From Tubulanus polymorphus (Eukaryota > Nemertea > Palaeonemertea > Tubulaniformes > Tubulanidae): a stretch of 64,000 bases of DNA. The position numbers were made by a program, and so were the translations under genes. Within the stretch, counting starts at the first letter, position 1. Every line of letters begins with the position of its first letter. The notes below the pieces were generated by a model. That model searched no databases and was not told the origin of the DNA. It worked only from the letters and a program-made list of their open reading frames with translations. Location: positions 14,068,275 through 14,132,274 of the forward strand of contig NC_134032.1 of the NCBI RefSeq assembly GCF_964204645.1, read 5' to 3'. Below, one piece after another: positions 1-64,000 of the stretch.

Positions 1-1155
1 TTCTCAAATCTTTTAAATCTAGGGAAAAAACGTTTTTCTCGTGGTGAGTTTAACCCTCCGCTTCCTGGATTCCGGCGAGCCCTTATTTTCAAATCTGGAT
101 TCTTTAAACAGAGTCTGTTTCTACCTGACCCACCATAGTTAGAAAAAAAGCACATTCCAACCATGACTGGCCGAAGAATTCCTAGGAATTCCAGGAATAA
201 TCAGGCGGTCATTTCAAATCTGGACTCTGATGAGCTACCTATCCTCCATGGATAAAAGATGAGCACATTCCAACTGCTACCTATCCACCCTGGATAAAAG
301 ATGAGCACATTCCAACTGCAGAAGTTTGAGCAATTCCCGTACAAACCCCTTCATGACCAGATACCCCTCGAACATACCGGTAGATTAGACACCTTTTGGG
401 TTTAAAAGCACCAACGGTGGTTTGAATATCTCGTGAGACTCATAGCCCTCCCTTCCTCTCCCCCTCTCTTCTCCCCCTCTCCTTTCTCCTCTCCCCTGGT
501 TGTTTGTCTGCTCTGAGGGCAGGGTGACGTCTGCGCAGCGATCAATCAATCAAATTGATTGATTAAATTACTGTTAGTAGATTAATGCATTAGAACAATA
601 GTGTTAGAGATGTAGGATTTATATTGATTCATATAATAAACCCTCGGTACAATACGGACGATCATACACACACTATATATCTCACTAATACTCAGTCAAA
701 GAAAGTTCACAATTCAGTGATTATTATCGCGATCATGAATCTCGTTCGGTATTTATGTATTTACGAATAGAAAAGGTTCACGTGAGATTTAGAGGTTAAG
801 AGGTAGCATGAGAGGTCACCTCGAGCGGTCCTCGCTAGAGAGGTTACGTGAGAGGTTCGAATAGGGTCATCTGATAGGTACGAGAGACCGTATGAGAGGC
901 TAGAGAGGTTACATTCGAGGTCATTCGAGCGCGGTATAAGAGACGATGTTGAGTGGTGACATTAATCAGTATGGTTTACTAAGTGAGTTGTCGCAAACAG
1001 GTTCACACCAATTACTACATGTTGCCGCTGACTACACAGCAACATGGTAAGCCTAATTAGAACTGAGAAAAACATGACAGAGTTACAGAGAGAGGGAGGG
1101 AGGGTAGATGAGAGGTGAGCAGGTTGAGCTTGAGTTGAGAAGGTCAATATGAAAG
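1..1155. other. Non-coding left edge
   Basis: I see no convincing gene here. Positions 448-498 are a C/T-rich tract. A phrase beginning gatgagcacattccaac occurs twice within about 60 bases (near 260 and 300). From about 780 to 940 the DNA is full of degenerate gagaggt-type repeats. The region may be the 3' flank of a gene lying outside the window, but nothing shows that. Confidence 0.5.
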
Positions 1156-1186
1156 TTGCTGATCCCCTCTCAGGGTCTATCCGCTA

Positions 1187-1786
1187 TAACCCCTAAAATC
1201 TGCTATATCTCCTCACAGGGTGGGTCTATCTGCTATATCCCCTCACAGGGTGGGTCTATCTGCTATATCCCCTCACAGGGTGGGTCTATCTGCTATATCC
1301 CCTCACAGGGTGGGTCTATCTGCTATATCCCCTCACAGGGTGGGTCTATCTGCTATATCCCCTCACAGGGTGGGTCTATCTGCTATATCCCCTCACAGGG
1401 TGGGTCTATCTGCTATATCCCCTCACAGGGTGGGTCTATCTGCTATATCCCCTCACAGGGTGGGTTTATCAGCTATATCCCCTCACAGGGTGGGTCTATC
1501 TGCTATATCCCCTCACAGGGTGGGTCTATCTGCTATATCCCCTCACAGGGTGGGTCTATCTGCTATATCCCCTCACAGGGTGGGTCTTTCTGCTATATCC
1601 CCTCACAGGGTGGGTCTATCTGCTATATCCCCTCACAGGGTGGGTCTATCTGCTATATCCCCTCACAGGGTGGGTCTATCTGCTATATCCCCTCACAGGG
1701 TGGGTCTATCTGCTATATCCCCTCACAGGGTGGGTCTATCTGCTATATCCCCTCACAGGGTGGGTCTATCTGCTATATCTACAGGG
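1187..1786. repeat. Minisatellite, 30-bp unit, 19 full copies
   Basis: The unit begins tgctatatcccctcacaggg and is exactly 30 bases. It runs from 1201 to 1770 without a single insertion or deletion, with a few substitutions (near 1466, 1469 and 1588), and decayed partial copies sit on both sides. Because 30 is a multiple of three, two forward frames stay open as ten-residue repeats. I treat those frames as by-products of the repeat, since there is no splice or start context. Confidence 0.95.
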
Positions 1787-1829
1787 TCTGTCTGCCATGT
1801 CTCATTTCTCAGGGTTTAATATTATGACT

Positions 1830-2480
1830 GATGTTTAATAATAGTCATTACCTCAGGTGTGATGACTTTTTATTGAGTGGTTGGACTATGGTAGCTAAAG
1901 TGGCTGGCAGCTGAATCAACTACTGGTACATCAAGTAGCTGAAGTGAATGGTGCCACTAGTTGCGGAGGTCATCAGTGCTGCACTCTGGTGGCACTGGTT
2001 CGGATGGAAAAGGGTTAGAAAATCGTCAAATAGTGAATGATGTATATTGTATAATCGCATAGAGATAAATGTTAGTTAGTATTCATAGGATTTATTGGAA
2101 GTAGCGGAATATGAGTTTGAATGAATCTCCAACATTTAAACAAGAGGTTTATATATATATATATATATATGTACGTGTACTATATATTGATATTTTATTG
2201 TCTGTCTCTCTCATGAAATATCCGATAACGTATTCAACTTCGTTTGTGTCTCATTTATAATTCATACAACAATCAAACGAGTAAATTCCCAGAACGCGTG
2301 TATAAAATACTCATAAATTACTTGCCAGCGCCGCACCCGCGAACGCTACTCAATCATCCGTCCGTCGTCACGGTTATTGTCACCGTTAGCGATTAGTTCT
2401 CTAATTGTTGCGATTCATTATTAAATAAGATTTTGAAGTGCTACTAAATGAAATTTATAAAACAATTCACTTCGGGATGA
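1830..2480. other. Non-coding spacer with a short AT microsatellite
   Basis: AT-rich DNA with a (TA)n run at about 2151-2170 and no coding potential that I can recognise. It separates the 30-bp minisatellite from the CTCF-like motif cluster upstream of the syndecan gene. Confidence 0.5.
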
Positions 2481-2850
2481 TAACTCCACTAGGTGGCACT
2501 GCTAATGCGCTTACATGCCACTAGGTGGCATCACTTTCACACATGTCACAACGAGCACTGGTCCTGTACTTACATGTCATGAGGTGGCTCTAGAGTAGTG
2601 TAGTTTTAAAGTATCAGATGGCGCTAGTGTAGTATAGTTTAATAGAGTCAGATGGCGCTGGTGTAGTATAGTTTGAAAGAGTCAGATGGCGCTAGTGTAG
2701 TACAGTTTAAAAGAGTCAGATGGCGCTAGTGTAGTGTAGTTTCAGGTAGTTAGATGGCGCTAGTGAAGTTTAGTTTAAAAGAGTCAGATGACTCTAGTGT
2801 AGTGTAGTTTCAGGTAGTTAGATGGCGCTCGTGTATTGAAATAGCGAGAT
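2480..2850. promoter_or_regulatory. Cluster of CTCF-like motifs in a ~37-bp tandem repeat
   Basis: Two ccactaggtggca sites at 2486-2499 and 2518-2530 are followed by about seven copies of a roughly 37-base repeat (2595-2850). Each repeat carries agatggcgctagtg or a close variant; the copy near 2787 is broken. The motif matches the general CTCF core (CC-A-x-YAG-R-K-GGC-R). The cluster ends about 130 bases before a TATA box and about 400 bases before the syndecan start codon. CTCF binding is an inference from motif shape only. Confidence 0.5.
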
Positions 2851-2976
2851 ATAAAGGGCTGTAATATTAGCGAGGAGAATAGAACTGATGTTTATCTCAG
2901 TAGCCGTGTACACACAGACACATACAACACTGCGGTGTGTGACAAAACTGTGTGTCTAGTTAATTACTGTGTCGTT

Positions 2977-2986
2977 TATATAAAAA
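2977..2986 (+). promoter_or_regulatory. TATA box of the syndecan gene (candidate)
   Basis: A tatataaaaa element lies about 250 bases upstream of the syndecan ATG at 3235. Transcription would start near 3007-3012, giving a 5' UTR of about 225 bases. No other TATA box closer to the ATG was found. Confidence 0.5.
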
Positions 2987-3234
2987 CATTGACGGCAGCG
3001 AGGAGCGAGGAGCGTGAGTGTTTAGTAAGCAGCAGCCTGTTACAGGCTGACTGGTCAGCAGGCTTACAGAGTCACACGTGATATTATTTCTACGTGACAC
3101 ACGCAGCAGCAGCAGCTCATATAGCGATTACAACGTTATGAATATAGTGTTGTGAGTCGTTGAGTCGTCAGTCGTTGGAGTCCCGTACGAGACTCGTCCT
3201 CGAGTGCGCCGAGTAATTATTACCGCTGTTGCCG

Positions 3235-6200
3235 ATGACGACGAAGTTTGCGCATCTTCGTCGTGATTTCGTGAACTTCTCGATGTTGATTGTTGTACTG
3301 TTGCTATCGGTAACGACGGTCGCTACTCAGCCTCCTCCGGATTACGAGAGTAAAGGTACGTACTTCTTCGATCGTGGAAATAATTGATATCTCGATATTG
3401 TTTACGATATCTCAGAATTTCAGAAAATCAACCAACGTGAATTGAAGAGCTTGCAATGTGAAGCATTGCTGAATTTTTTCGCAATATTTTAGAGTTTCAG
3501 GATTGTACCACAATTTCAGGGTTTGGAATGTGAGTTAGGGGTAGTTTTTATGAGATAGTCCCAGGGTACCAGTCAATGTTAAAGGTAGGGGTCATAGTCA
3601 AGAGATGATTTAGGGTACCTAGAACTGGATGGTGTAGTGTCCTGGTACTACAGTCCTATTGCATGGGATATGTTTAGGGGATATCAATGGTTATAGATTT
3701 CAGAGGATTCTATCTGTCAGAGATTGTATTTGGGCACCAGACTGCCCATGTTGGGCTCCTGTATAGTGAAATAAGTTGTTTGGGCACCAGACTGCCCATG
3801 TCGGGCTCCTGTATAGTGAAATAAGTTGTTTGGGCACCAGACTGCCCATGTCGGGCTCCTGTTTGCAGAAGATAGTTATTTGGGCACTAGATTGCCCTTG
3901 TCAAGCTCCTGTTTGCAGAAGTTAGTTATTTGGGCACTAGATTGCCCTTGTCAAGCTCCTGTATGCAGAAGTTAGTTGTTTGGGCACTAGACTGCCCATA
4001 TTAGGTTCCTGTATGCAGAAGTTAGTTGTTAGGGCACTAGACTGCCCATATCAGGTTCCTGTATGCAGAAGTTAGTTGTTAGGGCACTAGACTGCCCATA
4101 TCAGGTTCCTATACGCAAAGTTAGTTGTTTTAGCTCCCAATGAAATTATTTTCATAAACATTGACATGCATAATATAAATACATAGATAGATACAGATAT
4201 CAGTAGTAGTTGAATTGAACACATCTGCTCTCTGTGTATGTATGTATGTATGTATGCGCTTATGTGTGTGTATTTTATAGATTATAAAATCTATGTTTAC
4301 CCCTCGTGCTAGGAACGTGAGTGGCCTGGAGTGAGTACTCACGTATTAACCATCTGCAATATTAAAAACGTAATTGATATATCAAATATTTTACGCGTTT
4401 AATTTTTTAAGTACAGCGTGCTGGCTGCTTGCACACAGTCCCTCGGTCTTAACATTATGTTCTATTAATGACCTATTTATATTATATGTGTACGGATTGC
4501 GTGAAATATATCGATATTAGTGGTTTTCAGGATCCTCAATATTCTAGGTTAAACTTTCGAAAAGTTAACGATAAATTTATTGTTTGAGACAACCGCGGAT
4601 GTAGATAGGACTGCCTCTTCAGCGTCGAGCAATTGTAGGGTCTCTGGATATTCAAAATGAACTAGTTTCAACTGTTTGAATCAAACTTGATGAAGTGTGG
4701 AACTGTGGAACTGTGGATCAATTGTCCGTAGTCCAGTTCTCACAACCAACAAGTTGTGGGGTTGGTTTGGTATGAATCAGTTGATAATCAGTTTGTGTTT
4801 ATGGTGCGATGTATTGTGTATTGGGTACTAGAATGACAATAAGAATTGTTACACGGTTTTCAGTTTATTTCACTCGCGGGAAATCTAGTGAAATGATATC
4901 AGACGGTTGGTAATAGGTTGTGTCGTCATACACGGGATAGTGCGTGATCAGATTTTACAAATATTCACTTTTAACACAAGTGCATTTTTACTATTCACTT
5001 AAACGCTGTCTCAGTATCTCTTCTTACCTTCTAATCCTCAGTTGGACTCCTCTCACCCACTCCCTCTTCTCCCTTCTCTCTCCCCTTTCTCATTTTGCCC
5101 TTATAACCTCCCTTCTCTCAATCTAATCCCTCTGCTCTTCCCTTCAGTAGATACCCCACTCTCTTAGTCCATCTTTCCTCCTCTTCCCAAACTAAATCCC
5201 TTTCTCTTCTTGCACTTAAGTACTACAATCCCGCTCTGTCCCACTCTGACCCACTCTGTCCCACTCAGCCCCACGCTGTACCACTCTGACCCACTCTGTC
5301 CCACTCTGCCCCCACTCTGACCTATCCGTCCCACTCAGCCCCACTCTGACCCACTCTGACCCACTCTGTCCCACTCTGCCCCACTCTGACCCACTCAGCC
5401 CCACTCTGACCCACTCAGCCCCACTCAGCCCCACTCTGCCTCACTCTGCCCCACTCTGCCCCGCTCTATGATATCCACTGTAACCCATCAGCGCTCTGAT
5501 AGGTTCAGTTCGCTCATTCCTCATTGTGCAGATTTCTGATGCTGTTATGATTCAATATATTTCCATACAATGCGTGTTTATTGATGATTAGCTAATAAAA
5601 TCAGATCCGTATTGAAATAGATTGTGATTGAATTTTCCCAGGTATTTATCTCTATGCGTAGATCACTGATGTTATTGTGAGTTGTTGCTGCTGCTGCTGC
5701 TGCTACTACCATCAAATCATAAATGCTAACATAAGTAATACTTTTAACAATTTATTCAGTCTGAAATCCATATAGAATACGTTCATTGGCTGTACATGAT
5801 AAATAGAAAAACTGACGCTGGTTTCCCTGACTAGATTTTAGATTTGGACCAGGTAAATTATACCAGGGGCCAGTTTTATAGACTGGTATTAGCTTTAACC
5901 CGCAGATTTACTCAATTGAAAATGAATTGAGTTAGCCGGCGGGTTAAAGTAAATACCAGTCTATTAAACTGGCCCCAGGGTACTGGGACCTTGGAATAAT
6001 CATATGACTATGACTCCAAGCTGGGACAGAGTACGAGAAGCCTCTATGTCAGGCACAGACAAGGGATCACTTACAGGGATTTAACAATGATATAAACTCT
6101 AAACCAGTCACCCCACCCAATTACATCCCCCTCATTTGACACTCCTTTAAGCGGTTACAGACTCCATATTTGACACTCCTCACTGCCCGTACAGACTCAA

Positions 6201-9200
6201 TATTTGACACTCCTCACCGCCCGTACAGACTCTATATTTGACACTCCTCACCGCCCGTACAGACTCTATATTTGACACTCCTCACTGCCCGTACAGACTC
6301 TATATTTGACACTCCTCACTGCCCGTACAGACTCTATATTTGACACTCCTCACTGCCCGTACAGACTCTATATTTGACACTACTCACCGCCCGTACAGAC
6401 TCAATATTTGACACTCCTCACTGCCCGTACAGACTCTATATTTGACACTCCTCACCGCCCGTACAGACTCTATATTTGACACTCCTCACCGCCCGTACAG
6501 ACTCTATATTTGACACTCCTCACCGCCCGTACAGACTCTATATTTGACACTCCTCACCGCCCGTACAGACTCTATATTTGACACTCCTCACCGCCCGTAC
6601 AGACTCTATATTTGACACTCCTCACTGCCCGTACAGACTCTATATTTGACACTACTCACCACCCGTACAGACTCTATATTTGACACTCCTCACCGCCCGT
6701 ACAGACTCTATATTTGACACTCCTCACCACCCGTACAGACTCTATATTTGACACTCCTCACCGCCCGTACAGACTCTATGTTTGACACTCCTCACCGCCC
6801 GTACAGACTCTATATTTGACACTCCTCACCGCCCGTACAGACTCTATATTTGACACTCCTCACTGCCCGTACAGACTCTATATTTGACACTGATTGCTCT
6901 CCGTACAGAAATAAGTGAATAAGTTCTCCGAAGAGATGAAACATAACAAACTTCAGGTGGCACATTCCAACAGTTCATTCCGTTGATTTTGAAAGGAACG
7001 AAATTAAATGAAAGCGTTGCCACGGCGACGGGATTTATTTACAAATCGTAGATAATCAACTATAATCGTAACCGTGGCGCCGGCCTCCACTAAACCGTCA
7101 TCTTGTTGGCAATTCTCGGCGGGAATTCTCGAATGGTGGTCGGATCCAAGGGACCCACTATGTGCTAGAGTTTAACTGAAATACTTTAATCATAGAAAAA
7201 GAGTCAAATTGAATCAGAGTTTGCATCAGATGGTAGCTTTAAGTGCACCAGACTTAAGTTATAAGTGCACCAGATTGTAGCTATAATTACACCTGAGGGT
7301 AGCTGTAAGTGCACCAGATTGTAGCTGTGAGTCCACCTGAGGGTAGCTGTAAATGTCTCTGTTTGCTGTATGGAGAACAGAGGATGACATTTACTCTGTT
7401 TTTGTTTTTTTTTTTTATTGCTACAGCATCAGTCATCGTTGTGTAGAATGAGGTATGAATAAAATATATATAATCAACACATTGCGGTGGCTGTTTCTGT
7501 TTGACAGAACACGACAGACGTGCTCGGGGTTAAAACAGACTACCAGATACCAGACGCAAAGTCACGATCAGACACTGACACTGTAGAGATGCTTGGAGCA
7601 GATACAGCGACACTGGAGAAGCCTGGAGCAGACAATGATACTGTATAGGAGCCTGGAGCAGACAGTATCACTGGAGGAGCTTGGAGCAGACAATGATACT
7701 GTATAGGAGCCTGGAGCAGACACAGTGTCACTGGAGGAGCCTGGAGCAGACAATGATACTGTATAGGAGCCTGGAGCAGACACAGTGTCACTGGAGGAGC
7801 CTGGAGCAGACACAGTGTCACTGGAGGAGCCTGGAGCAGACAATGATACTGTATAGGAGCCTGGAGCGGACACAGTGTTACTGGAGGAGCCTGGAGCAGA
7901 CACAGTATCACTGGAGGAGCCTGGAGCAGACACAGTTATACTGGAGGTGCCTGGAGCAGACAATGATACTGTATAGGAGCCTGGAGCGGACACAGTGTTA
8001 CTGGAGGAGCCTGGAGCAGACACAGTATCACTGGAGGAGCCTGGAGCAGACACAGTTATACTGGAGGTGCCTGGAGCAGACACAGTGTCACTGGAGGAGC
8101 CTGGAGCAGACACAGTGTCACTGGAGGTGCCTGGAGCAGACACAGTGTCACTGGAGGAGCCTGGAGCAGACAATGATACTGTATAGGAGCCTGGAGCAGA
8201 CACAGTGTCACTGGAGGTGCCTGGAGCAGACACAATGATACTGGAGGAGCCTGGAGCAGACACAATGATACTGGAGGAGCCTGGAGCAGACACAATGATA
8301 CTGGAGGAACCTGGAGCAGACACAGTGTCACTGGAGGAGCCTGGAGCAGACAATGATACTGTATAGGAGCCTGGAGCAGACACAGTGTCACTGGAGGTGC
8401 CTGGAGCAGACATAATGATACTGGAGGAACCTGGAGCAGACACAGTGATACTGGAGGAGCCTGGAGCAGACAATGATACTGTATAGGAGCCTGGAGCGGA
8501 CACAGTATCACTGGAGGAGCCTGGAGCAGACACAATGATATTGGAGGAGCCTGGAGCAGACAATGATACTGTATAGGAGCCTGGAGCAGACACAATGATA
8601 CTGGAGGAGCTTGGAGCAGACACAATGATACTGGAGGAGACTGGAGCAGACAATGATACTGTATAGGAGCCTGGAGCAGACACAGTATCACTGGAGGAGC
8701 CTGGAGCAGACACAGTATCACTGGAGGAGCCTGGAGCAGACACAGTGATACTGGAGGAGCCTGGAGCAGACACAGTATCACTGGAGGAGCCTGGAGCAGA
8801 CACAGTGATACTGGAGGAGCCTGGAGCAGACACAGTATCACTGGAGGAGCCTGGAGCAGACACAGTATCACTGGAGGAACCTGGAGCAGACACAGTGTCA
8901 CGGGAGGTGCCTGGAGCAGACACAGCTATATCGGGGCTGATAAAATGACCTGTTTAGTTATTTTCTATTTATAGGTGGCGTAGGTAACCGCGGCACGAGA
9001 TGTGAAACATTACGAGCACGTCGCCTGGAGCAACCAACAATCGTTGGTTCGTTTACTCCACGGTGTACGCCGAACGGAGACTTTCAGCTCATACAGTGTC
9101 TCGGTAGCACCGGTTACTGTTGGTGCGTCGATTCAAAAACCGGTAAAGAACAACCGTATACACGGAAACGCGGTGAAGTAGATATTTCAACTTGTATCAC

Positions 9201-11494
9201 CGGTAAGTAATATTTTTACCACTCACTAGAGGGCGTTAGTGCAGAATGTCGGGGATTTTAACTGGGTTCAATAATTGTCATTTATATCTGACACAAGATC
9301 TATCAGATTTTCCGATATTTGGTATTTGTAAGGGCCACCTTACTGATGATGTGAGCTTGACAGTGCTGCCACCTGTTAGTAAGATAGGTTGAGAGAGGCG
9401 CCACCTGGTAGATGGGTCTGATTATAAGATTAATTTATTTTCAGATGATCCGAGAACTGGGCAACGAAAATCAGAAGGCGATAAACAAAATCTACCACAA
9501 TCCGTAAATATTCTAATAAATAAGTCAAAAAACGCCGTAAACACTCTAAACTTATGAACATGAATTGTGATGATGATATTATTAATGTGTGTGTGCATTG
9601 TTTACGAGTAACTCTGTTAACGGGGCTCGGATTCACATAAGTCACTTTTTGACTATAAGACTCCATACCTTAAAAAAATTCATCCGAAATCCTGTCAATT
9701 TTTCTATTCATTCATTGTTTGCATCTATTTCAGGAGCCAGTTCCCGGGCCAGAAAAATCTGCTAAAAACGATAAACAAAAAACTGAGGATCAGAAGGGAT
9801 ATAGCTCGATGCCAGGTGAGAGTAGCTGCTGACCCCTAGTGGCTGTCACGATAAACACATCGCATGTGAAATCCAGCGCCCATTGTGAGGGGTTTATAGC
9901 ATGTAGCCCTCTAGTGGTGGCTATTCGAACCGGTGGTGGAATGCGCATGTTTTGATCCTAGACGCTTTCTCTTTGTAGGAAAATAAACCCAAAAACGGCA
10001 AATACCCTAAAAAAACAGTTGTAATCTTTCTAAAATGTTTAACGTGTCGTTTCTGGGTTTTCTTACAATTTTGGAACAAATTGTTCTAAATTTGCTTTTG
10101 CCTCTTGTTCGACCTTGACATTGGGGGCATATAACTGCTCTGTATATGTGTCGGTGCTCTCTCTCCCTCTCTTTCTCTTTTCTTCTCAGAATTTTGACAT
10201 CTTTTTTTTTCGCTTGTTTCTTCCCGTCGATGTTTAGACAAACCGGCGGCTGAGGGTAAACCGGAACATCAAAACGACGAAGGTGAAGGTCAATCGGGCG
10301 GTGCTGCTCCCGATGGTGGTACTGGTCAAACTGCTCCTAGCACGGCTCTTATGGATAAACCAGGAATACTAGCAGGTATTGAAACAAAGTAGTCGAGCGT
10401 ACCACCGGAAAATTCGGTTTTACCAAGCCACACATTTCGTATTTCACAAATAAAGAAAAAAACACCAATTTTTGGCTTTGTGCCAATATGAAAAATGTGA
10501 AGGGTTTTCTGGTGCTTTTAGCATGTTAAAAAACTTTTTACTACTTTCAATCAGATTTTGGTGAAATTTTTTGCTTAGGGAATGAGTTTTTACTTTGTCG
10601 GCAACTTTTTTTTAACAGAATTCTACATTTTTCAATCAGTTTTCATTAATTGCCGGCTTTGACCACAGCGGGTTCACTTTCACCCCTACCCACCCAGTCC
10701 GAATTACAGTGTAACCGATATGTAACCTGTGTTTTATGATGTATCAGCTCCACCTTGTGTCAGCTCCCCCTAGTGTCCATTCAATTAACTATTGTTCACT
10801 TGTATCGGCTCGACTAGTATCCACTCAGAAAACTGTTAATCGCAAAATATATCAGCTCCACCTAGTATCCACTCAGTTAACTATTATTTGCAAAATATAT
10901 CAGCTCCACCTAGTATCCACTCAGTAAACTAGTATTCACAATATATACCAGCTCCACCTAGTGTCGACTCAATAAGCTATTATTTGCAAAATATATCAGC
11001 TCCACCTAGTATCCACTCTGTAAACTAGTATTCACAATATATATCAGCTCCACCTAGTGTCGACTCAGTAAACTATTATTCACAAAATATATCAGCTACA
11101 CATAGTATCCACTCAGTAAACTAGTATTCACTATATATATCAGCTCCACCTAGTGTCCACTCAGTAAACTAGTATTCACAATATATATCAGCTCCACCAA
11201 GTGATGACTTATAACTTATATAAACTTATATCCCTGTCAACAACTTATAAAATACATAATTTCATTGCAGTCTACAAACAATGCGTCATCATCTCTAATT
11301 TTGATTTGTTTTTTTGTATGATAGGAATTGTAGGTGGCGCTCTAGTAGGAGTATTCTGCGCTATTTTACTCGTGTTGTTCATCGTTTATCGGATGCGTAA
11401 GAAAGACGAAGGTTCGTACGCGTTGGACGAGCCAAAAAACAGTCCGGCCTTACATCAATATCAGAAAGCACCGACTCGTGAATTCTACGCATAA
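3235..11494 (+). CDS. Syndecan with a thyroglobulin type-1 domain (six exons)
   Basis: A transmembrane heparan-sulfate-type proteoglycan core protein of the cell surface, 265 residues. Exons: 3235-3355, 8975-9202, 9445-9503, 9734-9815, 10238-10375, 11325-11494; every join keeps phase. Residues 1-32 form a signal peptide (hydrophobic run [10 protein letters not shown]). Residues 41-116 are a complete thyroglobulin type-1 domain with six cysteines (50, 71, 82, 89, 91, 114) and the CWCV signature. Residues 117-209 are a charged, proline/glycine-rich stalk; S183 in EGEGQSGG is a plausible glycosaminoglycan site. The membrane span is about 210-231. The tail has the syndecan C1 motif ([16 protein letters not shown]) and ends in EFYA, the PDZ-binding C2 motif. 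The thyroglobulin exon is a symmetric phase 1-1 cassette. EpCAM-like proteins also combine this domain with a membrane span, but the tail is diagnostic for syndecan. A further exon could hide in the 5.6-kb first intron. Confidence 0.88.
3731..4130. repeat. Minisatellite, 50-bp unit, 8 copies (syndecan intron 1)
   Basis: Eight copies start at 3731, 3781, 3831, 3881, 3931, 3981, 4031 and 4081, each opening with tgggcaccag or agggcactag. The first three copies share one subtype (gtatagtgaaataa tail or close to it) and the later ones another (gcagaagttagtt), so the array grew from at least two sub-variants. Confidence 0.95.
5225..5465. repeat. Short-unit tandem repeat, ~10-bp unit (syndecan intron 1)
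   Basis: About 240 bases of ccactctgac / ccactcagcc decamers with a few slips. It follows a pyrimidine-rich stretch (5030-5215). The open frame on the minus strand across it is low-complexity and is not a gene. Confidence 0.9.
5863..5980. mobile_element. Foldback MITE, ~118 bp (family with ggggccagttttatagac tip)
   Basis: The left arm begins ccaggggccagttttatag and continues through gactggtatt and tttaacccgc. The right arm is its imperfect inverse, ending in aataccagtctattaaactg and ggccccagg. The arms pair over most of the element, leaving a loop of about 35 bases. The same tip recurs at 31801-31830. No coding sequence; a non-autonomous DNA element is the simplest reading. Confidence 0.8.
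6137..6893. repeat. Minisatellite, 34-bp unit, ~22 copies (syndecan intron 1)
   Basis: The unit is tcctcaccgcccgtacagac followed by tctatatttgacac. Copies differ mainly at one site (ccgcccg versus ctgcccg versus ccacccg), so two common alleles are interspersed along the array. Confidence 0.95.
7588..8930. repeat. Minisatellite, 30-bp unit, ~44 copies (syndecan intron 1)
   Basis: The unit begins with ctggagcaga and exists in two main forms. Form A reads cacagtgtcactggagga after that motif; form B reads caatgatactgtatagga. Forms A and B are mixed over about 1.3 kb with no indel at all, so the 30-base register is perfect. In the forward frame that spells [10 protein letters not shown], form B contains a stop, so the array cannot be a forward exon in that frame. 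On the minus strand one frame ([10 protein letters not shown]-type repeats) is open for about 450 codons. The array ends about 45 bases before the thyroglobulin exon. Confidence 0.95.
10735..11200. repeat. Minisatellite, 48-bp unit, ~10 copies (syndecan intron 5)
   Basis: The unit is cagctccacctagtgtccac followed by tcagtaaactattattcaca and aaatatat. Copies drift mainly at the tagtgtc/tagtatc and attattcac/agtattcac positions. It lies in the intron before the transmembrane exon. Confidence 0.9.
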
Positions 11495-14190
11495 CACCTC
11501 CCTCCTACGACGCCCCCCTTCTCTTCCACCCCCTGCCCGAACAACAACCCCCGTCGTTATATCAGACTGTGCATTATGGGAAGAAATTGAAGCCGCCTTC
11601 TCGATGAATCGGGACGTGAGATTCCCTGCGAACGTTTCAATTCAGAGTAAAAAATTCAACTCAGAGTAATTTCATTGAGTTTAAACTCGGCTCAGATATT
11701 TTGAAGGCGTTAAACTTTGAGAACTTCAAGGAGTTAAGTTGTAATTCATAGAGTTAATTTTCGAGGAGTTAAACTCGTGTAGTAATCCAGCGATTTGAGC
11801 GATGAATAATTTTTTTGGTTAAAATCAGCAAGTTTGGATGATTGAAATATTCGAAAAGGTAATCCATGTTTACCCCATGAAAAAAGTGATTTGCCAAAGT
11901 TAAAACGTAATTAATTCAATGAATTTTTCAAAAAAATTACAACGACACCGCGAAGGCATTTCCTGGACCCGCTGGTCTGATTTTGTAAAATTTGACTTTG
12001 AGTTTATTCATTGATAATGAACTAATAACAACTCGAGAATCAACTCTTTAACTCGCAGCGGTAGAACCAATTTAACGACTTCAAGAAACAACGCAACAAT
12101 AGTTGATCAATCTTCCAGTAACCATTAGCGATATCATCATCGTCTTGTAGAAAACTTGCGAAAAGGAATTTTTTACGAAAAGTTAAAGAAAATATTGTGT
12201 AAATACAATGAATTGAAAAACAGAACATAAGATATATTTAAATATATATCTTATATCATTGCCGTATGATGTCAATTGTCTTGTGATTTATATCTTTGGA
12301 TGCAATTCGTTAAAAATAAGGTTAATTGATAATTAATTGATTGATTGATTTTAGACGAGCCTGTTAATTGAGGAGTGTATGTGTCGAGTGTGTCCGCGTG
12401 CGTTTTATTGTAAATATCGTGTTTAAAAATAGAATATCTCTCTTTTAATTACGTATATGATTTTAATTTCTGCTATTAATGTTTGAACAGTAAACAGGGA
12501 AAAGTGTTGGTAATTTTTTGCTTACACCAGAGATGGTTGGTTACTGATGGGTAACCAGCTTGCTTCTGTGACTAGGACTGGCTACTGTATGACTAGGGCT
12601 GGCTACTATCTGACCAGAGTTGGCTACTCTCAGACTAGGGCTGGCTACTGTCTGACTAGGGCTGGTTACTGTCTGACCAGGGCTGGTTACTGTCTGTCCA
12701 TGGCTGGCTACTGTCTGATTAGGGCTGGCTTCTTTGACTAGAACAGGCAAATGTATGACTAGGGCTGGTTACTGTCTGTCCATGGCTGGCTACTGTCTGA
12801 CTAGGGCTGGCTACTGTCTGACTAGGGCTGGCCACTGTCTGACTAGGGCTGGCTACTGTCTGATTAGGGCTGGCTACTGTCTGATTAGGGCTGGCTACTG
12901 TCTGACAAGGGTTGAGTTTCATGAAAAAGTTTACCTAAGCTTAAAATGGTAAAGTTTGAATATGTGAAGTAAACTGTACCAAAACAACATTGAGTTGTGC
13001 CGGGCGATGCCCAGCTTGGGCCGATTGATTGATGGTATTAAGTAAATTTTACGGGTCAAGTGAATAATTGAATTATGATTTTATTTATTTTCAGCTGCTG
13101 AATTCTAAATATGATTTTATTTACTTCACATTTTGACGAAAAAGTCATTTTCTTTCTTTCCATGAGACTTGAATCCCGTCGAATTCTGTATACATTTACT
13201 TTTTAATATCCGTGATTTATAACGCTGTTGCTATGGCAGGTATCTACGTTCCGTTGATTACGGCATCGCTTAAGTTGTATTGGCGCCGTGGTGATGTAAA
13301 TTCGCGTTGCTACGGTGATATATATCGACCATTGTTGTATGCTACTACTAAACGATAAACTCGTAAAACTTGTAAAAAGAAAAAAAAAAACATTCGAAGA
13401 AGATAGAAAATGTTTTGAGTTTTTTTGTAATACATCGAAAGACGGAATGAGTTTTGACGTCCGTCGAGGAGCGACGAATTGTTTTGAGATTTGAAAAGTT
13501 TTTTTGTCATCGATTTGATGAGAATTTTTCTGTAATTGCTCTGCGCATGTACAATGTAACTACAGTAAACCTCGTCTTGCTCGACTTTTGGCCGACTTTC
13601 GCCGAACTCGGTCAAAAATGAAATCCACTTTCCGAGTTTTCCGATCCTTTAATTCGGACTTCGCTAACCTCGGATCAATTTTACCAGTCCCAGACGTGGG
13701 CCAGGTTTACTGTATATACAATGTAGCTGCTGCTTATATATACATATATATTAAACTACATTGTAATACAGTGTATGGCTGAAACAATGTTTTATAAGTG
13801 ACTGAAATACAAATTGTACCATGTTTATATTATTGTAATAGCTGTTTTATATACATAAATAATGATACATTATAAACACATGTTACCGGTGACCTCTTTA
13901 TAACATAGACAGGTGTTACCGATAAATGAGGTCACGAGGCCATGACGGTGTTATAGAGAGGTTGTTGTACAGGTGTTACAGAGAGGTCTGTAAAGCAGTA
14001 TAGGTGTTATAGCGATGTATGAGAGGCTGTGTTATATAGTGAGGTCTAGATGTTAGATGTTATGAAGAGGTCTTGTTACATAGTCATTTCATTCCCATCA
14101 TATATAGAATTATTAATGAAAATAGGACTGCTTTATGATATTTGCTTTTTTCTGAAGAGGCCAAACAAATAAAATCTTTGGTTTACGCTG
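11495..14190 (+). other. Syndecan 3' UTR and downstream DNA (extent uncertain)
   Basis: No coding potential follows the syndecan stop. An aataaa lies at 14168-14173, but whether the transcript reaches it is not shown. The stretch contains a 21-bp minisatellite (12565-12915), a purine run near 13380, and degenerate gaggt/gttacagag repeats at about 13900-14080. Confidence 0.35.
12565..12915. repeat. Minisatellite, 21-bp unit, ~16 copies
   Basis: The unit is ctgactagggctggctactg plus t. Variants include gattaggg, gaccaggg and a gtccatgg form that appears twice, each time after a ggttactgt unit. Its seven-residue open frames are a by-product of the repeat length. Confidence 0.92.
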
Positions 14191-14604
14191 GTCCAGAAAG
14201 TACGTAGACCCCCTTAACCGGGTATGGGTACCGATTTTACAATTTACACAACGGTTTCAACTGTGAAATGTTTATATAGCCAAAACTACCGAATGTGGGG
14301 ATGTATTCAGCGTTGAAAACATTAAGCTCTCCGCGGGATCTGACTAAACATAGGCGACATCTGGTGGAATTACTACGTACTATTATAGGAATAGTTTTCT
14401 TCCAACACTTTTTTATGTTGAACTGAATTTTTAAATTTTTTTCGTCTTCCACCGAATATTTTTTCGTTTTATGTCGCCGCGGATTTTAAATTTTTGAAAT
14501 TTAAGCGTCGGTTGAAGAATGAGAACGTGTTTCGTAATTTATGTAAAATGAAATTGTCGTTCGAAATTCGTAATGGAAATATATTTTTCAAATTTGTCGA
14601 TCCG

Positions 14605-14755
14605 GTTCCACAGTTCTGGACCCAGTTCCACAGTTCTAGATTCAGTTCCACAGTTCAGGACCCAGTTCCACAGTTCAGGATCCAGTTCCACAGTTCAGAA
14701 CCCAGTTCCACAGTTCTAGATTCAGTTCCACAGTTCTGAGATCAGTTCCACAAAC
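14605..14755. repeat. 20-bp tandem array of gttccacagttc units
   Basis: About eight units of 20 bases (cagttccacagttctagatt and variants such as cagttccacagttcaggacc). The unit equals the terminal tip of the foldback element at 31677-31791 (ggacccagttccacagt), which suggests the array grew from a transposon end. Confidence 0.85.
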
Positions 14756-15000
14756 CTAATTCACATCTGTAAAACTGGATCCTGGAATATCTTGAGATCA
14801 TGTTTTAAAATCAAGCACTAGTTTATTTTTCATTTTAATCCCATTTTTCGGATAATAATTTTTTTTAATTAACACACCTGTGAAATAACGTGTGCTGATT
14901 GGCTGAAGCCAGAGGCGGCCATTTTGTTTCTTTTTTTTACTGATGTCTACTAAAACTGCATTGATTAAATGTTTAAAAAAACTAAAATATTGCTGAAAAT

Positions 15001-15017
15001 TATCGTCATTATTATTA

Positions 15018-15069
<52 letters not shown>

Positions 15070-15092
15070 CATTATTATTATTATTATTATAT
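15001..15092. repeat. (ATT)n microsatellite
   Basis: About 90 bases of att/atc trinucleotides interrupted by a few c residues. Confidence 0.95.
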
Positions 15093-15390
15093 AATGAAAG
15101 TCCTAATAAATAATAAAATCATTTTGTTATATGAAAAAAATTCTAGCCTTTGAGTTGTGTGAAAGTTTTTCTGAATGATGAAGACTTAGTCAGTTTATGC
15201 CGAACCCCGGAGGACAGTTTGTGGTTTCATCATCCGAGTTTCAAGAGTTCAAGTTTATTTTCCATTTATATACGATTAAGAAAATACATGGTAATCAGTA
15301 TACATTATTGTTTACTGCAAAAAAAAGATTATGGCAGAATGCATGGAAGCCAATTCAGACCGTTAATCCGAAAGACCTATGCACCCTCAG

Positions 15391-15572
15391 AACTAGTCAG
15401 TAACCTGACTGTGGTTTAGTTTCACGATCGGATATTTTCACAAACCACAGTATATTTTTGAAGTGTTACTTTTTTCAACCGTGTTTTGGCCCTTGTCATC
15501 CCTAACGTTGGTATAAGCTCATCCGATTATAAAAAGCTTACCACCAACGATTAGGTAACTAACTACCTCAGA
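15391..15572. repeat. Dispersed repeat, copy 1 (two modules adjacent)
   Basis: Module one (about 15391-15451) contains ctgactgtggttt and its inverse aaaccacag around a short loop. Module two (about 15452-15572) begins tatatttttgaagtgttac and ends near aggtaactaac. The same two modules recur at 58199-58265 and 58936-59053, there separated by about 670 bases. Identity by eye is very high. The element type is unknown to me. Confidence 0.75.
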
Positions 15573-15689
15573 ACAGACCCTGAAAAAACAATACCCTAGA
15601 ATATCTCGCAATGGACCACTCATAGGTAAGAATTATAGTGGGTATTGTTAGTGAATAAGGGGCATAAAATTACTGGTCACCAATTGCGC

Positions 15690-15970
15690 TCAGTGTTGAT
15701 CCAGTGGTCTAGTGATAAGCGCGTTAGCCTGAGACGCCACGGTCCCGGGTTCGAATCCTCCTCGATCGTCCCTCTGTTTTTTGCCCATTTAAAGGGAAAA
15801 ATCGCACTTGGCCTAGCGCAAACAACCCCAAACCCCTGTGCTGAAGGCCCGCTGTTCGAGGAGTCTCTGGCAGTCGGGGAATCAGCAGACGACTGGCAGC
15901 TGCGAGGGTTAACCGTTAATGGGGTAGTGTTGTATTGATATAAGAGATTAATGATGCGAAACATCTAATC
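15690..15970 (+). mobile_element. tRNA-derived SINE
   Basis: A tRNA-like head has an A-box-like tggtctagtgataagcgcg and a B box ggttcgaatcc at about 15748-15758. An unrelated body follows, with phrases such as ctggcagtcggggaatcagc, ending near 15970. There is no acceptor-stem pairing, so it is not a working tRNA. Boundaries are approximate. Confidence 0.65.
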
Positions 15971-15999
15971 GGGCAGCATCATCATCAACTGATACGGGG

Positions 16000-16700
16000 A
16001 GAGGGGATGCTGAGATTGACGACTATGAATCGGTTGCAGCAACGGCTATTTATATATTTTTACGTTTAACGCTCTGCCCATCCTCGCGTGCCGGGGATAC
16101 TTCCGTCTGAGATGTGATTTGAAAAAAAGCTTAGGAATTCCGGGAATTTTAATCCAAGGATTTTACCGGAATATTTGAAAAAAAAGAAACCATCAAATTC
16201 CACCATATTACAGGAACCATCTCCACAGTCAGAACTTATCAGACGATCGTACGGGTTACGCATACCCCTGACAATGGCAGTTAACCAATTAGATGAAAAT
16301 TATATATTTATTACTCTGCCGTTACACAAACTGGTCTGATGGAAAACATGATTTTACAAAAATGAATTACCAAATGTCAGTCTACTGGCTATTGATCATT
16401 TAGACACAATTCATACTGTTTAATTATTTAGATTGATTAATTATCGGACTAATTAAACGCTTTCTGATTAATAAATTATATCTATTTCTGAGATAGCGGG
16501 AAGGTGGAGGGCTCGTCGCTAGGGGTGGTGGGTGAAGGTATTCGGATCGGAGTACGCGTAAGATAGAGTCTATTATTTCATTATATCAAAGTTTATTCAG
16601 CGAAGAAAAACAATACACGCGATAAACACGTAACACAGACACAATGTGGTATTTACCGATATACTATAGCGATAAGGAGGGGTGAAGGGAGGGGAGGGAG
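16000..16700. other. Non-coding spacer
   Basis: AT-rich DNA, then a G-rich purine tract (about 16675-16730) reading ggggagggagggggaagggg. No gene recognised. Confidence 0.5.
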
Positions 16701-16735
16701 GGGGAAGGGGATAGAGACAGGGAGAGGGTTACCAC

Positions 16736-16911
16736 AGCAGCAGCGCTGCACAATACCCACTTAACGCTACCTGCGCAAGTCGGCCGCCGTCTGCAAGGAG
16801 AGACTTAACCACCCCATGAGACGCGGCGGTACTGGGAGTGATAATTCGAAATAATTCTGGTGTTATAATCGGCTTATCTCTAAATCTACTGCGTGTAACA
16901 GGTAAGATCGA
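16736..16911 (+). other. Possible non-coding first exon
   Basis: A GC-richer segment ending in cgtgtaacag followed by gtaagatc, a strong splice-donor context, lies just downstream of the purine tract. A similar segment ends in acacaacag/gtaagc at 20201. Either could be an upstream leader exon of the gene at 24 kb or of a non-coding RNA. The evidence is only the donor-like motif. Confidence 0.2.
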
Positions 16912-16919
16912 ACAAATAG

Positions 16920-18235
16920 GTTAATTCATTCTTGGGTTGATAATAACCGCAATTCTAGACATTAATTAATTCGTTTCGGGAAACGTCTGCCATATATATA
17001 TATACGTGTGTGTATCATGCCTCTACCACCTATCCGTCCGTACCAACTCTGTGAGATATAGAAAAGCGCGCGAAACAGTTACGATATTTTAGTAAACAAT
17101 CTGAGACAAATTTCTTTTTCAAATTTATCGTTTTATCACCATGGTAACGTGATAAGAAAAGCACCTACGGTAGGAATTCTATCGAGAAAGAATATTGTCA
17201 GGACTGCGCGCATGCGTGGCTCGACAAAATGTTCGAATTTAGGGCCCGGATCCAGTTCGAATAGAACAGTTGAAATATTCGAAACGAATTTTCGAACGTC
17301 AAACGCTGTGGGAATGCACCGTCGGCAGTCCCTGCCCAGTGGTCTCCAACTGGTCCGCTTATACTAACCTGATGAGAGCTGCACTGTCCGACTCAACAAG
17401 GGCTGCGTACGTACAACCGGGCATGGGCGAAACTCCAGCATTTTGGCGTAACTACCGGTCTCCGAGTGTCCCTTCCAGTCCCCAGCTCGGTCATGGCCTA
17501 TTTTGAATTGGCGCATAAACAAAAATATTTATATACATATATATCCCAACTAGAACTTATGACTTCAGACCTGCCACCATCGTACCCCGGTTACACAGAC
17601 AGTTCCGACTCAAGATTCTAAAATTAATTGAAAATGAACAAATTTTAAAAGCTTTTATAGAATCAAACAAACTAAACCAGGGTCCGTTTTACTGTTTTTT
17701 TTATCACGTCAGTTTTCTGCTTTAATGCAATCATATAAAGATGTTCCAGCATATTTCGCGAGTGCTATATTTTTGGAGCGTCCTGTGCTATGCATACTAT
17801 GGTTTGGTTATTATTAATGATAACTTATATCCATAAACGAATTTTGGATATTTTAATCGTGTATGTATGGAAGTGTTTGGCCCTCCTGTATGTTATGAGA
17901 CACTGCGCGTAGTTTTCACGAGACAGCCGCCCCGCGGGGGGTTAAAACTATGTACATTTGTCAACGCTAGCGATAACAAAAGAGCAAAGCAGAAAAAAAC
18001 AGGACACAACGAGAGAAAAAAGGTAAAACACGGAACCACGATTGTTCAAATATAGCTATATATGTTCCGCTTCAATAGACAGAACAACATACACGCATAC
18101 ATGCACATATCAATTTTTAACGGCTCAACAGTGATTTAAAATTCGAAAATAACGATCAGATTCGCAGATAGTTTTTAGGAGTTGAAATTAGTTCATTTCC
18201 AATGAGTGATCTCCTAGTCAAATCTTTTCTCACGA
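16920..18235. other. Gene-poor stretch with a weak recombinase-like phrase
   Basis: No complete gene found. Around 17310-17420 one frame reads NLMRAALSDSTRAAY, which resembles the start of the core-binding domain of tyrosine recombinases, but the frame closes within 80 codons and no catalytic region follows. It may be the remains of an old element or chance. Confidence 0.25.
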
Positions 18236-18238
18236 CGA

Positions 18239-18675
18239 GGGGTCCTGGGGCTGGGTTCCATAGTCAAGACTTAAGACCAGAAGTGGTCCTTAAAAGTAAA
18301 CCTTATTGTTAGATTGGCTATTGAACTAAGTTTGGGTTTGTCTTGGACTGGTCATAAGCCATGACTAAGGAACCGGCTCCTGGGGCCAGTTGCATAGTCA
18401 TGGCTTAGACTTAAGACCAGTCTAAGACCAACTTAGTTCTATAGCTAATCTAACAACTTAAGACCAGTCTTAAGATTTAAGACCACTTTTGGACTTAAGT
18501 CGCGACTGTGCAACTGGCCCTTGGGGCTGGGTTCCATATTCAAGACTTAAGACCAAAAGTGGTCCTTAAAAGTTAAACCTTTAGACTGATCTTAAGTTGT
18601 TAGATTGCCTATTGAACTATATAAGTTTGTCTTAGACTGATCATAAGCTATGACTAAGGAACTGGCTCCTGGTCC
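18239..18675. mobile_element. Three tandem foldback MITE copies (agacttaagaccag family)
   Basis: Three related units lie head to tail at about 18245-18380, 18381-18522 and 18527-18670. Each opens with ctggggctgggttccata, ctggggccagttgcatag or a near variant. Each contains internal arms with agacttaagaccag and inverse ggtcttaa-type phrases, and each closes with an aactggcccc-like end. Related single copies are at 38628, 41650 and 43085. Confidence 0.8.
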
Positions 18676-18699
18676 TTGTGAGGGGTCTTAATGCGGGGC

Positions 18700-19350
18700 T
18701 ACTAGAAGACCCTCGAAATAAAATCCTCAGTCATCATTATGCAATTAATGTAAAAATGGGACGATATTTTGTTGATCAAGAAATTTATATTCAAAATTCA
18801 AAATTCAAATTCATTTATACATCATAAGTCAAGAGTACCTGATTGTGAATAAAATTGTTTAAAAAACACAGAAAGAGATGAACAATATAAACAGCGTAGA
18901 GAAGAGAGAAACATTACGATATAAAATCTAATATGAGCAATATCTAATAAAAAAAATCTTTAAAAATCTATTAAAATATCGAATTGAAAGGAGCTGCTCT
19001 TTTGTCAAATAATGCCATTTCGTTGTTGAGAATTCTAGAAAGGTGTTTTTATGCCTGTCAAAGGGCTACCAGAATACCATATATATCCTTTTCTAATTGA
19101 TTTGCCTTAAGAGAATAGGCACTAAGCTCTCGAATCTTGCCTCTGGACACAAGGGCTATATACAGGTATTTAGCAAGAAATCTCAAGTGGATAAAGCGTA
19201 GACGCCGTGGCTAAAGGGGCCAATCTTAGAGACCTGCATACAAATATGTATAAAACTATTTCAGAAGTCTTAATCATAATAGCCTAATGTCTCATTCAAT
19301 TTGTAACCTTTACAATTCTGTATATGGTTATTTGGCTGGCAGGTCCAATC
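18700..19350 (-). other. Possible old LINE 3' end, minus strand
   Basis: On the minus strand a short open stretch (about 19200 to 19030) is followed by stops, and then by a tail rich in gaattttgaattttgaat (about 18790-18815). Such a tail resembles the 3' end of some non-LTR retrotransposons. No reverse transcriptase motif is visible, so this is a weak call. Confidence 0.2.
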
Positions 19351-20266
19351 AGTGTTTAATGGATTGCGGTCGGTGTCGGTTCTGGTGGCTGTCGAAAATG
19401 ATTTTTATCACAGAGACCCGTATCTCCTGATACAGACACACGTCGAGGCAGAGAATGGGATCTATACATTATCGCTGTTATTAGCACCAACCAGAAAATT
19501 CACACGTATTCAGATATTACATAAGAGATCATACTACACAGCAGACTGCTATAGCAGTCGAGGGATTGGACCCAGAGATTCAGACGGCGGAGATCAGAGA
19601 AGGCACGGGAGCAGACCACTGGCAGTTGAGTACAGTCATTTTCAGTAGAGATCACAAGAAAAGTCTACACAAGAAACCACGAAAAGGAATTCTAAAAGAT
19701 CGTTAGTACTTTGTACTTGTGAAGAACTTTGCGCAATACGTTATGCGTTCATCAAAGGATATCTTGTTTAAGAAAGTTAAACCTGGGTCGTCAGATAAAT
19801 TCCATGTTTACAAACAAACATTAGTTTTTTATTTGTTGGTTTTTTGTAAATATTTCTGAGAGCGCATTCTTTTGTGCGTATATACATTCGACATTCGACG
19901 TTCGACTTTCGAGACACAATTCAGAGTATTATTATCTCTGAGCTCGCGCACACGCGCGCCCGATGTGAGTGCTCACTCAATTCTCGATGGGATTAGGATT
20001 AATTGAAAAGGATTATGAGAAAAACGGATTAATGAAAAACTCCCCAGAGCGTAAGATAAAAGCGCCCGGTGAACCAATACATCGACAACTAAGGGGGTCG
20101 CCACGTCACAGACCTTATTCAGTTAAATACGGCTGTTATTTGACCAGTACAAACAATTAGGTCTATTAACTCTGATAGCAAGTCACCCAGACACAACAGG
20201 TAAGCGAGATAGCATTGCGGTTATTTTTCGCTAGGAACGATTACGAATTAATGATGAAACACTCCG

Positions 20267-20376
20267 GGCCCAATTTCACAAAAAATGATTGAGGCCTAAA
20301 TCGATTTAGGATAAAATGAATCAATGTACAAATTAAATCGATTAAAGGGTCAAACCTTTTTGTGAAACTGGGCCCT
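20267..20376. mobile_element. Foldback MITE, ~110 bp (gggcccaatttcac tip)
   Basis: The left end gggcccaatttcacaaaaaa and the right end tttttgtgaaactgggccc are near-perfect inverses. Inner arms include aaatcgattta and ttaaatcgatta. No coding sequence. Confidence 0.85.
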
Positions 20377-20399
20377 GGTCTCAGATGCGCTTATAACGA

Positions 20400-22480
20400 T
20401 AAAATCTGACACCGAAAATAAAAACAGAGTCCGAAACGTTTCGTTGCGCTTATATTCTATTCGACGTTTCGACTGTAAATTATTATTATCCTAATACGAT
20501 GATTTGGTCGTAGATTTATCATTCCTCAAGATAACACAGGATATCATACAGTCGAAACACTGAAGAAAGATTCTATTCGCTCAAGGAAACATTTCAGATA
20601 ATCTTTATATACTATCAGTGTAATTTCATGGAGGACTATTTACTTTAAGAGAATATTCGTGAAGATTAGGATATAGTCGAAATGTCGAATAAACTATATT
20701 TTTGGACTGGAATTTTATCGTCAATTTCGAATTGTATATTGAAGAGTTATTGTATCGATGTAATCTTTATGTGATCTCTGAACGAGGAAGGTATTGTCTG
20801 CATCTATTTATCATGATTTACGATTTCTTATTTTCCATGTGATAAGAACGCCGGGTATTACGTATTTTGTGGCTGCGTGTGACGAGGAGGTGTTTGCGGG
20901 TGGTCAATCCGTATAGGCAAAGGTAAGGAATGAGAAAATTGAAAATTGCATTCACCCAATCTGAGCAACTAACCCCAAATGGGTCCAGGTTCATTCCCTG
21001 GTGAAGCTACTGCACCGTTAGCGAACTAAATCCTACTTTATCGTAATTTTTAATAAAATCAATATATATATATATAGTACTAGTAATTTTACATGTAGTA
21101 AATTTTTACACTAGTAGTACTTGTAATTTTCAATGAAACGTCAGTGCGCCAGGGTTACTTAAACCATCGCTTTTTTAAAATTCTACAATTCTTTACTTAA
21201 AATCAGTCAACTTGATTTCTCACAAGTCAGACACGTATATAGACTACGCAGAAAGCATAACGCGATTTCTCTATGTTGTAGAACGACTATCATTTTCGTG
21301 TCAAATGTCAATCAAAAATCACGTTTTTTTATACGATTCATTCAGTGTTATTCTAAATGACACTGATATCCATATACAGTGTCTCCATTCTCCATTCTCG
21401 GCTGTCAACTTCGAGTCGAACTCTCTTTTCATTCGTATCCGTAATTGTAAAAAAAATCAAAATTGTAGTAGAATAGAATCCAAGTAATAATGCCAGCGGT
21501 AAAAATATGCTTAAGGTAAAAAAATGCCAGAATGAATGAATGAATGAATGAATCGCAGGTCGAAATATACCGTACATAAAAATGAAATGCCAAATTACGT
21601 ACGCGCAATCGCGGTCACCGTGATTATATGTTTTAAACCCCGTATAGAAATGTGAAATCATTAAAAGCAAAATTTATTGTGCAAAATTCAAAAACAGAGG
21701 AGATGACGTTTTCGAACTCACGCGCGAGATCCGCATCCCGTCAGGTGTCAGGAATAGGCTTAAACTGAATAGGGGTATAGTATTATCGGGACGAGTTGTT
21801 TTACTCAAGTTGATTGAGTAGATCTCACCGATCAGTAGATGACCGAATTATAACACGAACTTAGCGAAATTGACTTTTTTCAAAAAGCATTTCTGGAGGG
21901 CGATAGAGTCCATGCTTTTGCTATAGGGATGGGTTGCCTCAGGAGCGGTAAGGCAACCAAAAGCCCCGCCGGCAAGCGAGGATTACACCCAGGTCACACC
22001 TTCCTCGTGAAACTAAACAAACTGCTCAAGTTTTTTCCTGTCGTTGGAGTATTACTAGGTTACTGTAACTGTTCATTGATAACCCCCGGGATAATTACAA
22101 CTACTATATAATTACGCGCATGTGAGTGTCAATAAGATTGATAGTAGCCTAGATAATTACAGCCAGCTAATTGAGATGTAATAACCGATTAATTGATTAA
22201 TTAACCATAGGTGTAATCATGTACTGCATGTTTGTACAGATTCAGAGCTTTATTCCATTGTATTACGGTAGAGTCTGACGCGTGGGAGGCGTCGGAGAAT
22301 GCTCATAATAAACACCATCATCATAAGACTGAGCGTAGCCTGCTACCCACGCTAGTCTATTTGTATTTTAGCTGTTGTTTATTTTATAAACCGGCATTCA
22401 AATTGGCAGCCGGGAAGGATATGAACGCGCAGCCAAGAATTTGAAGAGGTAACGACGCGCCGGCAACTGTCGGCTTGGTA
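20400..22480. other. Non-coding spacer
   Basis: About 2 kb without a recognisable gene. It holds a (TA)n run at 21061-21077 and a (GAAT)n run at about 21530-21555. A segment at 22230-22445 is open but shows no known motif. Confidence 0.4.
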
Positions 22481-22499
22481 GCTCTACTTGTTTCGTATG

Positions 22500-23141
22500 C
22501 ATTCGGCTTTCAAATTTGGCGGTCGCAAGGAATCTAGGTACTTGTTCGCGGAAGCCAGCCAATCATAGCACGTTTTTCAACCGGCGAATTTCCTGCTAGA
22601 TGTTGGGAGCCAATCAGCGGCCGTTTGTAAACCACGATCTTATTTTCTAAACTATGATCTTATTTTGACCCTGGACGCGTAAGGAGTCATAGGATTTTTG
22701 GCAGAAAAACACCGTTAAAACTGGGGCTTATATCTAATCGGCTTGATCTATTTATTATTCGTTGTCAATTATCACTGATTTTTATATCGCTGTATTTTCA
22801 TATCGCGCGCTGTTCCGTAGCGAGTTGTGGTATAAATAGCATTTAGCGAGTTAGCCACCAACCGCCTCGTTGGCGCTAGCGGGCGCGCGTGAGGCGGTGT
22901 TTTATTTCAGGAAATGAATTGTGGAAACAGCCAATCAAATCCACGGATATCCACAATTCATTTCCTGAAATTTCCTGAAATTGACCAATCGCTGTGCTTG
23001 TTAGCGATGACGTAATTTCGGGATATACCGTTGACGAGCGCCATATTTGATTTTCCGATCGTAAACACACAGCGCAGTTACAGTCACAGAAAGCAGACTA
23101 ATTCGTTCTAGATCATCTGATTAGATTACCCGATTATCACG
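22500..23141 (+). promoter_or_regulatory. Promoter and 5' UTR exon of the DDE-type gene (candidate)
   Basis: Four CCAAT boxes (gccaatcat near 22558, gccaatcagcgg near 22611, gccaatcaaa near 22930, accaatcgc near 22983) and a CRE-like tgacgtaa at 23008-23015 precede a segment that ends in attatcac followed by gtaagtgt at 23141. The next acceptor (ttgttctag, 24138) lies one base upstream of the ATG at 24140, so 23141-24138 fits a 5' UTR intron. The transcription start is probably near 23050. Confidence 0.5.
22905..22970. repeat. Perfect 21-bp inverted repeat beside a promoter
   Basis: Arms 22905-22925 and 22950-22970 are exact reverse complements (tttcaggaaatgaattgtgg plus a). They are separated by 24 bases that include a CCAAT box. 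The end of the right arm is partly repeated directly afterwards (tttcctgaaa). Confidence 0.9.
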
Positions 23142-24139
23142 TAAGTGTATGAATTCAGTACTTCCAACATCCGAGGTTTCATACCCGATTAAATCTTTTA
23201 TCGCAAATGCTTGCTTATGCCAATTTTTTGGTGAAAAACTTCTTACTTTTCACTCGCAAATTCAATCAACTTCAATTTATTACAATTATTTTGGGTTAAG
23301 CCTATCATTCATCATCAAAATGTGAATCGTGAACACTAGAAGAGCGAGAGAGTAGAAGTTTTCACTAGAAGGCATTACGGATTGTTTCATTTTTCCATTC
23401 CGTGATATTTTGTCAATTCTGTTACTGTTAGGCCCTATAAGTCCTTTTTTTATTTAGGCCTACTCCCGTGCGTGGAATAGGTCGATTATCAGCCCAAAAA
23501 TGAAACAGGTCCTTCCTAGCGAATCATTCAGTATTTCCAGCGTCGTAACTGCGTATTAGCCTATGGGTCCGTAAATTCCTTGATGCGCTATGAATCAAGA
23601 AATCTAGAATCCAGGCCAGGGGTAAAATCTAAAATTCTGACTCAGCATTCCCCTTAAAATTCCTATCATCCCCCCTTGAATTATATAAATTAAAAATCAT
23701 CAATTGTCTAAATCTTTTTTCAACTCAATTTGTGAATGCGACCCTCCCTGTACTTATGCATATAGGCCATTGACCAGAAATCTCTCCCTACAACTTGCAA
23801 TTAACTTGAAACAATAGTCACAATGATACCACAGCCACTGGCTGTCTCTATTATTGTTTTGTGTATTCTGTGAAAGGTCAATATAAGTGGGAGCTTATTA
23901 TATCCCTTTATTATGACAGGCATTGTGCTCACAAAGACTTGGTTATCAAAACATAGGCCAATGTGGTTATCAATTCAAATGTTTTGATTTCCAATGACAA
24001 TAAAGCCCTAGCTTGCTAATTTCTCAATTACCTAGTTGATGTAATTACTTTCATATGTAAGATGAAAATTGAAATTATGTTAAACTGGACCCTTAAAATT
24101 TGTTCGATGTTTAATTGATGTTTCTCTTTTTGTTCTAGC

Positions 24140-27100
24140 ATGGAACCAATTTTCCGTCGCCTAAAAAATCGTACGATCGACACGTTTGACACCGATGCCG
24201 CCAAGAACCATAAAAGCACTAGTGGTTGGGCAACTCAGGACCCTGCGGAGAAAGTTTTGGCGGATGCGATGCGCCGGGTTGCCCAGGCCAGAGGAGATCA
24301 GTCAAACCCGAAACATTTGTTAGGCCAGTATACACTTCAGTTTGGTAAGTTTAGGGGTAAGAAATTTCAGTGGATACTCTCTAATGCTCTTGGCTTTGCA
24401 GTAAACCTCTACGTGATGGATGAATGTGAGAAGCAAAAACCACATCCCAAGATAGACCACAAGAACCATGCCGACAACAAGAAAGCCCTCTTCAAATACA
24501 TGAGGCTGTTTCCCGAAGCCAAGGACGCGATTGAGAGGAGGAGAGCTGTCCATCAAGAGCGTGTGAAACCTACGATTTCAAGTAAGTCAAGTTTTCAATA
24601 TACAGTCGGATCGTTTGATATCAGAGTTGTTTTGTGCTTGTTCTATTTATGAAAAATTTTTTATTTTCACAGAAGCTCGTCAGACTCAACCAGCCGGGAG
24701 CCAACCAACTGTGACAACTAGGAGGAGTCGCCCATCTGCTACAACCAGGAGCCAACCAACTGCGACAACTAGGAGTCAACCCAGCTCATCGACTACAACT
24801 GAGAACGTCTCGATGCCGTCTGATGATGATGATGATCTACTGACAAGTGTCATCACTCTTGAAGCGCAGTTATCTGGTAATATAACTTAATTCTAATGAT
24901 ATTTTTATTGTAGATTCAATTGATACATCATGAGATATACATCCTACAAATTTTTGCAGTGTTTTGGACGGATTGTAAAGATTCCATCCAAGTTAACCGC
25001 AGTCCTCCCTTTCGGCCATCCACTCCTAGTAATTGCAGCCATATTGTAACATTTAATCATTTATTTCTCAAAATTTACAGTTTATATCTGGATAAGTTGG
25101 TAAGATTTATGTTGTGTAGGGTTCCTAGAATATGCTTTTATAAATGTGTAGCTATTGTAAAATGGTATTTTCTTCCTATCTATTTTAATGTACCTGTTTC
25201 TTTACAAAAACTGGGTAATCATGCTTTATATGTATGCAGTACTGTCTCATTATTACATAATCCATCTTTATGATATTGGTATATAGTTGCTATAATGGAC
25301 ATTATGAATATGATAACACACACACTCTCTCTGTCTCTCTCTGTCACTAGCAAAATGCAACACTTCTATCCTCTCCTGCTTAATAACTTATTTTTTAAGG
25401 TGATTTCCCTTTTGTAATCTCATTTTTCCAGTGAGTCACTCTTATTCCTCATTTATAGGTATTTAGATGGTAACATTACAGTGATGCGGTTTTCTTTTGT
25501 TCCTTTTGTCTATCATTCTGTTTTTGTTTAATATTTCAGTGAAATTGTACCGGACTTTATGATGATTTAGAATTCTTATGCTATAAACCTCAATCATGAA
25601 TGAGATAGTAAATTCATATTCTATTTTTCTCTATCTAGCCTCTCGGACAACACGGACTACAGCGACTACGACTACACCGACCACGACTACTACTACTACT
25701 ACTACTACACCGACTACGACAACCGCGATCGATAACGACCACCGCTTGCTTTTACCAGAATGGCGTAAAGTTCTGTCCGAATATGAACAGAAGTGGATCA
25801 CCAAAACCCTCTTCATGAAAACCAAGAGTGGGAGGCTGGAGATGGATTTTAGCCGCGTCAATCAGCTTTGGTGGAATCCTCCACAGCCATTGGTAGTTGC
25901 AGGCCAGGTACCCAACGTCGAGCAGTACTTTGCCCACCGCCTGTTCTTGTGGATGCCTCGACGACTGTGGCAAGTCCAACTTAGATGTCCAGTCGCAACG
26001 TGCCAAGGGAGAGAGTTGACATCAGCAGGATTATACAAGCGGTTGCGGCAGGTACTCGATATCGATTCGCACTACTTCATCGCAACAGAAAGTTTGGAAT
26101 GTCAGAAGTAAGATTGTGTCCATGTTAAAGTGTGACCTGCTGATTACAGGTTGTGATTTTATGAATGATTTTTTTTTTTTGTCTCGTATTTATAGATGCA
26201 AGGCGAAATATGTTGGAACGACTGCTGAGATCATCTCGCAACTAGCCGTCGGTTACCAGCTCCAGTTCCCGTGTATACTGACACAGAAGTACGCGTGCGA
26301 TTATAAGGTTGTGCGACTGCTTCGTCAGAGAGGTCTGGGTAACAGCACTACTCAGATCCAGAAGAAGCTGCGGGAGCAACATGGCGAAGCTTACCTCGAG
26401 CGTGTCTCACAGTACCTCACTGAGTGTGAAGGCTTGTCCAAGGCTATCCGTTCTGGTCTCGTAAAACCGCACGAATTCGCTGACCCACCACAGCCTTTGA
26501 GCATCCCGCAGTTTCGGTGGCTCATGCTTGTGTACGTCAGTGATGTGTTGTCGAGACTGGACGAGGTCAGGGCAGCCATTACGTCTCAGTTTGGTCGAAT
26601 TCTCAAAATTGACTCAACTAAGAAAATAGTCAAGAAGTTGACTGGTCATGCCAAGGGGACCGCGATGTGGTGCACCAATGTAGGGAACGAGCATGGTCAG
26701 GTCCTTATGTCTGTCCTTACTACTGGCGAAGGCTATGGTCTCAGTCAAATGATTGATGGCCTAATCAAAAGGTATGATACTGCTGGTGTGCCTGCCCCTG
26801 AGGTGATATACACTGATCGGGATTGTTGTGGCCACAGCGTACTGAAAACAAACCTAGCCCCTTGGACAGATATCATCATCAGATTGGACGTTTGGCATTT
26901 CATGCGGCGGTTCTCTACAGGGTGTACTACAGATTCACATCGGCTGTATGCGAGTTTTATGAGAGGCCTTAGCCGGTGTATCTTTGAGTGGGACCCTGAG
27001 GATCTTGACCGTCTAAAGAGAGCGAAGCGTGAGGAGCTAGCCCTGAAAGCTATCACTGGTCTTAGTGACCGCCAGTTAGTTGAGCGAATTTCTTCGGCCG

Positions 27101-29930
27101 AGTTGGCACGGCACTGTAAACGTACCACACGTGGAACAGATGCTACTGTCCGCCTACTGGGTCAGCTCGTCGCTTCCTTCTCGGGTGACAAAGGGAAAGA
27201 CTCCTTGGGTGTTCCGCTCATAAACACTGAGCGCATGGCGGAGATTTATAAGTCTCAAGCTAAGCATGTTGCCTGCCTGCAGGATCCACCTGGCGTTCAG
27301 TTGTACACACAAACCGGAACGATCAAGAAAGGACAGACGACACTGCCTATCTACAGATGTGCCCGTGGTTCGACGTCATTGGAATCATTCCACCTTCATC
27401 TAAACAGATTCATTCCAGGTAAGATTAAAAATCACTTTCACCATATGAAATCTTCTCTTGTAGCTTTCTCTAACTAATAAGCTAATTTCATGATTTCATA
27501 TTTATAGGTACTGTGGCTGGCGATGTCAGTTTCCAGATGTACCTGGTTGATGGTTTAGCGCGTTGGAATGAGGATCGAGCTATTGCAGCTGTAACTCAAG
27601 ACAAACAGATTTCCTGCTACAGTGGAAAGCTACGCCATCATATCAATGAGCTAAGTCAAACTGTCCTTGGAAAGAAGCTTTTACCAGCATTCCAAGGGCC
27701 ATTGCGTTACACCGGTGAACCTATAGGTATTGATTATCTTTACAGCCAAACAGGAGAGGCACCAGTGTCTAACACTAGGTTGCGTCTAGCCGAGGAGGAA
27801 CGCTTGCTGGACTCTGCTTCTGACCAGGAATTTAGTGACAGCCCTGTTGATGAGCCGCTGCCTCTGTATGATGTGGAAGACTTGACATTAGCTGTGCCTA
27901 CTGATGAGGATAACGACTTCTGTAAGTCACAATGTTTTTAGAAAATTGTTTGAATAATAATTCTATTTCAGTTCTGTTAAGTTCATTCCTGTAATTGATT
28001 CCTCTGATTACTGTTGACTTTGTGATATGCCCTCAGCTGAATCCATTACATTTTGACTAAGGGATAATGGTTTTGTGTATTATTTTTCATTGTAGTTTCT
28101 CCGACTGTGACACCAACTGCACCAGTTCTTCCCGTTGACACCATGTCCGTTGATACTCCGTTGCCGATGGAAACTGAGGAGGTCACTGAGCTTGAACCCG
28201 ATGATGCTGTGCCAGAATTTCGCTTACCGACCCTTGATACTCCAGAGCTGCAGCCCTTTGAACTGTCGAATGTTCCATCTATTGAATCTCCCCTGGGGGA
28301 TTCGGATGAGCATGTAAGTTTTCTATAAAAAAAGGTTTTCGTTCGAGTTGTGTTGATGTTGTTAAAGAATTTAATTTCAAATATCTATTTTATTCAGGAT
28401 TCTTTGGGACCAGACGGTATTGCTGGATTTGGAAAGGTTGATGCTTTGGCTGAGAAACTGGTAAACTTGGATGAGAATTCACTGGCTCTTACAAACAACG
28501 AAGCTCGTGAAATCATTGATTTGTGGCAGAACTTGGACGACTACGACAAGAGGTCCATCATCAAACCACGCCATCAACCAACTCTCAGTCAAGGTAGATT
28601 TCGAGCAACAAAGAAACGTTCTGGCTTGGCTCCTGGAGTTGAAAGTTCACGGAGGTAAGCCTAATCTACTGTATTTTTCATTTCAAAATAAATGTACTAA
28701 TAAGTCGAAATTGCCAATTGAATATTAAATGGCAATATAATCTTTGAGTTCAATTTGACCCTACAATAGAGGTTACATGGGTTAACCTAAATAAACTTTA
28801 TGTTAATCAAGTATTTATGATAATTTTTAGAGCTTTTCTGGGACCAAATTCGGCACCTGCTCAGTGGCCGACTTGTAATCGCTACGTCGAGACAACCATG
28901 GTGAAGCTCTGTGCGAAGTATCCAGCATCAAAAACGGTTGCAGGAGTGCGAGTTACGCGATGGATCCTTATCTCCCGCGCCTACAAGCACATAAGAGACG
29001 TCGTCGTCGGAAATCCTGTGGTTATGCATCACTCGAACATTCAGCTTCCAGAGTTGAATATGACGACTATAACCCAATGGTAAGTTAACCTTTTATGCCC
29101 CACCTCTTAACCATCTAAATTATTATTAATCATATTGAGATTATGTTCATAAAATGGTCTATTTCTTTTTTCATTTTAGGTGGAATCGACGTTCTAAGAA
29201 GCAAGAGGAAATGGTTCTCAGGCAGGGAATTCAAATCCCGAATCCTCCTTTGGCAAGCCAGCAACCATTGCTTATTGCTTGTCAAAAGCCTTCTGTGCTG
29301 CCGAGAGGATCCTCTGATGATCGCCATACCTTTGTACTTCCTACGAACACTGCTGGAATGGCGAAAATAAAGCGGCGAAGAACAACTCCTTCCGCAACTG
29401 CGACTCTCGCATCAGTAGCTGCGGCAGCAACTAGTACGCGGCCTGCACCGCAGATTCCTCAGAATGTTATTGATTTGTCAGGCGCTCATCAGTCCCTCAA
29501 TACAGATACTACCGCAGATACTACTCGATTGATGGGTTGCTCACAAATCATGACAGGACCTGTTGCGTCTAAGGAGCAGAAAGCTGAAAGTTTGCAGCCA
29601 GCCACTACCCAGCTGATAATTGTTGCACCGCCAAAAGACCAGGCCGTTCTGCCTAAGGTCATCCATTCTGAATCCATGGGAAATATACAGGTTGTTCCTT
29701 ACACAACCCATATGCACAGATTACAAAGGCAGCAGCAATTAGAAGCTGGGGTGAGTCGCAGAAAGTACACTCCACGGACAAAGGTTACTTGTCCTAAGTG
29801 TAAAAAGGAGAGATCGAAGCCCTCGCATCAGCAGTTTTTCGGAAATTGGTACTGTAGTGAAACGTCAACGGTGACTCTGGAAGAGTGGAGACAGCAAATG
29901 CAGGCCAGGGGATACAAGAAGAAGAAGTGA
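24140..29930 (+). CDS. DDE/RNase H-like protein, DUF6729-type family (nine coding exons)
   Basis: A 1408-residue protein. Exons: 24140-24581, 24673-24876, 25639-26107, 26196-27418, 27508-27921, 28096-28313, 28398-28654, 28831-29079, 29180-29930; all junctions keep phase. An N-terminal module contains FGKFRGKKFQWILSN. A Thr/Arg/Ser-rich linker with a threonine run (about 216-255) follows. A zinc ribbon (RCPVATC ... CQKC, ending near 374) spans an exon junction. A helical segment contains VVRLLRQRGLGNS. An RNase H-like core has candidate acidic residues D511 (KIDSTKK), D579 (YTDRDCC) and E768 (SLESFHLH), plus a conserved DVWHF at 603. The C terminus has a second Cys/His cluster (CPKCKK ... WYC). 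I recall very similar multi-copy proteins in fish annotated with DUF6729; this name is from memory. It could be an intron-bearing DNA transposon or a domesticated derivative. The clean ORF and spliced structure favour a functional gene. Confidence 0.8.
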
Positions 29931-30047
29931 AGCTCGATTAGTGACAGGATTCCAGGACTAGAGATCTATCAACTGTGCGTATCGCGTAGATATGGGTATG
30001 TGTGCCTGGTAAAATCTTTCAGAAATTACTCGATTTTGACATTTTCA

Positions 30048-30207
30048 TGCAGCTATCAACCTGCTGTCTGTACAACCCCTCAGTTTGATGTCCGACAGAC
30101 ATTCGATCACCTCACCATTTGGGAAAAATCGTGGTTTGTCCAGACTTCGCTATTCAAAAAGGTGATCGTCTGAAGGGCTAGGCACAGACAACAGATTGAC
30201 AGCTGCA
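30048..30207. mobile_element. Foldback element in the 3' region of the DDE-type gene
   Basis: The left arm tgcagctatcaacctgctgt and the right arm acagacaacagattgacagc (ending tgca) are near inverses. An inner pair gatcacct/aggtgatc lies between them. It sits about 120 bases after the stop codon and probably within the 3' UTR, since the first aataaa found lies at 30957-30962. Confidence 0.7.
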
Positions 30208-30962
30208 CAAATCTAACTTTGTGACATTTTATGTGAAAATTTGTGAAAAATCTAAGGACCATGTGAAAGAAATATAAAATTGTATCCAGAATTCTCCTTA
30301 GATTGTAACAAGTTTTTGAAAAACCCTTGATGAATTTCAGGCTTGCTTCATCACACTGGACTGATTGTTTATAATTTATTCAGTTTGATGGTTTTGTTTA
30401 TAATTTATTTAGTTTGATGGTTTATTATTTTATAATTGTTTATTAATAATTGGCAGTTTTAATTTTGAGTTTTATTTTTTAAATTTGTATCTTTTATTTG
30501 TTTTATACTAGAATAGGGATTCCAGAAATATTTGGTTGATTTAATGGTAGTTCAACTTTAGAAAATTCACTATAAAATTTGAAATTTGTAGTTTGATTCA
30601 GTGGTAGTTTGACTTAAGAAATTTCACTCTAACATTTAGAATTTGTAGTTTAGTAGTAGAACTTATTTTAAACTAGAAGTCCCTCAAAATTGTAATTTTT
30701 CAATTCAGTGTATATGTCCAAAATTGTAATTTTTCGATTGAGTGTGTATGTGCATTGTGCTTAGAAGCCTGCCTGTTATGCAAATGACAAACTATAAAAT
30801 TTTTAATGCTGCCTACTATGTCAAAAACATGGTAGAAGGTTCCAAGCCCTTAAAAAGCAGAGGAGAGATTTTATAGAAAAAGGTATCATTTATTTAGTTG
30901 TCAGGTCATTTTTCACTGATAAAATGAGCTGAGAATATGAAGATTGGCAGGATGGAAATAAA
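30208..30962 (+). other. Likely 3' UTR of the DDE-type gene
   Basis: AT-rich DNA with no coding potential. Short local duplications include tttagtttgatggtt at about 30380-30425 and aaaattgtaatttttc at about 30690 and 30720. An aataaa at 30957-30962 is the most plausible polyadenylation signal. Confidence 0.4.
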
Positions 30963-30964
30963 CT

Positions 30965-31060
30965 AATTAAAACTCATTAATCTACTCCCAGATTCGAACC
31001 ACTGACCCCTCAATAGTACGGGATTCCCTACGCCGAGTGAATGGAAGTTTCAAGTACTGT
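30965..31060 (-). mobile_element. Second tRNA-like fragment, minus strand (weak)
   Basis: Read on the minus strand, this contains ggttcgaatctgggag, a good Pol III B-box match, preceded by an anticodon-arm-like segment. It lies head to head with the tRNA-Met-derived sequence at 31124-31196. No full cloverleaf can be drawn. Confidence 0.35.
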
Positions 31061-31123
31061 AGTGGTTTGCATCTAGCAGTACCCCTCCGGCATTCAGGAA
31101 ACGCAACCGAGCCGAGTGAGTAG

Positions 31124-31196
31124 AAGTTTTAGCGCAGTTGGTTAGCGCGTCAGTCTCATAATCTGAAGGTCGTGAGTTCGAGTCTCACACGGGGCA
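31124..31196 (+). pseudogene. tRNA-Met (CAT) pseudogene or SINE head
   Basis: The D arm (gcgcagttggttagcgc), anticodon loop ctcataa with anticodon CAT, T arm (gtgagttcgagtctcac) and 3' acceptor strand (acggggc plus a) match an elongator tRNA-Met. The seven bases that should form the 5' acceptor strand (gaagttt) do not pair with it. A long T run follows at about 31218-31233. A phrase gccgagtgagtagaagttt just upstream is a near repeat of one at about 31031. This fits a tRNA-derived element or a pseudogene rather than a working tRNA. Confidence 0.7.
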
Positions 31197-31676
31197 AATA
31201 GCCCTCGGCGGTGTTCTTTTCTTTTTTTTTTTTCGGAATGATAAAAAATATTTATTTCTTACTTACCCACCAAACTCCGTTTAATTTCAGCGTGGTTTAC
31301 AAATAAACAAGTCTGTAAGAACAACTTGAAGCAGTCAATTGAAGTATTACCTCAAATGTTTCCATCATCTCAGTAACTACGTACCTGACTACATGATATT
31401 ATACTAAAAGGTAATTTATTGCATGCATAAGATTGGTGCTACTATGGCAAAGGCGGGATGACCATGAAATTGAGTGTTAAATGAGACAGAACTTAGTAAA
31501 ATCGAAGGAGTATATAACATGTAAAATAAGATTAGATCACAAATGTAACTTGGTGCCAAACCATTCGATACTTTAAACATCGTGGCATAGATTTGGAAGA
31601 AAAATAGTCCCTGGGAATATTTTGAAATTCGTCAGTTATATCCATGGTTTCTCATTGTTACTATGGTGGTTGTCAC

Positions 31677-31830
31677 CCAGGACCCAGTTCCACAGTCGTG
31701 AGTTAGTGTTAACTCTGAGTTAAAGTTAGTTCATTTTCAATGTTTTAACCCAGAGTCAAATCTTAACTCAGAACTGTGGAACTGGGCCCAGATTGAGGAT
31801 TTACCAGTCTATAAAACCGGGCCCAGGAGC
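31677..31830. mobile_element. Foldback MITE (ggacccagttccacagt tip) with a second tip attached
   Basis: The left arm ggacccagttccacagtcgt and the right arm gaactgtggaactgggccc enclose pairs such as gttaactctgagtt/aactcagaac. Immediately after, taccagtctataaaaccggg is the right tip of the different family seen at 5863-5980. Two families therefore abut here. Relatives are at 43858 and 54803. Confidence 0.8.
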
Positions 31831-32022
31831 AGAACTTTGAAACCAATGCATTTACAGAATGATGGAAGCTGGTGTAGCTCCGTCAGAAGGAGTAATTTTA
31901 TTTACAAGTCTGTTTCATGTTTTAAATGATATTTTCATTCTGAATTAATTTCATTTCTCTTCAGATTACAAGGGATCATTAATTGAAAGGAAGAAACGAC
32001 AAAAACGTGAAATCCAGGGCTA

Positions 32023-33419
32023 ATGTCCACAAAATTAAAGATGGCCGTACAGGGAACCCCTGTAGCTGTGCGCGTCGCTAGGAGTATCAACGTAACTCAT
32101 CATAGCTCTTCAACCCCGCCGCTAGGGGGCGTCGTAGAACCCCCAAAAACTCCGTTGCCCAGTTTATCGTTGACTACAGTACAACCGGTACCACCGAGGT
32201 CACCCGTACTCATCCGTATGGCGTCAGACGGCCAGTCCAGTGCGCCTGCGCGAACAACTATACCGCCAAATATCAAAATAGCGTCGAAATCGAGTATTAT
32301 CGCAAAACCTATGACGTCATCGACGAACGCAAATATCCCCATCGTGCATATCACTTCGAGCGAACGAACTTTGTCGGAAACTCCCGATTCAACTCCGGAA
32401 TTTTCCGACAATTCGTCGGAAACTAGCGACGATTACAGGCGTTATTTCGGTGATCAATACGGCGGTTCGTTTCACCGCCAGAGGTCGCCATATGACGGTG
32501 AAACGGATTTACATATGTTGAAAGCGATGACGAATCGTTTAAATTTAACGACACAAAGACCGAGTTATATCGAATGGAGAACTCAATACGTCGATAGACC
32601 GCCGTTAATCAGGGCTTTACAAACAATCGGGGTTCAAAATAAACCCTGGACTACCGATCGTAAATATGAAATCAATCAAGCTTTGGACTGGTTACGCAAT
32701 GAACTGGTATGTATAACGAGTTGTAAGACTGGTTACGTGTGTAGTTCGATAATCGGCAGAAAAGGGTTAAAGTTGAGTTATGAAACATACCAATGTGTAG
32801 TAGAATAGCCCGTGCACACAGACGTGGAGAATAGATAATCTAATTAACCCCCCCCCCCCCAATTGACGGTGGTCTTAGGGAGAATCCGAAACATCGAATC
32901 CAGAAAGCTTCGTTTTTAATCTTTTGAATTTGTGGATGGTGTTAATTCGATACCTTTAAATGATGTCGGCAATCTACGTGAAAAGGGTTAATATTGAAAT
33001 TTTACATATTTCTGGGTCTTTCCTGGTAGAACTTTGGTGGAGAGAGAGAGAAAGTGGTCAATAGAAACAAACAGTAAAAATCTCATTCTCAAACGAGTAG
33101 ATGAATTCTGATTCTGAATCATTTACTGATAGATTATCGGTGTTATCTGTTTCAGGAGGACATGCGCAATCAGGACCAGTTACTGGCGCGGCAGTTGGTC
33201 TCGTTACGTCACGACCTGCAGGATTTTAAACTGGAGAAATTCTGCGATGAACACAAGATGTGTATCGAAGATGCACGCGATGAACTCGAAGAAGAAGATG
33301 AACTCAGTGAACTCTGCGATTCGCCTATAACCTTCGGGTCGTTGAGTGCACGCGCGCCGTTAAAATCGATCGGAGTTACCCGGATGAACTTGGAACGGCG
33401 GCGCTTTTCGATCCTCTAA
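32023..33419 (+). CDS. FAM167 family protein
   Basis: A two-exon gene (32023-32706, 33156-33419) for 315 residues. The ATG is preceded by an in-frame TGA six codons upstream, and the exon starts after a good acceptor at 31964. The first 160 residues are a Ser/Thr/Pro-rich, probably disordered region. Then comes LHMLKAMTNRLNLTTQRPSY, the conserved FAM167 block. It is followed by a linker, the ALDWLRNEL helix that is split by the intron, a coiled-coil-like segment with an acidic patch (DELEEEDELSELCDS), and the signature end GVTRMNLERRRFSIL. Human FAM167A has the same order of blocks and a very similar C terminus. The molecular role of the family is poorly known. A non-coding first exon must lie upstream. 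A polyadenylation signal is at 33844-33849. Confidence 0.88.
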
Positions 33420-33849
33420 ATCGATCGCTAGAGGGCGTTACAGGGAGGGATACCGGGACAGACTTTGAAGAAGCAGAAAGGAATGAAAATGATGTACGCT
33501 GTATAAAGCGTAACCTAAATCGGGCACTAGAAAATTTGGAAATTTCAGCGCTAATCAGTGAATGATGCGATTGTTTTTCAAAAGGATGTGACGTGCTCCT
33601 TGTGGTCCCATCTGGATCCGCCCTGCCTCGTATACTAATGCTTCATTATACTCCTCGCTTGCCAATGTATGTTCCTCTGTATATAATTGATACCCGCATG
33701 TGCGACCCTCCTCTCCTATGGCAGGTTACAACAGGCAGAAGATCCAATGACATTTTAAAAACGCTGTCGTTACTTTATTTTGTATCAGTGAACATGTGAT
33801 ATCATCATGAATATTCATTATATATTTGTTGCTTAATTTAATCAATAAA

Positions 33850-34729
33850 TGTTTCTGTGATATTTAAAAAAACTTTTTTGATTTGTCTATATCTACAGTA
33901 AGTGGTGAATTACGCTATTTCCTAGTAACCCAAGGATTCGAACCTGATCCCTTTCTTGTTTTTCTCTCTTTCATCGGGTGTCTGCGCTAGCGGCCTGCAA
34001 GGCTTTGCGAGGCCCACATGAAATTCCTTCGGAATTCTACGAGGTCTACTTCCGCCCAGCACTGAGTTTCCGGTCAAGCACGTGTCGTTTCGGATACGCG
34101 CTGCTGATTTCGTGTTATTGCAACTTTTTTTTAAACTCTTACGGTCCAGTAGAGCGAGTAAGTTAAGCAAAGCTAAAATTCACATATGATTCTTATATCC
34201 GAGTACCTTTCACATATCTTCAATGTCTAAATGTCTGTAACGATGATACTTTGTCTTCTTGATATAGTTTGTTTGTGTTTGTTGTTTTTCTCACTGCGGC
34301 ATGTCACACCTACCTTTCTTTTTCTATCATTTTCCTCCATGTCTCAACCTGTTTTGTGGTTATGTATAAAAATGAAGACACTCCGGTTTTGCTATATTCC
34401 AAGCCGCTTATAGTGTGTGAAAAGCGGCGAAAAGTATCGCCTAGTCCCAATGGATTCTGTCCGACAACTGATTTATTTAGAGTAGAATATTTGTGGTCAG
34501 GTAACGTTACTAGGTCAAACATGTGGTTATGATTAAGAAATATAGACAAAGGTGCCGCAACTGCCAGAGCAGTGCCACGGCAACAGGCGCCGAGTTCTTT
34601 TGCTCTGTTCCGCATTTCCGACGACAGAATAAACTCCACGCGTAACTACAGTAAATGCTGGCAACTGTCCAAAATAATGGCGAGATACGGAGAGAACCAG
34701 AAATATTACGTAAAATGTATAAACTATAC
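33850..34729. other. Spacer between FAM167 and the EF-hand gene
   Basis: No gene recognised. Between the two convergent genes there is about 0.9 kb of ordinary AT-rich DNA with a slightly GC-richer block at 33975-34085. Confidence 0.4.
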
Positions 34730-34735
34730 TTTATT
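34730..34735 (-). terminator. Polyadenylation signal of the EF-hand gene (candidate)
   Basis: On the minus strand this reads aataaa, about 250 bases after the stop codon of the EF-hand gene. Confidence 0.45.
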
Positions 34736-34987
34736 CAACATCAGAAAAAAATATCACCCGTACAATAGAAGCCAAGCCATATATCTACTACAATTCAAAT
34801 CCAAAGAAGTATCTTTTTTAAATTTCTTTGCAGCCGACCCAGACAATTCGTGATAATCTGAACACCACAGATAATCCATTCAAACTTAAATAAAAAATAA
34901 CAAATCAAACCCGAAACTCAGTAATTCATCAAACGTTGTTGACAAGGATAAACAGTTGATCGCGTGAGAAAGGATTCATTTTATCTT

Positions 34988-36556
34988 TTAAAGTCTAGCG
35001 ACTTTTTGGGCGATGTGCTCGACGGCGTAGTGAAACCATTCCTCGAATGAAATAGTGCCGTCGTTGTTTTTGTCCATCTTGCTGAACTGTGTTTTCCTGG
35101 CTGCAATGCGTTCCTGGTCGGTTTTGTACATGACCGAGGATTGCGGGGCTAAACCGTATCGTCTGGGCATAGCGGCGGCAATCTCGATCATGCTGTCAAA
35201 CTCTTTCACGTTGACGGCTCCGTCGTGGTCGCGATCGGCTTGTTGGAACACCTTCATCAAGTAGAAATACAATTCTCGATGCTCAACGTTCTTTTGGACG
35301 ACGGCTTTCTTGCAGAAGGCGATGAACTCGTCCTTGGGACCGTCGACCATGATGTGCGGTTTGACGGCGCTGATTTTACCCATGATGTGAGTCATGGCGT
35401 AGCTGATCCAGCTATCCAGACTGATCTGTCCGGTTCGTTTGGTGTCGATCTTGGCGAACAGTTCTTTGCGGGCTTTCAGACGATCTTCGATGGTCGGATA
35501 GGATTGCTCGTTAGTGGGGGCCAGGCCGTATCGGCGTGGTAGCTCGGCAGCAGCGTCGATCATGCGATCGAATTCGTCCACGTTAACGGTACCGGTGTAG
35601 TTGATATCCGCGTCGGTGAAACAGCGGACCAGGAACGCGTGCAACTCGATTCGCTCGTTCGAATCGCGGTGTTTACACGCTTGGCTTATGAAATGTAGGA
35701 ACTCTTCTTTCGGCATGTCCAACGATGACGACATATCTACGAAAATAGAAACGTAATACAAAAATTAGCGCCCCCTGGTGATGAAAATAAGTGAGCGGGA
35801 ACCATGTTTTGCCTAATCGCGTATCTTACCGGCTATCTTCCTGGCGATGTGACTAACGGCGTAGTTCAGCCATTCGTGGAACGATACGGTTCCGTCACCA
35901 TTCTTATCCATTCTGGCGAACTGAACTTTTCGTGCGGCCAGTCTGTCGGCTTCGGTCTTGTACATGAGTTCCGATTTCGGGGCCAGGCCGTATTTACGAG
36001 GCATAGCGGCGGCGATTTCGATCATCTTATCGAATTCGGCAATATTGACGGCGCCGTCGTGGTCGCGATCGGCCTGTTGGAAAACCTTCAACAAATAGAA
36101 ATACAACTCTTTGTGTTCGGTGGTTCCTTTTTGGACGGCCTTCTTGATGAATGACAAAAACTCTGACTTGGATCCGTCGACGAGGATATGTGGTTTCAAG
36201 CCGCGGACTTTCCCGCTGATGTGCTTCATGGCGAAGTGTACCCAGGCCTCCAGACTGATTCTACCGGTCTTGGCCGTATCGATTTCAGCGAATAGGACTT
36301 TACGAGCTCGGATACGGTGTTGCGGTGTTGGGTATGACTGTTCGTTGGTTGGCGCGAACCCGTGACGTCTGGGTAAGGCAGCAGCCTTGTCGATCATCGT
36401 GTCGAATTCGTCGAAAGTAACGGTGCCGGAGCAGTCCTTATCGGCGTCCGTGAAACATCGAACCAAGAAGTTGTACATGACGATTCCTTCATCGGATTGT
36501 GGATCCTCGCTTGCCATTCTCGAGGCGTGCACGAATTCTTCTTTTGTCATCTCCAT
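34988..36556 (-). CDS. Eight-EF-hand calcium-binding protein (two fused halves)
   Basis: A minus-strand gene of 491 residues. Coding exons are 36556-35830 and 35736-34988, preceded by a 5' UTR exon (about 37845-37788) joined to the acceptor at 36589. Each half of about 245 residues has four EF-hand loops. In half one these are D39-E50, D93-A104 (last residue not acidic), D163-E174 and D217-E228. In half two they are 286-297, 340-351 (ends in Ser), 410-421 and 464-475. So six loops look able to bind calcium, and the second loop of each half is degenerate. Each half also repeats the phrases PRRxGxAPTNEQSYPT and FQQADRDHDGAVN. The single coding intron falls exactly between the halves (phase 1), and the second half begins MSSS right after it. 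No signal peptide. I do not know a named family for it; cytosolic calcium buffering or sensing is inferred. Confidence 0.85.
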
Positions 36557-36801
36557 GGCGACTAATTGTTGTCTGTGATTGAAACAGTCTGCGATAGAAA
36601 AAAATACGATAGACATTAAAAATGAGAAATTTTCTGAAAGGGTCACTTTAACCTTTTCACCTCGACCCGAGCGCAGGGGTCATCAATCTGAAATTGTTGA
36701 TCGTAAACAACTTTATTGAACTATTAACGCCCGTTTCCTTGAATGGAAAAAAATAATTTGGGTCGGCGTGCAATGGACTGGTTAACGGCTAGACGGGTTC
36801 A

Positions 36802-36872
36802 CGGCTGAACAAAGCTCGCGAACCGTGACAAAATCTGACGTCGTCAGATTTTGTCCGCAAACAGTTCAGCCG
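36802..36872. repeat. Nested hairpin in EF-hand intron 1
   Basis: Inner arms gacaaaatctgac (36827-36839) and gtcagattttgtc (36843-36855) are perfect inverses around a 3-base loop. Outer arms cggctgaac (36802-36810) and gttcagccg (36864-36872) also pair. It is probably a small foldback element. Confidence 0.75.
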
Positions 36873-37026
36873 AGATCCTGGATATAGGGGCGTGGCGTCG
36901 GGAGACAGTGCCGGCTCGGGGATAGTTTACTATTGACAATATCGATCGATAAAAGACGATTAATTTTATATTTTTGAAAATTGACGACCAACAAATCGGA
37001 ACGAACGTCACGCTGTAAAGCGACAG

Positions 37027-37130
37027 CAGCTATTTGTTACAACTTAAAAAGAAGTTTTAACATAACTTCTCACATATCGCGATAAACTGTGCGCTATTTG
37101 TTACAACTTAAGGAGAAGTTTTAGTATAAT
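37027..37130. repeat. Local ~66-bp duplication in EF-hand intron 1
   Basis: The phrase gctatttgttacaacttaa followed by agaagtttta occurs twice, at about 37030 and 37096. Confidence 0.6.
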
Positions 37131-37787
37131 TAATTGGTAATATAATGCGATAGAAGCTACTCATTTTTCAAATTTAGGAGAAATTCTAACATCTCTGGTT
37201 AAAGTGGAAATTAACAACTGATATATATATGGAGCGAGATTTCGAAATGGGAATTGATAATAAGAAAAAAAAAATTCTGAAAATGTTGACATTAGGAGAT
37301 TTTTTTTCACATTTTGAAAGCTACTTTGCGTGTAGGTATCCTAACCATTCCCGTTAAAAAGAGACTAATTAAAATTCTACGGTTAAGCAGTAAGTAACCG
37401 CGCGTTACGGTGGCAGACTGATTGAAGGCGAAATGACTTGCACTTGCAAAATGAAAGCATCGTTTTTGCATGAAAGCATCGTTTTTGCTAGGAAAAAATC
37501 AAGAAACCTTTATTCAAGTTGCTGGAACTATAACTTGTTTAGAATTATCAGCTGGAACATTATACTTAAGAACCAGTGACAATTGTGTTTAAACTCGACC
37601 ATCCAACTATTGTACTTGGATTTTCGATTTCAAAATTAAACCCCCTGATTTGTTCCCGGCAGATGTGACTGCTTGGGTTTGTGAGAGGACTCGGCAAAAC
37701 GGCGATCATATCAACCAATCGAATAAATAAATCCCCTATTTCGAGATCAATAAACTAAAGATAAAAGAATTTGAAACGAATACTCAC

Positions 37788-37897
37788 CGATAAATTCGGA
37801 CAGGCTACAGCTTACTGGACGGTTAGTCAGTCTGGCTCGGAATGGTTAAAACACTACTGCAACAGCGCGGTTTATATCTATACCAGCAATGACGTCA
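37788..37897 (-). promoter_or_regulatory. EF-hand gene promoter: CRE, TATA box and 5' UTR exon
   Basis: On the minus strand a palindromic TGACGTCA (37890-37897) is followed about 14 bases later by tataaacc (tataaa at 37871-37876). The leader exon then runs from about 37845 to a donor g/gtgagta at about 37788. The spacing TATA to start to donor is normal. The perfect CRE suggests cAMP/CREB-type control; this is inference. Confidence 0.65.
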
Positions 37898-37899
37898 CA

Positions 37900-38300
37900 T
37901 GGTGACCGGTCGCAGACGAGTCAAGGCCCGGATAGCGGACGAAAAACACGTCTGACCAAATCGACTTTAATCTGTCTAGAAATAGAACTGGACGTGCCCC
38001 TTTATTCCACGATTTCACTAATCGACAAAACCGATTAAAACTGAGCTCATTTATTGGTGTAATATAATTTATTCCGTGTCCAAACGCGCAATATACATTA
38101 CGTCAGTTAGAAAAAAAAACTTTAGACAAGAAAAGATTGTCTATGCCTGTTAGTAGAATTTACAAATTCAATAATGACGTATTCATCTTTCGATCTATTA
38201 ATGCAATATTTGAATTCGACTTGCGACTTGACACAAAAATCATTTAGTCGATTTAATTTCTTTTCTAATTCAGTTAGTCTTAAATTCGGAGTCGAGGTGC
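37900..38300. other. Spacer upstream of the divergent EF-hand and AGO genes
   Basis: AT-rich DNA without coding potential, lying between the minus-strand EF-hand promoter and the tRNA-like fragment at 38303. Confidence 0.4.
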
Positions 38301-38302
38301 GG

Positions 38303-38410
38303 TGTAGCCGAGTGGTTAGAGCGTCCGGCTCATGGTAAGCCAGATCGTGGTTTCGAGAGGGAGAGGGAGAGGGAGAGGGAGAAGGAGAAGGAGAGGGAGA
38401 GGGCGAGGGA
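38303..38410 (+). mobile_element. tRNA-like SINE head fused to a GA-rich satellite
   Basis: The phrase gtgtagccgagtggttagag is a Pol III A-box region like that of class II tRNAs. It is followed by an anticodon-arm-like part and a damaged B box (gtggtttcgag). The sequence then runs directly into (gagagg)n, about 38356-38410. A truncated SINE with a simple-repeat tail is the likely origin. Confidence 0.55.
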
Positions 38411-38627
38411 GAAGAGAGGGAAATATACAGTGTATACTTTTTAACTCGTTTTTAAACTCCGTTTTCCCCGAGGAATGAACTGTTATTGCATTCAATCATA
38501 TTTGAACTTTATTCATGAGAAATATAACCGGTAGCCCTTTAGCCCATGTCAGCCGGGCCGCCTTAGTGATTTCCAACTATTAATGATCTTTTTTGAAGAT
38601 TAATTTTCGATTGGCGGGTGCATTGTC

Positions 38628-38757
38628 TCCGCGCCTGACTGGTCATGACTAGTGCTAGTCTAAGACCAACTTATCTATAGCAAATCTAACAATTTAACAC
38701 TAGTCTTAAGATTTAAGACCACTTTTAGACTTAAGTCACGACTGTGCAACTGGCCAC
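38628..38757. mobile_element. Foldback MITE (agacttaagaccag family)
   Basis: It contains gactggtcatgactagtgct on the left, gtctaagaccaac inside and ttaagtcacgactgtgcaac plus tggcca on the right. It matches the middle copy at 18381-18522. Confidence 0.7.
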
Positions 38758-38759
38758 TG

Positions 38760-39160
38760 GATCTGCCTTTGGGCTGAAATAGTAAGGGGTAAATAGCATT
38801 AAAAAATGTACGTGAAATGCGGGAACCCGACCCGCCACTTTGTTTTATCCATAACGTGCTGCCCTCTTATCACAAAGTTTGCCTTTTCAAATGGAACGAC
38901 GGTTACGCTTGCGACTCATTCAAATAACATAAAATAAACTTTTTAAACGTTTCAAATATTATTAATCAGCGTATGAAAATACTGTGATATCGAACAGATC
39001 GTTTATTATTACTTAAACTCAAATTCTTGATCGACGGTTTGAGTCGGCGATTAGAAATTTGAATTGAGTCATCCGTGACCACGAGAGGGCGCTGTGAAAA
39101 ACACAAAAGAAACAAGGCATTGCTTGGAATATTATGGGCATAAAATATCGCGCTTTTCTA
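38760..39160. other. Upstream region of the Argonaute gene
   Basis: AT-rich DNA. A CTCF-like ccacgagagggcgctgtg lies at 39079-39096, about 75 bases before the start codon, and so probably in the promoter or leader. No clear TATA box at a fixed distance was identified. Confidence 0.4.
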
Positions 39161-39167
39161 TAAAAAT

Positions 39168-42100
39168 ATGTTTCCAATTGGCCCTGGTAAGTTATTTATT
39201 TCATTGTTCAGACTTTTATCTTTCGAACGAATGTATATAATGTCGGATGGATGCGGGAATTTTCTGAGAAAATGCTCTCCGAAATCGACTCGTAAATTTC
39301 AGCGAGTCCGAGCAGCGACGTGACGCCCGCATATAATCATCATTTTCTCGGAAAAATTAATTCCAAATTTTATCGAAAATATTGGTATCGACACGGAAGC
39401 GTCACCATCCGATTATAGAAAAGAACTAATTCAATATTCATTCCGAATTGACATTATATTTGGAGTATCTAATTTGACCTCGATTTTGTCGGACCCCTCT
39501 GCTTGACTCATTCATTTCTCATTTAGTAATTTACCAATGGTTACTACTATTTGTAGGATTTCAAGTCCCTGGAGCAGGCGGCGGGCCCCCGGGCGCGCCC
39601 GGACAACACGGTAGTCACCTCGGACCTCCGCAACGTTATGGTATGCAACCAGTCGGTACGGGTATTGGGGGTGGTGGTAGCGCGCTAGGTGGCGCTCTCG
39701 GGGGAAATGGGTTAGGAGGAGGAGCTCTCGGAGGAAACGGTCTCGGCGCTGGAGGACTAGGAGGAACAGCTATCGGCGCAGGAGGACTAGGAGGAACAGC
39801 TATCGGAGCTGGCGGACTAGGAGGTGGACTAGGAACTGGAATAGGACCGGCTCCGATTGGTACCGGCCTCGGCGTCATCGGAGGACCAATCACATCTGGA
39901 ACTCAGGAAAATCCGACGTAAGTTTATAGTGTTATCCATCTGACACATTGTTGACACTCACTTGCCATAAGTAGAAACCTCAATTGGTTGCTACCCTAAG
40001 GTTGATGTTGTTACAACATCAACTTCTGCGGCAACCAGTTGTACTAGACGCTAGTGACACCCGTTGTATCTTCACTGATGACACTTGTATAACGCTTATT
40101 TATTTTATTTTCTAGCGCGGCTCAGTTGATGGAGTTTCAGTGTCCCGCCCGTCCAAACCATGGCACAGACGGGCGCCCGATCATGTTGAGGGCCAATCAT
40201 TTTCAAGTGCATATGCCCAAAGGGTTCATACATCATTATGATATTTCTATAACACCCGATAAATGCCCTAGAAGAGTCAACAGGTGCGTTTATCAATCTT
40301 CTCTCCGTGTATTTGCTCCACTTATACGCAAATCGTGACATTCTGAGCCGTCCCTTATCCTTGTAAAAAAATCCCCCTCTTTGATACGCGATTCTGAAAA
40401 TTTCATTTCGGTTTTCTTCTTTCCAGAGAAATAATAGAAACGATGGTTCAAGCTTACGCCCAAAAAATATTTCATGGCCAGAAACCGGTTTTCGACGGGC
40501 GTAAAAATCTCTACAATCGAGATCCGCTACCAATCGGACGAGAACGGGTCAGTTTTTACACAAACAGGGTTTCCAGCGGTCCTTTCAAGTACTTCTTTGT
40601 CCTGCTTTTGGAAAATGTTTGGACAAACATCATCTTTGTCCTTATTTTTGACTAAGTCCTTCCTTTGGATGAAGAAGTCCTTCCAAATTTCAAGTTTTGA
40701 CACAAACCTCATTGGGTATAGTTGATTTAACTTTGAAACAACTCAAAAAAATTTTAAAATTGTGGTTTGTTACTGGCTCACTAGAATTCTGACTCTTAAA
40801 TTGAGATTCTGAATTAGAATTTTTTGTGTCTAGTTGTTCTTGCTGGTGACGAGTAGCACAAGGAACCTCTTGATAAGAAACAGCCCTCACTGAGGATATC
40901 TTATAATTTTATTTGGAAATTTGAATTTTTGGTGTCTTGTTGTTCTTGCTGGTGATGAGTAGCACAAGGAACCTCTTGATAAGAAATAGCCCTCACTAAG
41001 GATATCTTATAATTTTATTTGGAAATTTGAATTTTTGGTGTCTTGTTGTTCTTGCTGGTGACGAGTGACACAAGGAACCTCTTGATAAGAAAACAGCCCT
41101 CACTGAGGATATCTTAAAATCAATGAATGAATCACAGAATTTTTGGTCAAGGATGGGGGAGATATCGGGAAATTTCGGATTCCTTGATCCGTAAGAATTG
41201 TTGTTATATATTTGTAAAATATTGTTTTTAAGGTTGATTTAGAGGTAACTCTTCCCGGAGAAGGCAATAAAGATCGCGTATTTAAAGTATCTATAAAGTG
41301 GGTCGCGCAGGTCAGTCTTTACGCGTTGGAAGAAGGATTAGAGGGTAAAGTTCATCAGATTCCTTTCGATGCGATACAAGCCCTCGACGTAGTGATGCGC
41401 CATCTACCGAGCATGACGTAAGTTAAGGATATTATAGTACATACTAATGTTGAATCCAATCCCACAATTATTGTCCCATACAATCTGGTAGATTGTACAG
41501 GGATTTGTGGGCAGGTCAGGGAAAGTCGATAGGAATTATATCCCCAATACGGCCTTCTGAAAATCTATTTAAGATTTCAAATTGCCTGTTGTCACATGCC
41601 CCAAGATGAGATTGAAGTGTTTTGAATTGATGTTTCAAGACATTCACATTAGGGGTCGGTTCCGCAGTCACGACTTAGACTTAGGTCCAGTCTAAGACCA
41701 TTTCAGGTCTATAGTCAATATAACAATTTAAGACCAGTGTTAATATTTTAAACCACTTTTGGACTTAAGTTTCGGGCCATAGGTGGTGTTGTTAGTCAGT
41801 TCATTATTCATGCACCAGGTGGCCGTGTTGTTTGAATATTGATTATTTTTTGTTTGTTGCAGCTACACCCCAGTTGGACGGTCATTTTTCTCTGCGCCGG
41901 AGGGTTACGATCACCCGCTAGGTGGCGGTAGAGAGGTCTGGTTCGGTTTTCATCAAAGCGTTCGTCCGTCTCAATGGAAAATGATGCTCAATATCGACGG
42001 TAAGTCAGTCGATTATTTTGGAGTCCCATTTATTTTTACTGATTACGTCGGAAACTTTTCCCCAAATTTAGTTTAAAAGTCTTATTATTTCATATCTCGA

Positions 42101-45100
42101 GATGTCAATAATCATGGTTCCCACAGTACAGGAAATCAGGGGAAAACTTTCAAAATCATATTTCCATTTTACACTTGATGTAGCATTTGTCAAGGGAAAC
42201 TTTATTCACCAATTTTACTTGAAAATCACCTTGATCAATCCGTCACCACTCGTTGACGTCAGTCCCTCTATTACGATGGTATCTGTTGATTTCCATTTGA
42301 AAAAATCACTCGCAAAAAAATTGTAAAATTTTAAACTCATCTGACTGTTGGAACAATAGATGGGTCTTGCTTTTGATTTCAATAAAACTTTCTTGAATGA
42401 AATATTCTGTTTATCTCAAATGTTCACAATACTCTTGATACATCGATGAGGGAGGGGAAGAGATGATATATCAATGATGATCTATAGAGATGATATATCA
42501 ATGATGATCCATAGAGATGATATATCAATGATAACGAGAGATGATATATCGATGATGATAATAATAATAATAATGCGAGAGATGATATATCGATGATGAT
42601 ATTGCGAGAGATGATATATCGATGATGTATCGATGATGATAATGCGATAGATGATATATCGATGATGATAATGAAGAGGGATGATATATCGATGATGGTA
42701 ATGCTAGAGATGATATATCAATGATGATAATGAGAGATGATATATCGATGATGATAATGCGAGAGATGATATATCGATGATGATAATGCTAGAGATGATA
42801 TTCGTTGTTGTGTGTGTTTCAGTTTCGGCGACTGCGTTTTATAAAGCTCAACCTGTAATTGAGTTCATGTGCGAAGTGTTAGATATCCATGACATAAACG
42901 AACAAAGACGTCCTTTAACTGATTCGCAAAGAGTCAAATTCACTAAAGAAATCAAAGGTATGCGTTTATGTTTATTTAAAGAAGAATGATTTTGAATGGA
43001 AAAATATTCTTTATGGATGCTTGGTTCGTGGGGTTGAAACTGGTTGGGGTTGAGTTAAGACCGTCTTTAGAAATATACCCAGATACCATAGTCATAGGCT
43101 TAGGCTTAAGACCAGTCTAAGCTCATTTGGGTTCTTAAACGAATCTAACATGATACCAGTCTTGAGATTTAAAACCACTTATGGACTTGAAGACTGTGAG
43201 GCTGGTTCCTTGATAAGAATTTCATTCAAGGTGTTAAATGATGGAAACAAACTGATTTTAATGTTAGTCAAATTTGTCATTTTAGAGTCAAAACTGTCGA
43301 CTATCGACCAGGTCTATAAACCCAAAGAATCATTGAGCGTTGAATTTTGTTTGTAGGTTTGAAAGTTGAGATCACACATTGCGGAACAATGAAACGTAAA
43401 TACCGAGTTTGTAACGTTACTAGGCGACCGGCGCAGACGCAATCATTCCCGTTACAACTCGAGTCGGGACAAACGGTCGAATGTACCGTTACTAAATACT
43501 TCCATGAACGATATAAAATGAAACTACAGTAAGTTGTTGCACTAACGCCTTCAGGCAGCTTAGAATACCAGTCTAGTAAATACAGGACCGAGTTCAGCGG
43601 GAACTGTTCCTGACCTCCACTGTCACTAGAATAAACAAGGGGTGAAAGATTTGAAATTAATTACTGGTATTTGAATTCTATAATGAGTCAAACTTAACCA
43701 GTTACAGTGAAACAGTTACAGGATCCCTGACTTGCAGTTGCTGTAGTTGATTATTAAGTTAATGTGCAGTGGATAGTTGTAATAGGGACAATTAAACGTC
43801 CATTGTTTTTAGCACAGTATTAACAGACGGTTTTCCGACCAACTTTTTGAGCAACAGGTTCCACTTCCACAGTTGTTAGAGTTAACTTTTGAGTTGATTA
43901 GTTCATTTTGATAAGTTATTTAAACACAACTGTGGAACTGGATCCTGAATTCACAGTTTACTCAAACTCACATCTGTGGAACTGGGTCCTGAGCTCTTAT
44001 ATGGTCCAGATTTGTAATAGCTTAAAAATTAAACTTTGAAAAAATCTCAATATGAAATTAACTCACTAAGATGTTCAAACATAACTGTATTACACCGTCC
44101 AGGGTTGTTAATTTATATTTATCCATCCGTCTCAGGTTTCCGTATCTGCCGTGTTTACAAGTGGGTCAGGAACAGAAACACACATATTTACCGTTAGAAG
44201 TTTGTAACGTTGTCGGAGGCCAACGTTGTATCAAAAAACTCACCGACATGCAGACGTCAACAATGATCAAAGCGACGGCGCGATCCGCTCCCGATCGTGA
44301 AAAAGAGATTAATAGTTTGGTAAGTTTATCGCCAGGTGACGTGGGTAACGTGGATCCACTTGTGACGGGTTAGATGAGCGTTCCGTAAGATACTTTCAAT
44401 TCTATGAGTGCCCCGTTTATCTAAAGGCACTTCAGAAGGTTAAAATGTTGACCGAAAAGAAACATGAAGGGGCAGAATTTTAATGAAATTTTTTCTGCCC
44501 TTTCCTTATTAATTTCCTACAATTCTGGAAATGGGAATTAGTAATCAACCACGAAAATTCCCATTTGCCCTGAAGTATACGAACCCTGATTACTGAAAAG
44601 CAGCCCCTCGGTGTGCTTTGCCCTGATGCCGACGAAGTGGTATGGAAATATAGGTCTTGTGGCTGTGCTACGCCATAATATTCACATGGTGGTCAAACAC
44701 GATCAATGATTTACACGTTAGGCCCTCAAAATTTATAAACCGACAGATTATTTACTTGCGTTGTTCTGTACAGGGAGTCTCCAGCAATAATGTTTAGTAA
44801 ACTATGACTTCACTTTCGACCCCTATCTACGGGCGCGTTTTACTCTAAATTGCTATTTTTCGCTCTCGATTTTCAGGTGAAAAAAGCAAACTTCAATTCC
44901 GATCCACATTTACAAATGTTCGGAGTCAGCATTAACACGGCAATGACTGAAGTTCAAGGTCGAGTGCTACCCGCTCCGAAACTGCAGTACGGAGGACGAG
45001 TAAGTGACAGCAGTCCGTCGCTTAGCAACGCTGATTAGCGGTTTAGTTATCGCTATTGAATTTTAACGTTTTTTCTCAACAGCAAACTCGAGCTCAGGCT

Positions 45101-48100
45101 GTTCCGAATCAAGGCGTCTGGGACATGAGGGGTAAACAGTTTTTCAGCGGGATAGAAATTCGAGTTTGGGCGATCGCTTGTTTCGCGCCTCAGAGGACGG
45201 TCAGAGAGGATGCGCTGAGGTAGGATTCAAAAGTTTATACAAAATCCAAACCCAAGAGTTTTCCTTTTAAAGAGTACCTTTAAAGAGTACCATTTAAGTT
45301 TCCCCGTAGTTTAGAGAAATTCGTTCATTTACCACTGGGGGGGTATCTTAGTCAGGAAATTTCTGGTCAGGTGATATTTTAAGATTCCCTGATCTGTAAG
45401 AATACTGATTTTAAACAGTTTTTCACTTATAAATAATAAACGGTAAAATTCATCATGTGTCTCCTGATCCTCCCTCCCTCTCTTGACTTAAACAGGGTCC
45501 CTACAACTCGTTGAATCCTTGAAAACTCCTTGATTTTTGAATATATTTTTCAAGGTCCTTGAAAATCCTTTAATTTTGAGAAATATCCATAAACTCCTTG
45601 AAATTCCTTAAATTCTGGGAAAGTCCTATTAAAAATTTTCAAAAGGTTCTTTTCAGAAGACAGTGTATTCTATTATTCTTCATTGTGTGACTTGTGAGTG
45701 AAAGTTGTTTCACTTTGAGATTTAAAACATTTAAACATGTAAAACCAAAACGGCACACACAACAACTGATCAAAATTCGAGAAAAACATGGATTTTGTTT
45801 TTGAATTTTCGACTTTTTTTCCTTATATATGACCGCGAAAACCTCCTTGAATTTTGAAAATTATTCCTTGTAAATTCCTTGAAAAGTCCTTGAATTCTGG
45901 ATACCAGGAATTGTAGGAACCTTGTTAAAGACATGTTGATGTAGAGTGTATATGTAATGATGATATTTTCCGCGTTGCAGGAATTTCACGCAGCAGCTAC
46001 AGAGGATCTCAAACGATGCCGGAATGCCGATAGTCGGGCAGCCGTGTTTCTGTAAATACGCGACCGGACACGACCAGGTCGAGCCGATGTTCCGATTTCT
46101 CAAAAATACGTACGCCGGTTTACAACTGATCGTCGTCGTGTTGCCGGGTAAAACACCCGTCTACGGTACGTACGTCTGCACAAACTGTTTCTAGATCCTC
46201 TCAATCGTCTGCTCAAACTGTTTCTAGATCCTCTTAATCGCCTGCTCAAACTGTTTCTAGATCCTCTTAATCATCTGCTCAAACTGTGTCTAGATCCTCT
46301 TAATTCATTGTTTCTAGATACTCTTCATTCACAGACATTCTGTCTGCCTGGTAAATTTGCCTAAATTAGTTTTTAGATTCCCATTAATTTGTTTGAAGTT
46401 AGAATAGCCTACATGGTGGTGCCACTTACGGCAGAATGCGGCCACCCTCGTCTAGTATCAATCATGCTCAAAATGATAATATCTGGATCTCCTTAACAGA
46501 TGAATTTGCAGGTGAAATGAGTTTCTAGGTCGCTGACTAATTTTTAGAGATTTCCCTTTTTAACAGCTGAAGTGAAGCGAGTCGGTGATATTCTGATCGG
46601 CATGGCGACACAATGCGTCCAGGCTAAAAACGTCAATCGGACATCTCCGCAAACGCTGTCCAATTTGTGTTTGAAAATCAATGTTAAACTGGGAGGAATC
46701 AACAGCATCTTACTGCCATCTATACGGTAACTGAACCATCCGTCTGCTTGATTCGTCGGTTTGAAAATCGGTTGAGTTTGAAATTTGAATTATTTCCTTG
46801 TAGTCCACGAATCTTCAATGAGCCGATTATATTCCTCGGAGCTGACGTAACTCATCCTCCGGCTGGAGATACCTCCAAACCTTCTATAGCAGCTGTGAGT
46901 ATTATCTACCTACCTACTCTCCCTCACTGCTACAATCAATGGATTGGTCCAAATTTGTCTCACCTCAGCTGTAAATGAAATAGAATATTTGGTTGTTGAT
47001 TGTAGGTTGTTGGTAGTATGGACGCTCATCCTAGTCGTTACTCGGCAACCGTGCGTCTGCAGCCGCATAGACAGGAGATAATACAAGATCTGACGGCGAT
47101 GGTTCGCGAATTATTGATCCAGTTTTACAAATCGACCCGGTTTAAACCGAACCGGATTATCATATATCGAGATGGAGTCAGCGAAGGCCAGTTCCAACAG
47201 GTAATCATCTAGAGTGGTTTAAACCGCCGGTCGTCGCCGGTCTCGTCTATCCAGGGCTTCATGGGTTCGAATCCCCGGTGGCGACAGAGTTTCTCGATCG
47301 AAGGTTCTTCTCGGGGCTCTTCTCATTTGGGTAAAAGAAACATCGCACCCACTACTAATGATATCCTGTGTTGCGCTCAGTGGGTTGAGGGAATTGAAAA
47401 AAAAAAATTAATAAGAATCTAATAACAAAATCATCGAAAATCATGCAAATTCTTTGGCGTTGAAAAAATTTTAAATAAATAGAGTTTAACTTGCTGAAGT
47501 CATTGTAATTGTAAATAGTCGATCTATCCAACATTATGTTGATGACCTATTGTAAGTGAATTGGAAAAACAAATTGGGATAATTTGAGTGCAAATTGGGA
47601 CTCAAAAACGAGACAGATTCAATAATGGGATGACCTACCTGATGATGAAATTGAATAGATATTGCAGGGTCCGATCTAAGGAATGAAAGCCACTTGCCCG
47701 GGGGGGGCAAGCATATCTGAAATTTTACTTGCCCCTTCCAAAAGCTACTTGCCCTACACAGGCAGTCCAATTGGTGGCACTATCATCCGTTGTATCGAGT
47801 GGGGAATAAGCTTTGAGACATAAGATTGCACTAACCCGGGGACAAGTGATAAATGATAACCTACTTGCCCTGATGAGAATATACTTGTCCCGGGCAATCG
47901 GACAAGTGCTTAGATTGTACCCTGTATTATGTTCGTTAGAAATGTTGATATTTATTTTCATTTGTCGTGTAGGTTTTACAACATGAATTACGAGCTATTC
48001 GAGAAGCATGTATGAAACTTGAGATGGATTATCAGCCGGGTATAACATTTATAGTCGTACAGAAACGTCATCACACAAGACTCTTCTGCGCGGATAGAAA

Positions 48101-51100
48101 AGATCAGGTAAGAGATTTTCTGTCGATATCTCGGCTATATTTGAGAGATTCGAAATGATAATTTGAGAAAAGTAGTTATTTTGAGATATCATGTTTTAAA
48201 ATACTTTATATGATTCGATATACTTTAATATACTTTATATAATTGAGATTAATTCTGAAACTAAATTTCGACATTAGTTTTGAAATATCTTAAGTATAAT
48301 TTTGAAATTATATTTCGAGATTACTTTTGAAATTAATTTGCGATTTTGAGATGATTGAAATGATATTTTGATGTCTTTCGAGTGATGTTTTGAGATAAGT
48401 TTTGAAATTTCATTTTTGAGATGATTAAAGTGATATATATTTTGAGATTGATTATTAATGAATGATATTTTGATGATTTGTAGATTGGTAAGAGTGGCAA
48501 TATACCAGCTGGTACTACAGTAGACATTGGTATAATACACCCAACTGAATTTGACTTCTTTCTATGCAGTCATGCTGGTATACAGGTAAATACACTTACT
48601 CACAGTCTGTTACTTAACCTAAGTTTTAATTTGGCCTGGATTGTTTTAAAAATTCATACCGTATTTTCCGGCCAATAAGTCGATTTTCTAGCCTCAGATT
48701 TTTACCCAAAATATCGTGATCGGCTTATTGGGCGGATACGATCTGTCATAAAAAATCACTTCCCGATCTATGCCACTCTAATGCTCTCAATGATCGTCAA
48801 AATCAAGAAAAGTGGTCGATATTTATTTGAGGTCATTATTTACTACCAATTATAATCTATTTTGAACTATTTTATTTTTACTTTGATTGTTCCATCACCG
48901 CACAGCGGCAATGGTATACATTTATATAACGCGCAAGTTCATCATACTACCACATGTCAGTTCATGCAAATCAGCAGTGAGCCGCGTACTGCGTGTATGG
49001 CTGTGTGTATAGTAATCAGCTGAGTGAGTCTATATATAGCACAGTCACTCGGAGATGATAGTATACACAGCACTCTCACACATCGGCCGGCGCTACTGTC
49101 AGCCTCTTAAATCGTCAATTAAGACGAACTAATTGACAAATCAGTGAATTAAAATCTCTGATGAAGGGCCTCGGCTTATTGGGCGAAGCTTTATGAAATC
49201 CATGTATTTTAGGCTAAAAAACTGCCCTCGGCTTATTGGCCGGAAAATACGGTATTTACTTACATTCAGGCGTATTTGCTTACATTCAGGGCTATTTACT
49301 TACATTTAGGTACCTGATAGATGACTCCCGAGCACCTAGCATCAGGTGAATCCATTCACCCGATGAAGCTTCTATACATTAGAAGCGAAAGTTCGTGCGT
49401 CAAATAAATAGTTAACCTGAATATAGTACTACTCGTCTCGTGATTAATTGAAATGTAGAAGGAATCAAACGCGAAACACTGAATACGAATACGAATATTT
49501 ATTACACTCCAACCATTCCCACGGTACATGGAGGAAAAAAAAACAGTATTTACAATTATTTACAAAAACAGTAGATAAAAGCACTTTGAAACATAACAAA
49601 CGTTATATACAACATACTATTTACACACACTACCGGAGGGATCTATATACATCCAGACCTAATTTGATAAATTTAGCAAGTTTAAAAGTTGGATTTTTAA
49701 AACATCAAGATTCCGAAAGGTATTTGAATTTAGGTAGCTTTCACTGATTAACTATCTACTAGCGACACCTGGCGGATCCTCACCTGCCATACGCGGAAAC
49801 CCCAATTATTGATAAAGATGTTTATTATTTTTTTTGCGTACAGGGTACATCGCGTCCATCTCACTACCACGTATTGTGGGATGACTGTAATTTTACGGCT
49901 GATGAGTTACAGATGTTGACGTATCAGTTGTGTCATACGTACGTACGATGTACTCGTAGCGTATCGATACCGGCTCCTGCTTACTATGCACATCTCGTCG
50001 CCTTCAGAGCCAGATACCATCTCGTCGAAAAGGAACATGACAGGTACGTTTGCCTTCACTATTTTTTAGCCCACTTGGGACTTAAGTCCCAGCAGGTTTT
50101 GAATATGGTCACCTTAAATAGTAGAATAACTTAGTATTTCCATATTAAATTGGTAACGAGGCATATTTTGTTATCACAATCAATTACAAAATCATAGCTG
50201 TTGACATGTTCTATGATTGTGGTGAGTTTCAAGTTCATTGGTTTTTGTAAATGGTCACCAGGGGGCGTTGAATATTGAAATTGTTAGATTGTTGAGCATT
50301 TGGAACCACTTCCCAAGTGGGCATGGTGTCCCTGGACCCCTAGTTTTTCTATAACACCCTCAACCCGCTAAGCGCCACGCCTGGGCATTATTAGTGGGTT
50401 TGACGTTTCTTTCTCCCGATGTGGGAGAGACCAGAGAAGAACCTTCGACCAAGAAACTCTGTCGCCACCAGGGTTTGAACCCATAAACCCTGTATTGATG
50501 AGACCAATGACCGGCGGCTTAAACCACTCGGCCACTGCGCCTCTCTACAGCACCTTCACTTCCAGGGACAGAGAATAACAAACCTTACAGCGTAGAATTA
50601 ACGCGTTGCATTCATGTTTAGGGTTCCAATTGAAACGCATCGCGTACGTGATTGGAAATTCTTTCCGAAACGCCAATCATTTTCCCTTTTAACCCTTTCA
50701 GTGCGTCTACACCGCAGTGCGGTGTATAAATCAGTGGTAGATTTTGCTAGTACACCGCACTGCGATGTATTGATGTAATTAGTAATTATCTCTCTTGAAA
50801 ATTGGCAGCACCTAGTGCAAACATAGTGAAATACTAGTAACTAACAATACAGTGGTATTCCCGTTATTCTAGGGTGGAATTTAAAAAAATTCTCATATTA
50901 TCTCCAGCATTATAGGGTATTAATTAGTCAGCACTGAAAGGGTTAAGCGTAAACGAAACAGAACAATGTTAAGTTAATTCTAAGCTGTACCGTAGATCTG
51001 GCATTCCTCGGGCAGATGGAGGGCTGATAGGGGCGAGGAAAGCTATATACCTTCTCTCACGAATGCAGACCCTGTAGTCACGACCCTCTTAAGACCTAAA

Positions 51101-52017
51101 TTACTTGGAAATACCATCTAGATCAGGAATTGTTTGTGGTTCGTTTTCAATTAAACCACTTTTCTTCATGTCGAATTACTCGCATTACTGGCTAGAATCG
51201 TATCAAGTTGTCGAGTCTGCAAAAGGAACATGCTTTGTGAATTGATATGTAGCTTTTTTCATCGAGGGTGGGTAGAGGTAGGCAATAGGGAAAACTTCAG
51301 AACTAGATCCCTGTTCCTATGGGTTGGGGTTCTGTAGATAGGTTGGGTTAACTTGGTAACTTGGACAGGTACCTGCATGCTATTTCCCCATGAGGAATAC
51401 GACATCACGGTGGCCACTGACCTGAAAAACCTTGAAAACTTGCGGAATTTGGATAAAGCTATTGAACATACATTTCTTTGTCAATACGTGATTCAATGAA
51501 AAATGAATGAATTATAACATTATTGAACCTAGAAATTTTTCTGATTTGTGTAATCAGGGAAAACCTCTAGGTAAATGGGTAGAAAGTGGCCACCAGCATT
51601 TTGTCTGACTTCTTCAGATGATTTATTGTCGTTTAAAAATGTTGTTGTGTTGTTGTTGTTTTACACGGATACGTGACGTTAGTTGTAATTGTTGTATTTT
51701 ATAGCGGAGAAGGCAGTCAACAGTCGGGTCTCAGCGAGGAATGTCAACCCGCGTTACTGGCTCGATTCGTAACCGTTCATCCCGATTCCAGTCGTGTCAT
51801 GTACTTCGCCTAGTCGTCGTCGTGGTTACCGTCGTTCGTCGTAGTCGTCGTGGTTACCGTCGTCGTGGTGATACGATAACTAATATACAAACATTGTCTC
51901 TATTGCAGCGGAGAAGGAAGCCAACAATCGGGCCTTAGCGACGAGCGAACGCCGACCGTGTTAGCGCGAGCTGTTGCCATACATCCCGATTCGCTCAAAG
52001 TTATGTACTTCGCTTAA
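39168..52017 (+). CDS. Argonaute, miRNA class, slicer residues intact
   Basis: The small-RNA-guided effector of RNA silencing, 972 residues in 19 coding exons. Exons: 39168-39186, 39557-39917, 40116-40283, 40427-40547, 41233-41417, 41863-41999, 42823-42957, 43357-43528, 44136-44319, 44877-44999, 45083-45219, 45981-46165, 46567-46726, 46804-46894, 47006-47200, 47973-48107, 48484-48585, 49844-50043, 51909-52017. A second last exon lies at 51705-51813. All junctions keep phase. Residues 1-127 are a Gly/Leu/Ala-rich extension; the N, PAZ, MID and PIWI domains follow. The PIWI catalytic tetrad is complete: D710 (FLGADVTHP), E750 (RQEIIQD), D782 (YRDGVSEG) and H920 (AYYAH). The MID 5'-phosphate pocket residues (Y, K, Q, K in PVYAEVKRVG, TQCVQ and LKINVKLGG) are present. 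It resembles vertebrate AGO1-4 and fly AGO1 much more than fly AGO2 or PIWI proteins. Confidence 0.95.
39981..40041. repeat. Hairpin in Argonaute intron 2
   Basis: Inner arms gttgatgttgt and acaacatcaac flank a single base (40001-40023). Outer arms caattggttgc (39981-39991) and gcaaccagttg (40031-40041) pair with one mismatch. Probably a small foldback element. Confidence 0.75.
40818..41125. repeat. Three ~106-bp tandem copies (Argonaute intron 4)
   Basis: Copies centred on gttgttcttgctggtga start at 40833, 40939 and 41045. Each continues through cacaaggaacctcttgataa and ccctcact-aaggatatctta. Confidence 0.85.
41650..41775. mobile_element. Foldback MITE (agacttaagaccag family), Argonaute intron 5
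   Basis: It starts ggggtcggttccgcagtcac and continues gacttagacttaggtccagt. The inverse phrases are aagaccagtgttaat and ttttggacttaag. The right end is partly lost. Confidence 0.65.
42430..42800. repeat. Short tandem repeat, gagatgatatatcgatgatg units (Argonaute intron 6)
   Basis: About a dozen imperfect units of roughly 24-30 bases, with an (ATA)n insertion near 42560. The repeat ends about 25 bases before the acceptor of exon 7. Confidence 0.85.
43085..43210. mobile_element. Foldback MITE (agacttaagaccag family), Argonaute intron 7
   Basis: It contains gataccatagtcataggctt and ggcttaagaccagtc on the left, and agtcttgagatttaaaacca then ggctggttcctt on the right. A degraded member of the family at 18239. 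Confidence 0.65.
43855..44000. mobile_element. Foldback MITE (gttccacagtt family), Argonaute intron 8
   Basis: The left side is ggttccacttccacagttgt with agagttaac. The right side has two successive tips, cacaactgtggaactggatc and acatctgtggaactgggtcc. Related to 31677-31791. Confidence 0.7.
45493..45924. mobile_element. hAT-like MITE, Argonaute intron 11
   Basis: The left terminus is cagggtccctacaactc and the right terminus reads ggaattgtaggaaccttg, an imperfect inverse. The body is built of ccttgaaaatccttgaattt-type phrases in both halves, a pattern I recall from widespread animal hAT-type elements. Exact target-site duplications could not be defined by eye. Confidence 0.65.
46175..46310. 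repeat. ~33-bp tandem repeat, 4 copies (Argonaute intron 12)
   Basis: Units read cctcttaatcgcctgctcaa followed by actgtttctagat. The array begins about ten bases after the splice donor of exon 12. Confidence 0.8.
47211..47407 (+). mobile_element. SINE, plus orientation, Argonaute intron 15
   Basis: A class II tRNA-like head truncated at its 5' end (agagtggtttaaaccgccgg), a B box gggttcgaatccccgg, then gcgacagagtttctcgatcg, aaggttcttctc and a body ending gtgggttgaggg with an A-rich tail. It begins about ten bases inside the intron. The same family is present in opposite orientation at 50353-50543. Confidence 0.85.
47665..47924. mobile_element. hAT-like MITE, Argonaute intron 15
   Basis: The termini cagggtccgatctaag and cttagattgtaccctg are inverses with two mismatches. 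The body repeats cttgcccgggg / ggacaagt phrases in both orientations. About 260 bases long. The flanking bases do not show a clear 8-bp duplication. Confidence 0.65.
48657..49254. mobile_element. Non-autonomous DNA element, ~600 bp, Argonaute intron 17
   Basis: The left end ccgtattttccggccaataa and the right end ttattggccggaaaatacgg are exact inverses, and inner blocks (tcggcttattgggcg) recur in both halves. Flanks are ta on both sides. Similar ccgtattttccgg tips are familiar from animal DNA transposons, but I cannot assign the superfamily. Confidence 0.8.
50353..50543 (-). mobile_element. SINE, minus orientation, Argonaute intron 18
   Basis: Read on the minus strand: gaggcgcagtggccgagtgg (complete A-box region), a B box gggttcaaaccctgg, then gcgacagagtttcttggtcg, aaggttcttctc and a body ending cgggttgaggg. 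It has the full head that the plus copy at 47211 lacks. Confidence 0.85.
50693..50942. mobile_element. piggyBac-like MITE with TTAA duplication, Argonaute intron 18
   Basis: A 250-base element with inverted ends ccctttcagtgc and gcactgaaaggg, flanked on both sides by TTAA (50689-50692 and 50943-50946). Inside are two inverse phrases (acaccgcagtgcggtgta and tacaccgcactgcg). TTAA targets and CCC-starting ends are the hallmark of the piggyBac superfamily. Confidence 0.88.
51705..51813 (+). CDS. Argonaute alternative last exon, proximal copy
   Basis: A 109-base exon in phase with exon 18 (donor at 50044). It follows the acceptor gttgtattttatag and encodes 36 residues, beginning [14 protein letters not shown] and ending [12 protein letters not shown] with a TAG stop. 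It has the same length and ends as the distal exon (51909-52017), matching it at 26 of 36 residues. About 13 of the matching codons differ only at synonymous sites, which points to selection on both copies. There is no splice donor at its end and no aataaa before the distal exon. Use of this acceptor would therefore make the distal copy part of the 3' UTR: an alternative-acceptor choice rather than a cassette exon. Confidence 0.8.
51909..52017 (+). CDS. Argonaute last exon, distal copy
   Basis: A 109-base exon after a strong acceptor (tgtctctattgcag). It encodes [15 protein letters not shown] ... [19 protein letters not shown] with a TAA stop. Its middle ([12 protein letters not shown]) is closer to the usual animal Argonaute end (LAKAVQVHQDTL in human AGO2) than that of the proximal copy, so I take it as the ancestral form. 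Confidence 0.85.
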
Positions 52018-52912
52018 GATTTTTAAAAAAACGACAAACTGCGTGTGCCGTTCCGTGTGCCGTATGGTAGTGTGCGCGCAGTTATGATCGTCATCGTCGT
52101 GTGCTATTACTGAGAATATCGTGTGCCCGTCATCATGACCATCGCTGCTTCCGTTGTTCGTGTGCCGTTTTCGGTGGTGCTCAGTAATGCGGTGTGCCGC
52201 CATCGCGACGGTGCGCCGCAATCGCAATCATGCGCACACGTGTGCGCTACCGATAATGATTATAATCTCTATCGATCAATTATTAACGCGAGAGAGAGAG
52301 AGAATTTTTTAAACCATTCCAAAACTCCGATGAAAATATTCAATGCGAACGCGTAACGCGAATAACTGCTGTTTTAAGTGAGGGAACAAACGGATCGTGT
52401 CGTCTGCATAATAATGAGCTTGGTATCCATGGCTTTACAACAATACGCGCTGCAACAACGGTATCTATGGAAAAACGGATTAACGACTATAATCGACGCG
52501 CGTGTTTTTATTTTCCTTGAATGCAGCAGAAAACGTCTGGCGGCGTCGGCGCGGTAATACCGCTCCGCACATCGTAGTGAACGCCACCTGTTATCAAATA
52601 CGAGAACCACGTAGAGAGAATTAGTCACAACCGGTCGAATTATTAGATAGAGGCAGCTAACAATAATGATACGAACCCCCAGATAAATTATAAGTAATTT
52701 TATTCGATGATATTTGCTTCTGTGTGTGTGTATAAAAGTGTGCTCATATTTTAATTCATTTCTTTACATTACTATTATCATGATTTATTATTATTTATTA
52801 TCGATTTCGTTATTTTTTTTTTTTTTGTCTTTTAATTTAATCGGCACCAGAATGCTTTTCTTCACTCACAACAGGGGGCGCTACTTACAACAACTTGAAA
52901 TGTTCAAATAAA
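52018..52912 (+). other. Argonaute 3' UTR (candidate)
   Basis: It is non-coding and contains an aataaa at 52907-52912, the first good polyadenylation signal after the stop. A CTCF-like caacagggggcgctac lies at 52869-52884. Confidence 0.45.
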
Positions 52913-52919
52913 CTTGGCT

Positions 52920-54800
52920 GTGAAAATATTTTGAAGTGAACAAAAAGAGAATTGAGGGTAGAATTTAACATATATGTATATAGAAAACGCGTTGTAATAC
53001 ATCATTATACGCATTGTGTACATGGTGATACACTTTGTAATACATTGTAATACATCGTAGTATATTGGAATATCCTTTGTATTGCTGTGTTATACTTAGT
53101 AATACATCGTAATACAGACTAGTACTACATTAGAATACCTTTGTATTTCTGTGTATTACTTCGTTATACAATTGTAATACGTGTCGTAATATTGTATTGA
53201 TGAGGTCAGTATTTTATCGTTTATATCTAAAACACGGATTATCGTTCATCCACGGATTAACTCCGCTAATCCGAGTGAGGTTAATCCAGCCAATTGTCTG
53301 CTGTCGTGAACTATTGAGTAAATTCTAATAATGTGTTTGATGTTGGCATTCCAAATATACAATTTGATTATCAAATAAATAACATTAAGAAAGTCGTCAT
53401 GGTAATTGTCCATCATGACCTTCAGAAGGTCGTGCAGGTAATTTATACCAAAACGCCATCGTGTGTTCAATTTGTGAATTATTTTGCCGTCTCATGAAAA
53501 ATGCAACAATAAATGAGCGCTATAATTCTGATGCACCCGGGTTACGGGAATTTAAGGGTCCTCGGCGATACTGCCCGCTGAATTAAAAAACTGGGCTTCC
53601 TTTCGCAGACATCATCAACATTCATCAATTAATCACCATGACAACACGCTGTATTATGAATATATGATTGCAATAATGGTGATTTGTATGTATCTCGGTA
53701 ACCACTCCCCCTCGTAGTCTCGGCCATTATCAAGCCGTTTTCAGTCAGTTCAGCTTTAATAAGAATCGCGGCAAAAATTCGATCAGCTTTTATGAGTCAT
53801 TTCAGCTTTTAGACGCAGCTTTTCCTAGTAATAGTCACAGCTTCATCGGTCATTTCAGCTTTTATAACAGATTTTTTTCGAATTTGAATTATGTCATAGC
53901 TCGTGTGTGCGTACGCTACTGCCGTTTATTTTTGCTCAAAAGTTTACTCAGATATATCGTCCTATATATATATATATATATATATACATTGATATTTTCT
54001 GATTTCTCTGGCATATATCGTCCCTTGTACTATGACGATATATCGATATTTTCTGTGCCTCTTGAATAATGCAATCTTCAAAAGAAAAAAAATATCGAAA
54101 AAACCGATGCAATAAAAATATCTACAACACGCTATACAACAATATGCATCAAATCAACCTTACTTAACTACTGTTGCTACGGACAACCCGACTATAACTA
54201 TGACAACTCGATATTGCTAGGACGAGCTATATTTCGCAATCTCTCTGGCATTATTGTCATTTTTAAATGAGAGAGATTTGATAGATACATTCCCGCAAAT
54301 TGCTTTTCATAGAGAATTTAACCCTGACATATGTAGTAGGCCAGCCATTAACAATATAGCAATATTTTTTCGCACGGAACAAATTTCACCCGAATTTTCT
54401 TTTCTAAACGGGTGCGCGTAATTAGTATTGTTGATTGTTGCCATGGAGATAGTCTATGGTTGCTGAGGAGATGCATTCCGTTTGTTGTCTCGATAATGAA
54501 CTGATCAGACAGACACACTGAACATTAAACCAATCGACCACCGCTGCCCTCTATATTTTGTATTTGAGAAACTTGTCAGTATAATAATGTGTTAATGAAT
54601 AAGAAATGGATTAGCTTTGTGTCTAGTCGAGAGAGTGAGTAGTCAAACACGCGCTTTACTCAAATCACTTTAATCCGGATGTTTTTAGAATTTTTCACTT
54701 AAAATGTGGTTATTAGAGTTAACCTGGGGATAGTTGACGTTGTAGTGACAATTAGAAATGTATTTATTTGGATCAAGTCGCTTGAGTGTTCCCATCGAAA
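52920..54800. other. Spacer with degenerate repeats
   Basis: No gene recognised. 53030-53195 is rich in gtaatacat phrases. 53735-53875 repeats tcatttcagctttta. A (TA)n run is at 53964-53986. Confidence 0.45.
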
Positions 54801-54802
54801 AT

Positions 54803-55070
54803 GAACTGATTCCGCAGTTGTGAGGTTTGAGTTAACTCTTTGAGTTGAAATTAGAGCACATTTTCAATGAGAAATAATGATAATTACTTCATCATCGACT
54901 ACAAAATAACATTCCCAATTTACCTCTGAATCACATCTAAACTCACAACTGTGGAACAGAGTAAACTCTAACTCACGACTATAGAACAGAGTTCACTCGT
55001 AACTCACAACTGTGCAACTGGTTCCAGAGTTCAGAGTTAACTCTAACAACTAGTACTGGATCCAGATGGT
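54803..55070. mobile_element. Compound foldback element (gttccacagtt family)
   Basis: It opens aactgattccgcagttgtga and gagttaactctttgagtt. The other half carries four successive inverse tips: actcacaactgtggaacag, actcacgactatagaacag, actcacaactgtgcaactgg and a final gagttaactctaacaact. It looks like an element whose end has been repeatedly duplicated. Confidence 0.65.
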
Positions 55071-57930
55071 TTACAATCAGGCCCAAGACATCACAGCAGT
55101 TTAATTCAGGCCAGTTGTTTTAATTCAGGTTTCTTGTAAATCATCATTGGCCCATATTGTTCTGGGTTAAACCGATTCTGAGTTTTGCGTCGTGCATATT
55201 TTCTATTTTATCCAATGCAATAAAATAAATGCGTAGATTTTTCGAACTATAGTCGACGCGCGGTTGTCTAGGAAACTCATTATTGTTATTATTATTATTA
55301 TGATTATTATTATTATTATGGATATCGATATTGTGAAGTGAAAATAGATATATATCATCATCGAGTGCCGTTTAAAATGGCTTTTTGTATCAGATTTTAC
55401 GCGATATTTAGAAATCTCAATGAGATGCATCTCTGTATAGCTCTCTCATGAGATTATCAATATATCATCCATGTGTTTTTGTAGTTTGCTACTATCGTAA
55501 TTATATCAGATAAAAAGGAACGCATTATTATATATCAATAAGTGCCCTCCGTTCTCGCCAGGGGGAGCTGTACATGCATGTGTGGGTGTGTGTATGGTTA
55601 CTATGACTACTGTTACTATAGTGAACAATAAATGTCTGTATTAAATATTTATATATATATATATATATATATAGATAGATATCTATTATATTGGATATGA
55701 TTATTTATAAGTTGATTGGACTGGTTCACGGTCTTGTTTAAGATAGTTTGGACTGGTCACCAGTTGTTGTATGATTATATGTGCATAACTAATTGTATTT
55801 AATCAGAATATTGACCTATCAGTGGCCAACGTTTATTAGACTGGTTTTTCGAGTTCGTTTGGACTGGTTACGTGCCCCCAGTTTTTTAAACTGTTTAGAA
55901 ATGTATGGTACACAATGGTTTCCTTTGTTTTACTCATTCCCTTATATCCAGTTAAACCACGGTTCACCGAAATAGTGATTATTTGTATGAATATTTTTTC
56001 GCAAAGCAAAAAGCAATTTTTCGGTGAAGTTTTATTTAGACGCGACGCATCGGGAAAAATCCGTCATATCCATCCAATCAGAAATCACATATCATTGCTC
56101 ATTTGAATACCAGTTTCGAAACCGACCAATCAGGGAACAATTGCATAACTGCCCGAATTCAGGGAAGCCATTTATTAATAGTAACCACGGATACCTCTTT
56201 AATACCACTTCAAACCACAAGGTGTCGCCACCAACCACCAATCGATGGCTCTGGCTAAGTGAGATTTAATTTTAGCCAATCAGAACTGTTTTTGCTCAAT
56301 CGGTCATTCATGATTAGATCATTCCAAACTCCTCCCATTCTTTATCCAACCAATAAGAGATCAGTTATATATTAAACAACCAATCGGATCGCTGCTGTTT
56401 CTACAATTACCAGTAACATTTTTATTCCGAACTGAAATCACACTGAAACCAACATGACTGATACCAAGTCGTAGGTCACATGACTCCTGTTGCGTCGTGT
56501 CAAATAAACCTCCACTCGCTTTTTACCCGGGCCTCGTCATGGGACCATCGTAGTCATGACGATGGACTGATGATCATACCCATTGTTGTATTGTTGTTTG
56601 TATTATATTGTGTTTTTAACGCTGCGGTAACCATTTTAAACAAATTATGACGATCAATATATTCTCAATTATTAGTCAATTAACGACAGCTGAGTGTGCC
56701 TGACTGCTCATAGGTGGCACCCTAGTCAACTACATTAGATCAATATATTATCACTGTGTACACTATAACTACGTTGTCGAGGAAACGCGTGTTAAATATC
56801 TCTAATTTATTATTATTAATAAAAATGATAATTGAAACGACTATTTTTATTTTGAAATGATATTTATGCTAATTCAATAATTGAGATAGTTAAATTGCAA
56901 ATAATATGATGTGTAAATTAGATTAAATTAAATTTTTTTTCAATGCCTAAAACTAATAATGTATTGATGATGATGAAAATGATGTATAATTCTTGCTCGA
57001 AAGGTATTTATTTTTAGAAGAGGCTCGAACCTCTGTGTTATAAACTGATCCTTCAATTACCGATCAACGTAGCAACCCGAAACAGGCGTCCTTTCTATTA
57101 AGTTTTGAATTATTCGAAAAGCTTTGATGATAAACTTTTTTTTGCGGACAGTCTGTTACGCGTGCATGAAGTCAGGGGTCAGAAATATTTATTTAATAAT
57201 AACAATTAACGGCTGTGTCATTTTCCTCCCCCCGAATAAAATAAATTTGGTGGTAGTTTTCAAATTTAATTCATTGTGTAGTATATAATACGTATATATT
57301 ATATAAATATATATATGGACAAATAAAGTCTGCTACTTTTATGACATTCAAAATCAAGTGTTTCATTATATTTCATTTTTTTAAACAATTTTGCTGATCT
57401 TGAAATGGAAATTGTCCCTCTACTAATCAGGTGCGGATCCACGGGTCTTGTTATTCAAATGCTGGTGGTTAATTAGCCACAACATGCCTATTTATTTTCC
57501 CGTAATTCGTCAAAATCTTGTAGAAAATTAAACATTCTAAATTTATATTCGCGAACATTTCGTTTGATAGTTTCCATCCGGCGCATTTACCGAAAGTATG
57601 AACCGTCAGGTGCTGCCACCGTGTCACCGAAGCTCGAACTAATTTTTAGACTGGTTGCCTGACAATGACCAGCAACCAGTCTAAACTGTATAGTGCTGTC
57701 GTCTAGTAACTATAAAGCGAACTATTTGGTGAAAAAGAAGTTCTCAAATCACATATCGGAATCAACTAAATTATTACGCGTATGAACCCTGCCGCATCAG
57801 TTCTAATCGTTCGACGAGAAAACATTTTGATCAAGTCTTATTTATTCGTTAAGATAATCAATTGAAAATTAAACCGGTCAAAACGAATTTGCGCTCGGTG
57901 TTTGGGAGGAACTATTTGCCAGATCGTAGT
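55070..57930. other. Spacer between Argonaute and RPL19
   Basis: No gene recognised. There is an ATT-rich patch at 55280-55320 and (TA)n runs at 55645-55680 and 57280-57315. At 56076-56385 at least five CCAAT/ATTGG-type boxes occur within 310 bases. A 14-bp-arm hairpin is at 57645-57685 (tttagactggttgc and its inverse). Confidence 0.4.
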
Positions 57931-57934
57931 GTGA

Positions 57935-57943
57935 CCCTCTTTT
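57935..57943 (+). promoter_or_regulatory. 5' TOP tract of RPL19 (candidate start of transcription)
   Basis: The sequence a-ccctctttt lies 33 bases before the proposed start codon. A C followed by an unbroken pyrimidine run at the cap site is the hallmark of ribosomal protein mRNAs under growth-linked translational control. Confidence 0.5.
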
Positions 57944-60900
57944 AAAGCGTGGTGAAGTAGCACAGACATGAGGTCAGTAAAATCCCGTTTTAATCTTCGT
58001 TTTTTCACTTTATAAATCATAGAACCCGACCTAATAAACATCTGTTGAGAACATTTAAATGCATATTTTGAGATGATGTAGTTTTTCGAGCCGGTAAATT
58101 TATAGAATTCACAAAAATTGCGGTTTTTCGCGAACGATATTCTGATATGTTGGCCTGTGCTGAACTTCCGGTTCGTACAGGGATTTGCACAACTTCGATG
58201 CTAGTCAGTAACCTGTCTGTGGTTTAGTTTCACAATCGGATATTTTCACAAACCACAGTCAGGAATGGGAAGGTCATTTTTGTATGAAATCTTCGTCAGC
58301 CAATTTGACTGACGAGTAATTTGCCTGGCATTTCATTGTCTCTTAAGATATCTGTCTCATTTTTGTTGTAATCGACGCACAACAGATTCGTAGTTTGTCT
58401 GATACCTATAACACCTCACCTGACGATCTTAATCCATGTGCAAATCGGCCGTAAAGTGAGAGTAAATTTCCGTCCAGTCAACAGCTGCCATTTTAAAAAT
58501 TACTGGAGGTGCTGGCACCTGTGGACTGAGGCCAGGACAACAGCACAAACTAACAAAGCGAAACGACGAAGTTTAAAAAAATTAAAAAATCAACACTTAT
58601 TCACATTTTTCTTTTACCAGAAATTTATTATTTCATTATTTATTATGGAAAACACGAAGACTTGAAATAAAAGTTGGAAAACCATCAAAAATAAAAATTG
58701 TCGTTTCGTCTTGAAAGTTTTATATAAATCCTTGTAGGTCCCCTTGTCTTATCATGCCACATGTGCAATACAGAGAAATGGCGGCCAATGGCGAAATTTG
58801 TGGAGAAATTAATTAATTTCTCAAAATAATGTTGATTAATCACTCGAAACGTACATAAAATTGGATTATTTCGAAAGGTACCTGTGTTAGTTTGTGAATT
58901 AAGCCATTAATTGTGGACTGAAGTGAATAGAAAGTATATTTTTGAAGTGTTACTTTTTTCAACCGTGTTTTGGTCCTTGTCATCCCTAACGTTGGTATAA
59001 GCCCATCCGATTATAAAAAGCTTACCACCAACGATTAGGTAACTAACTACTTCGATGCAATAGTACTAGTTAGAAATATTAGGCTAAGATCAAGTCATAA
59101 GAAGCGTGTTTGTTGTTTGTGCATTTAATAAAGAATGAGGTAGGCTTGTATTCGCTGCTTGCCAGAGTAACTTTCTCAAAAAATTGTTGGAATCTGTCCT
59201 GAGCTGAGGCACACACTTCAATTGTAATCCACCCACGGTTAAGTAGTTTCACTAAATGATTAGTTGTAAAATTAATCGCGTTTAAGATGAACAGAATTTA
59301 TAGGAATTTAATTGAGTGTGTTTGTGTTGAATCTGACTATCAGTCATTTTCTTTGGTAGTCTGATGCAGTCGGGGCCCAGGGTCGGTTGGGGAGGGATGT
59401 CAAGATTCATTACGCAGTTTAAGGTGTTTTAAAGACATCATTGGTCCAGCTTTGGCGATCATTAATAACTTTTTCAAGTGATGCCTTGCACTTTAAGTGA
59501 ACTGGTGCAGAGCCAGAGGACGTGGAAATATTAGGCATTCGGCAAAATCCAGAAAAAGATCCAGGCAAAACTTAGGAATAAATTTCTCTGATTCACTCGG
59601 TATTTAATTTAGTAAATTGCTGTTTATTAATATGAAATTTTCTGTATTTGTTTTGTAGCACGTTAAGGCTACAGAAGCGGTTAGCCGCTGCCGTCTTGAA
59701 GTGCGGTAAAAATAAAGTATGGTTAGATCCGAATGAGACGAACGAGATCGCCAACGCCAACTCGAGACAGAACGTCAGGAAACTGATTAAAGACGGTTTG
59801 ATCATCCGTAAACCGGTCGCCGTTCATTCTTACGCTCGTACGAGGAAAAATGCCGAGGCTCGTCGCAAAGGACGACACACCGGAACAGGTAAATATCGAT
59901 AACTCCTTCCCTGACGGTTCACCGGGAAACTGGCAAGTTAGGTGTCCATGCAGCCAAAACAAGGGTCTTGCTGCATTTTTCATATAGTTTCTAGGCACTT
60001 TTGGGAGACTCAAGAGAATATAAGCTAAATCTTGTGATGCTGACTTCTGTCTTATTAGTGGTCGGTGAAAAAAGTGCCCTGAAAAATATTGCCATCCTAT
60101 TTTAAAAAGGGCGCGTGGAAATTGCGATAACTTTGTAAAAGAAAAAAAGTAAAGGCAATGATCATTTAGATTGCGTGTATATTCAACCAGTTTGTCATTT
60201 ATGTCTTGTGTTAATGTTAATTGATTGGATTTTTAGCAGATCAAATCTGTGAAAACAACTTGTATGTCAGGGGAAAAAAGACCGGCCTGTTTATCTAGTA
60301 AACCTCCCCTCCTGTCATAAATGCTTGATTTTAGTGGCTATTTATGTTCACATGGGGAGAATATAAAACAGAAATTACTCTCTTCGGTTTCGGAACGAAT
60401 TTTAAATGTTCTTCAAGCCATGTTCAGTATTTCTACACTCAACGTTTGATATTCAAAAATATTTCTCGAAACATATCATATTTCTCTGATAATGTTAAGC
60501 AGGTTTCATGTAAAAAAGTTTAGTTTGAAATGGTTCAGTTTGAATTGCTGAGTCACCTAGCAAGACCAATTAAATTACGAATTAGGAGTTTCGTGAAACG
60601 GTACTCTGTGTACAAGGGATGAGTCACTGTAATTCTGAACTAATTAATTGATGTTCGCAAACAACAAATGTCTGAACTTCTGATGTGCACGTAATATCGA
60701 TCTTTCATTTTTCTGAAAAGAAAAAAATTAAATTTTTCCTATGAAGAAAATGTTTTAAATATTTGGAAGCTCTTGTTCTGTCGTGACTCGCTAGAAAAAG
60801 TGGCGTTTCGCGATTTATTTCTGGAGCAAAATCAAACGGCAATCAGTCTTCGGTCGTTGAATTAAACTAAAGTTTCATTCGACCACTTTAGAATTTCGAC

Positions 60901-62624
60901 ATAAACTCATCGCGAGATATCGGACACCGTTTGATATCGATATTGTGAGATTAATAAACAATGTTTTATTTCACGCGCAGGTAAAAGGAAGGGTACGGCT
61001 AACGCACGTATGCCGCAGAAGATCATCTGGATTCGACGTATGAGGGTCTTACGACGACTGTTGAAAAAATATAGAGAAGCGAAGAAAATTGACAAGCACC
61101 TGTAAGTTTCAATCGCCCCTAGAATCCCTCTCGCTGTCCTTCACCCTCTCCCCCTCCTTCTGTTCTTTTCTGTGGGGTCTCAATCAGCACACAAATATTA
61201 TTCGTAAGGCTCCTAGGGTTTGGATTATTTGAGAGTCGACTATTCGAGCCAAAATGTGAACTTCTCTCATCAGCTGGAGAGTCGTCGCCCCTCAATAAGA
61301 ATTGTGAACTCAGTGGTGCGTGTGCAGAGGATGAATCGATTTGAAACTGAACAAGTTGTTGATGTTTTTCAAAAATATCAAATGTCTGAACTTCTGATGT
61401 GCACGAGTCATTCTCTATATTTTAACCTTAATTTAATGTTGATGATATAAATAGATGCTGTTATACATGTATTAGTTTTGAATTTGTATTAGTACAGAGG
61501 ATGAAAAAGTTTTTCTGAACATAATATTGATGTTCAACAAACTACAAATGTCTGAACTTCTGATGTACAATACTCAATTTCGGAACCCTCCCACCCTAAC
61601 CCCTCAGATCAAAATCTTTTATATTTTACCATGGAATTATTTGGTACGAAGGATGAAATGGATTTTCTCAACAAAATTTGATGTACAATACTCAATTTCG
61701 GAACCCTCCCACCCTAACCCCTCAGATCAAAATCTTTTATTTTAACATGGAATTATTTGGTACAAAGGATGAAATGGATTTTCTGAACAAAATTTTGATG
61801 TTCAACAAACTACAAATGTCTGAACTTCTGATGTACCTAATTGATATGTAATGATTAATTCTGTAACGTGTTGATATCGGAGGCTGGAGTTATTGATTCA
61901 ATACGTCGGTGTATATTTTTCAGGTATCACTCTCTGTATCTGAGGTGTAAGGGTAACGTGTTTAAGAACAAGCGAGTTCTCATGGAATACATTCACAAGA
62001 AGAAGGCAGAAAACGCTCGAACCAAACTCCTCAGGTTTGTAGTCAACTGTTATAAATCTGTAGACTGGGTTCGCTACATAGTGGATTTATTGGTATTTTA
62101 CTAACCAAGGATTCTGTCCCAATTTAGAATCTTACATAATATAATGGGATATCAGTTACAACGAACAGATTTTCTGATCTCCTGAAGTTCGTTGTAACGA
62201 GGTTCCACTGTATAACACACACTTGGAATTCATAAGTTGTCCTGGATTATTGCTAGGACATAAGATATTCTCAATTTTCCTTTTTGCAATTGATGTTCAC
62301 TTCTGCTGCATCTGATGAATCAGATGCATCTGATGATGATCAGAATTCTTTTTGAGAGGGGAGGGTTAGATTGTTTCATGGGAATTAAATGGACCGGTCA
62401 ATTTTATGATCAGATTCTGATAACATCTTTGAATCGCGTTTACCATAATTTTGACGGGATAAAAATGATTGTATCGTATTATTGTTTGTTTCTATAGCGA
62501 CCAAGCCGAAGCCAGACGTACGAAGGTACGAGAAGCGCGTAAGAGACGCGAGGATCGTATCGCTCTCAAACGAGCCGAACTTCAGAAATCTTACGCTAAA
62601 GAGGAAGAGGCAGCGAAGAAATAA
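57935..62624 (+). CDS. 60S ribosomal protein L19
   Basis: A structural component of the large cytosolic ribosomal subunit, 197 residues, against 196 in human. Coding exons: 57968-57972 (ATG plus two bases), 59659-59888, 60981-61101, 61924-62034, 62498-62624; all phases agree. Conserved blocks are [64 protein letters not shown] and the basic C-terminal helix EARKRREDR. The start exon is inferred. At 57935 a TOP-like ccctctttt tract precedes the ATG by 33 bases, as expected for ribosomal protein genes, and the donor is gtcagt. A second candidate (ATGAG before gtaggc at 59135) lacks such a tract. A polyadenylation signal aataaa is at 62674-62679. Confidence 0.92.
58199..59053. repeat. Dispersed repeat, copy 2 (modules separated by ~670 bp), RPL19 intron 1
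   Basis: Module one (58199-58265) has cctgtctgtggtttagtttc and the inverse aaaccacagtcagg. Module two (58936-59053) starts tatatttttgaagtgttac. Both match 15391-15572, where they touch. The 670 bases between them here could be an insertion, or the 15.4-kb copy could carry an internal deletion. Confidence 0.75.
61350..61840. repeat. Duplicated segment in RPL19 intron 3
   Basis: A block of about 150 bases, including gatgtacaatactcaatttc and ggaaccctcccaccctaacc, occurs at about 61570-61678 and again at about 61679-61790. The phrase aaatgtctgaacttctgatg appears four times: near 60667 in intron 2, and near 61380, 61546 and 61816 in intron 3. Confidence 0.8.
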
Positions 62625-62959
62625 ATTATCGAATTTCTTTGTGTAGATTTGATGATTAGTCGTCGTCGTGTAAAATAAACATCAGAAAAAAAAACTAATT
62701 TAAGGATAATTTTTGTGAACTTTCTGTGTTCTTTTATTACGAGGAAGGACTTTTGATCTTAGTATGCGAGACCCCTCAGGATTTCTTTGGACTGTCAAAG
62801 GTGATGCATGGATTGGATTTCTGAGATTTAGACCTGTATGGTGGAAATAGTCAATCTTTGTGGGCCATTCTTGAATGTTTAAGGGATTTCGTTTGGATCC
62901 TCATGAGAATAAGCACCCTTCAAAGGATTGAGAAGAAAGTCAAACCCAGAGGCCTTTTG

Positions 62960-63126
62960 ACCGTCAGGTGCTGCCACGGCTACTGCGCGGCAGATCGTGA
63001 AACCAACGCGGAAGTGACTTTGAACAAGGTGAAAGAAAGAGGGAACTTCTTATTAAAGCATCCCCCTCTCTGCTCTCACCGTCTATAGATAAAAAAACTG
63101 AGCTATATTTAACCTCGGTCGGTGCG
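62960..63126 (+). promoter_or_regulatory. 5' UTR / proximal promoter of phosphofructokinase
   Basis: Only about 500 bases separate the RPL19 stop from this ATG. A tatattta element lies at about 63103-63110, too close to the ATG for a normal leader unless the 5' UTR is very short. A pyrimidine-rich patch (ccccctctctgctctc) is at 63061-63078. Confidence 0.35.
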
Positions 63127-64000
63127 ATGTCTGCCTCCTCCAATGATACGGCGGCGCCTCCACCCCCAGCAGAGCGCAAGTTCAACAGAACCGACTCAAT
63201 CATGGCGCTTCTACCGGGAAGAGAGGGCAAATTCGTAGCTAAAGGAACCCACACAGGGAAAGCTATAGCCGTCTTTACAAGCGGTGGAGATGCGCAAGGT
63301 ATAAATTACAATTCTAGGATCTGCTGAATCGTAATTCCAGAGTTAACTGCCGGGAAATGCGACTAATCGAATTGTTGGGGTTTTTCTGTTTTCGATTGTT
63401 GTAGGAATGAACTCAGCGGTGAGGGCCGTCGTAAGGATGGGTATCTACGTCGGTTGTCGTGTGTATTTTATAAAGGAAGGTTACCAGGGTATGGTCGACG
63501 GCGGTGACAATATTGAAGAGGCAACCTGGCCCAGTGTTTCCGGCATCATGCAGAAGGTACGCTAAAAATGAAAACAAATTCCGTCTAATCAGCACCTGGC
63601 CCGGGAACCAACCAGGAAGGGGATATTATGTTGACGCGGCATTGTTTTAGAAAAAGCGATTTCGCCGACGTCAGATTTTGTATAAAATGTAGTGATAGAA
63701 CATAACAAAGTCATTTTAATAGTTAAAGGGTCCTAAGAGGGTTAGGGTCCGGTAGCTCCACACTTTCCTTCTATTTTCTAAGTCGTGCAAATGTGCCGCG
63801 TAAATAATTAGCCAATCAGAACGAGTTATCATCAAAATGGCTTTTAACAGGAATGTGCTAAATGTGCAAAATGTGCAAAATATCACCTGCCCTAGAAACA
63901 TTCAACTGGGCCCTAAAAACAAAGGGGTTAATTCATTAAAATTGATTTCACTTTTCAGGGTGGCACCGTTATCGGAAGTGCTCGTTGTAAAGATTTCCGC
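63127..64000 (+). CDS. ATP-dependent 6-phosphofructokinase, 5' part
   Basis: The committed step of glycolysis: fructose 6-phosphate plus ATP gives fructose 1,6-bisphosphate, in the cytosol. Three exons are visible (63127-63298, 63405-63556, 63959-64000 and on past the edge), giving the first 122 residues. The first 44 are an N-terminal tail with a proline run (APPPPAE). Then come [20 protein letters not shown] (ATP-binding glycine motif), [19 protein letters not shown] and [14 protein letters not shown], all typical of animal PFK. Exon phases 1 and 0 agree. The catalytic aspartates lie outside the window. Intron 2 holds an isolated tgggccc tip near 63908. Confidence 0.95.

Follow-up and report, generated by a model that had tools for sequence, protein, structure and literature searches.

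The locus described here raises the question of whether one gene for Argonaute, the protein at the core of silencing by microRNAs, can provide its product with two different C-termini, by splicing a common body of exons to either of two homologous last coding exons that lie in tandem at its 3' end. The window, by which we mean the whole stretch of 64,000 nucleotides of Tubulanus polymorphus DNA that was analysed (C8:14068275-14132274, in a genome of 267.8 Mb and 77 contigs), carries on its plus strand a complete Argonaute gene of the miRNA class with its catalytic residues, and at the end of this gene are two candidate last exons, a proximal one (A) and a distal one (B). The answer that we consider probable is an old tandem duplication of the last coding exon with retention of both copies, such that the gene would encode two isoforms of one Argonaute.

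The Argonaute gene and its relatives

The 18 shared coding exons (Table 1) are separated by 17 introns, all of which have GT-AG ends, and a GT also stands directly after exon 18. The start codon of the model is our own choice and should be taken as a predicted start; from there, either last exon closes the frame at 972 residues. Residues equivalent to D597, E637, D669 and H807 of human AGO2, whose numbering is used for single residues throughout, are present by position, and these we take to be the catalytic residues of Argonaute. A Pfam scan of a 391-residue part of both isoforms returned a Piwi domain (393.5 bits) together with the end of the ArgoMid (Mid) domain, the Piwi match ending at residue 349 of the scanned part and hence ahead of the swapped exon, while the last 102 residues align without gaps to human AGO2 758-859. 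The marks of the AGO clade, that is, a serine cluster (S824, S828, S831 and S834) and a MYFA end, occur in A and B alike. By its MID and PIWI domains, catalytic positions, serine cluster and MYFA end, the predicted product is a miRNA-class Argonaute of the AGO clade.

Table 1. Features of the Argonaute locus, in coordinates of the window.
Feature	Position	Strand	Remarks
Shared coding exons, n=18	39168..50043	+	joined frame open from MFPIGPG to end
Shared exons 1-6	39168-39186, 39557-39917, 40116-40283, 40427-40547, 41233-41417, 41863-41999	+	
Shared exons 7-12	42823-42957, 43357-43528, 44136-44319, 44877-44999, 45083-45219, 45981-46165	+	
Shared exons 13-18	46567-46726, 46804-46894, 47006-47200, 47973-48107, 48484-48585, 49844-50043	+	
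Possible decayed third copy	51178..51202	+	25 bases of intron 18, 21/25 identical to exon A
Acceptor of A	51685..51704	+	...gtattttatag, score 9.17, rank 1/117 AGs
Last coding exon A (proximal)	51705..51813	+	36 residues and stop; codon of first S shared with exon 18
Weak donor-like GT inside A	51801..51802	+	CAT/GTACTT, score 4.71; splicing of 51800 onto 51909 would link A and B in frame
A-B spacer, 95 bases	51814..51908	+	intron for B, 3'UTR for A
Acceptor of B	51889..51908	+	...ctctattgcag, score 5.55, rank 7/117 AGs
Last coding exon B (distal)	51909..52017	+	36 residues and stop
First AATAAA 3' of exon B	52907..52912	+	

A close Argonaute paralogue lies on the same contig, 5.9 Mb away on the minus strand (G000:C8:8205500-8215400, L001). 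Its MID-PIWI part was read as seven exons, of which the single last exon is referred to as P, and with B as tail the window gene agrees with it at 354 of 391 aligned residues. All seven exons read open, and at the position of catalytic D669 the paralogue carries a serine (YRSGISEGSF), which probably makes it a slicer-dead partner. Exons 16 and 17 of the window gene are separated by an intron that the paralogue lacks. The final 65 bases of exon 18 (49979-50043) are identical in the two genes and the match ends at the splice junction, compared with 97 identical codons among 198 for unchanged residues in exons 13-17, exon 12 being also high (47/60); gene conversion or a constraint at the RNA level might account for the identity of 49979-50043. 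Another Argonaute (L003, G000:C1:4262500-4267500) is more diverged, with 50-76% identity to the window protein over the better-aligned blocks, and ends in MYFI. From these features it looks like a member of the siAGO class, a class missing from molluscs, annelids, brachiopods and phoronids in one survey.

Three further observations concern other sequences. Within 350 bases at G000:C7:5222071-5222418 a 20-base pattern occurs three times in tandem without mismatch, and for this pattern the reversed control found one place with up to two mismatches. We presume the pattern to be that of miR-1994; another, presumed to be that of miR-1986, was found at 0 places, and a COX1 query matched nothing. Together with the siAGO-like L003, the miR-1994 pattern is a weak hint of a lophotrochozoan other than a mollusc, annelid, brachiopod or phoronid, going by that survey. 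In the window itself, the minus strand at 34991-36646 holds two adjoining open frames, head to tail and each with several EF hands, that may belong to a single gene built of repeated EF-hand units. On the plus strand at 25596-27474, a frame matching the first half of Pfam DUF6729 is followed, after a short break, by a frame matching the second half.

Two homologous last exons

Exons A and B are both 109 bases long and align gap-free with 72 of 109 bases identical. They follow exon 18 (end 50043, AG/GT) in the same phase, and both are open and end in MYFA and a stop codon, which is TAG in A and TAA in B. The encoded residues agree at 26 of 36 positions, and the codons for these 26 residues are divided equally between identical (13) and synonymous (13), which reproduces an original prediction, made from the letters of the window, of two in-phase exons of this length and likeness, each with an acceptor and with about half of the identical residues differing by silent change. 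Excluding the stop, the differences between A and B at codon positions 1, 2 and 3 number 10, 4 and 22. As neighbouring homologous exons of the same phase and similar length, they constitute a tandem duplicated exon pair.

When the whole genome was searched with a 44-residue query composed of the end of exon 18 and B, three matches were returned, namely B, the paralogue and, in third place, A, whose E value of 1e-9 means that the likeness between A and B is not due to chance. The DNA of exon A matched only itself, and a haplotype or assembly duplicate is therefore unlikely. Neither DNA nor protein queries found copies of the last exon in the genome other than A, B and that of the paralogue.

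Splice sites and the ends of the messages

Acceptors were scored with a matrix built from 24 other acceptors (17 from this gene and 7 from the paralogue) and ranked among the 117 AGs around intron 18, from 50074 to 52300. Several unused AGs score above the acceptor of B, which means that the score is by itself no proof of use. Of 3626 AGs in the window, 1.0% reach the score of A's acceptor and 3.8% that of B's, and within the leave-one-out scores of the 24 acceptors (1.2-15.0) A is placed in the upper third and B in the lower. Matches to the branch-point-like yTnAy in the 70 bases above A are found at -42 and -4 only, and are weak; for B, a branch-point-like CTAAT is located at -26.

Between the two exons there is neither AATAAA nor ATTAAA, and a message spliced to A should thus extend across B and share the poly(A) region of the B message, leaving B untranslated. 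That no polyadenylation signal precedes B had been claimed beforehand, and this is correct for these two hexamers, although a weak variant, AATATA, is present at 51882. The stop codon of A would then stand in the last exon of its message, such that nonsense-mediated decay is not expected. It follows from this arrangement that the two exons, which had been called mutually exclusive, are better described as nested alternative acceptors, with the message for A carrying B as 3'UTR and the stop of A deciding the end of the protein. The sequence does support the related proposal that choice of acceptor alone would set the C-terminus.

Exon A had also been said to have no donor. This stands for the region after its stop, where no good donor was found (the best scores 2.05, against 3.8 for the weakest real donor in a leave-one-out comparison), but a weak donor-like site is present inside A, at 51801. 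Were it used, A would become a cassette joined to B, adding 32 residues in frame and giving the protein two tandem phospho-loops. The joined A-B frame is indeed open to the stop of B, and the score of the site is just over that of the second weakest of the 24 real donors (leave-one-out). However, 6.9% of the 3856 GTs in the window score at least as high, the site is made up of the codons for M-Y-F, which recur in B with a score of 1.38, and the stop and final codons of A, which a cassette could dispense with, have been kept. We regard such a cassette as improbable, and continue with A and B as alternative ends.

What the alternative exon encodes

The exon junction falls within the codon of S824, and the last exon corresponds to residues 824-859. 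Residues 820-837 of human AGO2 are reported to be a eukaryotic insertion in which S824, S828, S831 and S834 are phosphorylated by CK1alpha, beginning at S828 and after target binding, the added charge driving the target off (PMC9154749, PMC13041839). The C-terminal carboxyl group is described as contacting the guide 5' phosphate via water (PMC9262622). A placement of the exon near the PIWI catalytic site, as first proposed, was therefore imprecise, since by alignment to AGO2 it runs from the loop phosphorylated by CK1alpha through the C-terminal helix to the terminal carboxylate in contact with the guide 5' end.

The ten differences between A and B are at 835, 837, 838, 840, 841, 845, 847, 848, 853 and 854, and the four serines and MYFA are identical, such that the swap spares both contact ends and changes the helix between them. 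C837, F845 and S853 are particular to A; B, P, human AGO1 and human AGO3 all have R, A and L at these positions. B's own departures (D835, A847 and I848) are milder. Most likely, the Argonaute made with A is functional and differs in its helix, although the three residues particular to A could alternatively mean a loss of function. In the latter direction, tail packing could be upset by A845F and L853S, and A might then be purely regulatory, yielding an unstable or dominant-negative Argonaute as an autoregulatory switch comparable to a poison exon. The retention of a full-length tail and of MYFA, and a stop codon placed in the final exon where it should not provoke decay of the message, argue against this, and we consider it highly improbable. 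A working protein with an altered helix remains our preferred reading of A.

Selection on the proximal exon

With P available from the same genome, the dN/dS-type comparison suggested for the two copies could be made with three sequences. Out of 36 residues, agreement is 26 between A and B, 26 between A and P and 27 between B and P. At sites where B and P are the same, A departs from them at 8 of the 17 third positions, against 10 of the 60 first and second positions (one-sided Fisher p 0.014), and the same test gives p 0.008 for B and 0.036 for P. The changes unique to A at sites where B equals P number 7, 3 and 8 at the three codon positions, and those unique to B 2, 1 and 5; at the replacement-type positions 1 and 2 this makes 10 for A against 3 for B, and A has thus drifted faster than B at replacement sites. 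A codon model with a free ratio on each branch, compared with one in which omega of A equals 1, rejected a neutral A with 2dlnL 7.9. The setting was one of 36 codons, fixed kappa and three sequences (A, B and P) on an unrooted tree, with saturation at silent sites, a length for the A branch that reached its bound and a degenerate estimate for the B branch. An exon duplication older than the gene duplication would transfer to B and P a share of what is counted here as the A branch, and would make the test weaker. None of 148 simulations under a neutral A reached 7.9, the largest value being 5.3 and the 95th percentile 3.0. The silent and replacement changes thus fit the selection on both copies that had been proposed, and we read A and B as two constrained copies of which A is the more diverged, within the compass of 36 codons with saturated silent sites.

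A possible point of comparison for a copy that has escaped selection is found in intron 18, where the similarity of 51178-51202 to A has a score reached by none of 500 resampled introns. B and P as queries found nothing for a third copy in this intron (376 and 328 of 500 resamplings were as good). If the segment is a dead copy, it is an example of what an unselected copy becomes. A remnant of exon A in an intron of the paralogue was also sought and is not claimed, the best tblastn E value being 0.56 (query P), that with A as query 1.7 with a stop inside, and the nucleotide score with A being reached in 39 of 500 resamplings.

Exon A might itself be a relic or a mildly deleterious copy that is open by luck and spliced rarely or never, leaving B as the sole working tail. 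Its three changes at residues common to B, P, AGO1 and AGO3 and its lack of a good branch point are in keeping with this, and at 0.18 changes per base a neutral copy would stay open with a probability between about 0.05, when the indel ratio is taken as 0.1, and 0.36, when there are no indels. Such a relic is nevertheless at odds with the codon model and the codon-position test, with an acceptor that is the best of 117, and with 109 bases free of indels, whereas the possible third copy has decayed to 25 recognisable bases. Taking both sides together, we consider a relic unlikely, and prefer the retention of A as a coding exon.

The spacer and a search for an RNA switch

The spacer region contains a 23-base direct repeat (51813-51835 and 51841-51863, 96%). 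The sequences that follow A and B resemble each other with a score reached by 5 of 500 simple shuffles, both being CGT-rich, and this likeness hints that the duplication may have taken in some of the 3'UTR. No such likeness exists between the sequences preceding the two exons, for which 164 of 500 shuffles were as good.

RNA structure as a switch between A and B was considered, and no significant one was found in tests of folding, tract pairing and duplex formation. The fold of 51636-51910 has a z of -0.15, with 83 of 200 shuffles as good, and pairing of the UUG-rich tract above A with the spacer was equalled by 373 of 1000 null cases. A duplex of the intron stretch from 51344 with the spacer (-50.5) is reached by 5 of 60 resampled spacers and by 0 of 300 resamplings of the chunk, which was itself a best-of-79 pick, and as a splice switch it is a lead only.

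Discussion

We propose the following mechanism. A miRNA-class Argonaute gene would long ago have gained a second, tandem copy of its last coding exon, and both copies would have been retained as coding exons. Splicing of exon 18 to the acceptor of A would produce a message that ends its coding in A and carries B as 3'UTR, and when exon 18 skips A and is joined to the acceptor of B the alternative tail would be made. The products would be two 972-residue Argonautes that differ only at the ten positions within 835-854. Intact frames, a common phase, acceptors and constraint can be read from the DNA; we infer that both forms are spliced and that the choice between them is regulated. The changed C-terminal helix, with C837, F845 and S853 in A, may tune the fit of the tail under the CK1alpha phospho-loop, and a shifted loop position or altered tail packing could in turn affect target release, guide anchoring or partner binding, the phospho-sites and terminal carboxylate being unchanged between tails. 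A more specific and tentative suggestion, which we hold to be possible and rather doubtful, is that the splice choice resets target release, giving a fast- and a slow-releasing Argonaute from one gene, with the same CK1alpha phospho-sites and different helices.

Swaps of tandem last exons are a known class. In a study of human tandem-duplicated exon substitutions, 77 of 236 annotated events are C-terminal and C-terminal swaps are enriched (PMC9741552). Those substitutions, the tropomyosin 3' exons among them, resemble A and B in that homologous last exons of similar length swap a C-terminal segment; in contrast to that set, the message for A would here carry B untranslated, with no AATAAA or ATTAAA between the exons. 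The word Argonaute is absent from the main text of that paper, and among the matches listed from titles and abstracts of the open-licence literature, which are no proof of absence, no Argonaute with duplicated last exons was found.

Other systems are alike in part. In Drosophila pip and PGRP-LC there is likewise a choice between tandem 3' terminal regions, and for PGRP-LC competing RNA structures are reported to activate a proximal 3' splice site (PMC9013439), unlike A and B, for which no significant structure was found. AGO1x of vertebrate AGO1 is likewise a second C-terminus for a miRNA Argonaute from one gene, but it arises by readthrough of the stop codon, which adds 34 residues and spoils the carboxylate (PMC9262622), whereas splicing would here swap tails of equal length and keep MYFA. 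In the shrimp Marsupenaeus, Ago1A, Ago1B and Ago1C are isoforms of Argonaute-1 from one invertebrate gene, probably made by alternative splicing and differing in tissue use; the report on them describes a 27-residue PIWI insertion and a 9-nt N-terminal difference, and no swap of duplicated last exons (PMC3510085). A survey of Argonautes in Lophotrochozoa kept only the longest isoform per gene (PMC11114477), and since the A and B forms are equally long, such a pair would be missed by that procedure.

The tails of Argonautes are strongly conserved, and the human AGO2 counterpart of the swapped segment is the region of target release and of contact with the guide 5' end. An old and constrained natural pair of tails, if this is what A and B are, would be a ready-made experiment on the helix between both contact sites. 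It would also mean that a miRNA Argonaute can be tuned by splicing, in addition to phosphorylation or the use of paralogues.
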